From positions 1-39,446 of IMG/VR virus record IMGVR_UViG_3300044691_000222: 39,446 nucleotides of DNA; one strand, written 5' to 3'. Of this stretch, positions 1 through 39,446 are shown piece by piece. The position numbers and the translations under genes are program-made. Below the pieces are notes generated by a model, which saw only the letters and a list, made by a program, of their open reading frames with translations, was not told the origin of the DNA and searched no databases. Positions within the stretch are counted from its first letter, which is position 1; every line of letters starts with the position of its first letter. This DNA is from a virus.

Positions 1-120
1 TATGGCCAGGTCGAACTTGGCGAGGTGTGTGCGCTTAGGACCGGACCAGCCATAGAAATGCACGAGGTCTACGTGCTCCTCTTTGTGGTTCGGCGAGAGG
101 CCGCACTGGTAGGTAGTCAT
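1..120 (-). CDS. N-terminal part of a small hypothetical protein, cut by the window edge
   Basis: Forty codons from an ATG at 120-118 run without a stop to the window edge. The visible product begins MTTYQCGLSPNHKEEHVD and ends KFDLAI. There is no good Shine-Dalgarno sequence, and the frame stays open upstream of this ATG into the end of the cold-shock-like gene, so the true start may be elsewhere. It lies 38 bases downstream of the cold-shock-like gene on the same strand. The reading may continue in the partial gene at the other end of the window (39271-39446) if the genome is circular; this needs 3n+1 missing bases at the join. No family was recognised. Confidence 0.45.
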   Translation of the reverse strand, partial: MTTYQCGLSPNHKEEHVDLVHFYGWSGPKRTHLAKFDLAI

Positions 121-158
121 GAGTGCTTGCTTGGTGGCTTTGCAGCGGGGGTGGGACT

Positions 159-365
159 CTAGGCCGCGATCGCTACTACGTTGGTCGCCGCTGGGTTCTT
201 GCCCGGAACGTGAGCCGGTATCGGAGTGAACTCCACGTACTGACCCAGCTTCATTGTCTGGGCATCCTTGAAGTCCCGTAGGTGTGCAAAATGCTCTTCC
301 CCGCTCAAGACCCGGATAAAGCAATATCCGTTTTTGATCCGCTTCACGAATCCGATCTGTCGCAT
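159..365 (-). CDS. Cold-shock-domain-like small protein
   Basis: The 68-residue product resembles a single cold-shock domain. An N-terminal strand GFVKRIKNGYCFIRV corresponds to the RNP1-type strand of CspA-like proteins, HFAHLRDF resembles the RNP2-type strand, and LGQYVEFTPIPAH followed by AATNVVAI matches the usual C-terminal strands. Such proteins bind single-stranded nucleic acid; phage copies may act as RNA chaperones or antiterminators, but that role is inferred. The start at 365 is chosen because AAAGGA lies seven bases upstream of this ATG; an in-frame upstream extension lacks this support. It sits left of the tRNA fragment, on the same strand as the early operon. Confidence 0.7.
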   Translation of the reverse strand: MRQIGFVKRIKNGYCFIRVLSGEEHFAHLRDFKDAQTMKLGQYVEFTPIPAHVPGKNPAATNVVAIAA

Positions 366-540
366 CAGTGGTTCCTTTCGATAGAACATCAGCACGGTTC
401 TCGGGCACACTCATGCCGAGGTAAGGATTTGAGGATTTTGGTTGGGATGGTATTGATGCGATGGGTTCGGGAGAGTTCCCCAACCCGCTATGCTGATGCT
501 TACCAGCATTGCTACGCTTCCAGTTGTATAGCGACATGCG

Positions 541-558
541 ACAACCCCTAGAGGTTGT
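541..558. promoter_or_regulatory. Near-palindrome beside the att core
   Basis: ACAACC CCTAGA GGTTGT forms an inverted repeat with 6-bp arms, 15 bases beyond the encoded CCA end of the tRNA fragment. It lacks a T-run, so it is a poor intrinsic terminator in either direction. It could be an integrase or excisionase site on the far arm of attP, an operator, or the remnant of a tRNA terminator. Confidence 0.35.
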
Positions 559-572
559 GGAAATGTGCTAAG

Positions 573-629
573 TGGTGAGCGAGGCAGGGATCGAACCTGC
601 AACCGTCAGCTTAGAAGGCTGATGCTCTA
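573..629 (-). tRNA. 3' fragment of tRNA-Arg(TCT), probable attachment-site core
   Basis: On the minus strand the sequence gives the 3' end of D-arm (TAGAGCA), a full anticodon arm (TCAGC-CTTCTAA-GCTGA, anticodon TCT), variable loop, T arm (GCAGG-TTCGATC-CCTGC), acceptor 3' strand CTCGCTC, discriminator A and an encoded CCA. The 5' acceptor strand (expected GAGCGAG) and most of the D arm are absent, so it cannot fold as a complete tRNA. Phages that integrate into the 3' half of tRNA genes carry exactly this kind of identity segment so that the gene is restored after insertion. The integrase gene begins 175 bases to the right, supporting an att role. Boundaries of the identity block are approximate. 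Confidence 0.85.
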
Positions 630-804
630 AACATTCGTGCTGATGTCTAAAGCTTGGTTCGGCGAAAACCTCGAATCACTTAGCGCATTCCCACAAAGAT
701 GGTGAATGGTGAAATCAATATTGAGGCCTTCAGCACGGCGTGTCAAACGAAATCGGCTGATTTTTATAACTATTTCGATACTGGCGAATATCGAGCGAAA
801 CAGC
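630..804. other. Integrase-side arm of the attachment site
   Basis: This 175-base stretch lies between the tRNA fragment and the end of the integrase gene and holds no convincing gene. It contains an inverted repeat TCGATA-N8-TATCGA (775-794) and several CGAAA/TTTCG-type words that could be arm-type integrase or excisionase sites, and a leftward promoter-like pair described separately. The 366-572 stretch on the other side of the core likewise holds no convincing gene. Confidence 0.45.
717..746 (-). promoter_or_regulatory. Leftward sigma70-type promoter crossing the att core
   Basis: On the minus strand a perfect TTGACA (-35, 741-746) is followed after 18 bases by AATATT (-10, 717-722, four of six consensus positions). 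Transcription would start near 710, pass through the tRNA-like core and read into the cold-shock-like gene. The -10 is weak and the promoter is unproven. Confidence 0.4.
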
Positions 805-1932
805 CTACATCGCCCGCGTTCTAGACGCACCAATGCGCTCCGATTGGGGGTGCTTGCGATTGAGAGGGTCGATGTCTCCAAGCAAGTTCTTCTGTCTTTC
901 GATGCGGTTGTGTGAATACATCTTGAGCGCCTCGCGGGAGAGCTGGCCGGTGATTGATTGGATGTCCTGCTCCGAATGGCCCTCCTCAAATAAGCGCGTG
1001 ATGATCTGGTGCCGTAGGCAGTGAGGCGTCAGCCAGGGGAGCCCTGCAGCCTCGCGCAGTTCGTGGAACTGGTTGCGCAGCCATGATGCGCTTGCGGGCT
1101 TGTAGGGGTCGTACAGGCCACGCATGACGCGCTTAGGGAACAGGTAATGTTCGGGGCGATAGCTGCCAAGCTTCTTCGCTCGGACGATCGCCCTCCTGAA
1201 GTCACCCATGCAAGTCTCGTTCACAAAGATGCGGCGCCCGCGGTTCTCATTCTTGCAAAACTCAGGCGGAATCATAAAAGTGGGGTAGGGGTTTTCGAGG
1301 TACAGATTCTCGTGCTTTAGGTGGCGCAGCTCCGTGCCGGCCGCCGAGGTATTGTTTGTGATCGAAGCCGCAATACATCCCAGCTCCCAGTCTGGATTCG
1401 ACCGGGCAATGGAAAATAGCCGCTCCTCCTCTTCATCTGTCATGACCTTCTGCGGTCTGGTCGGAGGCTTTGGGATGGGCTCATAGTGCGGGGCGAATCT
1501 CTGCCCCCATACCCCGGCCCTCTTGAGGATCATCTGCACTACGCTCAACTCGTGATTAATGAGGGACGATCCGGCGCGGCGCTTCCACGGCTGCTTTTTA
1601 GTGCCATCGGGCAGAGTTATCGAGTTCTCCATCCGCGCGATCTGGTATTGGCGCAGATGTCCGATGTGCATCCGATTCATCGGGATGTCTTCGAGGAATT
1701 TGTTGATCTGGTCGATGTGATGCCCGGCCATGTAGAAAGTTCGTTCTTTCAGGTAAGGTTTCCGGGTTGCCAGCCAAAGCGCAGCTGCGATAGAGAACTT
1801 CTGAGATAGCAGCGAATCAGGATCTTGGCCCAATGTGTCGTCCCTTGTTGCTTCGCATGCTGGGCAATCGACATGCGCGAATGTGTGCTGCAGTGGTTGG
1901 TGAGGGAGTATGGCTTCATCATGGCTTGGCAT
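805..1932 (-). CDS. int: Tyrosine site-specific recombinase (phage integrase)
   Basis: The 375-residue product catalyses integration and excision between phage and host attachment sites. The core-binding domain covers roughly residues 40-160. The catalytic domain shows the box I arginine in GTELRHLK, a box II HCLRH (His-x-x-Arg), and the nucleophile region ALKMYSHNR with the catalytic tyrosine near the C terminus; in the second-histidine position it has a Gly-Gln (ITGQLS), a variant seen in some members. The N terminus contains CPACEATR, a possible zinc knuckle. Start at 1932 has AGGAGA six bases upstream; the in-frame extension to 1995 lacks a better site. The gene points toward the att core, 175 bases away. 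Confidence 0.95.
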   Translation of the reverse strand: MPSHDEAILPHQPLQHTFAHVDCPACEATRDDTLGQDPDSLLSQKFSIAAALWLATRKPYLKERTFYMAGHHIDQINKFLEDIPMNRMHIGHLRQYQIARMENSITLPDGTKKQPWKRRAGSSLINHELSVVQMILKRAGVWGQRFAPHYEPIPKPPTRPQKVMTDEEEERLFSIARSNPDWELGCIAASITNNTSAAGTELRHLKHENLYLENPYPTFMIPPEFCKNENRGRRIFVNETCMGDFRRAIVRAKKLGSYRPEHYLFPKRVMRGLYDPYKPASASWLRNQFHELREAAGLPWLTPHCLRHQIITRLFEEGHSEQDIQSITGQLSREALKMYSHNRIERQKNLLGDIDPLNRKHPQSERIGASRTRAM

Positions 1933-1991
1933 GCAGTTCTCCTTTCCGGTCTTCGCCGGTTTGAAGAGACTAGCATTTGTACATACAAAAG

Positions 1992-2002
1992 ACACTAAGT
2001 GT
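1992..2002. promoter_or_regulatory. Palindrome ACACT-A-AGTGT in the int/RHH intergenic region
   Basis: A perfect 5-bp inverted repeat with one central base lies between the divergent integrase gene and the first RHH regulator gene, upstream of the latter's -35 box. Ribbon-helix-helix dimers often bind such short palindromes, so autoregulation by the neighbouring protein is possible but not shown. Confidence 0.4.
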
Positions 2003-2012
2003 TATTGAAATA

Positions 2013-2041
2013 TTGCCATACGTTACCAAATAGTATATAAT
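2013..2041 (+). promoter_or_regulatory. Strong promoter for leaderless RHH gene
   Basis: TTGCCA (2013-2018), a 17-bp spacer and a perfect TATAAT (2036-2041) precede the ATG at 2049 by only seven bases. The predicted transcription start therefore coincides with the A of the start codon, so the mRNA would be leaderless. No Shine-Dalgarno sequence is present, which is consistent. Confidence 0.8.
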
Positions 2042-2048
2042 CGGCGGC

Positions 2049-2225
2049 ATGGTTGAGAAAAAGTCACAACGGTTCAATATGCGCATTGAGGGAGATTTCG
2101 AGAATCGCCTCGATAAGCTCATGAAGAAAAAGGGGCTTGGCCGCTCCGGGATAGTCCGATTGGCCATAGCTGAGATGTACGAACGGGAGTTCGGAGTGTC
2201 GGGAGGGAAGAATAAGAAGGATTGA
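2049..2225 (+). CDS. Ribbon-helix-helix (Arc/CopG-type) DNA-binding protein
   Basis: The 58-residue product has the RHH layout: a short basic beta strand (QRFNMRIEGDF), then helix A (ENRLDKLMKKKGLG), a turn GRSGIV and helix B (RLAIAEMYEREFG). Proteins of this class bind DNA as dimers, inserting the paired strands in the major groove. It is transcribed away from the integrase, so it may control integrase expression or the lysis-lysogeny choice; this role is inferred from position only. Start at 2049 is set by the promoter, whose predicted start site is the ATG itself. A Lys-rich tail (KNKKD) ends the protein. Confidence 0.8.
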   Translation: MVEKKSQRFNMRIEGDFENRLDKLMKKKGLGRSGIVRLAIAEMYEREFGVSGGKNKKD

Positions 2226-2273
2226 CGCATGGCCCATTAGTAATTGATTTATGGTGACCAAAGTACGCCTAAT

Positions 2274-2295
2274 GTGTGGCGCTATACTATCACAC
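2274..2295 (+). promoter_or_regulatory. Operator-like inverted repeat over a TATACT box
   Basis: GTGTG (2274-2278) and CACAC (2291-2295) flank a TATACT (2283-2288), a good -10 match upstream of the second RHH gene. No clear -35 lies at the expected distance, so activity may need an activator or be weak. Binding of a repressor to the flanking repeat would cover the -10. Confidence 0.4.
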
Positions 2296-2370
2296 GGAAG
2301 TCGTATGCCGCCCATTGGCGGACGTGGGCGGACAAGGGGAATGCCCAATAGCTTGTGCATAATCAATGAT

Positions 2371-2544
2371 ATGCCACCTGTTGAGCGATCTGAGAAGATG
2401 TCTATTAGACTGTCTCGCGATGAAGCCGAACTGAGAGATGCGCTCTCTAAGCATTTAGGCGTGGATCATGCAGGCGTGATGAGGATGGCGTTGCTGAAGC
2501 TGGCTCGAGCAGAGGGTGTAACGGTGCCGGAAGCAAAAAAATAG
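2371..2544 (+). CDS. Second ribbon-helix-helix-like regulator
   Basis: The 57-residue product contains KMSIRLSRDEAELRDAL followed by HLGVDHAGVMRMALLKLA, the strand-helix-turn-helix pattern of RHH proteins. It has little sequence identity with the RHH protein at 2049, so it is a separate regulator and not a recent duplicate. The start is uncertain: ATGs at 2341, 2371 and 2398 are all in frame, 2341 having AAGGGGA almost adjacent and 2398 having GAGAAG directly before it. The conserved part begins near 2398. Together with the preceding gene it forms a small plus-strand regulatory unit, possibly the prophage's control region or an antitoxin without a visible toxin. Confidence 0.65.
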   Translation: MPPVERSEKMSIRLSRDEAELRDALSKHLGVDHAGVMRMALLKLARAEGVTVPEAKK

Positions 2545-2578
2545 GCTAAACCCAGAAGGATCTAGCCGAGGAGGAATA

Positions 2579-2752
2579 ATGTTCAATCCTGAAAAAGTAG
2601 AGCGTTGGGTTGAGGACGGCACAGGCTTGATTCCAGATGAGCACCCAGACGAGCATTCGTTCGTGAGAGCCACGGATTATGACCAGCTTCTAGAACTCTA
2701 CCGGGCCGCTACCGCCGCAACCGATAAAGCCGCATCTTTGGCTTCAGTCTGA
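2579..2752 (+). CDS. Small acidic hypothetical phage protein
   Basis: The 57-residue product starts MFNPEKVERWVEDG and contains DYDQLLELYRAAT. It has an excellent ribosome binding site, AGGAGG five bases before the ATG, on the plus strand. The pattern of a short N-terminal segment plus 'DYDxLLxLYxA' helix resembles small accessory proteins common in phages, but no function is assigned. Its last 55 bases overlap the end of the endolysin gene, which is convergent. It follows the RHH genes by 34 bases and probably shares their transcript. Confidence 0.7.
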   Translation: MFNPEKVERWVEDGTGLIPDEHPDEHSFVRATDYDQLLELYRAATAATDKAASLASV

Positions 2753-3276
2753 AAGCAGCTTTGCGTCCAGGCATTTCGCCTTAGCCCTACCTGGGGTCTG
2801 ATGCATTGAGCTTCGGCCACCTGACCATTCCCTGAATTCACCGCAAGCGTGAAGTGCGGGAACTTCGTTTGCAGCCCGTGCACGCCCATATTGTAGCCAA
2901 GATCCAAAAGACCCAGCTTCCACGCATCCGGCAGGGCGGCATATCCTGGAAATACGGCCGGCAGGGCCTTGTCCACGATCGTCAGGCGTCGCAGCAGCTC
3001 GGCATCAATGGCGGCATCCGGCAGGGTCAAATCGCCCCTGTAGTGCCCCGGCGCCATGCCTTTCTGCATCACGCTGACCCTGCAGAACTCCGCGGTGATC
3101 TCATCATGAGTTGCCGTCCGTCCTGCCTTCACCCATGGCAACAGGAGGGCGCTGGCAACCGCGGGGAGCATGCAGCCGATACCCGCTGTTACGTGGGCCT
3201 CTGTGTCGAGGTACATCCAATGGATGCGGGCTTCGAATGTCTCCAACTTTGCGAGTGATTCGTCGATGTAGCTCAA
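2698..3276 (-). CDS. T4-type endolysin (muramidase)
   Basis: The 192-residue product aligns with the catalytic start of phage T4 lysozyme: residues 13-34 read TFEARIHWMYLDTEAHVTAG, which places Glu15, Asp24 and Thr30 at the same spacing as Glu11, Asp20 and Thr26 of T4 lysozyme. Such enzymes cleave the N-acetylmuramic acid to N-acetylglucosamine bond of peptidoglycan. There is no signal peptide, so release needs a holin; holin candidates are far away at 26381-27530. The likely start is TTG at 3276, sharing TTGA with the stop of the upstream gene and preceded by GGAG. The C terminus holds a typical GLLDLGYNMG motif of the family. Confidence 0.88.
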   Translation of the reverse strand: MSYIDESLAKLETFEARIHWMYLDTEAHVTAGIGCMLPAVASALLLPWVKAGRTATHDEITAEFCRVSVMQKGMAPGHYRGDLTLPDAAIDAELLRRLTIVDKALPAVFPGYAALPDAWKLGLLDLGYNMGVHGLQTKFPHFTLAVNSGNGQVAEAQCIRPQVGLRRNAWTQSCFQTEAKDAALSVAAVAAR

Positions 3277-3545
3277 TTATGTCTCCTTGACAGGTCGTAG
3301 CATTCCCAGCAGCGAACCGCCAGCCGGTACTTGCGACGGCCGCATTTGCATACCTTGTTGGGTTGGTTTTTCTTGGGGTGGTGGGCCAGAATCAGCTTTG
3401 CGACTCGCTCGAGGGCTTCTCTGGCATCACGGATGCGTGTCGCCTCCGCATTCACGAGGTCGTAAAAGCATCGGTCGAGCAACTCTGCTAGATATTCAGG
3501 CTTTTGCTCCGCGACGAAGGAGGCCGTGAAGATCCGCTTCGGCAT
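3273..3545 (-). CDS. Small zinc-ribbon protein next to endolysin
   Basis: The 90-residue product is mostly helical in its first two thirds (AEYLxELLDRCFYDLVNAEATRIRDAREALERVAKLI) and ends with CKCGRRKYRLAVRCWECYD, a CxC/CxxC arrangement likely to bind one zinc. The start ATG at 3545 shares one base with the stop of the 698-residue tail protein (TGATG), and its own stop overlaps the endolysin start (TTGA). Function unknown; its position between tail and lysis genes suggests a late gene, perhaps a lysis accessory. Confidence 0.7.
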   Translation of the reverse strand: MPKRIFTASFVAEQKPEYLAELLDRCFYDLVNAEATRIRDAREALERVAKLILAHHPKKNQPNKVCKCGRRKYRLAVRCWECYDLSRRHN

Positions 3546-5641
3546 CAGTGGAATTTCGCTCGCCCTGAAATCTTGCTGTGGCCGTGGATGGCAACAGGAG
3601 CCGAAGGTGCCGCGTTGACCGTGATCGTGTCGCCCGGAGAAGTGACCGCCCCAATTGAGGCCGTGACTACGCTGGTTCCAGTCGCCACACCCGTAACCAC
3701 CCCAGAAGAGTTGATTGTTGCTTTGGCCGGCGTTGCGCTGACCCAGGTAGGGCCGGAGCAAGCCGCAGTCGATGAGTCGGAGAAGGTACTCGTGCAGGTC
3801 AGGGCGAGCGTATTGCCTACTGTGACAGTGCCAGGGTTGGGGGTTAGAGCCATGCTCGCAAGCGTCGGGGCGGAACCCGTGAACTCCAAGGCTCCGATGG
3901 CGGGCGGGTTGGGACGGGTCACGCCCGCGTAGTCGACCGTGATTCCAGCAATAGTGATGCCTGCTCCTGAGACTGCGCTACCTGTTGAGGCCGGAGCCAT
4001 GTTGCCGAAGCTGTAAGCGTGGTAAGTCTCATCCACTAGACCGGGATCGCCGCAGACCGCTGAGGACTCTCCCGTTCCTCCACAGACCCAACTGCTTTTG
4101 CCTCCGTGCGTGGCGTTGTTCGTCCAACTCGCCCCTGAGTTCGTCAGAACCGCAGGGATAGCGGGTGCTCCACCACCAGCCCCGTCCACCCCTCCAACGC
4201 TATATATAGGAGATGGGTTAGCTGCGTTACCGGAGTTGAAGAAGCCGAAGAAGACATTGTTGTTGAACTTCAGGATGTTGGTAGGTCCGAAGTCTGAGGT
4301 AGCATATTCGACTTCCAGCCCAACGCTGCCTTCGGAAAATACAGTGTTGTCCTGAAACACCGAGGGCAGTCCGGGAGTAGTGTCGATGACGATGGCAGTG
4401 TTCCCCGCCCGACAGACATCGCCCAAACTATCTCCGGTAGGAACGGGTCTTCCTGTAATCACCTGATTGAGTGCTTCACAGTTTCCGACGATCACGCTGT
4501 TCTGAATTGTGGCCGTGGCACCATCGCCCACCTTGATCTGCTGCCCTTCATTGCCGTATGTGAGGACTCTTGTTACGGTCATCGTCGATCCGGCACCACT
4601 CACGTGCTTGGCGTCCAGCCCGTCCTGCGTGTTGTAAGTTGCGGTTCCCTGATCGAAATGAACCTGCCAACCAGGAGAAGGGCTTGCAACAGAAGCTGTG
4701 CCGAAACCGTCTCCATACCCTCCCGTAACGTCGTCGCGGCAATTGACATAAGGGAGCGGATCGACCAGTGGATACTCTTCCGTGCAACCATTCCACGAGA
4801 TGTCGAAGTTAGTCACGTTGAACACACCAACCCCAGTGTTGCCGTCCCCCTTATCCGTGTTCCATCCGCTCAAACCATTCCCAACGATCTGAATGTCCGT
4901 GGAGTTGATCGGACCTGAAGGTGATCCAAGGATGCCGGTATTTACAATCCCATGTACGCGAATATCGGTCAGGGTTACATCGTGGGACAGCAGGGAGAAG
5001 TTGATCCCGTACTTAGCAAAGTCGGTTCCACCAGGACCGGCGAAATCGGTTATGTCAAGACACTGAAGGTCAACAAAGGCGGAATTTGACAGATTGACTC
5101 CGGTGTACTGTAGTGGAACCCCCATGAAGATTACATTGTCAACGCCAAATCCGCCATGAAGCTGTGTCCGCGCCGTCTGTGAGGTGCAGGAGGCGTAGTT
5201 TCCACCCCTGATGATCGTATGTTGGCCTGACGTGCCCGAAGGAGGAGAAGGCATCCCTGAGTCGTTAGAGTCTCCGCAGATGCCCCGAGCGTTGGGAGTG
5301 ATGCCGCAACCTGCCGCAGAATCCCAACCAAGGCGATAGGTAACGCCGTCTGCAATCGACCCGCGAATGGTCACAATATCCCCGCCCGCGATGATCCAGT
5401 TATAGCCGGGGTTATTGCCGCCGAACTGCTGGGTTCCGTCCTGCCAGAGAAATCGGACATCGTTAAAAGCGCATGCCTGATTGGTTCCAGACCCGGGATA
5501 AGGGGCATCAGCCAAGCCGCTACATTGGCCCGTCGTTACGTTCGAGGAGAAGCGCGTTCCCCCGTCCGGCCTGACAAACCAAGAGGTCTGCGCAAACGCA
5601 GGGAGAGAGGAAAGCAGCAACGCGAGGATGGGTATTTTCAT
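3545..5641 (-). CDS. Beta-helix tail/secreted protein with signal peptide and BIG2 Ig-like domain
   Basis: The 698-residue product starts with an apparent Sec signal peptide (MKIPILALLLSSLPAFA, cleavage predicted before Gln18). Residues about 20-520 are rich in short Gly/Asn/Thr/Val repeats such as DVTLTDIRVHGI, TVTRVLTYGNEG and ATIQNSVIVGN that look like rungs of a right-handed parallel beta-helix (pectate-lyase fold), as in tailspikes that degrade or bind polysaccharide. Residues about 585-685 match a bacterial Ig-like group 2 domain (LTPNPGTVTVGNTLALTCT through GVVTGVATGTSVVTA). AGGAG lies upstream of the ATG. A signal peptide on a virion protein would be unusual; it may instead be exported. 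Confidence 0.8.
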   Translation of the reverse strand: MKIPILALLLSSLPAFAQTSWFVRPDGGTRFSSNVTTGQCSGLADAPYPGSGTNQACAFNDVRFLWQDGTQQFGGNNPGYNWIIAGGDIVTIRGSIADGVTYRLGWDSAAGCGITPNARGICGDSNDSGMPSPPSGTSGQHTIIRGGNYASCTSQTARTQLHGGFGVDNVIFMGVPLQYTGVNLSNSAFVDLQCLDITDFAGPGGTDFAKYGINFSLLSHDVTLTDIRVHGIVNTGILGSPSGPINSTDIQIVGNGLSGWNTDKGDGNTGVGVFNVTNFDISWNGCTEEYPLVDPLPYVNCRDDVTGGYGDGFGTASVASPSPGWQVHFDQGTATYNTQDGLDAKHVSGAGSTMTVTRVLTYGNEGQQIKVGDGATATIQNSVIVGNCEALNQVITGRPVPTGDSLGDVCRAGNTAIVIDTTPGLPSVFQDNTVFSEGSVGLEVEYATSDFGPTNILKFNNNVFFGFFNSGNAANPSPIYSVGGVDGAGGGAPAIPAVLTNSGASWTNNATHGGKSSWVCGGTGESSAVCGDPGLVDETYHAYSFGNMAPASTGSAVSGAGITIAGITVDYAGVTRPNPPAIGALEFTGSAPTLASMALTPNPGTVTVGNTLALTCTSTFSDSSTAACSGPTWVSATPAKATINSSGVVTGVATGTSVVTASIGAVTSPGDTITVNAAPSAPVAIHGHSKISGRAKFH

Positions 5642-5699
5642 GGCTCTCCTGAAATGTGTTGCTTTGGGTGGTCTAGCGTTCTAAGACAGGCCGCCTCAA

Positions 5700-7118
5700 T
5701 TAATTCGAAGAGCCGAAGTTGCTTGCCCCAGCCGTAACTCCTCCGGGAGGAGTCTGCGCTGGGCCGACGCTAATACCGGATGTTGTCGAGGTTCCGAATT
5801 TGGTAGGGAATCCGAGCTGTCGAAGTAAGGCTCCGCCACCCGCCGTGTTATTGAGCGAGAAGTCTCCCGACCCGGCGTTGGTAAACGGATTCGCCGTGAG
5901 CGTAATAGCGGAATAGTTCTTGGTGAATCCCGTAGTCGTGCCGCCCCCGCCATAGGCATTGTTCATCCCGATCAGCCCCATAATCGCCACTGGGTTAGCT
6001 GCTCCGCCAATGTTGAGTATCACGCCACTCCCCCAGAAAATATTGTTTGATATCTGCATCGAGGATTGCGCAACATAGCTCAATGCTAGTGCGGAGTTGT
6101 AAAAGGCATTCCCAGTTATAGCGTAGTAGGTCGCACCTATATTGGGTGAACCAGTTACCGTACCGCCACTAAAAATGGAGTCGATGACGGCCAGTCCACC
6201 AGCAAGGTTCAACCCTCCGTTAAGGTGTATACCGTTGGCGTGGAAATAGCTTCCATAGGTATAGAAATATTGAATTGTAGTGCCGCCTAAAGACACAGCA
6301 TTAGTAGAGTTTGTGATTTCAGTGCCAACGAGGTAGATGAAGGCTACGTCATCGGGTGTCACGTTGCTGCTGTCAATAGCGGTTTGGAACCCATCAAATT
6401 TGCAGTTCAGGACTACCCAAGCCTGCCCGCTTCCGTGGGCGCTCAGCTGCCAGATTCCACTCAAGGGCGTGGCTGCGGTATTGCTGAAGCTGATGTTGCG
6501 GAAGAAGTCAGTCCCATTCGTCGATGAACCCGTATTTATGAGGGTTACACTATTAGTGGAAGTGGTAATGAGCGGCTTGGTGCCGTCGTCTCCGTGCGTC
6601 GCCTGATAGCCGATGAAATTGAGGCTTGCCACCAACAGCGTGAGCGAAGCGGTGAAGGTGTATGTCCCGGTCTGGATGTGGATCGTATTGCTCGCGGTTG
6701 AGTTCGTATTGGCCTGCTGGATGGTAAGGAGGGAGCCTCCAATATTTCCCACGCAGACATTGGCTGCTGCCCCCATCGCATGATCGAAGGTCGCGATTCC
6801 CCCAGACTGCGAAAGGATTTCGTACCAGCCAACCGTGCATCCCGTACCGCTGCCGATGTGAATAAAGTTTCCCGGCCCATGCGTAGTCGAGGTGAAGGCC
6901 GGTGAGCCGGTGCCGGTAGTCGTACCCGTCAGGGTCACCGTGATGGCCGTGCCCGCGCCTTGGCTCTCATCGGTGCCTGGAGAGCCTACCGCCTCAAACG
7001 CTCCTCCGTTGGTATCTACACCCGTAGTGCGAACGTCCCACGCCGTACCGCTGCCGAAGGTGGCGAACATCGGGATCGGCGAAAACAACAGAGCGAGATA
7101 GATAAATAGTTTTTTCAT
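5700..7118 (-). CDS. Beta-helix tail/secreted protein with signal peptide
   Basis: The 472-residue product begins with a Sec-type signal (MKKLFIYLALLFSPIPMFA, likely cleavage after Ala19) and continues GSGTAWDVRTTGVDTNGGAF, the typical entry of beta-helix proteins in which short strands repeat. Segments like NTIHIQTGTYTFTASLTLLV and NGTDFFRNISFSNTAATPL support a pectate-lyase-like solenoid. The start ATG overlaps the stop of the upstream gene as ATGA. The likely role is receptor recognition or glycan cleavage at the cell surface; no catalytic residues can be identified from sequence alone. It may be either a tailspike component or an exported protein. Confidence 0.75.
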   Translation of the reverse strand: MKKLFIYLALLFSPIPMFATFGSGTAWDVRTTGVDTNGGAFEAVGSPGTDESQGAGTAITVTLTGTTTGTGSPAFTSTTHGPGNFIHIGSGTGCTVGWYEILSQSGGIATFDHAMGAAANVCVGNIGGSLLTIQQANTNSTASNTIHIQTGTYTFTASLTLLVASLNFIGYQATHGDDGTKPLITTSTNSVTLINTGSSTNGTDFFRNISFSNTAATPLSGIWQLSAHGSGQAWVVLNCKFDGFQTAIDSSNVTPDDVAFIYLVGTEITNSTNAVSLGGTTIQYFYTYGSYFHANGIHLNGGLNLAGGLAVIDSIFSGGTVTGSPNIGATYYAITGNAFYNSALALSYVAQSSMQISNNIFWGSGVILNIGGAANPVAIMGLIGMNNAYGGGGTTTGFTKNYSAITLTANPFTNAGSGDFSLNNTAGGGALLRQLGFPTKFGTSTTSGISVGPAQTPPGGVTAGASNFGSSN

Positions 7119-9046
7119 TTGCAGGTCACCGTGAAGATCCAGCTACTTGTTCCGCTGGTAATGTTGAAAGAAAACTTGTCGTTATTGGTGATCGAAGTCG
7201 TTCCAAGACTTCCCAACGTGGTTAGGGTTCCCGCCGCCGTACCTGCTGCAATCGTCTGCGCTCCACCGGAGAAGATGGTCGAGCCGTTATCGAAGATGTT
7301 GAAGGTCAGAGCCGTTGCACCATCGGAGGCCGTCGTGAGTGCATAGCAGGTTGCAATCGTTGCTGTGTGCGAGGCAAGGAACCGGGGAGATGCATCTGTT
7401 GCCGCCGAGCCACTATTGAAGGTCCAGTTGAGATAGAGCGGATTAGACCCGACCGCTGGTGTCGTGTACCCGCCCGCCTGATTAAGAAATAGCGAAGAGC
7501 TTCCAGCGCCATTGAGGGTCACTCCGTTGACCGACAGGCCGGTTACTGCGGCTGTCGTGCTGCCGGCAGCGATGGAAGTTGAACCGAGAATGATCGGGAA
7601 GCCCGTACCGCCGCCACTCCCGCAAGGTGCTCCCGCATCGTCCAACTCCCACCACGCTCCAATCAGGGTGAATTTAGCGCAATTACCGCTGACGGGCAGA
7701 GATGCCGACGGGAAGCCAGCAATAATCAGGTCCGTGCCGACGTAGTTAGTATGCAGATTGCCATTGGTCGAGTCATAGCCGATCTCCCCTACGGCTGGGG
7801 CGGTGTAGCCTGCATGGATCGGTACTTTCAGATGCGTGGCCGAGCTGAAGTCAAATAGCCCAGTCGGTGAAGCTCCTGCACCAACACTGGCCAACGTGAT
7901 GCTTCCACCGGACGCGGCAGCCCACGAACATACGGCAGGGTTCGCCGCCGTGCAGGACAGGAGAGGGTTGCCAGCGGTCGGCTGTGCTCCGGGGAGATTG
8001 ATGGCGTAGGCCGTGACTGCGGAAGGGGCGTTGATTTGGATGGTAGAGGTCGGGGCAGCGGTCGGTGCGGTGCCCGCAGTAATCCCGATACTCCCAGCAA
8101 TTCCACTCCCGTCATTGATGATGACAGGCTGCGAGATCGTCTCTGAGCCGGGATTTGTCACCTCGTCAATATGGGAGTTTGTCGTGAGGGTTGTCGCTGA
8201 ACCGGCGAGGGGTAGGAATCCAGGAGTGAGCCCAGAAATGCCAGAACCGCCACCACCTCCGCAGCCGGTCGCGGTGGTGCAGATGGCTGATCCATTCACC
8301 GTGCTCCCCGTAGGCATCGCTACCGGGCCGCCAAACGTCGAAGCCATCGTTGGACCACACCCGATGGAGGCTCTGATAGTCGGGCTGACCTCTTGGGTTC
8401 GAGCCATGAAATCGCAGTAGTTGGCGTGGATACTTACATTGACTGCCGTTTCCGCGTTGAAGCTAAACTCTTCCGTCGTAGCCTGGGTTCCAAATGTAGA
8501 TGCCTGGAATCCATAAACGTTAGGAATGGTTGCTCCACCCGAGCGTGAAGAATTACTCGCGACAAATCCGAAGATGTCTCCTGATGCGATGGCTCCCGAA
8601 ACCGCAGGCTCTGACTGAAACCCTGTAGACGAATTTCCTGCCTTCGTGACCTCGGATTGCGCATCGTAAAGAAGGAGTTGAACTGGCACAGTTTGGTGGT
8701 TATCCTGCACGAACGCTTGAAAGGCTATCCCGCTGCCAATATCCGCGCCGTCTTGATTTACCGAAACAGAGTCTCCGGTCAGGAACGTTTCATTCGTATT
8801 CGCTCCCGAGTCATGAACGCCTTCGACTAAGAGCTTGGCTCCGCTGTTTATATCTACGACGTTAGTTCCGTCCCAAGTGAATCTTGAACTTCCAAGGCAG
8901 GTTGCACCATCGGTGCGGAGAACGGAGTTGGCGGGGAGGCCTGTGACCGTGCATCCGCTACTGCCGCCGACCTGCACATTCTTCCCGAGCTGTACCTGCG
9001 CCAAGGATGGAACTCCGAGGAGCGCCAACGCTAAAAGTATTTTCAT
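7115..9046 (-). CDS. Tail-fibre-like protein with signal peptide
   Basis: The 643-residue product starts MKILLALALLGVPSLAQVQ, a clear signal peptide with probable cleavage after Ala16. The body is Gly/Ser/Thr/Ala-rich with low-complexity repeats typical of phage fibres. It carries VNGVTLNGAGSSSLFLNQAG, a segment nearly repeated in the next upstream gene (9070-10191), so the two share a module. The C terminus (residues about 560-643) looks like a compact beta-rich receptor-binding tip ending in SSWIFTVTCK. The start at 9046 has AAGGAG seven bases upstream; an in-frame start at 9082 has no such support. Confidence 0.78.
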   Translation of the reverse strand: MKILLALALLGVPSLAQVQLGKNVQVGGSSGCTVTGLPANSVLRTDGATCLGSSRFTWDGTNVVDINSGAKLLVEGVHDSGANTNETFLTGDSVSVNQDGADIGSGIAFQAFVQDNHQTVPVQLLLYDAQSEVTKAGNSSTGFQSEPAVSGAIASGDIFGFVASNSSRSGGATIPNVYGFQASTFGTQATTEEFSFNAETAVNVSIHANYCDFMARTQEVSPTIRASIGCGPTMASTFGGPVAMPTGSTVNGSAICTTATGCGGGGGSGISGLTPGFLPLAGSATTLTTNSHIDEVTNPGSETISQPVIINDGSGIAGSIGITAGTAPTAAPTSTIQINAPSAVTAYAINLPGAQPTAGNPLLSCTAANPAVCSWAAASGGSITLASVGAGASPTGLFDFSSATHLKVPIHAGYTAPAVGEIGYDSTNGNLHTNYVGTDLIIAGFPSASLPVSGNCAKFTLIGAWWELDDAGAPCGSGGGTGFPIILGSTSIAAGSTTAAVTGLSVNGVTLNGAGSSSLFLNQAGGYTTPAVGSNPLYLNWTFNSGSAATDASPRFLASHTATIATCYALTTASDGATALTFNIFDNGSTIFSGGAQTIAAGTAAGTLTTLGSLGTTSITNNDKFSFNITSGTSSWIFTVTCK

Positions 9047-9069
9047 GGAACTCCTTATTTTGTTTCGAG

Positions 9070-10191
9070 CTAGTTTGTCCATTCGACCCAGGATGAGAGC
9101 GTGAGCGTTCCGCCACTGGTCCCAACCTCGGCAAACGTCACGGAATAAGTCCCGGCTGGAGGGACGACGAAGGTAACGCTGGCCAATCCGCCGCCGTTGG
9201 TCGTTCCATTTGCCGCTACCTGTTGTCCATTCACGGAGGCGGTTATCTGACTAAAGTGCCCGACGTTGCAGGTACAGTTGCCCGTAACTGCGACCTCGAG
9301 GCGCGATGCCCCGTTGGTGTAGGTAGTGCCGAAGGAGTTGGACGGGAACGCCATCGTTGTTGTCGGGGGCGCCGAGCCAGCAGGTGCCGTATAGCCGCCT
9401 GCTTGATTCAGAAACAGCGTAGAACTTCCCGTAGAACTGAGAGGCACGCCGTTAACGCTGGTGGGGTTGATCGCTCCCGGCAAAGTCACATAGGCCGTAG
9501 TAGCCAGCTTCGTGCTGTTATCGCTTGGGGGCTGGGTGGTGGCTGTGATGGCGCTGGGAATGGCAGACGTGCCGCTTATCTGGTTTCCCGCAGCAGCATA
9601 GAAGGCCAGCTGGCCAATCGTGCCGGCGTTGATTAGCCCGCCCCCCAGAGAGGCTAGAGCCGTCGCGGGGGTCGTCGTGTCGAATGTCCATAGAGTAGGG
9701 GTTCCCAGAGGACCAATGACGACATGAGCCGCCCCGATGGTGCCGACGTTGAAGGTGTGGTTCGTTTTGTTGATGAAGATTGCTGCATCGCAGTCCATGC
9801 CGGTGACGGAAATATTCGCAATCTGCACACTGCCTGCGGGGCCGCAAGGCATGAGGTTGCCCTCGTTGACGTTATCAACGCTCCAGATCGTTGCTCCCAA
9901 AGCAGTCTTCAGGATGAACTTGTAGGAGCTTCGGCCGACCCAGATATTCGCCCCGCCGGCTGCGTCGAGGATGATGGGGTTCGTGTTGACAGAGGTGCCG
10001 GTGGAATCGGTGTAGGTCGGCTGGGGGGTGGTGGTGCCTGCAATGTAGGTGAAAAGCGAGCACCCGGCGCAGGGCCCGCCCGAGGCATTGACGAACGTCA
10101 CATGCGGGATCGTGGCTGGTGCAACTGGCGCCTGGGCGTGAGTTACGGCGCACAACATCGCTGCCAGAGCTATCTGGAGAATTTTCTTCAT
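9070..10191 (-). CDS. Tail fibre with head-binding-type domain and signal peptide
   Basis: The 373-residue product begins with a signal peptide (MKKILQIALAAMLCAVTHA, cleavage likely before Gln20). Residues about 28-110 (PTYTDSTGTSVNTNPIILDA followed by GGANIWVGRSSYKFIL) match the domain found at the N terminus of many podoviral tailspikes that joins the fibre to the tail. A middle linker contains TQPPSDNSTKLATTAYV, a widespread tail-fibre motif, then the module VNGVPLSSTGSSTLFLNQAG shared with the 7115-9046 protein, and a C-terminal beta-rich tip. RBS GAGG lies seven bases before the ATG. It is the most likely true virion fibre in this cluster. Confidence 0.82.
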   Translation of the reverse strand: MKKILQIALAAMLCAVTHAQAPVAPATIPHVTFVNASGGPCAGCSLFTYIAGTTTPQPTYTDSTGTSVNTNPIILDAAGGANIWVGRSSYKFILKTALGATIWSVDNVNEGNLMPCGPAGSVQIANISVTGMDCDAAIFINKTNHTFNVGTIGAAHVVIGPLGTPTLWTFDTTTPATALASLGGGLINAGTIGQLAFYAAAGNQISGTSAIPSAITATTQPPSDNSTKLATTAYVTLPGAINPTSVNGVPLSSTGSSTLFLNQAGGYTAPAGSAPPTTTMAFPSNSFGTTYTNGASRLEVAVTGNCTCNVGHFSQITASVNGQQVAANGTTNGGGLASVTFVVPPAGTYSVTFAEVGTSGGTLTLSSWVEWTN

Positions 10192-10232
10192 TTATGCCTC
10201 ATTTTGGGGTAGACTTCTCGTCCGAGGTTCTT

Positions 10233-10463
10233 ATGTATACGGTCGATGACCTTCAAGCTAGACGGCGGGAATTTCTAAAGTCAGATACTTGGACAGCGAT
10301 AAAAACGAGAAGGCGCAACGAAAATGCAAAGATATTAGCCGGAACTTTCGTAGTTTATGCCGCAGCTTATCTACTTGGAATCTACCAGTTGGTTTACAAG
10401 CTCAACCTGATCGCAGTGGCTGGATTCTTTATCTACAATCTGCTCCGCAAGCATGAAGATTAA
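10233..10463 (+). CDS. Lone plus-strand small membrane protein (moron candidate)
   Basis: The 76-residue product starts MYTVDDLQARRREFLKSD and has a basic N-terminal helix followed by two hydrophobic segments (AGTFVVYAAAYLLGIYQLV and LNLIAVAGFFIYNLL), so a small inner-membrane hairpin is likely. GAGG lies five bases before the ATG. It is inserted in opposite orientation between fibre and ejection genes and its end overlaps the convergent ejection gene by four bases. Such isolated reversed genes in late regions are typical of morons expressed from a prophage, for example superinfection-exclusion proteins; that function is inferred from context only. The promoter could not be located with confidence. 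Confidence 0.7.
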   Translation: MYTVDDLQARRREFLKSDTWTAIKTRRRNENAKILAGTFVVYAAAYLLGIYQLVYKLNLIAVAGFFIYNLLRKHED

Positions 10464-12880
10464 GGCTTGATGCTCTTTATTAGAGCCTTCATTGCGGGTG
10501 AGCCTAGAGAGAGGCTCGAAGCCCTGACCAGCAGGCTCTTACCTTGCGGCGTTTTTCCCAAAGCTTCAATATCGGAACGCGTCAGGGTTGCCGCAGGATC
10601 GCTGCCAATGTGGTCTAGAATCTTCGCCTCTCCCTGACTCGCCCACTTCGCAGAGCCTTTCAGCGGCGCATTCATGATTGATTCAGTAAATGCAGGGTTA
10701 GTCAGCTTGCTAGCCGAAAACCTTTGAGCTAAAGGGTAGGCAAGCGGAGATAGGCCCTCCCCTATCGCCGCAGGGTTACCCGTCAAGACCCCACCTGCGG
10801 CTTTCGCAAGCCCATAACCCATCGCCCCCAATTCAAGATTCTTCTGCGCCAGCTTTCCCGATCCTGCCGGATTTGCGTCATAGTTCACCGTTCTAGCGGT
10901 GCGAGCGAGGTCGTCAAGGCTCTGGATTTGATCTGGAGTCAGAACGGCCCCCAGTTTCTCTTTCTGCGCCCGGGTGAATCTAGAGGAAAGATTCTTCAGG
11001 TCTGGGAGTTCATTCCCGGCAGGGCTCAGTAAGCGGCTTATGGTCTGCCGCTGAAGTTGGGGAATCACATCTTTGCTGCCGATCGCCTGCGCCGCTTTGG
11101 TGATCTGCTGTATGCCTTCGGGTCCAGCGTCGAGCGCTGAAGTGGCAGCCGTCAGTCCATCCTTAGCGTTGATGATCTTGTGGACATCACTTCGGGGGTT
11201 ATCGTAGGGTCCTGGAGTCTGAATCTCCCTGGTCAGATCATGCAGGTCTGACATCTGACGCGGGCTCAGTACGCCGCCGAGTCGCTCTTTCTGCGCCTTG
11301 GCGAAGCGGTCAGGGAGTCCGGGCAGGTCAGGCGTTCCGTTCCCTGTAGGGTCCATGAGCCTGTCGATGGTCTGCCGCTGCAAGTGCTGATTCAGTTCCG
11401 GAGTCTCTAAATCAGAGCCAGCCTGCCGGATCTGCTTCGCTACCTGCGGGCTGATATTAGACAGGCTGTTAGCTGCAGTAGACCCATCCTGCGCCCTGAC
11501 GATGTGGTAAAGCGGGCTCTGGGGGTTGTCGTAGGTCTGCTTCATCCCGGCGTAAATCTTGTTCGCCTCGCGGAACTTCGCCTCATCGGCAGTAGACAGG
11601 CCGGAGGATGCGCCAGTCATAGATTCGTCCACCTTGCCGGTGAGCTGCTTCAGCCATCCCTCAGCATTCGAGCCGACGATGTCGGGGGAGCGGTACATGT
11701 TCATCAGGTCTGAGCGCATCTTGTGCAGATCTGACCACGTATCGAGCTTGGGAGCCTCGGAGGACGTATCCGCTAGGCTCTTGACGATCGACCATGCCCG
11801 CCCAGGCGCGCCAGAGAGCAGTTCTGGGTGGTTGGCGTAATAGTTCTGATTGTCCTTGATGATGCCCTGAGCCTGCGTACGCACAGCCTTCATGTCAGGA
11901 AGGGTATTGCCTACTTTGCTATCCAGATCCTTGAATAAGGCCGAAGCTTGGTCATTCAGAAGGGTCTGGTGATTACGCAGGGATTCTTGCACAGTGTTGC
12001 CGAAGTCCTCGCGCGACATGGTTTCAGGCGTAGCTCTATCGAGGATGGCGGTTGCCTTTTCCGGCAATCCGGACTGCTTTTCAAGTATGTCCTTGTGCTG
12101 CAGGAGGGCATCTTTGACGGCGTTCCCAAATTCCTCGCGAGACATTGCATCGGGATGCGCCGTATCGAGGATGCCTTGCGTGTGAGTCTGAAGCGCGTTC
12201 ACGTTGGCCGCATTGTTGGTCTCAAACTTCGAAGATCCTCCAAGGGAATGCTCGGTTACGCGCTTCGTATTGACGGCAAGCGGAGATCCGGTCGCCTGGG
12301 CGGTGTCGAGGTTCACGCCCTGCGATACCGCAGTGTTGTAGCGCTGCCGCGGTGTAACGGTGTCGCCGGGGATAATCTCATCCAGCTTGGAGCCTCCGAC
12401 GACGCCGGCGCGCGCCCCGCGGTACTGGTCAGGGATGTCTTTGACGAAGCGCGCTGCAACCGGAACCGCTGGAGCAATGACCCTGGCTGCCGTATCTCCG
12501 AGGACTGCCCCGCCGACGAGATTTCCCGCTGCCTGTGCTGGATTTGCCATTGCTGACTTTCCGAGTGCGACGGCAGTATCAATCGGATGGGCAATCGTAT
12601 GGCCGATAGCCTCAAGAGTATCCATCGGGTGAACGATCGGAGAGGCTGCTCCTTGGATTGCTCCCGCGCCGAACTCCTGAGCCTTGTTGGTCAGCCACGA
12701 ATGGCCCTTCTCCTGTTCAGGCGTGACCGTCGTCAACTCATCGAATTTGTCTTTCGCCCTCTGCAACAGGCTGCGCGTGTCCGCAGCTTGCGGCAAGGGC
12801 TGAGCCTTGCTGAGGTCGAGTTGCACCGGAGCCTGGGGAAGTGGCTGCGCTTTGCTGAGGTCGAGGGTTACGGCTGCCAT
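10460..12880 (-). CDS. Large ejection (internal virion) protein with tandem repeats
   Basis: The 806-residue product occupies the place of the P22 gp16-type ejection protein, downstream of two further internal proteins. The N terminus carries a duplicated LDLSKAQPLPQA (residues 6-17 and 21-32). Residues about 60-130 are Ala/Gly-rich with amphipathic helices (GAGAIQGAASPIVHP, AGNLVGGAVLGDTAARVIAP) that could insert into membranes. Two repeat sets follow: about 42 residues twice (AMSREEFGN and TMSREDFGN, near 235-318) and about 108 residues twice (centred on LQRQTIDRLMDPTGNGTPDL and LQRQTISRLLSPAGNELPDL, near 450-665). Start overlaps the previous stop as TAATG. Role in DNA delivery is inferred from position and composition. 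Confidence 0.7.
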   Translation of the reverse strand: MAAVTLDLSKAQPLPQAPVQLDLSKAQPLPQAADTRSLLQRAKDKFDELTTVTPEQEKGHSWLTNKAQEFGAGAIQGAASPIVHPMDTLEAIGHTIAHPIDTAVALGKSAMANPAQAAGNLVGGAVLGDTAARVIAPAVPVAARFVKDIPDQYRGARAGVVGGSKLDEIIPGDTVTPRQRYNTAVSQGVNLDTAQATGSPLAVNTKRVTEHSLGGSSKFETNNAANVNALQTHTQGILDTAHPDAMSREEFGNAVKDALLQHKDILEKQSGLPEKATAILDRATPETMSREDFGNTVQESLRNHQTLLNDQASALFKDLDSKVGNTLPDMKAVRTQAQGIIKDNQNYYANHPELLSGAPGRAWSIVKSLADTSSEAPKLDTWSDLHKMRSDLMNMYRSPDIVGSNAEGWLKQLTGKVDESMTGASSGLSTADEAKFREANKIYAGMKQTYDNPQSPLYHIVRAQDGSTAANSLSNISPQVAKQIRQAGSDLETPELNQHLQRQTIDRLMDPTGNGTPDLPGLPDRFAKAQKERLGGVLSPRQMSDLHDLTREIQTPGPYDNPRSDVHKIINAKDGLTAATSALDAGPEGIQQITKAAQAIGSKDVIPQLQRQTISRLLSPAGNELPDLKNLSSRFTRAQKEKLGAVLTPDQIQSLDDLARTARTVNYDANPAGSGKLAQKNLELGAMGYGLAKAAGGVLTGNPAAIGEGLSPLAYPLAQRFSASKLTNPAFTESIMNAPLKGSAKWASQGEAKILDHIGSDPAATLTRSDIEALGKTPQGKSLLVRASSLSLGSPAMKALIKSIKP

Positions 12881-14475
12881 TATGGTGCAACTCCCAAATC
12901 CTGCCCTTTGTCGTTCGTGTAGTGGTTTTTTCCGTCACTTCCGGGGGCGACATGGGTTGCGCCCGGAGGAGGCCCGGAAGCTGCTGCTTTGGGCGTCTGA
13001 GGTAATTCAGACCCATACATCCTCCCCAGCACGGGGTTATTGCCGATGCGCGAGGTCGTCTGCGATCCTACCGCCCCCCTGATACCATCGATCGACGCAG
13101 CCCTCTGTGCAGGGCTTTGCTTTGCCCCAACGAGTTGAAGGGCCTGCAGTCTGGACGAGTCACTTCCCTGCCCACCGCCCATAACCTTGGAATAATCGTC
13201 AGCCACACCCAACGCTAGAGATGCATATTTGGCGATTGGCCCGCTGCCGGTAGCTGCCTTCTGCCAATCCGCGAGGCTGTTGAATGCAGGGATGAGCCCG
13301 CCTGGGATGTCCTTTCCCGCATCCGTAAGCTGGTCGAGCGTGCCACCTTTATCGATGAGCGATTTGGCCGAACCGAAGAATGCAACGTTGGCCGGCGACT
13401 TGGCAACGCTGAACTGTGCGTCGGCTGTCTGTGCGTTGTACTTCCCGCCACTCAATTGATGCGCTGCGTTCAGCGTGTTTGCGATGAAGTCAGGTGTTGC
13501 GCCTCGAGCCTTCAGTTCCGACAGCGTTGCGTCTCCGCTAACCAATAGTTGCGCTGCGGCGTTCGGGTCTCCCTGTGACAGCGCCTGCCTCTGTCTTGCC
13601 AGGGACATTTCGTAAGGCTGTCGAGCCGCCGCTTCTGCGCCCGCCTTTTGCCCTGCCAGTCTCGCCTCTCCTGCTTGAATCTTTGCGGCGCCCGGTGCCG
13701 TTCCCATCGCCACCGCAGCCGGGGATGGGGAATACAGAGGGCTGGTGGGGTCTATCGACGCATTTATCTTCTTTGTTTCGGCTTGTGCCTGTCCAGTCAT
13801 CGCCTCCTGATGCGCTTGCTGGGCAATCTGAGACTGCGCCATGAAGGTTTTGGTGAATAGGTCCAGGCCTTGCCGAATCTTCGCAGGGTCTCCGCCCGAC
13901 TGCTGCAACAATTGCTGCGCCGCCTGTGCATGCTGAGGGTCGAGCAGGCCCTTTTGAACCAAGTCCTGAGTTGTCGCTTGCAGAGCCTGCGGAAGCTGGG
14001 CGTCAGGCACCTGTTGAGGGTCGATGAGCGGAGAGAGCGCGCCGGAAATCAGGTCGCCCTTCTGCTTCAACGTCTCCACCTGCGCCTTTCCTCCATCCGC
14101 GGTGTTCTTGAACGCAGTAGCGGCCGCCTGCTGCTGAGTCAGGACTTTTGACTTCAGCCCCATCACTGCTTCGGCCGATCCGCCATTCTTGAGGATGAGG
14201 GGATAGAGTTCGTCAATCTGCTTGCCGTCCCACTGCTGCATGGCGGTGGTCTGCGCCTGCTGATCCTTGATGGCTTGCTGCTGCATCTGGAGTTGACCGG
14301 CGCCCTGCTGCACGCCCTGCTGAAGCTGCTGAAGGCGCAACGGTGCCTCCTGCTGGTTTAGCTGCAGCTGCTGTGACTGATTCCTAAGAGACTGAAGCTG
14401 GCCGTATTTCTGCAGTAGGTCAGGCTGCTGCTCAGGGGGACGTGCGTTCAACGCGACGAGAGGAATGCTAGACAT
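12880..14475 (-). CDS. Gln/Ala-rich ejection (internal virion) protein
   Basis: The 531-residue product is strongly enriched in Gln and Ala with long predicted helices; residues about 20-100 (LQKYGQLQSLRNQSQQLQLN and LRLQQLQQGVQQGAGQLQMQ) look like coiled coil. It has no signal peptide or membrane segment. Its position between the other two internal proteins corresponds to the P22 gp20-type ejection protein, though sequence similarity cannot be judged here. A clear RBS (GGAGA, six bases before the ATG) fixes the start at 14475. The stop overlaps the next gene as TAATG. Confidence 0.68.
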   Translation of the reverse strand: MSSIPLVALNARPPEQQPDLLQKYGQLQSLRNQSQQLQLNQQEAPLRLQQLQQGVQQGAGQLQMQQQAIKDQQAQTTAMQQWDGKQIDELYPLILKNGGSAEAVMGLKSKVLTQQQAAATAFKNTADGGKAQVETLKQKGDLISGALSPLIDPQQVPDAQLPQALQATTQDLVQKGLLDPQHAQAAQQLLQQSGGDPAKIRQGLDLFTKTFMAQSQIAQQAHQEAMTGQAQAETKKINASIDPTSPLYSPSPAAVAMGTAPGAAKIQAGEARLAGQKAGAEAAARQPYEMSLARQRQALSQGDPNAAAQLLVSGDATLSELKARGATPDFIANTLNAAHQLSGGKYNAQTADAQFSVAKSPANVAFFGSAKSLIDKGGTLDQLTDAGKDIPGGLIPAFNSLADWQKAATGSGPIAKYASLALGVADDYSKVMGGGQGSDSSRLQALQLVGAKQSPAQRAASIDGIRGAVGSQTTSRIGNNPVLGRMYGSELPQTPKAAASGPPPGATHVAPGSDGKNHYTNDKGQDLGVAP

Positions 14476-14484
14476 GGTTATCTC

Positions 14485-15369
14485 CTAATCCGAGTTAGGC
14501 CCATAAGGGCCGTTGGCTCCTGCGCCTGCACCACCTCCGCCACCATAGCCACTCTTAGATGTCAGCAATGCGAGATTGGAGAGATTGCCTGCTGTGCCGC
14601 TAAGCGCCCCGCCCCAGGCATTGGCCGCTCCGACGTATCCAGAGGCCGTAGCCGCGCCCGCATTGTTGTATTGCTGCCCGACGTTCTGACCTGTGGTGAG
14701 GAGGTTGCTGGTCACGTTGTTCGAGGCTGCCTGCCCCTGGTTGGCCAGGTTGGTTGCGGTCGTTTGCCCCGTACCAGATAGAGCCGCCAGCTTGTTGTAC
14801 TGATTCGACTGGTTGGTGTTGTAGGCGTTGTAGTTGGTGTCGAAGGTGTTGAGCGCACGGTTATAGACGTTGCCGTATTCGTTCGAGGCGTAGTTTTGTG
14901 CATAGGTATTCAGATCCTTCGCCGTGCCTCCGGTGACGACAGAGCCGCGCGCCGCTGCTGATTTCTGAATCGCATCCGTGCCGAGTTGCAAGCGTGCCTG
15001 GTAGCCGGGGTCGTTCTGCTCCGTGAGTCCGGTGGGCGCTTGGAAGGTGCCAGAATACGGCGTCGTCAGCGAGCCTTGGGCTACTCCTGAGCCGTTCGCC
15101 GTCCCGCCCGTGCCCAACCCATACTGAAGAGCGTTGAGCCCGCTCTGCCCGGCCTGTAGCCACGGAGCCTGCTGTGCCTGCGAGGTGTCGTATTGCTGCT
15201 TCTGGAAGTCGAGGGCTTTCTGGGATTCCTGCTGTTGTAGGTCCGCGGCATGGTTGGCGGCGGCGGTCTGTGCATCGGCTGCGCTACCGGCTGCGCTGGC
15301 TCCGATCGCAGCACTGCCAATGCTTCCGACTGCCCCGATAGTTCCGGCTACGATTGCTGCGGTTGACAT
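14485..15369 (-). CDS. Ejection/DNA-transfer protein, P22 gp7-like
   Basis: The 294-residue product opens with an Ala/Gly hydrophobic segment (AAIVAGTIGAVGSIGSAAIG) then DAQTAAANHAADLQQQESQK and a long Asn/Gln/Tyr-rich middle (YASNEYGNVYNRALNTFDTN), ending in a Gly-rich tail. This composition and layout are characteristic of a widespread podoviral internal protein family annotated as DNA transfer protein gp7. Such proteins leave the capsid with the DNA and help it cross the envelope. It directly follows the acyltransferase gene on the same transcript with a GAGG upstream of the ATG. Confidence 0.78.
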   Translation of the reverse strand: MSTAAIVAGTIGAVGSIGSAAIGASAAGSAADAQTAAANHAADLQQQESQKALDFQKQQYDTSQAQQAPWLQAGQSGLNALQYGLGTGGTANGSGVAQGSLTTPYSGTFQAPTGLTEQNDPGYQARLQLGTDAIQKSAAARGSVVTGGTAKDLNTYAQNYASNEYGNVYNRALNTFDTNYNAYNTNQSNQYNKLAALSGTGQTTATNLANQGQAASNNVTSNLLTTGQNVGQQYNNAGAATASGYVGAANAWGGALSGTAGNLSNLALLTSKSGYGGGGGAGAGANGPYGPNSD

Positions 15370-15372
15370 AGG

Positions 15373-15819
15373 CTAAATCCTCTTCGTGAAGGCGTAATCA
15401 CTCAATCGGTATCCGAGCGCTTGAAATAGTTTCGTGTGGTCGAAATGCACCTTGCACGAGAAATAAATCTTGATAGCGCCCATCCGATGGGCTACATCTT
15501 CGGTGAATCGGACCAGCTTTACCCCGGTGCCAGATCGGCATTCGGGAGATATGTAGTATGCGTCCACGATGAGCATCAAAGGCGAAGTGCGGTAGTGCAA
15601 ATGCTTGCTTGTGACGGCAAGCAGATAGCCGACCATGCGGCCATCCTCACGAACGGTGATGACCTTGAACATGCCGATATCTTCCATCGCCTTCATCTTG
15701 GCGAAGTCGAGCGCAATTTCGAGGTCTAAGTCGAGCCCCAACTCCTGCCAGTGGGCATAAACAAGGTCTTTCGACTCGGAGGCCCACTCTTCGACCGGTT
15801 CAACCTGAAATGTCGTCAT
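15373..15819 (-). CDS. GNAT-family acyltransferase in the virion gene cluster
   Basis: The 148-residue product has the GNAT fold pattern: MFKVITVREDGRMVGYLLAV strands, then the acyl-donor binding loop SPECRSGTGVKLVRFTEDVA (R-x-G-x-G type) preceded by the strand LMLIVDAYYI, and a C-terminal FQALGYRLSDYAFTKRI strand-helix. GNAT enzymes transfer acetyl or longer acyl groups from CoA, or in some branches from acyl carrier protein, to amines. Related genes occur among podoviral structural genes. Here the ATG overlaps the stop of the acyl carrier protein gene as ATGA, a direct coupling that suggests the carrier may supply the donor. The target is unknown. Confidence 0.85.
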   Translation of the reverse strand: MTTFQVEPVEEWASESKDLVYAHWQELGLDLDLEIALDFAKMKAMEDIGMFKVITVREDGRMVGYLLAVTSKHLHYRTSPLMLIVDAYYISPECRSGTGVKLVRFTEDVAHRMGAIKIYFSCKVHFDHTKLFQALGYRLSDYAFTKRI

Positions 15820-16016
15820 TGAACCGTCTGCGCGGCCATGAACAGGTCGTTCACTGTGTTGATGTGCGGCACGACAGCATCAGAGATGTTGCCGATGCTG
15901 ACAATCAGGTCGAGGAAATCAAGCGAATCCATGCCAAGGCTGTCCAGCCTCGTTTCAGGGGTTATGTCCTTGCCGGTATGCTCTTTCACTACGGTCATCA
16001 CATCTTCAATCGTCAT
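15816..16016 (-). CDS. Phage-encoded acyl carrier protein
   Basis: The 66-residue product is a minimal acyl carrier protein: helix I (TIEDVMTVVKEHTG), the linker ITPETRLDSLG, the phosphopantetheine attachment motif LGMDSLDFLDLI with modifiable Ser31, and a C-terminal helix (VNDLFMAAQTV). It is slightly shorter than bacterial AcpP (about 78 residues). It would need a host phosphopantetheinyl transferase, since none is encoded here. Both edges are coupled: ATG overlaps the stop of the upstream tail protein, and its stop overlaps the GNAT start, each as ATGA. No fatty-acid synthase or acyl-ACP synthetase gene is nearby. Expression with late genes suggests an acylated phage or envelope target. 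Confidence 0.88.
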   Translation of the reverse strand: MTIEDVMTVVKEHTGKDITPETRLDSLGMDSLDFLDLIVSIGNISDAVVPHINTVNDLFMAAQTVQ

Positions 16017-16669
16017 GTCGCTTGCACCTGTGCCGTCAAAAGTCCGTTCGTGTACGTTTGGCTTCCTTGTGTACCGCCTACAGTGAGTGCCGCCGTGACA
16101 ATCACTGCGTTGATTCCGAACGCTCCCGCTGTCGCTCCGATAACTAAGCCCTGAGCATTGACCGTGACAGTCGCGATCGCATAAGTACCCGACACCACAC
16201 CAGAAGCTGGCATCTGTGTTGCCGGATCGATCGTTCCCGTCAGTCCGCTGAATCCTGGGTGGCTTGGATCCCATGTCGCGCCTCCAAAGACAAGCACTTG
16301 CCCAGCCGCCGGTGCCGACGCAACGAGTGCCTGATGTGCGACCACCCCGCCCGCCAATGGGCTCCCCACGCCGTCATTGATGTGGTCAGTAGTCTTGTTC
16401 AGGTAGGGCCGCGAGAAGTCCACCATTGGGGCGCTCGCTGCGCCGGTGTCATCGATGAGCCCAACCGTGGTGCCGATTCCTTCAGTACGTCCGGTGATTA
16501 CGGTAGAAGCGTTGATTTCCCCGATGAGCTGGCCAATCTCATTGAGCCCGTTCTGTAACTGCGTGTTCCACTGCTGCAGCACCTTCAAAAACGAAAATGT
16601 AGCATTGCCGTCCTTGTCTACGATCGGGGAGCGGCTGGCTAGGAATGTCGTTGCCGGTTTGAGTGCCAT
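16013..16669 (-). CDS. Tail-associated structural protein
   Basis: The 218-residue product opens with a short motif PIVDKDGNATFSFLKVLQQW typical of podoviral proteins that sit after the gp10 gene, followed by a coiled helix (NTQLQNGLNEIGQLIGEINA) and a beta-rich, Gly/Ala/Thr-rich C-terminal half with SGVVSGTYAIATVTVNAQG, a motif seen in fibre shafts. It is probably a virion tail component, perhaps a tail needle or fibre connector, but the exact role is not determined. The ATG directly follows the stop of the preceding gene (TAA-ATG), and its stop overlaps the ACP start. Confidence 0.65.
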   Translation of the reverse strand: MALKPATTFLASRSPIVDKDGNATFSFLKVLQQWNTQLQNGLNEIGQLIGEINASTVITGRTEGIGTTVGLIDDTGAASAPMVDFSRPYLNKTTDHINDGVGSPLAGGVVAHQALVASAPAAGQVLVFGGATWDPSHPGFSGLTGTIDPATQMPASGVVSGTYAIATVTVNAQGLVIGATAGAFGINAVIVTAALTVGGTQGSQTYTNGLLTAQVQAT

Positions 16670-16861
16670 TTAGAAGGCTGCTATGCGCTCAGAGAGGATG
16701 CGAGAGTATTGCGACATGGCCTCCGCTTGCCTTGCCAGTCGATATTGCTCGAGTTCCGGGAGCCCGAAGTGGGTCAAGCTGCCGATAAATACGTTTAGCT
16801 TTTCGAGCTTGGAGTCCAGTTCCGTCTTCTCGTCCACTACGCGCTGCTGATGTGGTTGCAT
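16670..16861 (-). CDS. Small conserved phage protein (helical)
   Basis: The 63-residue product reads MQPHQQRVVDEKTELDSKLE at its start and ends YSRILSERIAAF. It is a helical hairpin-like protein of a kind repeatedly found in phage genomes and annotated as hypothetical; the 'QQRVV.EK.EL..KL..L..FI' and 'L..RI.AF' signature is well known in that group. GGAGAAAC before the ATG supports the start at 16861 over longer in-frame starts. It lies between the gp10-like gene and the tail structural gene. Function unknown. Confidence 0.75.
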   Translation of the reverse strand: MQPHQQRVVDEKTELDSKLEKLNVFIGSLTHFGLPELEQYRLARQAEAMSQYSRILSERIAAF

Positions 16862-16872
16862 TGTTTCTCCTT

Positions 16873-18339
16873 TTATGCGGTACGTAAGTATGCATCCACG
16901 ATGACCCAAGGGATGGGGTCGGATACGGTCACTTCGTACACTCTGTACCGCGACCTTCCCAAGCGTCTCCATATGACTCGCGCGTTGTATTCACCCGCAA
17001 ACCCGCAGCTAGCAATGTGTTGGTTGGACCATGTAGAGCCGCGGTTATTGCTCCACCTCAGCATCGCTTGTGGAGGTCTAGGGTTGCCGTCTCCATCAGT
17101 TAGCGGAGGCTGAGGTCCGAGGCCGGTTGCAAAGTCTACCGTAAGCTCTGTGTGATAAACCCATGCCATCTCATCGTTCAGGCTCGGAGAGCGGCGTTTC
17201 CGCACTATCGATGCGCCATTGTCAGTGACGAAATCATAGGTGCCATCATGGTTATCGACAGCTAACTTCATCTCCCAGAGGTTGCCGGTCATCCAATCGC
17301 CCACAAGATGCTTGCCGAAGGCATATGTATGGTTCCAGCTTCGGTGAGGCCCGTAAACTGCAACATCGGCATGCCACTCAGCCCGCTTATGCCACAGGCT
17401 TTCAGCTACGTCGTAGACCCATGTGCAGTCCGTTCCGGGGATGTAGAGCACCCAGAACAGATGCCCGCCATCCTCATATGGATAGCTAACAAGGTTCGAT
17501 ACTTGATCGGCAGTGTAGGACGATAGCGCAGTCTCTACCGCATGGGTTGAAATGCGCGAAGGCGTATAGCCATTGGCCCGCCATGCTTGCCTTGCTCCTC
17601 GGGCGTCTTGGCTGATCCAAAATACGGTGTTGTCTACTAAATCAACACCGAAGGTCGCCGCGCCGCCTGTTTCGATGAGTGCGCCCGGGATAACATCGAA
17701 TATCTCGCTACTGCCAGTATTCTGATAGGGCTGCGCGTGCTGCGCGCCGATAACCCACAATTCCCGGTGGCTCACTTCGATTGAGACGATGTTCTCGGGA
17801 AATACCGAGATGGCGTTGACCTGAATTCCTGGCCATGTGGTGCCATCGAGGATGGCTGAAATCTGGAATTTGTTATCGTCAGCGAACATGACGATGAAAT
17901 AACCGTCTGAATATTTGACCTTGACGGGGCCTCCTGCCAGTTGCTCGGTCACGTTGGTAAAGGTATTGCCTGCTAATTCATAGCACCATGCTTGGCCATC
18001 AGCGACGATTAGGAGTTCTATATTGCTGGCTGCAATCGATACCGGAGCCCCGAACACATCCAGCGTGTTGGCCATCCGCACCACCTGCGTGCCATCCGCG
18101 AAGACTTCATAGAGCGTGTCATAGGACGCCACAAAGAGCCTGCTGCCCGTCCAGCACTGTCCCCGCACTGGGCTATCGGCGAACGTAGCGAACACGGAAA
18201 GCCCCGGCGTACCGAAGTATGATCGCTGCGTCTGCGCTCCCGGCGTCTCGATTGTCTCCGCGAAGAAGTTGATGCACTCTTCGTCTGCGACTACATTCGA
18301 TTTGGCCGTGTACGAAGGGCCGACGAACCCGAATTTCAT
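16873..18339 (-). CDS. P22 gp10-like packaged-DNA stabilisation / tail hub protein
   Basis: The 488-residue product begins MKFGFVGPSYTAKSNVVADE followed by CINFFAETI and FGTPGLSVF, the N-terminal signature of the P22 gp10 family (gp10 itself is 472 residues). It is beta-propeller-like, with repeated strands such as LFVASYDTLYEVFADG and YIPGTDCTWVYDVAESLWHK. In P22 this protein plugs the portal after gp4 and keeps the DNA packaged. It follows the gp4-like gene with a TAATG overlap, matching P22 order. Confidence 0.88.
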   Translation of the reverse strand: MKFGFVGPSYTAKSNVVADEECINFFAETIETPGAQTQRSYFGTPGLSVFATFADSPVRGQCWTGSRLFVASYDTLYEVFADGTQVVRMANTLDVFGAPVSIAASNIELLIVADGQAWCYELAGNTFTNVTEQLAGGPVKVKYSDGYFIVMFADDNKFQISAILDGTTWPGIQVNAISVFPENIVSIEVSHRELWVIGAQHAQPYQNTGSSEIFDVIPGALIETGGAATFGVDLVDNTVFWISQDARGARQAWRANGYTPSRISTHAVETALSSYTADQVSNLVSYPYEDGGHLFWVLYIPGTDCTWVYDVAESLWHKRAEWHADVAVYGPHRSWNHTYAFGKHLVGDWMTGNLWEMKLAVDNHDGTYDFVTDNGASIVRKRRSPSLNDEMAWVYHTELTVDFATGLGPQPPLTDGDGNPRPPQAMLRWSNNRGSTWSNQHIASCGFAGEYNARVIWRRLGRSRYRVYEVTVSDPIPWVIVDAYLRTA

Positions 18340-19064
18340 TACTGTCCGATCCCGAACAAATCAGCCTTATAGTTGTAGCCGGCAGGACTGGGGACTAGAT
18401 CCGACTGAAGGCTCAGATCTGGCGCATTCATTGTCTTCACGATAGCCAGTGACGAAACTGCCAGCGTCACCACTACGGCGGATGCAGGCGCGTTGAACTC
18501 GGCGCCAATTCGAACGGCCAGGTTGTAACGAAATGCCTCCGCATACCCAGGCGGAAAAGTTACGACTGATGCGAGGGTCTGCGCCCCTAGAGCCTGCCAG
18601 CTGTAGATCCTCACGCTGTTGGGCTGGTCAACGGGGATGGGCCAGAAATTCAATGTCCGGAGCGGAAACCCGCCATCGTCATAGCAAATCTGCGGAAATG
18701 AACCGTTGACTGTCTTGACAGGGACTTGCGTCTGCCAATCCTGCACGGAGTACATGTCCATGGGCACTTCGACAGGGTTCGCAGGGTTATTCAGCAGAAT
18801 CGCGCTCATCGCATCGATCCGCGCGGGCCGGGGAATGTTGAAATCTCCTCCCGTTCCCAGCGTGTACGCCTGCTGCCCGAGGATGAACGGGAAATCATCT
18901 GATCGCGTGGTGAATATTGCACGCCGTTGCGCGTTCCAGCTATCGATCATGTCATTCATCACCGATAGGCCTTGATTAGCGATGTTGTCCGAAGGCTGTT
19001 CTTCGTCAGCCAGTACGCCGACGAGCCGGAGGGCGCTTGTGATGATATCGAACGCAGTGGCCAT
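18339..19064 (-). CDS. P22 gp4-like tail accessory factor (head completion)
   Basis: The 241-residue product starts MATAFDIITSALRLVGVLAD and contains ALSVMNDMIDSW-type helix (GLSVMNDMIDSWNAQRRAIF), PARIDAMSAI and a C-terminal helix-rich part; these match the P22 gp4 family (166 residues in P22, longer in many relatives). It binds the portal ring and begins tail assembly. The ATG directly follows the TAG of the small gene at 19065. Confidence 0.85.
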   Translation of the reverse strand: MATAFDIITSALRLVGVLADEEQPSDNIANQGLSVMNDMIDSWNAQRRAIFTTRSDDFPFILGQQAYTLGTGGDFNIPRPARIDAMSAILLNNPANPVEVPMDMYSVQDWQTQVPVKTVNGSFPQICYDDGGFPLRTLNFWPIPVDQPNSVRIYSWQALGAQTLASVVTFPPGYAEAFRYNLAVRIGAEFNAPASAVVVTLAVSSLAIVKTMNAPDLSLQSDLVPSPAGYNYKADLFGIGQ

Positions 19065-19250
19065 CTATTGAACCGCCTTTTTGGGCCTTCCAGGGCCGCG
19101 TTTCATTGGATTGTCGAATGCCCGCACTACGTCAACAGGCAAACCGGTGTCATTTTCGTTCATCATCGCCAATTGAATGCAGATCTCCCTTAGCCATCCA
19201 TTGGTGCTGAGGTCGGTCGCGGGTTTTTGCTTGATTTCTTCGCTTGTCAT
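19065..19250 (-). CDS. Small basic-tailed hypothetical protein
   Basis: The 61-residue product starts MTSEEIKQKPATDLSTNGWL and ends with KRGPGRPKKAVQ, an AT-hook-like basic tail that could touch DNA. It lies between two structural genes and overlaps the upstream small gene as ATGA. Function unknown; a minor head-tail joining or DNA-binding role is possible. Confidence 0.65.
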   Translation of the reverse strand: MTSEEIKQKPATDLSTNGWLREICIQLAMMNENDTGLPVDVVRAFDNPMKRGPGRPKKAVQ

Positions 19251-19423
19251 AGGGCCTCAATATGCCAAGCCGCATGTAAGTGTGGGTCGGCTACTACCGC
19301 AGAACATCGTGGGCAGAGAAACACCGTCTGATTTCCGCCAAAATCATCGACGAAGGTAGCCCGCTTCCATTCATGCGGATCTCCGAGGAGGGATGCTAGT
19401 TGCTGCCTGGTTTCTATTGTCAT
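19247..19423 (-). CDS. Small Cys/His-rich hypothetical protein downstream of coat gene
   Basis: The 58-residue product runs MTIETRQQLASLLGDPHEWK to HAAWHIEAL and contains CPRC followed by three histidines (ADPHLHAAWH), a plausible zinc site. Its stop overlaps the next start as ATGA. The start has no evident Shine-Dalgarno sequence; instead a very stable hairpin occupies the 24 bases beginning seven bases upstream of the ATG, so translation may depend on it or be limited by it. Confidence 0.6.
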   Translation of the reverse strand: MTIETRQQLASLLGDPHEWKRATFVDDFGGNQTVFLCPRCSAVVADPHLHAAWHIEAL

Positions 19424-19429
19424 AAGGGT

Positions 19430-19453
19430 GGGGGCCAGCCGTAGCCAGCCCCC
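19430..19453 (-). promoter_or_regulatory. Very stable RNA hairpin with UACG tetraloop after the coat gene
   Basis: On the minus strand GGGGGCTGGC-TACG-GCTGGCCCCC forms a 10-bp stem (two G-U pairs) closed by C(UACG)G, one of the most stable tetraloop types. It sits between the coat stop codon and the next gene and has no T-run, so it is more likely to stabilise the 3' end of coat mRNA, block exonucleases or attenuate downstream translation than to terminate transcription. Confidence 0.75.
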
Positions 19454-19459
19454 TTGGGT

Positions 19460-20653
19460 TTACGTGGCGATGACGCGGCAAGCCAACTGCGGCCGGATCG
19501 TCTTGAAGCCATACAGCACGTCAATACGGCACGGCACCTTGTCATTGGTGATGTCATACTGGCGAGCAATCCGCATGGAAATGCCATCCATGACCTGCCG
19601 TGCGCCCCACGCGCCGAACTTCGACACGTCGATCAGATCGGCAGTGACGAAGGCGAACGCTTCCGGGTGGAAGAGGATGGACTGCTTGTAGAGTGCCGAG
19701 GCACCGCCGCCAATCTTGACAACAGTCAATCCAGCTCCGACAGCGCTTACATTCTGAGCTGCGCCAGTCAGGGTGGGAGTCGGGGAGATCGTCATGTTAC
19801 CAGCGCCACCAGCATAGTCGGCAGTCACAACGAACTTCTGAAGGAACCCCTTGTCCGCCTTGGTTTCAGGGTCAACCGCATCCACCGTCGAGAAGGTGAC
19901 GATGTCACCCCTCAGGAACGTGGTCGCGCCTGCAGCCATAACTGCCGTCGCGCTTCCAGAGGTCAATGTCGCAGTATAGCCGGTTGCTGCCGCAGCAGTG
20001 CCCGACTGGAACGGGTTGAGGACGGTGTTTTCGAAGGTGTCCAGACCCTGCACCTTGCCAATCTTTCCGGTAAGGTACGGACGGGAGACGGATTCCTGCG
20101 GGTTGAAGTTGCCCTTGATGGCGTCAAGGAACGAAACCACGTGGTCCGAGTTGAGGACACCAACGCGGCCGGTATCGGGGGCGAGGTACTGGTTCAGCGT
20201 CTTGCGACCGTTGGCAAAGTCCACATACGCAAACGCACCTGCGCTTGGTACTGCGTTGTATACGTCCTTCACCATGGTCAGCGCGTCGGCTTCGATGTTG
20301 GTTGCAAGGACGGCAACCGCAGGCTCGAGGTACCGCTTGCTGTACTCGTCAATGGTCAGGGTGAGATCCTGCGAGGTGAAGTTGAGGTCAACGCCCTTTT
20401 GCGTCGAAACCGTGATGACTTGGCTGGTTTCGGAGGTGTCCTGAACGCTGAGTGTCGCTCCGGTGCGAACCGTGTACTGGTTCGGCATACGGATGGTCAG
20501 CGAAGGACCGATCTTGCCCGAAGGCGATGCCCCGGAGTTGGCGAACTGATTGTCATACTGCTTGTCGCAGTTGCCGATGAAGTTCAGTTTGGCGTGCAGG
20601 ATGCGCAGAGCTTCCCGCGTGATGATGGTCGGAGAAAGAAGGTTATTGGCCAC
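19460..20653 (-). CDS. Major capsid protein, P22 coat (gp5) family
   Basis: The 397-residue product starts MANNLLSPTIITREALRILH (GTG codon) and continues NPQ-type inserted sequence, with signature segments VRTGATLSVQDTSE, DLNFTSQDLTLTIDEYS and a C-terminal HPEAFAFVTADL through KVPCRIDVLYGFKTIRPQLA. These match the P22-like coat family (430 residues in P22), an HK97 fold with an inserted I-domain. It follows the scaffold gene, as in P22. GTG start at 20653 is preceded by TGAGG. Confidence 0.93.
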   Translation of the reverse strand: MANNLLSPTIITREALRILHAKLNFIGNCDKQYDNQFANSGASPSGKIGPSLTIRMPNQYTVRTGATLSVQDTSETSQVITVSTQKGVDLNFTSQDLTLTIDEYSKRYLEPAVAVLATNIEADALTMVKDVYNAVPSAGAFAYVDFANGRKTLNQYLAPDTGRVGVLNSDHVVSFLDAIKGNFNPQESVSRPYLTGKIGKVQGLDTFENTVLNPFQSGTAAAATGYTATLTSGSATAVMAAGATTFLRGDIVTFSTVDAVDPETKADKGFLQKFVVTADYAGGAGNMTISPTPTLTGAAQNVSAVGAGLTVVKIGGGASALYKQSILFHPEAFAFVTADLIDVSKFGAWGARQVMDGISMRIARQYDITNDKVPCRIDVLYGFKTIRPQLACRVIAT

Positions 20654-20675
20654 TGGAATACCTCAGAGCGCCCAT

Positions 20676-21644
20676 TCAGGTTCTGCCAAGTTGCTTATTG
20701 CGTTTCCGCATCCACTCGTCGGCAGAAAGGCTGTCGTCGCTCACGTCAAAGGCTCTCGAACTCGCACCGCCAACAGGCGATGGAGGCTTCGGAGCATTGG
20801 TTTTCGGTTTTGCAGGAGCTTCCTCTGCTGGCTTGGCAGCTTTCTTGCCTTCCAGCGCTTCAGCGATAAAGCTTTCCGTAAGCGCAATGTATCGGATCGC
20901 TTTGCCTGGGCTCTCTTTGGCCATCTTCACGAACTTCGAGAGTTCTGCGGGGTCGCTTCCAATGGTGTATATGAGGTCGGCAAACACATCCGAATCGTCT
21001 AGCATCCTTTTCACCACTGGTGAAATATCAGCATCCCCCACGATTGCGTCTACGGTGGGCCCTACTACATCAGCGAAGTCTTCATACCGCGCCTTGGCCT
21101 CTTCCACCTTCCCATGTGTCCGAGTCGCTTGTTCTGTCTCGCGCTGCAACCGCTCCTTCGCTACCTCACGCTGTTCGCTCTTCCAGTCAGACAAGTCTTC
21201 AACGAAATCCTCGTAAGTCTGAAACTTCGGGGCTCCATCTTCTTTCTTGTCTTCTGCGGTGGGTTTAGGGCGTGTTCCGGGCTGCTGCTGCTGGACTGGC
21301 TTGGGTGCGGGCGACGATGCCGCTGGCGTCTCAATGCCCTTGCCTTTGCGAATCTTCTCGATGGTGGCTTCAAGTTGGGCAATCCGCTCTTCAGCGGTCT
21401 GCTTGGGTTTTGGCTTCGGTAGCTCCTGCTTAGTCTCTGGCGTTTCCGATTCGCCTGCGGGTTTAGCTTCGACTTCCGTCTCGGCGTCGGATGAGGGGGC
21501 CGATTCCTCTGTCGGCTTGAATCGTGCGGGGAGCTCGCCATCCTGACGATACTTTGAAAACTCGTCATGGCTGACATACTGACCCTTGAATACGTCTTCT
21601 ACTTCCACAGGCGACGATTCCTGTACTGCCGTCTCTTCTGCCAT
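20676..21644 (-). CDS. Scaffolding protein
   Basis: The 322-residue product is highly charged and low in complexity over residues 40-160 (Glu, Lys, Pro, Ala runs), with helices KQTAEERIAQLEATIEKIRK and a C-terminal part SADEWMRKRNKQLGR. Position between portal and coat genes, size (P22 gp8 is 303 residues) and charge pattern identify it as the internal scaffold that guides procapsid assembly and then leaves. GGAG lies nine bases before the ATG. Confidence 0.85.
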   Translation of the reverse strand: MAEETAVQESSPVEVEDVFKGQYVSHDEFSKYRQDGELPARFKPTEESAPSSDAETEVEAKPAGESETPETKQELPKPKPKQTAEERIAQLEATIEKIRKGKGIETPAASSPAPKPVQQQQPGTRPKPTAEDKKEDGAPKFQTYEDFVEDLSDWKSEQREVAKERLQRETEQATRTHGKVEEAKARYEDFADVVGPTVDAIVGDADISPVVKRMLDDSDVFADLIYTIGSDPAELSKFVKMAKESPGKAIRYIALTESFIAEALEGKKAAKPAEEAPAKPKTNAPKPPSPVGGASSRAFDVSDDSLSADEWMRKRNKQLGRT

Positions 21645-21649
21645 TTGTA

Positions 21650-23791
21650 TTACTCCTGTCCTTGCGCCGGACCAGCGGATTGTTGCGAAACTTGGGCTTG
21701 CTGCTGCGCGTCCTGCGCGCTCTGCTGGCTCTGTGCATCGGCCGTCTGTGCCTGCAGGTCTTGCTGATGCCCTGCCTGCTGCGCTGTGGCCTGTTGCGCC
21801 TGCTGGGCGCCTACATGCTGCATTGCTAGATCGTGCGCCTGGTCATGGAACTGCGCCTCTAAATCACGAAGAGCCGCTTCGCGCTCGCTCAATATCTGCG
21901 CCTTCGTCTCAATTTCAGCGACGGCGATCTGCGTCTGGAGTTTCTTGTCTTCAAGCGCCATGTCAGCCTGAGACTGGGCGGCGATCTGCTGCATTTTGCC
22001 CTGCAACTCGACTACCTTGGCCTGCTTCTCGAACTGCAGCTGCTGGATCTGCTTCTCGTACTCACCAGCGGCTGCATTGATGGCCTGAAGGTGCTGAGAT
22101 AGCTGTTGAATCTGCGCCTGGGCCTGCGGTGGAACCTTCTCTCCGTAGGTATCCTGGAGATTTGGCGGCAGGCCTTTCTTGAAGCGCTCGGCCAACTGAT
22201 CGGCGCCGGCCAGGTCTGAATTAGCGAAGAAAATATCCCCGATCATGTGAATGAGGTCTGGAGTGCTCTGCAATACCTGCTGCATAGTGTCAAACGATTC
22301 AGAGCGCTTAGAGTCGAACGCCTGCCCCATCGTCACCACGTAGCTCATGTTGGCACCTTTGACCTTGTAGTGACGATCCTTGCCAGACCCATCCTGGTAC
22401 TGCTTGTTGATCGTGACAACCTTCTGCTTCTCGTCCTCGCCCAATATCTCAATTTCTCGCTCAGTGTCGTAGATCTTGGGGACGAGTTCAGCGATGATGT
22501 CGCCACCCTGCTTGAACGACCGCGCAAGGTTGTCGATGTAGTGCATCGTGGTCAGGTTCGATTGATCTTTGCGGGCAAGAATAGCCTTCCCGCTTGTCTC
22601 ATTGGCCTGATTGCCTAGCGATGCATCGAATATGCCCGTTGTGGCCTTCATGTCGTCTACTTCTTGCATGACGAACGCAGATAGGGCCTGGATCGGAGGC
22701 TCGAATGTATCCCTCGCAGGTCGCTCCATGGGCCTTCCGGTGAGGTCGGTCGCCTTATAGGTCAGGAACGGCCTGAGAGAAGTATTGAGCGTGCTCCATT
22801 CCTTCTCATAGCCGTCGATCTGACCCTCTGCCACCATGAATGGCGAGATGGGAGACGTGGAAAGCGTCTCAGCAATGCGCGACTTCGAATAGTTGATGAG
22901 CTGCTGCGCTGCCTTCTGCGGGCGCACCACGGAGAACAACCTTGGCTTGCCCTCGATAATCATCTGCTTGCCGAGTACCGGCACGATGTTGCAGATGGTT
23001 CCCGGCCATTCTGTCTTGGAGCTCTCCCCGTCATCGCCGGGTAGAATCTCAGAGCCGTTCGTCTTGCAGGTCTTGATAGTGACCTGGGGCCTGCGCTTGC
23101 CCTTGACGCGCTCTTCCTCTACCCACCAGTACTCAGCAATGCGGATCGTGTCTGAGCCAACCCAGCCTTCGCCCTGCTTCTCTGCTTCGGCCCACGCCAA
23201 AGACGATAGTTCAGAGTCGGGATATTGAGCCTTGTAATCCTCCTTCGGCATGTCCTCGATCACAAACCAATAGCGGGGCTTGCGGCCAAAGATCGCCGGA
23301 ACCACAATTCCATAGACGGTGAGAGGGTCCAGAACCGGCTTGATCTTCAGTTCGAGATCATCAGAGTCGTCATCGCAGTACTCTGTCAGGAAGCGGTAGA
23401 AGCCCCACGATGCGCCGGCGCTGTACTCGATAGCTGTCTCATAGGCTACTTGGGCCTGGGAGTCGTATTGGATGAATCTCGCAAGGCCTTCAAGGATTTC
23501 AGCCGTGTCTTTGTCTTGGTCGAGGCGCGGTGCAAACTTGATTTGCGGCTTCTTTTGGCGGGCCTCGTTCGACACCTGCTGTACGAAGGTATGGCAGCGG
23601 GGGAAAGACATTGCAGGACGGCCGGCCGCCTCACGTTGCATCTTGACTTGCGGGTCCCACTGGTCGTCACCGTCCGGGGAGGCGAACTTCAGGTCGGAGA
23701 TGAACTTCTCGCGGAGATGCTTTTCGTCCTCTGCGGCGGCGGCAAAGCGTTTACGGGCGGTTGCGAGGAATTCGTCCTTGTCTGTGCTCAT
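21650..23791 (-). CDS. Portal protein, P22 gp1 family
   Basis: The 713-residue product (P22 gp1 is 725) begins MSTDKDEFLATARKRFAAAA and contains GRPAMSFPRCHTFVQQVSNE, a strong P22-portal signature, then wing and stem segments (PRYWFVIEDMPKEDYKAQYP, TTGIFDASLGNQANETSG) and a Gln-rich coiled C-terminal barrel (residues about 580-713). It forms the dodecameric vertex for DNA entry and tail attachment. The start overlaps the HAD gene stop as ATGA, which rejects the in-frame upstream start. Confidence 0.93.
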   Translation of the reverse strand: MSTDKDEFLATARKRFAAAAEDEKHLREKFISDLKFASPDGDDQWDPQVKMQREAAGRPAMSFPRCHTFVQQVSNEARQKKPQIKFAPRLDQDKDTAEILEGLARFIQYDSQAQVAYETAIEYSAGASWGFYRFLTEYCDDDSDDLELKIKPVLDPLTVYGIVVPAIFGRKPRYWFVIEDMPKEDYKAQYPDSELSSLAWAEAEKQGEGWVGSDTIRIAEYWWVEEERVKGKRRPQVTIKTCKTNGSEILPGDDGESSKTEWPGTICNIVPVLGKQMIIEGKPRLFSVVRPQKAAQQLINYSKSRIAETLSTSPISPFMVAEGQIDGYEKEWSTLNTSLRPFLTYKATDLTGRPMERPARDTFEPPIQALSAFVMQEVDDMKATTGIFDASLGNQANETSGKAILARKDQSNLTTMHYIDNLARSFKQGGDIIAELVPKIYDTEREIEILGEDEKQKVVTINKQYQDGSGKDRHYKVKGANMSYVVTMGQAFDSKRSESFDTMQQVLQSTPDLIHMIGDIFFANSDLAGADQLAERFKKGLPPNLQDTYGEKVPPQAQAQIQQLSQHLQAINAAAGEYEKQIQQLQFEKQAKVVELQGKMQQIAAQSQADMALEDKKLQTQIAVAEIETKAQILSEREAALRDLEAQFHDQAHDLAMQHVGAQQAQQATAQQAGHQQDLQAQTADAQSQQSAQDAQQQAQVSQQSAGPAQGQE

Positions 23792-24129
23792 TTTCCGTCC
23801 GCACGCATTCCGGTGTTGGGGATAATCTGAACGCACCTGTCATCCCAAAGTTCGATCATGCCGTAGTCTTTTGAGAATGTGACGGGTAATTCGGTGCCGA
23901 TCCATTCTTTGCACCATTGGCGAATAATGCCCTCGATGACACCATCTCCGTCGAAAGCAATGCGAGCGGTGAATATCTTGACGGTCACACCTTGAGCGAG
24001 CCACGCCTTAACGCGTCCCAGCATCAACGGCACGGGTTCTCCGATATGCTCCGGCCCCTTCCACCCGTCATAGACCGCTAGTGTTCCGTCTAGGTCTACG
24101 CCGATCCAGCCAGATTCAATGGCAGCCAT
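23788..24129 (-). CDS. HAD-superfamily phosphatase-like protein
   Basis: The 113-residue product has motif I GVDLDGTLA (catalytic Asp12 and Asp14), a motif II-like strand VTVKIFTARIAF and a final acidic motif MIELWDDRCVQI, matching a compact HAD phosphatase related to the 3'-phosphatase or nucleotidase branch. Substrate unknown; it could act on nucleic-acid ends or small phosphates. It is placed between terminase and portal genes and coupled to both neighbours (TAATG and ATGA). Confidence 0.8.
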   Translation of the reverse strand: MAAIESGWIGVDLDGTLAVYDGWKGPEHIGEPVPLMLGRVKAWLAQGVTVKIFTARIAFDGDGVIEGIIRQWCKEWIGTELPVTFSKDYGMIELWDDRCVQIIPNTGMRADGK

Positions 24130-24386
24130 TATTTGCTATTCACCTTGGCGCGGATATCAGCTGCCTGTGCCGCATCCAGAAAGCTCTTATTGGCCGCTTT
24201 CACTTGCGCATCGTGCCAGCTAGTATCCTGTGGCTTGGGAGTCGGCGCGGGCGGGGTGGTCTGGCCCGTTACCCGGTCGTATGCGTCACGCAGAGTCTTG
24301 CGGGCATTATCGCCATTGAATAGGCCCTTGATGGACTCCATGAGCGCATCTGCTGGGTGACTGTCGTCTTTGGGCTTGTCGGCCAT
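24129..24386 (-). CDS. Small hypothetical protein between terminase and HAD genes
   Basis: The 85-residue product starts MADKPKDDSHPADALMESIK and contains RKTLRDAYDRVTG and a Pro-rich linker (TTPPAPTPKPQ) followed by helix AADIRAKVNSK. Starts at 24392 and 24386 share an AAAGGG site; 24386 has the better spacing. Its stop overlaps the HAD start as TAATG. It could be a minor head or tail component; no family recognised. Confidence 0.65.
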   Translation of the reverse strand: MADKPKDDSHPADALMESIKGLFNGDNARKTLRDAYDRVTGQTTPPAPTPKPQDTSWHDAQVKAANKSFLDAAQAADIRAKVNSK

Positions 24387-24399
24387 TGTCATATCCCTT

Positions 24400-25674
24400 T
24401 CATCCCATCCATCCGTCTGATCCATGAAATTGTTGTGGTGCTATCTGTTCTCTCTGCCGCTGCGGTTCTTTGATGGTCACAGCGAACATGCGAAAGCCGT
24501 CTGCCGGGTGGCTTGCCCAATTGTGTAGTGGGGCCTTCTTGAATGTGCCAAGGGTGTTGTCAAACTCATAGCGGTAGTGCTTGAGCGCCTGAATGCCATC
24601 CGCGCACTTGTCTTTGTCGAACCAGCAACGGTTGAAGATCGTTCTTGCGCCCGCAATACCATCCTCCACGCTCAGACTCGGGACAATTCCAACCTTGAAC
24701 CCCGCCGCCTCTACCTGCTGCTGAATCGATCGCCCAGCTGCTGCCAGCGTCTTAGCCCTTGCATCATGTGGGAGGTATTGAACCCCGTAGCTATATGGCC
24801 GCTTCCGTAATTCGTTGAAATAGTAGCTGAGGTCTCTTTGGCTGCCCGAAACGTAGTCGATAAGCCGAAACTCAAAGCCAATCGACTGGGCGAACCAGAT
24901 GCAGGTATTGTCCCCAAAGCCCAAATCCCAGAATGTGTCTACGGGCCTGATTGGGTCATAAGGAACGCGGGTAATGCGGTTCTCTTTCTCTGCTGTAATC
25001 AGTTGATCCTTATAGATCGCTCCCTCTACTACCTGCTTGCAATGCCCTTCCCATACATTCTCGTATCCATCTGGGTCTACAGCCTTCTTGTGGTCCTTCT
25101 CATCCCGTAGCACTTTAGGGAACCAAGGATTGTCCGACCAGTTGATCTTTACAGGGGCAACGCCGGGAGGCGGGTGGATCACGAACCGCTGGTAAGTCTC
25201 ATCCGTTTCTAGTTCAGGGTTGAAGCTCACCCAAATCTCAGACTCCTCTTTGCGAATAGTGGGGATTAGCACGTCCCAGGAGTGCTTGGAGACAATCTGG
25301 GCCTCTTCCACCCAGCAAATGTCGCAGCCCTCATAGCTCTTTACGTCTCCGACGCTCGACTGCCTGATACCGGCAAAGATGAACTCTGTGCCATTCGATC
25401 CTCTAATCGTGGTAGTCAGAACCTGATAGAACGCATGCAAGCCCAAGTCTGCTATCTGGTCACTTAGGAGCTTGTGAACCGAATCCGCGATAGACTTCTG
25501 TGTTTCGCGAGCGCATAGGATGCGGAGCTTCTTCTGTGCGCCGAGGATCAATAAAGCCCTTGCGAACCCCCATGACTTAGCTCCACCACGCCCGCCATAG
25601 GCTACCTTGTAGCGGGATGGCTGGAATAAGAACTGTAGCTTTGCCGGGAACTCTGCGCACGCTTCATTTGTCAT
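24400..25674 (-). CDS. terL: Terminase large subunit
   Basis: The 424-residue product is the packaging ATPase-nuclease. Walker A GGRGGAKS lies at residues 27-34, and Walker B with the catalytic pair is CDICWVEEAQ near residues 116-125. The coupling motif SFNP follows near residue 160. The C-terminal RNase-H-like nuclease shows FWDLGFGDNT (first Asp near 237), and LPHDARAK (second Asp), with a third acidic segment near HPADGFR. It overlaps the small-subunit gene by 11 bases. The family type fits headful packaging, so the genome would be circularly permuted. Confidence 0.95.
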   Translation of the reverse strand: MTNEACAEFPAKLQFLFQPSRYKVAYGGRGGAKSWGFARALLILGAQKKLRILCARETQKSIADSVHKLLSDQIADLGLHAFYQVLTTTIRGSNGTEFIFAGIRQSSVGDVKSYEGCDICWVEEAQIVSKHSWDVLIPTIRKEESEIWVSFNPELETDETYQRFVIHPPPGVAPVKINWSDNPWFPKVLRDEKDHKKAVDPDGYENVWEGHCKQVVEGAIYKDQLITAEKENRITRVPYDPIRPVDTFWDLGFGDNTCIWFAQSIGFEFRLIDYVSGSQRDLSYYFNELRKRPYSYGVQYLPHDARAKTLAAAGRSIQQQVEAAGFKVGIVPSLSVEDGIAGARTIFNRCWFDKDKCADGIQALKHYRYEFDNTLGTFKKAPLHNWASHPADGFRMFAVTIKEPQRQREQIAPQQFHGSDGWMG

Positions 25675-26206
25675 CGGCCTCTACGAACCGTACTGCGATG
25701 CTGGTCTGGATCGGTCCTCCATCTGGTCCGCTCTGCTCTACTTTGTCAGTGAACAGCTTGAGGTGCTTGCCAAGAAGCTCAAGACTGCCGCGCTTATCGC
25801 CCAGCTTGAATCGAGTCCTCAAGACCAGCTTGCGCTCTCCGTCTCCGCTGCCGCCCGCAGTGTCTACCGTGATCTCTTGGATCGCCGCGGCCTGGTCGCG
25901 CGTGAGCTTTGAATAGTCGAACTCGTGCAGCTTGCCATCCTCAATGCTCATGTAGTCGAGCATGTTAGAAAAGCCCATCAATGCGAGTTCTCGCAGCACG
26001 CGCTCTGCAGTTATTTCCAGCTTATCCAGCGCTTTTGCCGTTTTCTTGTCAAGTTCTGCTGCAACCTTGACATTGCTCAACAACCGACTACCTTGCGATT
26101 CAGCCGTATTTGAGCTGTAACCTGCTGATATAGCAGCCTTTGTTGCATTCGAGCCATTTGCTAAATATTCAGCAACAAATCTCGTCTGCTTCGGGGTGAG
26201 TGCCAT
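25664..26206 (-). CDS. terS: Terminase small subunit
   Basis: The 180-residue product starts MALTPKQTRFVAEYLANGSN and AAISAGYSSNTAESQGSRLL, the N-terminal helix-turn-helix of the Terminase_2 small-subunit family, which recognises the pac site and stimulates the large subunit. The middle is an oligomerisation helix (ELDKKTAKALDKLEITAERV). Overlap of 11 bases with terL supports co-translation. Confidence 0.92.
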   Translation of the reverse strand: MALTPKQTRFVAEYLANGSNATKAAISAGYSSNTAESQGSRLLSNVKVAAELDKKTAKALDKLEITAERVLRELALMGFSNMLDYMSIEDGKLHEFDYSKLTRDQAAAIQEITVDTAGGSGDGERKLVLRTRFKLGDKRGSLELLGKHLKLFTDKVEQSGPDGGPIQTSIAVRFVEADDK

Positions 26207-26225
26207 TGATTATTCCATTCCCGAA

Positions 26226-26369
26226 CTAGACATTGATTGGAGTCTCCCAGATGACGAGGGTTATTGGCAGAGATGGCGTAATGTCGGTCGAGCGAGCGCT
26301 TACGTGATTCACGAATTGCGGGAACTCAAATTCGAATCGCTCCTCTTCCACCAAATACCAGAGATTCAC
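26226..26369 (-). CDS. Very small hypothetical protein
   Basis: A GTG at 26369, preceded by GGGGGA five bases upstream and 11 bases after the previous stop codon, opens a 47-residue reading frame beginning MNLWYLVEEERFEFEFPQFV and ending ETPINV. The site and spacing suit a late gene just before terS. The opposite-strand frame through the same bases has no comparable ribosome site. No family recognised. Confidence 0.5.
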   Translation of the reverse strand: MNLWYLVEEERFEFEFPQFVNHVSARSTDITPSLPITLVIWETPINV

Positions 26370-26380
26370 TTGAGTCCCCC

Positions 26381-26602
26381 TTATGCCTTTGGTGTCAACT
26401 GACGCACGATGTCTGAAATCAGGAAATGCCAGATCAAAAATCCCACGATCATGAACCTGCATGACATCGGCACTAAGCTTTTGATGATCGCCGTGATGGT
26501 AATCATGCGAGGGCTAAACACCCCGATCATCTCGAAAATAAAGATGGCTGCCATGAGGCAGAACATGACGACTAGATCCCACCGTGTTATTCCTGCGAAC
26601 AT
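26381..26602 (-). CDS. Small membrane protein, possible holin/antiholin
   Basis: The 73-residue product has two hydrophobic segments (DLVVMFCLMAAIFIFEMIGV and CRFMIVGFLIWHFLISDIV). Start at 26602 has GAGG five bases upstream and is two bases after the previous stop codon. As a two-span protein in the lysis region, it could be a holin or its inhibitor. Confidence 0.65.
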   Translation of the reverse strand: MFAGITRWDLVVMFCLMAAIFIFEMIGVFSPRMITITAIIKSLVPMSCRFMIVGFLIWHFLISDIVRQLTPKA

Positions 26603-26604
26603 AA

Positions 26605-26928
26605 TTACCTCATGTGATACGACAGATACCAGCCAACCAACACCACCGCAGCCGCTACGACTCCCGATCCCCACGCGATCTTGTTTCCAAGCCCTTTGAC
26701 CTCTTGGGAGAGCTGATTCACTGCTCCAGGCTGTCCGTTTGCGCCGTAGAGGCTGTCCATCTTGACCCCTGTGGATACAACTTGAGCGCTTATGTCCTGC
26801 AAGCGGGTCCGGTTCTCGGAGTGGTGCTTGTCCTGAATGCGAGATACCTCCAGCTTGAATTCAGAAAAGCGCGACTCCTGCTCAGCTTTGAATCCGTTCC
26901 ATTCGGCGTGCCAGAGCTCTTGCGTCAC
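26605..26928 (-). CDS. Coiled-coil protein with C-terminal membrane anchor
   Basis: The 107-residue product has an N-terminal helical region (ELWHAEWNGFKAEQESRFSE, SRIQDKHHSENRTRLQDISA) and one C-terminal transmembrane segment (WGSGVVAAAVVLVGWYLSYH) with a short basic tail. GTG start directly follows the TAG of the previous gene. Similar coiled-coil/TM proteins occur beside holins in many phages; a spanin-like or holin-accessory role is a guess. Confidence 0.65.
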   Translation of the reverse strand: MTQELWHAEWNGFKAEQESRFSEFKLEVSRIQDKHHSENRTRLQDISAQVVSTGVKMDSLYGANGQPGAVNQLSQEVKGLGNKIAWGSGVVAAAVVLVGWYLSYHMR

Positions 26929-27063
26929 CTACTTACCTTGAACCTTGGAGGCAAGCTTCTGCAGAAATCCCAAGATAGCCCCAAGCTTCATCCCAATTGC
27001 GAGCACAACCGACGCGCCCGCAATGAATCCGATGATAAGTGCCCACACAATTGCGTCTTTCAT
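26929..27063 (-). CDS. Single-span small membrane protein in lysis region
   Basis: The 44-residue product is MKDAIVWALIIGFIAGASVV followed by LAIGMKLGAILGFLQKLASK and a short basic end. It has one strong transmembrane helix and a second amphipathic or membrane-close helix. Start at 27063 overlaps the stop of the upstream holin-like gene as ATGA. Size and topology suit a pinholin, antiholin or lysis regulator. Confidence 0.65.
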   Translation of the reverse strand: MKDAIVWALIIGFIAGASVVLAIGMKLGAILGFLQKLASKVQGK

Positions 27064-27530
27064 GACTTGTTCCCCACTGACATTCCGAACAGCTTCACCG
27101 AAGAGTCTCCCGGCAGCACCGCGATCTGCTTCGCCATCTCGATACCGGCCGGCACGCCGACGAATCCAAGCAGTAGCACGGAGAACATAACCGTCACCTG
27201 CATTGGCATCTGCACGGTTACTGCATGAAATGCCGGTCCAATTCCGTAGTTCCATGCATACAGGGCGATCATGACGAATCCGAACCAGCCGCGGACCGCC
27301 CCCATGTAGTGATCGCTGTTCGCCGGGGCTGAAGCTGCAATCTGCTTCGTGGTCGCGTCGATCTGCGCCAGGGAGAGTTGAAGTTGGACGTCTGCGAGGT
27401 GCTGAGCCGCGGCCGCCTTCGCCACCGGGTCAGGGATGAATCGGTCGATGAGGTCTTTCCCGAGGCTCACGATTGCCGTGATCGGGTTTGCGCTTGCTGC
27501 TGCGCCGATTGCGTCAGTTATTTCGCTCAT
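27060..27530 (-). CDS. Holin, 3-TM family-like
   Basis: The 156-residue product has a helical cytoplasmic N-terminal half (IDRFIPDPVAKAAAAQHLAD, a motif typical of 3-TM phage holins) followed by two to three membrane segments (GAVRGWFGFVMIALYAWNYG, MQVTVMFSVLLLGFVGVPA). It would form the membrane lesion that lets endolysin through. The start at 27530 has GGAGG seven bases upstream and heads the late operon. It is 24 kb from the endolysin gene. Confidence 0.75.
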   Translation of the reverse strand: MSEITDAIGAAASANPITAIVSLGKDLIDRFIPDPVAKAAAAQHLADVQLQLSLAQIDATTKQIAASAPANSDHYMGAVRGWFGFVMIALYAWNYGIGPAFHAVTVQMPMQVTVMFSVLLLGFVGVPAGIEMAKQIAVLPGDSSVKLFGMSVGNKS

Positions 27531-27594
27531 ACTTGCCTCCAGGAGATTGGATCAACTCCTTCCTAACTTTCTTGCCTTATTTTGCAGAATTGTG

Positions 27595-27623
27595 TTGACA
27601 AACAACTGTTGTTCGTAGATACT
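27595..27623 (+). promoter_or_regulatory. Strong rightward promoter with operator in the spacer
   Basis: A perfect TTGACA (27595-27600), 17-bp spacer and GATACT (27618-27623) precede three coupled small plus-strand genes. The spacer contains AACAAC-T-GTTGTT (27601-27613), a perfect inverted repeat extendable to 19 bp (27598-27616, eight of nine arm positions). A repressor bound there would block RNA polymerase. The XRE protein encoded at 28638-28856 is the nearest candidate. Confidence 0.8.
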
Positions 27624-27645
27624 TATGTTCATGGAGGCAACACAT

Positions 27646-27804
27646 ATGAAAATCAACTTCACCCCCGCGATGCACCTCTTCTGCATGACCTCATCCAGCA
27701 TTAACACAGGCCGCGCCAACATGATCACTTACCGCATCGAGCAGTACTTGCGGGCCACCGAGCGCATCGAGGCTGCCTCCCTTGTTATGGGGGTGGCCAG
27801 ATGA
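27646..27804 (+). CDS. Small hypothetical protein, first gene of rightward unit
   Basis: The 52-residue product begins MKINFTPAMHLFCMTSSSIN and ends AASLVMGVAR, with a helix ITYRIEQYLRATERIEAA. GGAGG lies eight bases before this ATG. An in-frame ATG at 27631 (adding five residues) coincides with the predicted transcription start, so a leaderless form is possible. Its stop overlaps the next gene as ATGA. No family recognised; regulatory or immunity roles are possible because of its controlled promoter. Confidence 0.65.
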   Translation: MKINFTPAMHLFCMTSSSINTGRANMITYRIEQYLRATERIEAASLVMGVAR

Positions 27805-27968
27805 GCCCGCTGCTAAAGGCCTTGAGCCTATCCGAGGATGCGTTGATTGTGGCCGAGAGCAAAACCACTTCGGATGCAGATTATCGGGAAATCAACAATT
27901 GCCTATATGAAGCCAGGAAGCTTGTAGAACGGGCCATTACTTCCGCTTACAGAATGGAAACTAAATGA
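27801..27968 (+). CDS. Small hypothetical helical protein
   Basis: The 55-residue product begins MSPLLKALSLSEDALIVAES and is predicted all-helical (YREINNCLYEARKLVERAIT). It overlaps both neighbours by ATGA. No family recognised. It is too short for function assignment. Confidence 0.65.
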   Translation: MSPLLKALSLSEDALIVAESKTTSDADYREINNCLYEARKLVERAITSAYRMETK

Positions 27969-28159
27969 ACGACCACGATCAAATCCGCGAATGGCTCAAA
28001 ACCGTCCCGAAGAAACTCCTACTCTCCGAGGTTGGTCGGAGAAACAACGAATCCCGCCGTATTCACTCAGGCGGCCGGCCGAAGGTCATGAAAACTTGTA
28101 GCAAGTGTGGCGGCTCGTTTAGTGCTCGGGACGTGGTGAAGGCCTGTCCTGGGCACTAA
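27965..28159 (+). CDS. Small zinc-ribbon protein
   Basis: The 64-residue product has a basic helical start (DQIREWLKTVPKKLLLSEVG) and a C-terminal KTCSKCGGSFSARDVVKACP with CxxC and a further Cys-His, a likely zinc ribbon. Coupled to the upstream gene by ATGA. It meets the end of the convergent gene at 28156 with a four-base overlap. DNA or protein binding is likely; the target is unknown. Confidence 0.65.
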   Translation: MNDHDQIREWLKTVPKKLLLSEVGRRNNESRRIHSGGRPKVMKTCSKCGGSFSARDVVKACPGH

Positions 28160-28500
28160 GCTGCTTGCGACTCATGTGCGGCTCGGGGCCAGCGACACAC
28201 ACGAACACCTAACGGAGCCTCCATTGCCTCATAGGCTTCGCGCGGATGACGGTAATTTGTGGTTTTGGGCCGTTCGAATCTGAGGTTTGGCAGGTCGTGC
28301 GGTCCGAGTATCCCTTCAGTCAATGAGCGCATCCGTATTTGCTGTGCCTGCTCTGCCCTCAGAGCGAACCGTTCCTCATCTGTGGTGTCGCGGACTGTCT
28401 GGCCGGGAATGTCCCAAGTTATCGTGCAATGATCGCGCATCACCTGCTCCGCATAGCTTTTAGACATGTGCCATCCGCGCTCCACATGCATAACTCTCAT
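28156..28500 (-). CDS. Hypothetical protein, last gene of early operon
   Basis: The 114-residue product from ATG 28500 begins MRVMHVERGWHMSKSYAEQV and includes helix DEERFALRAEQAQQIRMRSL. GGAG lies nine bases before this ATG; a TTG at 28578 would give a longer form without a better site. No family recognised. It is separated from the XRE gene by about 137 bases. Confidence 0.55.
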   Translation of the reverse strand: MRVMHVERGWHMSKSYAEQVMRDHCTITWDIPGQTVRDTTDEERFALRAEQAQQIRMRSLTEGILGPHDLPNLRFERPKTTNYRHPREAYEAMEAPLGVRVCRWPRAAHESQAA

Positions 28501-28637
28501 ATTTAGAGACTCCAAGGGCTGGGATTGTTTCAGGTAGGCGTGACTTGATCCTGCGTCAGGCAACAGGTAGCCGTTCAAACATTACCTCGTGCAGCTACAT
28601 CATGTCAGAGAGTTACCCCACATTAACATGACTATTT

Positions 28638-28856
28638 TTATTCCTGCACAATATGGCGTGAAGCATAGCGCAGGATTTTCCATGTATCGACCCCATAAGC
28701 TGCCGCCGCCTTACCTAGAAGCTCAAGAGATGCCCGCTCAGGCTCGCGCTCCATCTTCCAGACGGTGTTTCTGTGGACACCCATCTTCTGTGCAAGTTCT
28801 GCCTGGCTTAGATTGTCCTTGAGGCGCAGGGCCCGCAGCGTGCCGGATAGTGTCAT
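28638..28856 (-). CDS. XRE-family helix-turn-helix transcriptional regulator
   Basis: The 72-residue product is essentially one XRE domain: LRALRLKDNLSQAELAQKMG (helices 1-2), HRNTVWKMEREPERASLELL (recognition helix and following), then AYGVDTWKIL. It lacks any C-terminal dimerisation or protease domain, so it is Cro-like in architecture and not a self-cleaving CI repressor. It is translationally coupled to the upstream gene by ATGA. A likely target is the AACAAC-T-GTTGTT palindrome about 1 kb away. Confidence 0.9.
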   Translation of the reverse strand: MTLSGTLRALRLKDNLSQAELAQKMGVHRNTVWKMEREPERASLELLGKAAAAYGVDTWKILRYASRHIVQE

Positions 28857-29041
28857 TGCTTGCCCTCTTTCCCTAGCCTCAATTGCTGTTTAGCTGTGAC
28901 ATATGTAATCAGCAAGTCCCGGTAGTGAATCACTGACCGCGCCGTGCCGTACTTCCTGCCCGTAAACCTTCGCCCGCACGCCAAGATGTAGCGTCGGCAA
29001 CTATCCACCACATGCTGCTTATCTGGGTGTGGGTGATTCAA
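28853..29041 (-). CDS. Small basic hypothetical protein
   Basis: The 62-residue product begins MNHPHPDKQHVVDSCRRYIL with a TTG start that overlaps the stop of the upstream reading frame (TTGA); AGGAGG lies just before. It is rich in Arg/Lys/His and ends with helix TYVTAKQQLRLGKEGK. No family recognised. Confidence 0.65.
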   Translation of the reverse strand: MNHPHPDKQHVVDSCRRYILACGRRFTGRKYGTARSVIHYRDLLITYVTAKQQLRLGKEGKQ

Positions 29042-29499
29042 AGTCCCTCCTGCTCTATGTTCAGCACCGATTTTGCTTCAGAAACTGCCTTCGTGAGCTC
29101 GTCCGGCCACCAGTCGGCATCGTTGGTCTGCTTCGGTATGGCTTCAAGTAGATCCTCGAGCAGCCCTTCCAGTAGAGCGATTCTCGCTTCAGGAGATGCC
29201 TGCGGTTCAACCCTCACGCTCGCGAACGATCCTCCCACCTGCCATAGTTCGTGCTCGATCTGAGCTAAGTAGTCAGGGTGAGAGGATTTAGCTGTGACAA
29301 TCCATGCTTTCTGGTGCGAGAACTCACGGCAATGCGGACATCCTTCCTTGGTGGCGTTCAGTTCGCTATGGTTATAAGCCCCGCACGCGGACTCCTTGCC
29401 TACCCCGGTTGAATCGTGCCGCCCCTTATGGTCCCAATCTAGGACGCAGGGCTCCTCCTGTTTCAGGGTCGCGCTTCCAGCAATATGGTCTACGGTTGG
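29038..29499 (-). pseudogene. Open frame with coding character but no standard start codon
   Basis: The frame opens directly after the TGA of the upstream small gene (same frame) and runs 153 codons to 29038. The first ATG, GTG or TTG in frame is a GTG at 29238, but the preceding 87 codons read like protein: VLDWDHKGRHDSTG, ESACGAYNHSELNATKEG, CPHCREFSHQKAWIVTAKSS. DH and CxxC/HxxH patterns hint at an HNH-like or zinc-binding fold. Possibilities are readthrough of the TGA, a +1 shift from the ATG at 29503, initiation at CTG or ATT, or a damaged gene. A short product from 29238 (66 residues) is the conservative alternative. Confidence 0.5.
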
Positions 29500-29688
29500 T
29501 CATCGCTGTCCTCGCGGCTTGCGGTTTTTGGAAACAGGAACGGCATCAGCTTTAGGCTTCCAGTGATTCACTCGGGTGTATAGCTCGATCGGCTTGCTAG
29601 GAGTGACATGATGGGCCTTATGCGATCCGCAAACGCAGTATTCATAACCTGGATACTCTGGCCTAAATTCGTGTGTGCATACGCTCAT
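29500..29688 (-). CDS. Small zinc-binding hypothetical protein
   Basis: The 62-residue product begins MSVCTHEFRPEYPGYEYCVC and contains C-x2-H, CxC and HxxHH residues compatible with a zinc site; the C-terminal half is basic (KPKADAVPVSKNRKPRGQR). The start overlaps the upstream stop by ATGA. The same frame continues open after its TGA stop (see 29038-29499). Confidence 0.65.
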   Translation of the reverse strand: MSVCTHEFRPEYPGYEYCVCGSHKAHHVTPSKPIELYTRVNHWKPKADAVPVSKNRKPRGQR

Positions 29689-30161
29689 TGTTCTCCTCGC
29701 TTACTGCTGTTGTTTGTTGATTCAGGAGTTGCGGCAGCCCGAATCAATTCCCGCCCCCCAACCCGGGAAAGCTTCCATCCCCTATCCCCATTAGGTCGCG
29801 TATCTCCAGCCCTCTGCACGAACATGCCGTCCATCTGCTCGCAGAGGCGGTTTCCTTCGCTGAAGAATGGGAAGTCCTTAGCGGATCCGGATTCTTTGAT
29901 TGAGACAAGCACGTCGAGCTTTTTCTCGTCCACAAGCGGCCGCTCTTCGTAATATTTGCAAGCTGACTGATCCGCAGACGAATCATAGAATCTACAGAAT
30001 TCATTGAGAAAATCGGTCGAACGATCCCCGCAGCTTTGGAAGTTATCGGCGCGCCTCTCCTTCGATTTTCCGCAGTGGTGGCTTACCGTGAATCCGTTGT
30101 CCCAATAGGAGCGCTCCATAAATACACAAGACGCGCAGACTGTTTTGGATTGCTCGCTCAT
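29685..30161 (-). CDS. Cys-rich hypothetical protein
   Basis: The 158-residue product has KTVCASCVFMERSYWDNGFT and SHHCGKSKERRADNFQSCGD, then CRFYD and CKYYEERP, so seven or more Cys and several His residues in the first 75 positions, likely one or two structural zinc sites. The C-terminal half carries FFSEGNRLCEQMDGMFVQRA and GWKLSRVGGREL. No family recognised. ATGA coupling on both sides. Confidence 0.7.
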   Translation of the reverse strand: MSEQSKTVCASCVFMERSYWDNGFTVSHHCGKSKERRADNFQSCGDRSTDFLNEFCRFYDSSADQSACKYYEERPLVDEKKLDVLVSIKESGSAKDFPFFSEGNRLCEQMDGMFVQRAGDTRPNGDRGWKLSRVGGRELIRAAATPESTNNSSKRGEQ

Positions 30162-31642
30162 CTACTTCCCCTCCTTTCTCCTGCATCACTCTTGCTCTCT
30201 TGAGGTGGGGGTGGGTTCAGCATCCGGTAGTGGGTGTAGTAATCATTGGGGCGAATCATGGTCCATCCCTCGGCGGGGCCTTCCATGCGCGTGATCACCC
30301 ATTTCTTGCCCATCCATCTACCGACTTCCATATCTGAAGTAAGTTCCACGCCTTCTTTGATTTCAATCCACGGTGCTTCCTGGGATTGGAGGGAGGATAG
30401 AGCAACAGTTGCCTCATCTGCACCCAGCTCTGGCGAGAGTCCGCTTATCGTGAGGACTGTTTCGACGACCTTATGCCAGCACGCCGCCCACTCTTTAGCC
30501 ACTCTCGCATGTTCATACTGCTCGTCACGCTCGGCCTTGAGATTGGCTACGATTTCATGAATTGCCTTGCCCCCAGCCTGCTCGTAGGTGGAGATTCCCA
30601 GTGCACTCCAGACTCGTTCTACTATCTTGAACTCCTCATCGTATCGCCCTTTCAAGCTGTCTACCTGCTCCCGTAAGCTGTCGCGCTCGGTGATTACCTC
30701 GGAGAGTTGGGCGCTACGGCGAATGAATGCTGCTTTGGTGTCACGATAAGCGCCCTTCCAACTCGCACCCTGCGCTTCGACAATAGCTACCCATTTATCG
30801 GCCGTCTCGCAATCGGATGACGAGATAATAAGTGGAGGCAACTCTGGTATCCGTCCTTCCTCTGTGGGAGCGAACTCAATTCTCTCTTCATCGTCAGCCG
30901 AGGGAGCGGGGAGCGATTCGTCCCATGGAAGTTGAAACACCTCGCAGTCGCAACGGTCATTGATGCATAAACCATCGCCTTGAACGTCGTCCAGAAGCGT
31001 ATGCTCGTTGCGGCCATGCCCACACTTACATTTAGCCGAGGGGGCGGGGAGAGGCTTGGGAGAGGGTTGGGAATCAGGTGCGGCGGCCTTACCTGATTCC
31101 AATGGTGGCGTGAAGTAGTTGCCGGAGATGATACCCATCTTGCTCGGGATGTGGTTGTAGCACACCATCCTGCTGCCCAGTCCGTAATGACCCTCCCAGT
31201 CCTTGCCGCAAAGAATGCATAGAATCGGCATCGCAGCTTCCTGTTGTCCCTCTATCGCGAGAGGGGTGGATCTGTCGCAGGTGCAATTGGCACAGTCCTC
31301 AGAGTGGGGCACATCATCCCCGAAGCATGGGCAATCCTCTTCATGCTCGCCCTCATCATCAAACGGAATTTCCGCTTCCTCACTCGGGGCCGCAGGCGGT
31401 ACGGGGAGGCTGGGAATAACTTCACGATCCCAGAAATAGGCATACTCAGTGTTTCCGCGCCCATTGTGGTGGCACTCACAGAACCAGTCTCCGGCGCGTA
31501 CGGCGTCGAACTGTTCAGAATTTAGCATCGAGTTGGAGGATCGCCTAACCTTCTCCAATTCCTTACCGCATTGTGGGCATTTGGGAGTCGCTTTGTGCTC
31601 CGCTGTTAGCTCTCGGATCTGTCTGGAAACCTTATCGCTCAT
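30158..31642 (-). CDS. Large multi-zinc, coiled-coil hypothetical protein
   Basis: The 494-residue product shows several separate Cys motifs: CPQCGKELEK, WFCECHHNG, CPCFGDDVPHSEDCANCTC, CILCGKDWEGH, and CKCGHGRNEHTLLDDVQGDG followed by CDCEVFQL. Residues about 285-400 form a coiled coil (IRRSAQLSEVITERDSLREQ, NLKAERDEQYEHARVAKEWA). The C-terminal 90 residues (APWIEIKEG to THYRMLNPPPP) resemble small phage domains ending in a Trp/Pro-rich tail. It looks like several phage modules joined in one chain. The start at 31642 is fixed by ATGA overlap with the small upstream gene. Function unknown. Confidence 0.7.
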   Translation of the reverse strand: MSDKVSRQIRELTAEHKATPKCPQCGKELEKVRRSSNSMLNSEQFDAVRAGDWFCECHHNGRGNTEYAYFWDREVIPSLPVPPAAPSEEAEIPFDDEGEHEEDCPCFGDDVPHSEDCANCTCDRSTPLAIEGQQEAAMPILCILCGKDWEGHYGLGSRMVCYNHIPSKMGIISGNYFTPPLESGKAAAPDSQPSPKPLPAPSAKCKCGHGRNEHTLLDDVQGDGLCINDRCDCEVFQLPWDESLPAPSADDEERIEFAPTEEGRIPELPPLIISSSDCETADKWVAIVEAQGASWKGAYRDTKAAFIRRSAQLSEVITERDSLREQVDSLKGRYDEEFKIVERVWSALGISTYEQAGGKAIHEIVANLKAERDEQYEHARVAKEWAACWHKVVETVLTISGLSPELGADEATVALSSLQSQEAPWIEIKEGVELTSDMEVGRWMGKKWVITRMEGPAEGWTMIRPNDYYTHYRMLNPPPPQESKSDAGERRGSR

Positions 31643-31806
31643 CGTTGCGCCTTTCCTGCTTTCTTGAGAATCCAAACGTGCCATAGACCACAGCCCTTGC
31701 ACTTGATCTGCTTGTGGGTCTTCATCTTGCGAGAGGCCCATGAATGCCACTGCATGTAACCTTCCGGGCAGGGAGTATGCGTGCGTGATTTGGGGCAGGG
31801 TTTCAT
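31639..31806 (-). CDS. Very small zinc-ribbon-like protein
   Basis: The 55-residue product starts MKPCPKSRTHTPCPEGYMQW and ends WILKKAGKAQR, with CKGCGLWH in between. Four Cys plus His residues suggest a zinc ribbon. ATGA overlaps join it to both the upstream DUF1064 gene and the downstream gene, which strongly supports its reality despite its size. Confidence 0.7.
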   Translation of the reverse strand: MKPCPKSRTHTPCPEGYMQWHSWASRKMKTHKQIKCKGCGLWHVWILKKAGKAQR

Positions 31807-32102
31807 GTTTCCCTGATTTCAATTCCGTACCGGTACCGCATAATCTTTCTTTTCAGCACGTAAAGCGGGGTTCTGAAACCCTTCGCGTCTTCGATAACTT
31901 CCCGGCCTTGCTGCTCGTATACGAAGTCCGCGATGTAGTGGGAAGCGCGTTCCTTGCCAGCCTTCGGCGTTAGCTCGTACTTCACTTGATGCCGCAGGTT
32001 TTGGATCTCTCCAATCTTCTCTAAGATCGCAAGATCGGATGCGCGGCGGGACTCACGCTTGGAGTCGTAGCCGAGGTGCTTCTTATTTCCGAACTTGCTC
32101 AT
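31803..32102 (-). CDS. DUF1064-family phage protein (nuclease-like)
   Basis: The 99-residue product matches the DUF1064 pattern: KFGNKKHLGYDSKRESRRAS near the start, LEKIGEIQNLRHQVKYELTP in the middle, SHYIADFVYEQQ, and EVIEDAKGFRTPLYVLKRKI with the conserved D-A/V-K-G. The ADFVY...EDAKG arrangement is like the D-ExK core of restriction/Holliday-junction resolvase folds, so it may cut DNA branch points or foreign DNA; activity is unproven. ATGA coupling on both sides. Confidence 0.9.
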   Translation of the reverse strand: MSKFGNKKHLGYDSKRESRRASDLAILEKIGEIQNLRHQVKYELTPKAGKERASHYIADFVYEQQGREVIEDAKGFRTPLYVLKRKIMRYRYGIEIRET

Positions 32103-32470
32103 GCTGCTACCTCCAGTAGATTCTTAGGCCCACGCTTGCGAACACACGCTAACTTCACGGATTGAATCAGGAAGGCCCTGTCGAACGGACTAAAAATACA
32201 CATCGATCCAATCACTGCCGGACTAGAGGATTGCGGTAAAACCTCCACGCATGGGCAAGGAAGTTCAAGATAAGACAGTCCATCATCTCGGAGCCTCATC
32301 ACCACTGCGCAGCCTAGATCCTTACTGTCCGAGACTGACTGAAGCAGGGATTCGATCGTTTCCGCCTTGATTATGGTGGTTGCCTTCAGCCTCACCGAAA
32401 GCACCAGCGCCAGGCGGCTTAGAGTGGCGCTATTGGTGCAGTAAACTATTACGTCTCTCTTAGGCCTCAT
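32099..32470 (-). CDS. Hypothetical alpha/beta protein
   Basis: The 123-residue product begins MRPKRDVIVYCTNSATLSRL. Alternating strands and helices (RDVIVYCTN, KATTIIKAETIESLLQSVSD, GCAVVMRLRDDGL, RAFLIQSVKLACVRKRG) suggest a small Rossmann/receiver-like fold, but the phosphoacceptor and conserved lysine of response regulators are not evident. No function assigned. ATGA coupling on both sides. Confidence 0.6.
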   Translation of the reverse strand: MRPKRDVIVYCTNSATLSRLALVLSVRLKATTIIKAETIESLLQSVSDSKDLGCAVVMRLRDDGLSYLELPCPCVEVLPQSSSPAVIGSMCIFSPFDRAFLIQSVKLACVRKRGPKNLLEVAA

Positions 32471-32889
32471 GCCGCCACCTTGCGCTTCAGGGTTTCAGCT
32501 ATGCGCTGCGAAAACTCGGTATGAGGCTTGGGGATACTGCCGTCTTTCATCTGCGTCCCGCGGGCTAGATGGTTGTGATCAGAACACCGTCCGCTGCGAT
32601 TGCGCTTTGTGTGCGTTATCTCGTTATCGCAGCCCATAACGAAGCAGGATCTCAGTAGAATCAAGGAGGCAGCTGGTTTTGGTCGAGGCGCCTTCCTGTA
32701 CTCCGCGAAATACTTCCGCTCCCAGTTCAACTGCCTCTTCTTCGCCGCTTCGATCTGCGCATGTCTGTAGCAAAGGCTATCTTTGTTAGCTCGCGCTAGC
32801 GCCGTCTTGCAGCCATCGTGCTCGCAGAATCTCTTTTCTGGCTGGGGTATGGTGCAATATTCCGAGATACGTTCTTCAATGGTAATCAT
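32467..32889 (-). CDS. Zinc-binding hypothetical protein
   Basis: The 140-residue product contains two Cys/His sets: CEHDGCKTALARANKDSLCY followed by RHAQ, and CFVMGCDNEITHTKRNRSGR followed by CSDHNHLARG. Each fits C-x4-C-x(12-15)-C-x2-H zinc knuckles found in phage DNA-associated proteins. Basic linker AAKKRQLNWERKYFAEYRKA. It is coupled to the methyltransferase gene by ATGA, which may hint at a linked role, but function is unknown. Confidence 0.68.
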   Translation of the reverse strand: MITIEERISEYCTIPQPEKRFCEHDGCKTALARANKDSLCYRHAQIEAAKKRQLNWERKYFAEYRKAPRPKPAASLILLRSCFVMGCDNEITHTKRNRSGRCSDHNHLARGTQMKDGSIPKPHTEFSQRIAETLKRKVAA

Positions 32890-33866
32890 GACTGCGCCTC
32901 CAGTGCTTGCTTTATGCGCCTTGCTATCATCTCGGGTATCTGAGGGACTACTGCATTGCCTAGTCCTCTAAGGCGGTCCACATGGGCTCGTATCCCATCA
33001 TCTGTTCCACCCAATCGGGGTTTAAGTCTTGGCCTTTCGTACTCATGCTGGTAATCACCCCACCCCGCGGGCCATCGATGCGTATAGCGGTTCGCAGTGC
33101 TGGACTCTTCCGATTCGCTTCCGCCATGCACACCCCGCGATCCATCTCTGCCTTCGGTGTAGGCCACATCTTCACCGCACCTGGAAGACCGTTCCTCGGA
33201 TTCGAGGAATTGAACTCTCCCCGCTTCAATGGGTCGTTCGCTCTGGGCGTGGGCCATCGCTTCGCTACCTGCGACAACCTCTCTAGCGACTGCCATCCCG
33301 CCTTGTTGATGTGGCGAATTGTTCCATTCCTGGTTAGCACTGGAGAAGGAGAGGGCGACCGGTCGAATGTGTCCGAAGCGGATGGGGTAGGCCAATATCC
33401 ATACGCGCTCTCGAAGGTGGGAAGCTCCCATATCTGCAGCCGAAATGATTCTCCACTCCGCGTCATACCCGATTTCGGCCAAGTCTCCGAGTACAACTCC
33501 CATTCCCCGTCCAAGCAGAGCTGCGACGTTCTCCACGAGGACGTAGCGCGGTCGTAGCTCGCGAATGATTCGGTGCATCTCGGTCCATAGTCCGCTGCGC
33601 TCTCCCTCGATTCCTGCCCGCTTGCCGGCGTTGCTAATGTCCTGGCAGGGGAACCCTCCACAGATAACGTCAACTGGCTTGAGGTTGTGACTTCCGCATT
33701 CTCTGATGTCTCCAAAACGTTCCGCCTCCGGGAAATTCTTTGCTAAAACCTTCTGACAATAAGGGTCGATTTCTACCTGCCACGCCGTTTTGAATCCAGC
33801 GCGCTCGAACCCAAGATCGAACCCACCTATGCCTGCGAATAAGCTTCCAATGGTGAATTGCGTCAC
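32886..33866 (-). CDS. dcm: DNA (cytosine-5) methyltransferase
   Basis: The 326-residue product has the C5 motifs in order: motif I SLFAGIGGFDLGF (about 8-20), motif IV GGFPCQDISNAG with catalytic Cys74, motif VI VENVAALLG with Glu112, motif VIII SHLRERVWILA (about 149-159), a variable target-recognition region, and motifs IX-X (RVDRLRGLGNAVVPQIPEMI, about 293-315). It transfers a methyl group from S-adenosylmethionine to cytosine, likely to shield phage DNA from restriction; no partner restriction enzyme is visible. Start is GTG at 33866, overlapping the upstream stop as GTGA with GGAGG before it. A second reading frame overlaps residues about 51-302. Confidence 0.93.
   Translation of the reverse strand: MTQFTIGSLFAGIGGFDLGFERAGFKTAWQVEIDPYCQKVLAKNFPEAERFGDIRECGSHNLKPVDVICGGFPCQDISNAGKRAGIEGERSGLWTEMHRIIRELRPRYVLVENVAALLGRGMGVVLGDLAEIGYDAEWRIISAADMGASHLRERVWILAYPIRFGHIRPVALSFSSANQEWNNSPHQQGGMAVAREVVAGSEAMAHAQSERPIEAGRVQFLESEERSSRCGEDVAYTEGRDGSRGVHGGSESEESSTANRYTHRWPAGWGDYQHEYERPRLKPRLGGTDDGIRAHVDRLRGLGNAVVPQIPEMIARRIKQALEAQS
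32960..33715 (-). CDS. WPTP-repeat protein encoded in another frame inside dcm
   Basis: A 251-residue frame lies wholly within the methyltransferase gene, same strand, shifted frame, with a TTG start at 33715. Its content looks genuine: SYDRATSSWRTSQLCLDGEW, ETWPKSGMTRSGESFRL, three WPTP motifs (WPTPSASD, WPTPRAND, WPTPKAE) and a C-terminal DLNPDWVEQMMGYEPMWTAL. These features recur in phage proteins annotated beside or as part of cytosine methyltransferases. The WPTP codons read in the dcm frame give repeated A-H/Y-P/T-type residues of its variable region, for example WPTPSAS against AYPIRF. The likely role is methyltransferase-associated; function unknown. Confidence 0.7.
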   Translation of the reverse strand: METSENAEVTTSSQLTLSVEGSPARTLATPASGQESRESAADYGPRCTESFASYDRATSSWRTSQLCLDGEWELYSETWPKSGMTRSGESFRLQIWELPTFESAYGYWPTPSASDTFDRSPSPSPVLTRNGTIRHINKAGWQSLERLSQVAKRWPTPRANDPLKRGEFNSSNPRNGLPGAVKMWPTPKAEMDRGVCMAEANRKSPALRTAIRIDGPRGGVITSMSTKGQDLNPDWVEQMMGYEPMWTALED

Positions 33867-34357
33867 TGGCCTCCTGCCTTCGACTTGCGATCTTCTTGCG
33901 GAGTTCCTGCCTTCCAAGCTGTCCAGCAGGCGCACCTGACTGCAAACCGGCCGTCGTTGCGAAACTCCAGGATCATGCCTGAAACACACCTTCCGCAGGG
34001 AACGTATGGATTAGCTTCACGCGCCTCTTGCTTCTCTTTTTTCACGAGTGCCTCCAGTTCTTCAGAAACTTCGCTAGGATGAGGGAAAAACTTCTGTCCC
34101 GGCTTGATGCGGATGTTCAGAAGGGCGGTCTGCAGCCGGTAAACTCCGTACATCACCGCGAGCCTCTCCAGGTCGAATTGGAATCCCCGAATCGTCTCTT
34201 CCGCGAACTCCTGATGCGGGTAGTACGCCTGCATCTGTCGATTCAATTGGTCCAGTTGCTCTAGCTGCGCGTCGTTCAGCCGCAACTCGGTCCCACGCAC
34301 TGAGAGAGCGTTCGACCCTACCAACTGCCGCACCTCGATTGCCGTTATTCGCTCCAT
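33863..34357 (-). CDS. Hypothetical protein with C-terminal zinc ribbon
   Basis: The 164-residue product begins MERITAIEVRQLVGSNALSV; a helical middle (LNDAQLEQLDQLNRQMQAYY, FQFDLERLAVMYGVYRLQTA) precedes FFPHPSEVSEELEALVKKEK and a C-terminal CGRCVSGMILEFRNDGRFAV with RCACW. An ideal AAGGAGG five bases before the ATG fixes the start at 34357. The first 284 bases lie inside the end of the replication-initiator gene in another frame. Its place after the initiator suggests a helicase loader or replication accessory, as with P/DnaC-type genes, but no ATPase motif is present. Confidence 0.72.
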   Translation of the reverse strand: MERITAIEVRQLVGSNALSVRGTELRLNDAQLEQLDQLNRQMQAYYPHQEFAEETIRGFQFDLERLAVMYGVYRLQTALLNIRIKPGQKFFPHPSEVSEELEALVKKEKQEAREANPYVPCGRCVSGMILEFRNDGRFAVRCACWTAWKAGTPQEDRKSKAGGQ

Positions 34358-35165
34358 TTGAACCTCCTTCCGGTTGTGCTGCCCGCCACCTTGCATCTTC
34401 AAACCAAAACCGACTTACCGTCTCGCCGCGATCGATTGCGCCGCGGGCCAGCTCCACCAGCGCTACTGTTGCCCGATGCAGGGTGACGCCGTGCTCTTTC
34501 GCATAGGCCTTCAGTCCATTGCATGCCGCATTCTGTGTTGCGAAGGCGTGGGGTATATTGCATTTTTCAAGGAGGCCGCGAGAATACTGCAATGCGTCAA
34601 GGCCTTCCGGAATCTCGTCTCCGTCGTTGTCGTACTCGGGGGGAGCTTCGCCTTTAGTACTTGCCCCTTCTTCTTCTACTTCTCCTTCTACTTCTACTTC
34701 TTCTTCTTCTTGGGCTGACGCTGGCTTACTATTGCTTACTATGCTTACGTCTGCTGACGAATGCTTACTGTCAGCATTCGTGCTTACTATTTTGCTTACT
34801 TTCTGCCGGTACTTGCTTTGAGCTACTCGGTTCTGCTCCTTGCGAGCCTCTTCATCACGAAGTTCGCGGTAGGTCGCGTAATTCAATAGCCTCCATCCGC
34901 CCCGAATCTCCTCTATGCGGCGTCCCTCGTGATCTTTGGACCGTGAGTCCGGATCGGGGGATAGAAACACCGCCAAGGCCTGCTCTGTGGCTTCTCGTGA
35001 CACGTTGGCCCGCCGCGCAAGACCTGGAATCGCAGCATGAACCCTTCCCATGGGATCAGCCATGGCCATAAGTGTGACCCAAACGACGCGCACGTCTGAA
35101 GACTCCTGCCAGACTGATGAGTCTGTGATCGAACTAAACAGCTTCGTAAATGACAGATTGCTCAC
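34074..35165 (-). CDS. O-like replication initiator with internal iterons
   Basis: The 363-residue product begins MSNLSFTKLFSSITDSSVWQ and VVWVTLMAMADPMGRVHAAI, followed by LARRANVSREATEQALAVFL and GGWRLLNYATYREL, the winged-helix signature of phage replication proteins (phage O/DnaD-like N-terminal domain). Residues about 120-165 are a low-complexity linker (SIVSNSKPASAQEEEEVEVE). The C-terminal half (RGLLEKCNIPHAFATQNAAC, TLHRATVALVELARGAIDRG) is helical. GTG start; overlaps the upstream gene by 32 bases. The DNA for the linker carries six short direct repeats and a homopurine tract, so the origin is probably inside the gene, as in lambda. Confidence 0.82.
   Translation of the reverse strand: MSNLSFTKLFSSITDSSVWQESSDVRVVWVTLMAMADPMGRVHAAIPGLARRANVSREATEQALAVFLSPDPDSRSKDHEGRRIEEIRGGWRLLNYATYRELRDEEARKEQNRVAQSKYRQKVSKIVSTNADSKHSSADVSIVSNSKPASAQEEEEVEVEGEVEEEGASTKGEAPPEYDNDGDEIPEGLDALQYSRGLLEKCNIPHAFATQNAACNGLKAYAKEHGVTLHRATVALVELARGAIDRGETVSRFWFEDARWRAAQPEGGSNGANNGNRGAAVGRVERSLSAWDRVAAERRAARATGPIESTDAGVLPASGVRGRDDSGIPIRPGEARGDVRSLPAADRPSEHPHQAGTEVFPSS
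34666..34711. repeat. Homopurine GAA-rich tract in the replication gene
   Basis: On the plus strand repeated CTT triplets (CTTCTTCTACTTCTCCTTCT and so on) form a nearly pure pyrimidine run of about 45 bases, reading GAA/GAG (Glu) in the gene. It lies next to the iteron cluster. Such an asymmetric tract could ease strand opening or form non-B DNA; it may equally be a simple slippage product coding for an acidic linker. Confidence 0.7.
34724..34800. other. Candidate replication origin: six 7-bp iterons
   Basis: GCTTACT occurs at 34724, 34734, 34763, 34782 and 34794, with GCTTACG at 34743, all in the same orientation within 77 bases. Inside the cluster CGAATGC (34758-34764) and GCATTCG (34774-34780) form a 7-bp inverted repeat. 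The cluster sits in the middle of the replication-initiator gene, beside a homopurine tract. Lambdoid O proteins bind iterons in the same relative position, which supports an origin role. Confidence 0.65.
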
Positions 35166-35412
35166 TTATGCGGCCTTCTCTTCTGCTGGTAACGATGGTG
35201 TACTCGAAATATCCGGTGCCTGGGCGCATCCGCTTGACCAATTTGTGGCGGCCGTACTGAGGCTTTCTGAGGTCACGCATGCGACTTGAAACTGCGGCTG
35301 ATGAGATATGCACCCCAGAGAGTTTTAGCTGGAGCTCTATTTCATGTGGGGCGAGCCACTCTCCAAGGCTGAGGGATTCGAGGATGACGTGGTGAGGGTT
35401 TGCTGGCTTCAT
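35134..35412 (-). CDS. Winged-helix-like small DNA-binding protein
   Basis: The 92-residue product begins MKPANPHHVILESLSLGEWL and has APHEIELQLKLSGVHISSAA with VSSRMRDLRKPQYGRHKLVK, a helix-turn-helix with wing arrangement seen in phage proteins near replication genes. C-terminal GTGYFEYTIV is the wing strand. Start at 35412 overlaps the upstream stop by ATGA. It may regulate early genes or assist the initiator. Confidence 0.72.
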   Translation of the reverse strand: MKPANPHHVILESLSLGEWLAPHEIELQLKLSGVHISSAAVSSRMRDLRKPQYGRHKLVKRMRPGTGYFEYTIVTSRREGRISEQSVIYEAV

Positions 35413-36197
35413 GCAACCGCCTTGAATGAAACAGCCCAAACGAATGGGTTAGCAGCCCAGCTTGCCGGTCCGTTTATGGATTCCCAGAGATGCGCGTAGT
35501 TATTCTTTACCGCCCGTCCACCGAACGGAGACAAGTACGGAAGGTTATCTAGAGGCCATGAGTCAGACACTCCCTCTGCATAGCAATCTCCCTCGCTGAT
35601 CTCCTGCAATCGCTGCACCCGCACCCCTGTGATCTCCAGCGTGATACGAGAGGCCCAGCGAGGCATGAAGATGGATGGGCGCCACTTGATTGGGTTGTTA
35701 TCCTCTCCATCCCACTGGAAGTTCCCGTCGTCGTCGGCTCCTATTCCAGCCGCAATGCATTCGTCAGAGCAACGCTCCAGCATGCGATCAATCCAAGCCT
35801 CGCCATTGGACGCGTCTGGAACATCTATGTCGATCGACTTCATATCGGCCCGAAGCTGTACTACGTGGCTATTTGGATACCATGAACGCGGCCTCCACGT
35901 CTCCCGCACCCACAGCCAATCTCCCGGATTGCCGTAGGGACATGCAAACTGATCTGAGCAATCAGGCCAGCCGCCGTGCTGCTTTCCAGACTCTTCAAGG
36001 CCCAGAGGTTTACCGGCCTCGTCAAGCCACTGTGCGAGCCAGCACCACGGCTTATCCGGATACGCTGAATCCAGAGAGACGCAATCCACAGTCGCGGGCT
36101 TAGGCTGAGGCTTCACCACCCGCCGCGTCTGCGTCTTCCTGCCCTCCAGAAGTGCGCGCACCATTGATGCAGAAAACAATATCGGTCGCTCTTTCAT
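35409..36197 (-). CDS. ASCH/PUA-like phage protein
   Basis: The 262-residue product begins MKERPILFSASMVRALLEGR and KTQTRRVVKPQPK, the hallmark of a large group of phage proteins with an ASCH (PUA-like) fold thought to bind RNA or nucleotides. Later conserved elements include GDWLWVRETWRPRSW and IFMPRWASRITLEITGVRVQ, and WAANPFVWAVSFKAV. AAGGGGG lies four bases before the ATG at 36197; an in-frame upstream start overlaps the HNH gene. Function in phage growth is not known. Confidence 0.85.
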   Translation of the reverse strand: MKERPILFSASMVRALLEGRKTQTRRVVKPQPKPATVDCVSLDSAYPDKPWCWLAQWLDEAGKPLGLEESGKQHGGWPDCSDQFACPYGNPGDWLWVRETWRPRSWYPNSHVVQLRADMKSIDIDVPDASNGEAWIDRMLERCSDECIAAGIGADDDGNFQWDGEDNNPIKWRPSIFMPRWASRITLEITGVRVQRLQEISEGDCYAEGVSDSWPLDNLPYLSPFGGRAVKNNYAHLWESINGPASWAANPFVWAVSFKAVA

Positions 36198-36213
36198 GCT
36201 GCCCCCTTGTTCT

Positions 36214-36495
36214 TCAACTTCCATGCGTAACTGGTAAATACTGGTTGCCCTGCCAGCTATAGCGTCTTGAGCCCTTCATTATGTTGCACTGATAGCAAAG
36301 GGCTGCATTGATCCTGTTTCCTGCTTCATCAAAGGCCCGGTCATCGCGGTGTTTTCCGCCTGCGCCCCTGCCCGCCGCATGGTCGAAGCTTAGGATTTCT
36401 ACCAGCCCGCAAATTGCGCACTTATGGCCCTGCTCGATCGACATGAGTAACCGTGGCTCAGTTTTCCCATGGCCATACGAATTGCTGAATCCCAT
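36214..36495 (-). CDS. HNH endonuclease-like protein
   Basis: The 93-residue product shows CAICGLVEILSFDHAAGRGA and NAALCYQCNIMKGSRRY: two CxxC pairs for structural zinc, the DH of the HNH motif and an Asn in the final NxxxxxxxCN-like helix. It matches small recombination endonuclease VII-type HNH proteins. The start is uncertain; 36495 gives the longest form and overlaps the upstream exonuclease by 97 bases, while ATG 36444 gives a shorter form beginning MSIEQGHKC. Likely cuts branched or nicked DNA. Confidence 0.8.
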   Translation of the reverse strand: MGFSNSYGHGKTEPRLLMSIEQGHKCAICGLVEILSFDHAAGRGAGGKHRDDRAFDEAGNRINAALCYQCNIMKGSRRYSWQGNQYLPVTHGS

Positions 36496-37157
36496 AGAAA
36501 TGAGTCGTCGGCGCGAAACGGATGGAACTCAAAACCAGCGGCCTTATTGCCTCGCGACTTACCGCACTCAGGATGTAAGTGCAGGATGGCGCGGTTGATT
36601 GGTTGCCGTGGGATCTTGGCCCAAAACTCTTCGTCTACATCAAGGGCCTCTGAATAGCTTTGCGTCTGGAGCTTCCACTTGAACATCAACTGCTTTTGCA
36701 TCTGGCCGTACTGCTTGAAGCAAGTTTTGGGGTCCAGGATGAACAGTTCGCCGTCGATCATGCACGGCATGTCGGGGGTTCCGCCAACGAGCTGCTCGGT
36801 CCCTACATGGCGGTAGACTCTGGTTTGCTCCATCTTGCCCGCCAGTTTTACCTCGTGCTCATCGCGCCATCGCATGTATCCAGACATCCGCTCCATGACC
36901 TGGACGAACACTTCTACCTTGTGTTCGTCTTCGTAACCACAAACTGCGTCCTCAACGTCGCACTCGGTTTCGTAGGCAAGGACCGCAAGATGGAGCGCTG
37001 TGCCGCGATGCCCTGCGTGACGCAAGTTTGCGACAGGAACCATGGAGAAGTCTGATAGCCCATTGAGTTCAATGACTGCGCTCGTAGAGATGACGTACTC
37101 TCCCGGAACCTGATAGTTGTGAGTCTCCGTGTCGAAGGTATGCGGTATCAGGCTCAT
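36399..37157 (-). CDS. RecB-family (PD-(D/E)xK) exonuclease
   Basis: The 252-residue product starts MSLIPHTFDTETHNYQVPGE and carries the RecB/Cas4-like nuclease motifs: RGTALHLAVLAYE (motif I with His), GTPDMPCMIDGELFILDPKT (GxPD, then D-x-K) and LQTQSYSEALD (QxxxY). Placed immediately after the ERF annealing protein, it forms the exonuclease partner of a Red-like recombination pair. ATGA overlap with the ERF stop fixes the start at 37157. Confidence 0.88.
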   Translation of the reverse strand: MSLIPHTFDTETHNYQVPGEYVISTSAVIELNGLSDFSMVPVANLRHAGHRGTALHLAVLAYETECDVEDAVCGYEDEHKVEVFVQVMERMSGYMRWRDEHEVKLAGKMEQTRVYRHVGTEQLVGGTPDMPCMIDGELFILDPKTCFKQYGQMQKQLMFKWKLQTQSYSEALDVDEEFWAKIPRQPINRAILHLHPECGKSRGNKAAGFEFHPFRADDSFLWDSAIRMAMGKLSHGYSCRSSRAISAQFAGW

Positions 37158-37945
37158 AGTCCGTCCATCGCATCCTTCACGTCTTGGAATTTGTCTTCCG
37201 TGATCTCGCCGCAAGACGTGAAGCCAAAGGACTCCAGAGTCTCGCGGACAGCCCTACGGTCAACCTTTCGGTCCAGCAGGTTGCTGCGCATAAGATCCGC
37301 CTTCAGTTTGGAGATGAACTTAGGCCCTTCGCGCTTGGCCTTAGCCCTATCCATGTGCTGGTCGAAGTCCTCATCCGCATCGCTGGCCTCGCTCGCTCTG
37401 CCGTCGTCATCGACTCCACACGCCGTACCTGTTGCAGCGAGAAGCGTGTACCGCTCCAAGTAAGTCACTGTCGAGCCGAGGGCTTGAATCGAGTTCTTGC
37501 CGCCAGAATCATCAGCTCCGGCCGTCAGGGCTGTATCTTCGCTGTGCCCTAACTCGTGCGTCAGGATGCAGGTTACGGTTATGTTCGATCCCTGTTGAGT
37601 TGTTTTCCACTTGTGCGATATGCCTACCGAGGCAAGGGATGCCGCAATCTGCTCTACGACGTGGCCCAGAGTGGAGTGGTCGTATTCGGTTGTACCTTTG
37701 GTGGTGGTGAATTTGACGTGCTTGTTCTTGCCGATCTTCGGAGGGTTATCCTTGAACTTCGCCATTGCAGCATGGAAGGCCTTGCGGGCCTCATTAGCTT
37801 CCCAGCGCTCCTGAAGTTCGAGGAGCTTCGTCAGCTTGTCGATGTCGGCTCCCTGCGCGATTGCCATCTGCAAGATTGACTTGGGCGCGACCGCTTCGAT
37901 CTGCGGCACTTCTGATTTCATGATTACTATTTCGTCAGTGTTCAT
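37154..37945 (-). CDS. erf: ERF-family single-strand annealing protein
   Basis: The 263-residue product has the ERF core: RKAFHAAMAKFKDNPPKIGK, STLGHVVEQIAASLASVGIS, TCILTHELGHSEDT and SIQALGSTVTYLERYTLLAA with CGVDDDG. ERF proteins, named after P22 Erf, anneal homologous single strands during circularisation and recombination. C-terminal about 80 residues are charged and variable. Coupled by ATGA to both neighbours. Its presence agrees with a headful-packaged, terminally redundant genome that recircularises after infection. Confidence 0.93.
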   Translation of the reverse strand: MNTDEIVIMKSEVPQIEAVAPKSILQMAIAQGADIDKLTKLLELQERWEANEARKAFHAAMAKFKDNPPKIGKNKHVKFTTTKGTTEYDHSTLGHVVEQIAASLASVGISHKWKTTQQGSNITVTCILTHELGHSEDTALTAGADDSGGKNSIQALGSTVTYLERYTLLAATGTACGVDDDGRASEASDADEDFDQHMDRAKAKREGPKFISKLKADLMRSNLLDRKVDRRAVRETLESFGFTSCGEITEDKFQDVKDAMDGL

Positions 37946-38043
37946 AGAGCACTTCCGATCAAAATAATAAGTAAAAGAATGTAGAGGGTAGACAAGCCGT
38001 CCCAGAGTTGTGTGATGTTGTCTTGCTTCACAGTAGGCGTCAT
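37942..38043 (-). CDS. Tiny membrane protein in the early operon
   Basis: The 33-residue product (MTPTVKQDNITQLWDGLSTL then YILLLIILIGSAL) has one hydrophobic helix. ATGA overlaps on both sides make it a credible gene. Function unknown. Confidence 0.6.
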   Translation of the reverse strand: MTPTVKQDNITQLWDGLSTLYILLLIILIGSAL

Positions 38044-38327
38044 TGCTTGCCCCCTGCTGCCTTGGCAATCGCGGAGTCGATTACGAAGCGCGCGGCAGAA
38101 GGTATCCGCGGGAGTCCATCTCTGGCACAATCGTCATCGGCGTCTCGCACCATCGTCAGGGCGTGCAGGAGATCAGGAGCAGCGGCTATAAGGTAGGCGT
38201 TTCCTGCCGCCTCTCCCGAAGTCCCGAACGTGTCTGTGTAGCAAATTGCCACGCCGGGGTGGTCTTCTCGCTCTACCCGAAGCGATCCTTCTCTCTTCCT
38301 CCATGGACCTTTCGTGTGCTTACTCAT
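38040..38327 (-). CDS. Conserved small phage protein (KHTKGPW type)
   Basis: The 95-residue product begins MSKHTKGPWRKREGSLRVER and has AAGNAYLIAAAPDLLHALTM, the signature of a family very common in phage early regions (…HTPGPW…ANARLIAAAPDLLEAL…). Its function has not been established. It overlaps the upstream gene by eight bases and the downstream gene by ATGA. Confidence 0.85.
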   Translation of the reverse strand: MSKHTKGPWRKREGSLRVEREDHPGVAICYTDTFGTSGEAAGNAYLIAAAPDLLHALTMVRDADDDCARDGLPRIPSAARFVIDSAIAKAAGGKQ

Positions 38328-38874
38328 GGCTGGCCTCGCGAAGCCCGTTGGCGGCTTTCTTCAGGAACTCCAGGCGCTCTGTTTTGACCGCTAAGGAGAG
38401 AGGAGCAGCAGAGGACAACATAAAAATCTCGCCCTTCACTCTGCCTACCTCTCCCCAGATTGCAGCCTTAGCTTGCACCACAGCAGACGCCCGCACGAGC
38501 ACTAACTCCTCGGCGAATGGCGATGGATCAGGGTCGAGAATTGCTAGCTGGTCGTTCACTAAATCACGAAGCTCGCGCAGTTCGAAGTTGACCAGTGGAT
38601 GCCGGTCGAACAGCGCTAGCGTCTCGTGTGGAGTGTCGGCGGCAACGCGCAATGCTGTAACAAAACGCAGCATTTCGAACTGCTGTTTAGGAGTCAGAGT
38701 GCTTTGGACTTCAGGAACAACGCAAGCCTCATGAATAAACTTGCCTTCACCGTCTTCGCGCGCATCCTCTGAAACAAACTCACCTTTGAGCATTTCGCCC
38801 TTTATGGGGTCACAGCAGAAGGTGCAGGAGTACTCCGGTACTTCAACTTCTCGGGGCTGAGGGTATGCGCTCAT
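38320..38874 (-). CDS. Hypothetical early protein with N-terminal zinc motif
   Basis: The 184-residue product contains CTFCCDPIKGEMLKGEFV and later FIHEAC near the start, a possible treble-clef-like zinc site, then a helical body (TPKQQFEMLRFVTALRVAAD, ELRELRDLVNDQLAILDPDP) and a C-terminal LEFLKKAANGLREASHE. No family recognised. ATGA overlap with the upstream gene. Confidence 0.65.
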   Translation of the reverse strand: MSAYPQPREVEVPEYSCTFCCDPIKGEMLKGEFVSEDAREDGEGKFIHEACVVPEVQSTLTPKQQFEMLRFVTALRVAADTPHETLALFDRHPLVNFELRELRDLVNDQLAILDPDPSPFAEELVLVRASAVVQAKAAIWGEVGRVKGEIFMLSSAAPLSLAVKTERLEFLKKAANGLREASHE

Positions 38875-39284
38875 AGTTCCACCTCCGCAATCGAGCCGTC
38901 ATCCTGTAAGCGGTCTAGGGCAGCGCAGGCCACTTCAACGAGGGAGTCATCGGTTTTCGCGCGGATGTAAGCCTTATTGAGATCCAAGGGCCAGCAAGCA
39001 TGCGAATTGAATATTTGCGGACAGGAGTCTGGTTGCTCAATTCCCAGTTGCCACATCCCGGATTCGAGGCACGCATACTCCAGGTATCCGTTTTTTTCCG
39101 ACTCGTCCACTCTTACTTCTGCGGAGAACTCGACTTGCCCCACCTTGCGAAGATGGCAGAAGCCAGCCATGCACTGTTCCGTACCGCACTCCGTTTTGCG
39201 ACCAAACGTGAACTGCTTGTAGGCTGCAGCATTGGCGCGAAGATCAGCCTTCAAAAGTTCGACACCGGCTTTATTGATTGCCAT
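38871..39284 (-). CDS. Hypothetical early protein
   Basis: The 137-residue product begins MAINKAGVELLKADLRANAA and contains FTFGRKTECGTEQCMAGFCH, a 'F…CGTxxCxAG' element I have seen in unassigned phage and bacterial proteins, and SLVEVACAALDRLQDDG. GAGGTGG three bases before the ATG at 39284 fixes the start. It overlaps the truncated gene upstream by 14 bases. Function unknown. Confidence 0.68.
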   Translation of the reverse strand: MAINKAGVELLKADLRANAAAYKQFTFGRKTECGTEQCMAGFCHLRKVGQVEFSAEVRVDESEKNGYLEYACLESGMWQLGIEQPDSCPQIFNSHACWPLDLNKAYIRAKTDDSLVEVACAALDRLQDDGSIAEVEL

Positions 39285-39446
39285 TTTCCACCTCGGGGGC
39301 AAGGATTGACTTGCAGTCGTACTCGTAGATGGGAACTTTCTGAGCCGGGATTATGAGTTCAGGAGTTGCCGCGAGAACTCGCTCGGGGAGTTCCTTATAG
39401 CCGACCACCTTGCGCTCGCAAACCGCGCTACGCGTAGTGAAGAACT
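39271..39446 (-). CDS. C-terminal part of a gene cut by the window edge
   Basis: Fifty-seven codons before a TAA at 39271 read FFTTRSAVCERKVVGYKELP and later TPELIIPAQKVPIYEYDCKS, ending PEVENGNQ. It enters from beyond the right edge. If the genome is circular, the partial gene at 1-120 could be its N-terminal part. No family recognised. Confidence 0.55.
   Translation of the reverse strand, partial: FFTTRSAVCERKVVGYKELPERVLAATPELIIPAQKVPIYEYDCKSILAPEVENGNQ

Follow-up and report, generated by a model that had tools for sequence, protein, structure and literature searches.

Virion proteins normally assemble in the cytoplasm, and the assembly of tailed phages is taught as a cytoplasmic process that is complete before lysis. 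In P22, finished heads can reportedly receive their tailspikes in vitro, which completes assembly. Filamentous phages provide a case of virion proteins synthesised as Sec precursors ahead of assembly, namely coat proteins that are integrated in the membrane and extruded through the envelope. Use of the host Sec system by phage proteins made late in infection has also been described for the SAR endolysins and other exported lysis proteins, for example in JG068 (PMC3765740), and Lambda Lom, encoded between the tail spike and tail fibre genes, is an outer-membrane protein that bears a signal peptide (SP) and is expressed in lysogens (PMC12309495). Literature searches combining signal peptides or signal sequences with tail proteins, which covered open-licence papers, returned no precedent for Sec signals on tailed-phage fibres, a report elsewhere being possible.

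The locus described here consists of four consecutive minus-strand genes (3545-10191), each with a predicted Sec SP, in an IMG/VR virus record of 39,446 bases that was analysed over its full length (hereafter the window). In contrast to the coat proteins of filamentous phages, the products would be soluble fibres of a tailed, lysing phage, and in contrast to SAR endolysins, lytic enzymes whose anchor stays uncleaved, they would be structural fibres. Lom forms a beta-barrel in the outer membrane, whereas gene 4 of the window has a predicted docking domain and gene 1 resembles annotated virion proteins. Gene 4 is akin to the tailspikes of P22, Sf6, Pam1 and Pan3 in this docking domain, by profile and by fold and within a P22-like podovirus, but differs from P22-type tailspikes in having an SP before the domain and a CxxC pair in place of L..G. 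The docking domain, signal-bearing lysis proteins and Lom are already known; the assembly route is possibly new.

Judged by its gene families, the window phage is a temperate P22-like podovirus. A gene-family search recovered the P22-like set of terminase subunits, portal (phrog_156), scaffold, major head protein (phrog_283) and holin (phrog_3427), together with a packaged-DNA stabilisation protein (phrog_578) and an integrase. Since the integrase is much closer to Acidobacteriota (43% identity, E=3e-83) than to the Burkholderia phylum (best E=1e-8), and since the nearest relatives of gene 1 are found in Tunturiibacter phages, the host of this soil phage is probably an acidobacterium. The block runs on the minus strand from ejection proteins through the four SP genes to a lysozyme-like ORF, an order that is the same in the related contig L003. 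The three ejection or internal proteins upstream of the fibre genes (10460-12880, 12880-14475 and 14485-15369, spanning 10460-15369) have neither SP nor Cys, and the third was assigned to phrog_598 (DNA ejection) by a PHROG search. The ORF closing the block (2698-3276) is called lysozyme-like from position and motif only; it matched neither a PHROG nor, above cut-off, a Pfam family, and L003 has its counterpart at the same position after the fibres. A GNAT-type acetyltransferase-like gene (15373-15819; phrog_1249) also sits within the tail/ejection block and is kept in L003. The only SP-less fibre candidate seen in the window is a 218-aa protein without family (16013-16669).

Gene 1 (3545-5641; 698 aa) is predicted to encode an exported protein with 14 mature Cys and a C-terminal Ig-like domain (Pfam Big_2); its SP, MKIPILALLLSSLPAFA (5591-5641), is followed by Q and is identical in L003. 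Gene 2 (5700-7118; 472 aa, 3 Cys) would encode an exported fibre-like protein, with the weakest SP among the four, MKKLFIYLALLFSPIPMFA (7062-7118), followed by T; it had no PHROG family, no Pfam family above cut-off and no match among phage records. The product of gene 3 (7115-9046; 643 aa, 12 mature Cys) is likewise predicted to be exported and fibre-like, and its SP, MKILLALALLGVPSLA, together with the conserved mature N-terminus QVQLGKNVQ, occupies 8972-9046. Both elements are unchanged in L003, where 20/20 aa are identical with 2 synonymous changes before the two sequences abruptly diverge into different bodies; the related contig L004 reads QVQIGKNVQ. Gene 3 thus appears to have kept its signal and anchor while its body was exchanged, as in phage fibre modules. 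Gene 4 (9070-10191; 373 aa) is predicted to encode an exported fibre made up of an SP (MKKILQIALAAMLCAVTHA with Q at +1, 10132-10191; counterparts in L003 and L004), a tailspike head-binding domain and a variable C-terminal region.

SPs were called with a rule-based scorer written for this analysis, which takes into account n-region charge, the h-region and positions -3/-1. A basic n-region, a hydrophobic core and small residues at -3/-1, as expected for Sec and signal peptidase I, were found in the four products, gene 2 being marginal at -3. The original prediction of four consecutive tail-fibre-like products with Sec signals starting at 5641, 7118, 9046 and 10191 is therefore borne out by the ORFs and the scorer. 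It had further assigned A-x-A type cleavage sites to all four, which holds for three, with clean A/S/T-x-A sites, but not for gene 2, where the site is a poor M-F-A or T-F-G. No lipobox Cys was seen on inspection of the four cleavage sites, and RNA folding near the start of gene 4 gave nothing out of the ordinary. That the signals reflect chance or wrong start codons is hardly credible. The scorer is home-made and gene 3 has an alternative in-frame ATG upstream at 9082, but an AAGGAG ribosome binding site precedes 9046; RBS-like sequences also stand before genes 1 and 4, and gene 2 overlaps the stop of gene 3 by 4 nt. Besides the four genes, the scorer flags one weak internal-GTG candidate among the other 35 called genes of the window. 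The pass rate was 1.8% per gene for residue-shuffled N-termini taken from all genes, and 5-16% for shuffles of the four SP-like compositions. Because relatives repeat the pattern (3/3 in L003, 4/4 in L004), and with recurrence across many phages, RBS placement and the shuffles pointing the same way, chance and misread starts are rejected, in agreement with the earlier claim that four in a row exceed chance.

Behind its SP, gene 4 carries what profile and predicted fold indicate to be a genuine head-binding (virion-docking) domain of the P22/Sf6/Pam1 tailspike type (residues about 31-110; 9862-10101). The domain profile matched PDB entries 7eeq (Pam1 'Tailspike head-binding domain', E=7e-17) and 9vyg (Pan3 tail spike, E=4e-17). 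An AF2 model of the isolated domain (residues 20-112, pLDDT 89) retrieved the tailspike N-termini of Pan3, Pam1, P22 and Sf6 in Foldseek with TM of about 0.7-0.8; the full-length model (pLDDT 37) was too poor to read a beta-helix spike fold. The domain is N-terminal in gene 4 only in the mature form, once the SP is removed, and in PBR31, P26218 and other podovirus relatives it begins at the initiator Met, without SP. No known docking domain was recognised in genes 1-3.

A total of 114 homologues of the domain were compared, 8 with an SP (weak in L042) and 106 without. At the position where SP-less homologues have L-A-G-G, gene 4 has the CxxC pair C41-A-G-C44 (10060-10071). All 5 homologues with this CxxC (PCxGC replacing PLxGG) have an SP, and none of the 106 SP-less homologues has a Cys at either position (Fisher P=4e-7). 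IMG/VR was also scanned blind for PCxGC at the level of DNA patterns, which gave 15 contigs, 13 of which had an in-frame ORF (three already known, namely L003, L004 and L081, and 10 new), and an SP occurred just upstream in 13/13 of these ORF-backed matches. Cys parity was examined in 46 non-redundant SP-bearing tail-module proteins, the modules having been picked by SP and not by Cys: the mature Cys count was even in 40 of the 45 that contain Cys and odd in 5 (P=4e-8), versus 40 even and 49 odd among 89 control SP-less proteins from the same contigs. Cys density was 1.68% in SP-bearing proteins versus 0.81% in SP-less ones. Gene 2, with its odd count of 3, is unlike the group trend. In gene 1, 12 of the 14 Cys are kept in its homologue Tunturi_1 gp17 at 36% identity, and 10/13 in its homologue Tunturi_4 gp114.

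These Cys patterns and their link to the SP provide strong indirect evidence for export and disulfide bonding. The Cys pairs could instead oxidise after release into the medium, which is less likely because CxxC is strictly linked with SP. It is also very unlikely that the hydrophobic N-termini are not for export and anchor the fibres in the tail or the membrane during cytoplasmic assembly. Such a role would conform to the usual assembly site of virion proteins, but the cleavage-site consensus is conserved, the domain lacks any such extension in SP-less homologues, and neither the link between CxxC and SP nor the bias towards even Cys counts would be expected in reduced cytoplasmic proteins.

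The reading that we favour, with a probability of about two in three, is that the fibres leave the cytoplasm via Sec, become oxidised in the periplasm and dock on finished tails at lysis. The four genes would encode tail fibres or spikes synthesised as Sec precursors, which would cross the inner membrane via Sec and be cleaved by signal peptidase I, the mature fibres then folding and forming disulfides in the periplasm. Once holin and endolysin open the cell, cytoplasm-built heads with tails would meet the finished fibres, whose docking domains, by now N-terminal, would fasten them to the tail. The export half draws on independent sequence signatures (SP, Cys parity and CxxC). Inferential support for export and disulfides is good, and the four proteins themselves are presumably exported and cleaved. 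For the virion-docking half, the head-binding domain, the position among the late genes and the absence of any other evident fibre gene lead us to infer docking at or after lysis and the presence of all four products, not just that of gene 4, on the virion. The cultured, lytically growing Tunturi_1, _2, _4 and _5 share the trait and speak for this model, whereas the odd Cys count and weak cleavage site of gene 2, the lack of a recognised docking domain in genes 1-3 and the SP-less tail proteins of Tunturi_3 speak against it. Among the three explanations offered originally, the best fit is the one in which fibres are added beyond the inner membrane once lysis has begun, because a P22-type domain lies behind the SP, the genes belong to a late structural block and four lytically growing isolates share the trait; decoys and lysogen surface proteins explain less.

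As an alternative, lysogens or infected cells might release the proteins to the surface or in soluble form (as decoys, adhesins or factors of superinfection exclusion); they would then form no part of the virion, and their head-binding domain would be a relic. Lom offers a parallel (PMC12309495), the window phage has an integrase, and two chromosomal loci (L169 and L170, see below) combine SP and head-binding domain in the absence of recognised virion genes in the flanks examined. We nevertheless regard this as unlikely: many divergent proteins have retained the head-binding domain at their mature N-terminus, the genes lie within the late structural block, runs of up to six such genes occur in lytically growing isolates, and the virion would be left without an evident receptor-binding protein. 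It is quite unlikely that the products are secreted as free depolymerases which clear exopolysaccharide around lysing cells and so free the progeny, with few or none on the virion. Export and disulfides would suit an extracellular enzyme, and in Tunturi_1 and _2 the relatives of gene 1 lie near genes annotated 'tail spike' or 'pectin lyase', but the virion-docking domain of gene 4 would be unexplained, PHROG and Pfam searches recognised no catalytic family in genes 1-4, and periplasmic proteins would still need lysis to exit the cell.

Export, oxidation and late docking of fibres would, if true, place the last assembly step elsewhere than in the cytoplasm and under oxidising conditions, with an effect on the evolution of receptor-binding proteins (disulfides, size and number). 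It would also hint at how Acidobacteriota phages cope with the host envelope, and SP with even Cys would make a simple sequence mark by which to find the receptor-binding proteins of uncultured soil phages. With both the Tunturi phages and their hosts cultured, the idea is testable now.

The original prediction had proposed to look for the pattern in related phages, and it is present in L003, L004 and Tunturi_1, _2, _4 and _5. SP clusters thus occur in 4 of 5 cultured phages of Tunturiibacter (Acidobacteriota), of podo-, sipho- and myovirus types. They comprise gp12, 13, 14, 16 and 17 in Tunturi_1, gp13, 14, 16 and 17 in Tunturi_2 (gp12 being partial in the stretch compared), gp111 (from an upstream TTG), 113 and 114 in Tunturi_4, and the six consecutive gp337-342 in Tunturi_5, with 18, 6, 0, 0, 14 and 12 mature Cys. 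The relatives of gene 1 in Tunturi_1, _2 and _4 are annotated 'virion structural protein'. These phages (PMC11924767) resemble the window phage in that their SP-bearing tail genes occur in runs and mostly have even numbers of Cys, but represent other virus lineages (podo, sipho and jumbo myo); in the paper describing them 'signal' occurs only in the reference list, so the SPs were not reported there. Together with the window phage, these genomes suggest that tailed phages can complete their fibres by a non-cytoplasmic route. We lean towards the view that fibre-making moved out of the cytoplasm several times independently in the tailed phages of Acidobacteriota (podo-, sipho- and jumbo myoviruses), whose fibres would use Sec for export, be oxidised in the periplasm and join the virion only at lysis.

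Tunturi_3, whose host strain is that of Tunturi_1 and _2, had no SP on twelve tail-region proteins, with few Cys; export is therefore not required by the host, and a host requirement as its cause is contradicted. The SP-less, Cys-poor tail proteins of this phage (L014, 7573-29886) offer a natural contrast for asking what export is for.

SP-bearing proteins with the head-binding domain were also found in named Acidobacteriota, in Sulfopaludibacter (L025) and in an Acidiferrales MAG (L018). L146 contains a run of SP genes. Outside the Acidobacteriota, single SP proteins adjoin tail genes (PBR31 orf35, P26218_24 and L031), so the trait is not entirely exclusive to phages of this phylum. These proteins, located at 5154-5963 of L005 (PBR31 orf35), 4694-5203 of L007 (P26218_24) and 10243-12498 of L031, are of small to middle size and lie beside the tail spike.

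Finally, a prophage survey by phrog_578 gave matches in 4/396 Acidobacteriota and 9/299 Burkholderia-phylum genomes. G001 has an SP fibre, the contig of G224 stops just behind the match, and no SP tail gene was found in the stretches of G199 examined. In the regions examined of Burkholderia-phylum prophages, no clear fibre gene following the ejection genes was seen to have an SP, a comparison too small to count alone. The Acidobacteriota genomes G247 and G287 have chromosomal fibre genes with SP and head-binding domain (L169, 13693-19680, and L170, 13584-14426); since both genomes share the neighbouring genes, the locus may derive from a prophage that was domesticated or has decayed. An Acidobacteriota contig with a phrog_578 match (L153) further contains a 4203-aa open frame (2921-15532) that probably encodes a giant ejection or tail protein.

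Follow-up and report, generated by a model that had tools for sequence, protein, structure and literature searches.

The DNA analysed here, a virus record of 39,446 bases taken in full as the window, comes from a short-tailed soil phage, which profile searches of its genes identify as a temperate P22-like podovirus. Its virion gene cluster holds an overlapping pair of small genes, one for an acyl carrier protein (ACP) and one for a protein of the GNAT acyltransferase fold, placed just ahead of the gene for a gp7-like ejection protein. This pair is tentatively read as a two-part acyl-transfer module, gained by the virion assembly operon of one P22-like lineage and acting on the gp7-like protein, a reading to which a somewhat less than even probability is assigned. 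What is new is the dedicated ACP beside a GNAT whose presence in the ejection-gene slot is already known; in the literature searched, such a pairing of ACP and GNAT within the virion operon of a phage was not described.

Genome setting and the virion operon

Besides an integrase, the window encodes a P22-type coat and portal, terminase genes, a head closure protein and an Erf-type annealing protein; a C-5 cytosine DNA methyltransferase (32886-33989; PF00145, E 2.8e-51) lies in the early region. The virion genes are found on the minus strand, where, in the order of transcription, the head closure gene is followed by the gene at 16013-16669, the ACP, the GNAT, the gp7-like ejection protein and two larger proteins placed as gp20 and gp16 are in P22. 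The ejection gene starts 3 nt after the GNAT stop codon. The preliminary description had located ACP and GNAT in this cluster and joined by ATGA, and both statements hold, the overlaps being exact (Table 1). The product of the gene upstream of the ACP, labelled a tail protein in the preliminary description, has no family match in Pfam, PHROGs or NCBIfam; judged by position, it would fill the slot that a P22 gp26-like protein holds in Sf6. Between this gene and the head closure gene lies a small ORF (16670-16972), which is kept as a 74-aa protein in the related contig L011 (4284-4508). The head closure protein of another relative (L009:752-3067) measures 771 aa, where the window copy has 488, and the difference apparently reflects ~280 inserted residues. 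In the bacterial genomes searched, neither the GNAT clade nor the portal had a relative, and the named phages searched contained no DNA similar to the window.

Table 1. Positions in the window of the ACP-GNAT pair and of the genes discussed with it
Feature	Position	Strand	Basis
Integrase	805-1995		
gp7-like ejection protein, 294 aa	14485..15369	-	PHROG 598 DNA ejection, E 5.5e-28
GNAT-fold acyltransferase-like protein, 148 aa	15373..15819	-	Pfam, PHROG 1249, predicted structure, Foldseek
ATGA overlap, ACP stop and GNAT start codon	15816..15819	-	Sequence
ACP, 66 aa	15816..16016	-	Pfam PP-binding, solved-ACP profile, predicted fold, DSL motif Asp30-Ser31-Leu32
Codon (TCG) of the predicted phosphopantetheine-bearing Ser31	15924..15926	-	Sequence and translation; invariant 15/15
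ATGA overlap, stop of upstream gene and ACP start	16013..16016	-	Sequence
Gene upstream of the ACP	16013..16669	-	P22 gp26 slot by position vs Sf6
Head closure / P22 gp10-like stabilisation protein	16873..18339	-	PHROG 578 head closure Hc3, E 2.2e-90

The carrier protein and the GNAT

The assignment of the two products to the ACP and GNAT families, made at first from the letters alone, is borne out by family profile searches and by confident predicted structures. As a single sequence the ACP reaches 25 bits against Pfam PP-binding (PF00550; cut-off 20.8, E 2.3e-5), and a profile built from 13 members matches solved ACPs of fatty-acid synthesis with E 6e-14. Its AlphaFold model (mean pLDDT 89) is a helical bundle in which Ser31 opens helix II (residues 31-41) as in known ACPs; TMq against solved ACPs is about 0.8, the Foldseek E-value reaching only 2e-3, the protein being short. 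Among the solved folds matched are those of ACP in MukBEF and in iron-sulfur complexes. Against the FAS-type equivalog TIGR00517 of NCBIfam the score is 19.6 bits, far below the cut-off of 70.45, so that, by sequence, this is a diverged ACP and no recent copy of a host FAS gene. Of its residues, only D30, S31, L32, D46 and D57 are invariant in the 15 homologues; the Asp-Ser-Leu attachment motif, noted earlier as intact, is thus kept in 15/15, and with five invariant sites placed at random, all three motif positions would be hit with a probability of about 2e-4. Mean pairwise identity is 41%, with a minimum of about 21%, and pN/pS values of 0.20-0.60, to be read with synonymous sites near saturation for most pairs, indicate that the ACP evolves under purifying selection. 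Since the ACP diverges fast, a scan of viral contigs with it for close relatives returned nothing, and the relatives were reached via the GNAT instead.

Several simpler accounts were set aside. A chance origin of the two ORFs was rejected on profile, fold and 15-fold conservation, and a degenerate ACP on the invariant serine and a pN/pS below 1. An anti-phage defence gene was rejected as well, PADLOC giving no hit, and a toxin-antitoxin pair was dropped for want of support.

The GNAT scores 22.7 bits against Pfam Acetyltransf_1 (PF00583; cut-off 20.7) and matches the PHROG 1249 acetyltransferase family with E 5.7e-10. Its AlphaFold model (mean pLDDT 91) superimposes on solved GNATs with TMq of about 0.7-0.77; the closest solved folds in Foldseek are the AAC(3)-I aminoglycoside acetyltransferases (E 1e-6 for AAC(3)-Ia) and N-terminal acetyltransferases of the RimI and Naa60 types, and the closest viral predictions are podovirus GNATs. 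The RtxC family is absent among its Pfam and NCBIfam matches; its His23 and the catalytic His23 of HlyC carry equal numbers by coincidence, and the agreement was disregarded. Compared with the pattern Q/R-x-x-G-x-G/A of the CoA pyrophosphate loop, GNATs of the ACP-bearing clade carry a loop x-R-x-G-x-G, in which the glycines and one arginine are kept and the first position is not Q/R. The resemblance of R-x-G-x-G to a CoA-binding loop suggests that the ACP may not be the acyl donor.

In this context one should consider that the GNAT might load the ACP, moving an acyl group from CoA onto the ACP thiol, with the acyl-ACP then feeding a host enzyme or a change of the envelope. The loop could indeed bind CoA, and an adjacent GNAT and ACP with loading activity occur in curacin biosynthesis (PMC3252866). 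However, the scan of the larger phage ORFs revealed no acceptor enzyme and, as had been claimed before, no partner synthase, and the GNAT family mostly lacks an ACP, so that the ACP cannot be the ancestral acceptor; loading of the ACP is judged distinctly unlikely.

Relatives with and without the carrier

GNAT relatives were gathered from viral contigs and named phages. The close group (n=15) consists of the window and 14 contigs (L009-L020, L043, L044; in L016 the contig ends within the GNAT), and in all 15 of these GNATs, which share >50% pairwise identity, the ACP gene is found immediately upstream, its stop overlapping the GNAT start by 4 nt in 11 cases, 20 nt in 3 and 23 nt in 1. GNAT identity remains >52% within this group while that of the ACP drops to about 21%. 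L043 and L044 had been found by their GNATs and stood outside the ACP profile, which nevertheless recognised their ACPs (E 4e-20 and 2e-26). Independent occurrence of the two genes or loss of the serine, which would speak against a joint function, was looked for in these neighbourhoods; overlapping pair and motif occur together in every relative. In L016, an inserted small ORF (4427-4585), cysteine-rich and zinc-ribbon-like, separates the upstream gene from the ACP.

These counts also bear on the view that the ACP is an ordinary auxiliary metabolic gene serving host fatty-acid synthesis, its place beside the GNAT being an accident of insertion. In support of this view, earlier work classed ACPs of phages as auxiliary metabolic genes, that of Alteromonas phage R22Y (PMC11705849) among them, and PHROG 5934 carries this label too. 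On the other hand, the overlap with the GNAT is kept in 15/15 while the gene upstream of the ACP differs among close relatives, and the ACP is diverged, short in comparison with FAS ACPs and far below their NCBIfam cut-offs, so that a purely metabolic role appears very unlikely.

Distant GNATs were examined at 27 loci, a few of them cut by contig ends, with identities below about 35%; none has an ACP beside it, and in 16 full records of ACP-less phages no PP-binding match occurs anywhere; the searched records contain at most one ACP each, adjoining the GNAT. ACP-bearing GNATs form one clade (support 99/99) with one change on a tree whose root is not known, and a single gain of the ACP is the simplest reading, though not the sole one. 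With the ACP confined to the close group and the distant GNATs in the ejection slot, the GNAT belongs to a known type of gene linked to morphogenesis, and the ACP is a partner specific to this lineage. It follows from the ACP-less GNATs in the equivalent slot of many podoviruses that the basic role of the GNAT does not need the ACP. The earlier proposal of an acyl-transfer unit therefore stands in part: ACP, GNAT, tight coupling and virion cluster favour it, but the GNAT family holds the slot elsewhere without an ACP and has the CoA-like loop.

Where the gene order was followed, the GNAT lies directly before a small internal or ejection protein in Pseudomonas phage PfAn1, DC33, Zobellviridae and contigs of the terminase-portal type, and one gene away from it in BPP-1 and ctQRb9; this neighbourhood is kept even where the remaining gene order differs. 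A gene of the PF05118 family (Asp/Asn beta-hydroxylase-like) lies beside the GNAT in PfAn1 (L003:5401-5997), DC33 (L004:5378-6004) and contig L035 (6360-6962). The slot can take up either an ACP or a gene resembling protein hydroxylases, which is consistent with a function in modifying proteins, though on three cases only. The hydroxylase-like neighbour may be seen as a possible alternative modification partner for ejection proteins; neighbours in BPP-1 (bbp23), ctQRb9 and L038 were tried as hydroxylases and gave no match. In the well-studied Bordetella phage BPP-1, the family member bbp24 (L045:5863-6327) is situated between terminase and portal, one gene before a small hypothetical protein, and its neighbour bbp23, labelled a short tail fiber, matched no Pfam family. 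The Limnohabitans phage DC33 (PQ492659.1) is filed under Inoviridae despite a 39-kb genome and podovirus-type genes, a taxonomy that looks wrong.

Comparison of the maps with that of the window assigns T7 gene 13 and Sf6 gene 10 (P22 gene 14) to the equivalent slot, directly upstream of the first ejection gene. The role of these slot genes is poorly understood. Pfam names T7 gp13 a probable scaffold, and PHROGs names Sf6 gene 10 head morphogenesis. It is conceivable that the GNAT serves in assembly with little or no enzymatic activity, in the manner of T7 gp13 and P22 gp14, and that the phage ACP is its small acidic stabilising partner, just as host ACP stabilises partners in several non-synthetic complexes, MukBEF and iron-sulfur complexes being among the fold matches listed above. 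Foldseek ties the GNAT model to proteins of T7-type phages named for host range or assembly, and for the GNAT of cobaviruses a correspondence to T7 gp13 has already been proposed (PMC6775973). However, sequence comparison found no link of the GNAT to T7 gp13 or Sf6 gene 10: the profiles of T7 gp13 (PF11090) and P22 gp14 (PF11039) do not match it, and a profile comparison with T7 gp13 was negative. The conserved loop residues of the GNAT suggest ligand binding, and the invariant Ser31 points to a phosphopantetheinylated ACP, although holo-ACP also serves some structural complexes. On balance an assembly factor is rather unlikely.

Proposed acyl transfer to the ejection protein and known systems

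Acyl transfer to the adjacent ejection protein is regarded as most likely, perhaps at its invariant N-terminal Ser2. In favour of it were counted the ACP overlap in 15/15, the invariance of D30-S31-L32, the single ACP clade, the ejection-gene neighbourhood, the N-terminal acetyltransferases among the closest solved folds and the PF05118 neighbours in three GNAT loci; against it, that most phages of the GNAT family have no ACP, that the R-x-G-x-G loop suggests CoA binding, unlike RtxC, and that adjacent genes of a phage operon need not act on each other. It can be envisaged that a host enzyme of the AcpS type adds phosphopantetheine to Ser31, as the invariant motif would imply, and that ACP and GNAT are made in step from their overlapping genes. 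The GNAT, presumably active, would then move an acyl group onto a free amine of the next protein on the message, the gp7-like one, the likeliest site being the amine of Ser2 once the methionine has been removed. Most likely the ACP would supply or hold the acyl group, allowing one unlike the acetyl that the ACP-less relatives would take from CoA. As a speculation, the modification might influence how the ejection protein is packed in the head or how it enters the host envelope when the DNA is delivered.

The N-terminus MSTAAI of the ejection protein is conserved, and across 11 aligned ejection proteins Met1-Ser2 is invariant, with no invariant lysine. If the ejection protein is the substrate, this pattern favours the N-terminal amine over lysine. 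As bacterial proteins often have a small residue in second position, the conservation of Ser2 is weak evidence for an acylation site, and membrane insertion alone could account for a conserved N-terminus. A more specific proposal, that the phage-encoded, ACP-dependent enzyme fatty-acylates this N-terminus during assembly, the injected protein thereby gaining a membrane anchor, is judged unlikely; lipidation is put forward as a hypothesis. The wider interest lies in the many podoviruses whose ejection protein genes adjoin GNAT-like genes: that one lineage acquired a dedicated carrier and has retained it, its attachment serine intact, suggests acyl chemistry in this slot, and if the ejection protein is acylated, post-translational modification would be part of building or deploying the DNA-injection channel of short-tailed phages.

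Among known systems, the podovirus GNATs found near internal virion proteins (PHROG 1249; Zobellviridae, BPP-1 bbp24) belong to the same family by profile and fold, and mostly share the place directly before the small ejection or internal protein, BPP-1 being one gene away; pc40 of the cobaviruses is grouped with them from its published description (PMC6775973). None of those examined has an ACP partner, and three have the hydroxylase-like neighbour instead. T7 gp13 and P22 gp14 (Sf6 gene 10) resemble the phage GNAT in slot and approximate size and are linked to head or core morphogenesis, but they show no detectable sequence similarity to it, have no ACP and are not known to be enzymes. Small ACPs are likewise encoded by other phages (PHROG 5934; Sinorhizobium phage HMSP1-Susan, Alteromonas phage R22Y); that of HMSP1-Susan, however, is found among small hypothetical genes outside the virion operon with no GNAT beside it, and that of R22Y is filed as metabolic.

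Two further systems can be taken, by analogy, as precedents: the curacin loading module for the ACP as acceptor, and the HlyC-type enzymes for the ACP as donor. The former likewise pairs a GNAT with an adjacent ACP (PMC3252866), but belongs to a polyketide synthase, and no synthase was recognised in the window phage. The RtxC enzymes (HlyC, ApxIC) combine a GNAT fold with an acyl-ACP donor and act on a membrane-active protein encoded next door (PMC8339906). They have no sequence match to the phage GNAT; ApxIC and other acyl-ACP-using RtxC enzymes are reported to be without CoA-binding elements (PMC8339906), so that the CoA-like loop kept in the phage GNAT speaks against a purely HlyC-like reading. 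RtxC enzymes rely on the ACP of the host, in contrast to the phage, whose ACP is encoded together with its enzyme; N-terminal fatty-acylation of the ejection protein would represent a viral counterpart of HlyC-type protein acylation with a dedicated carrier of its own.
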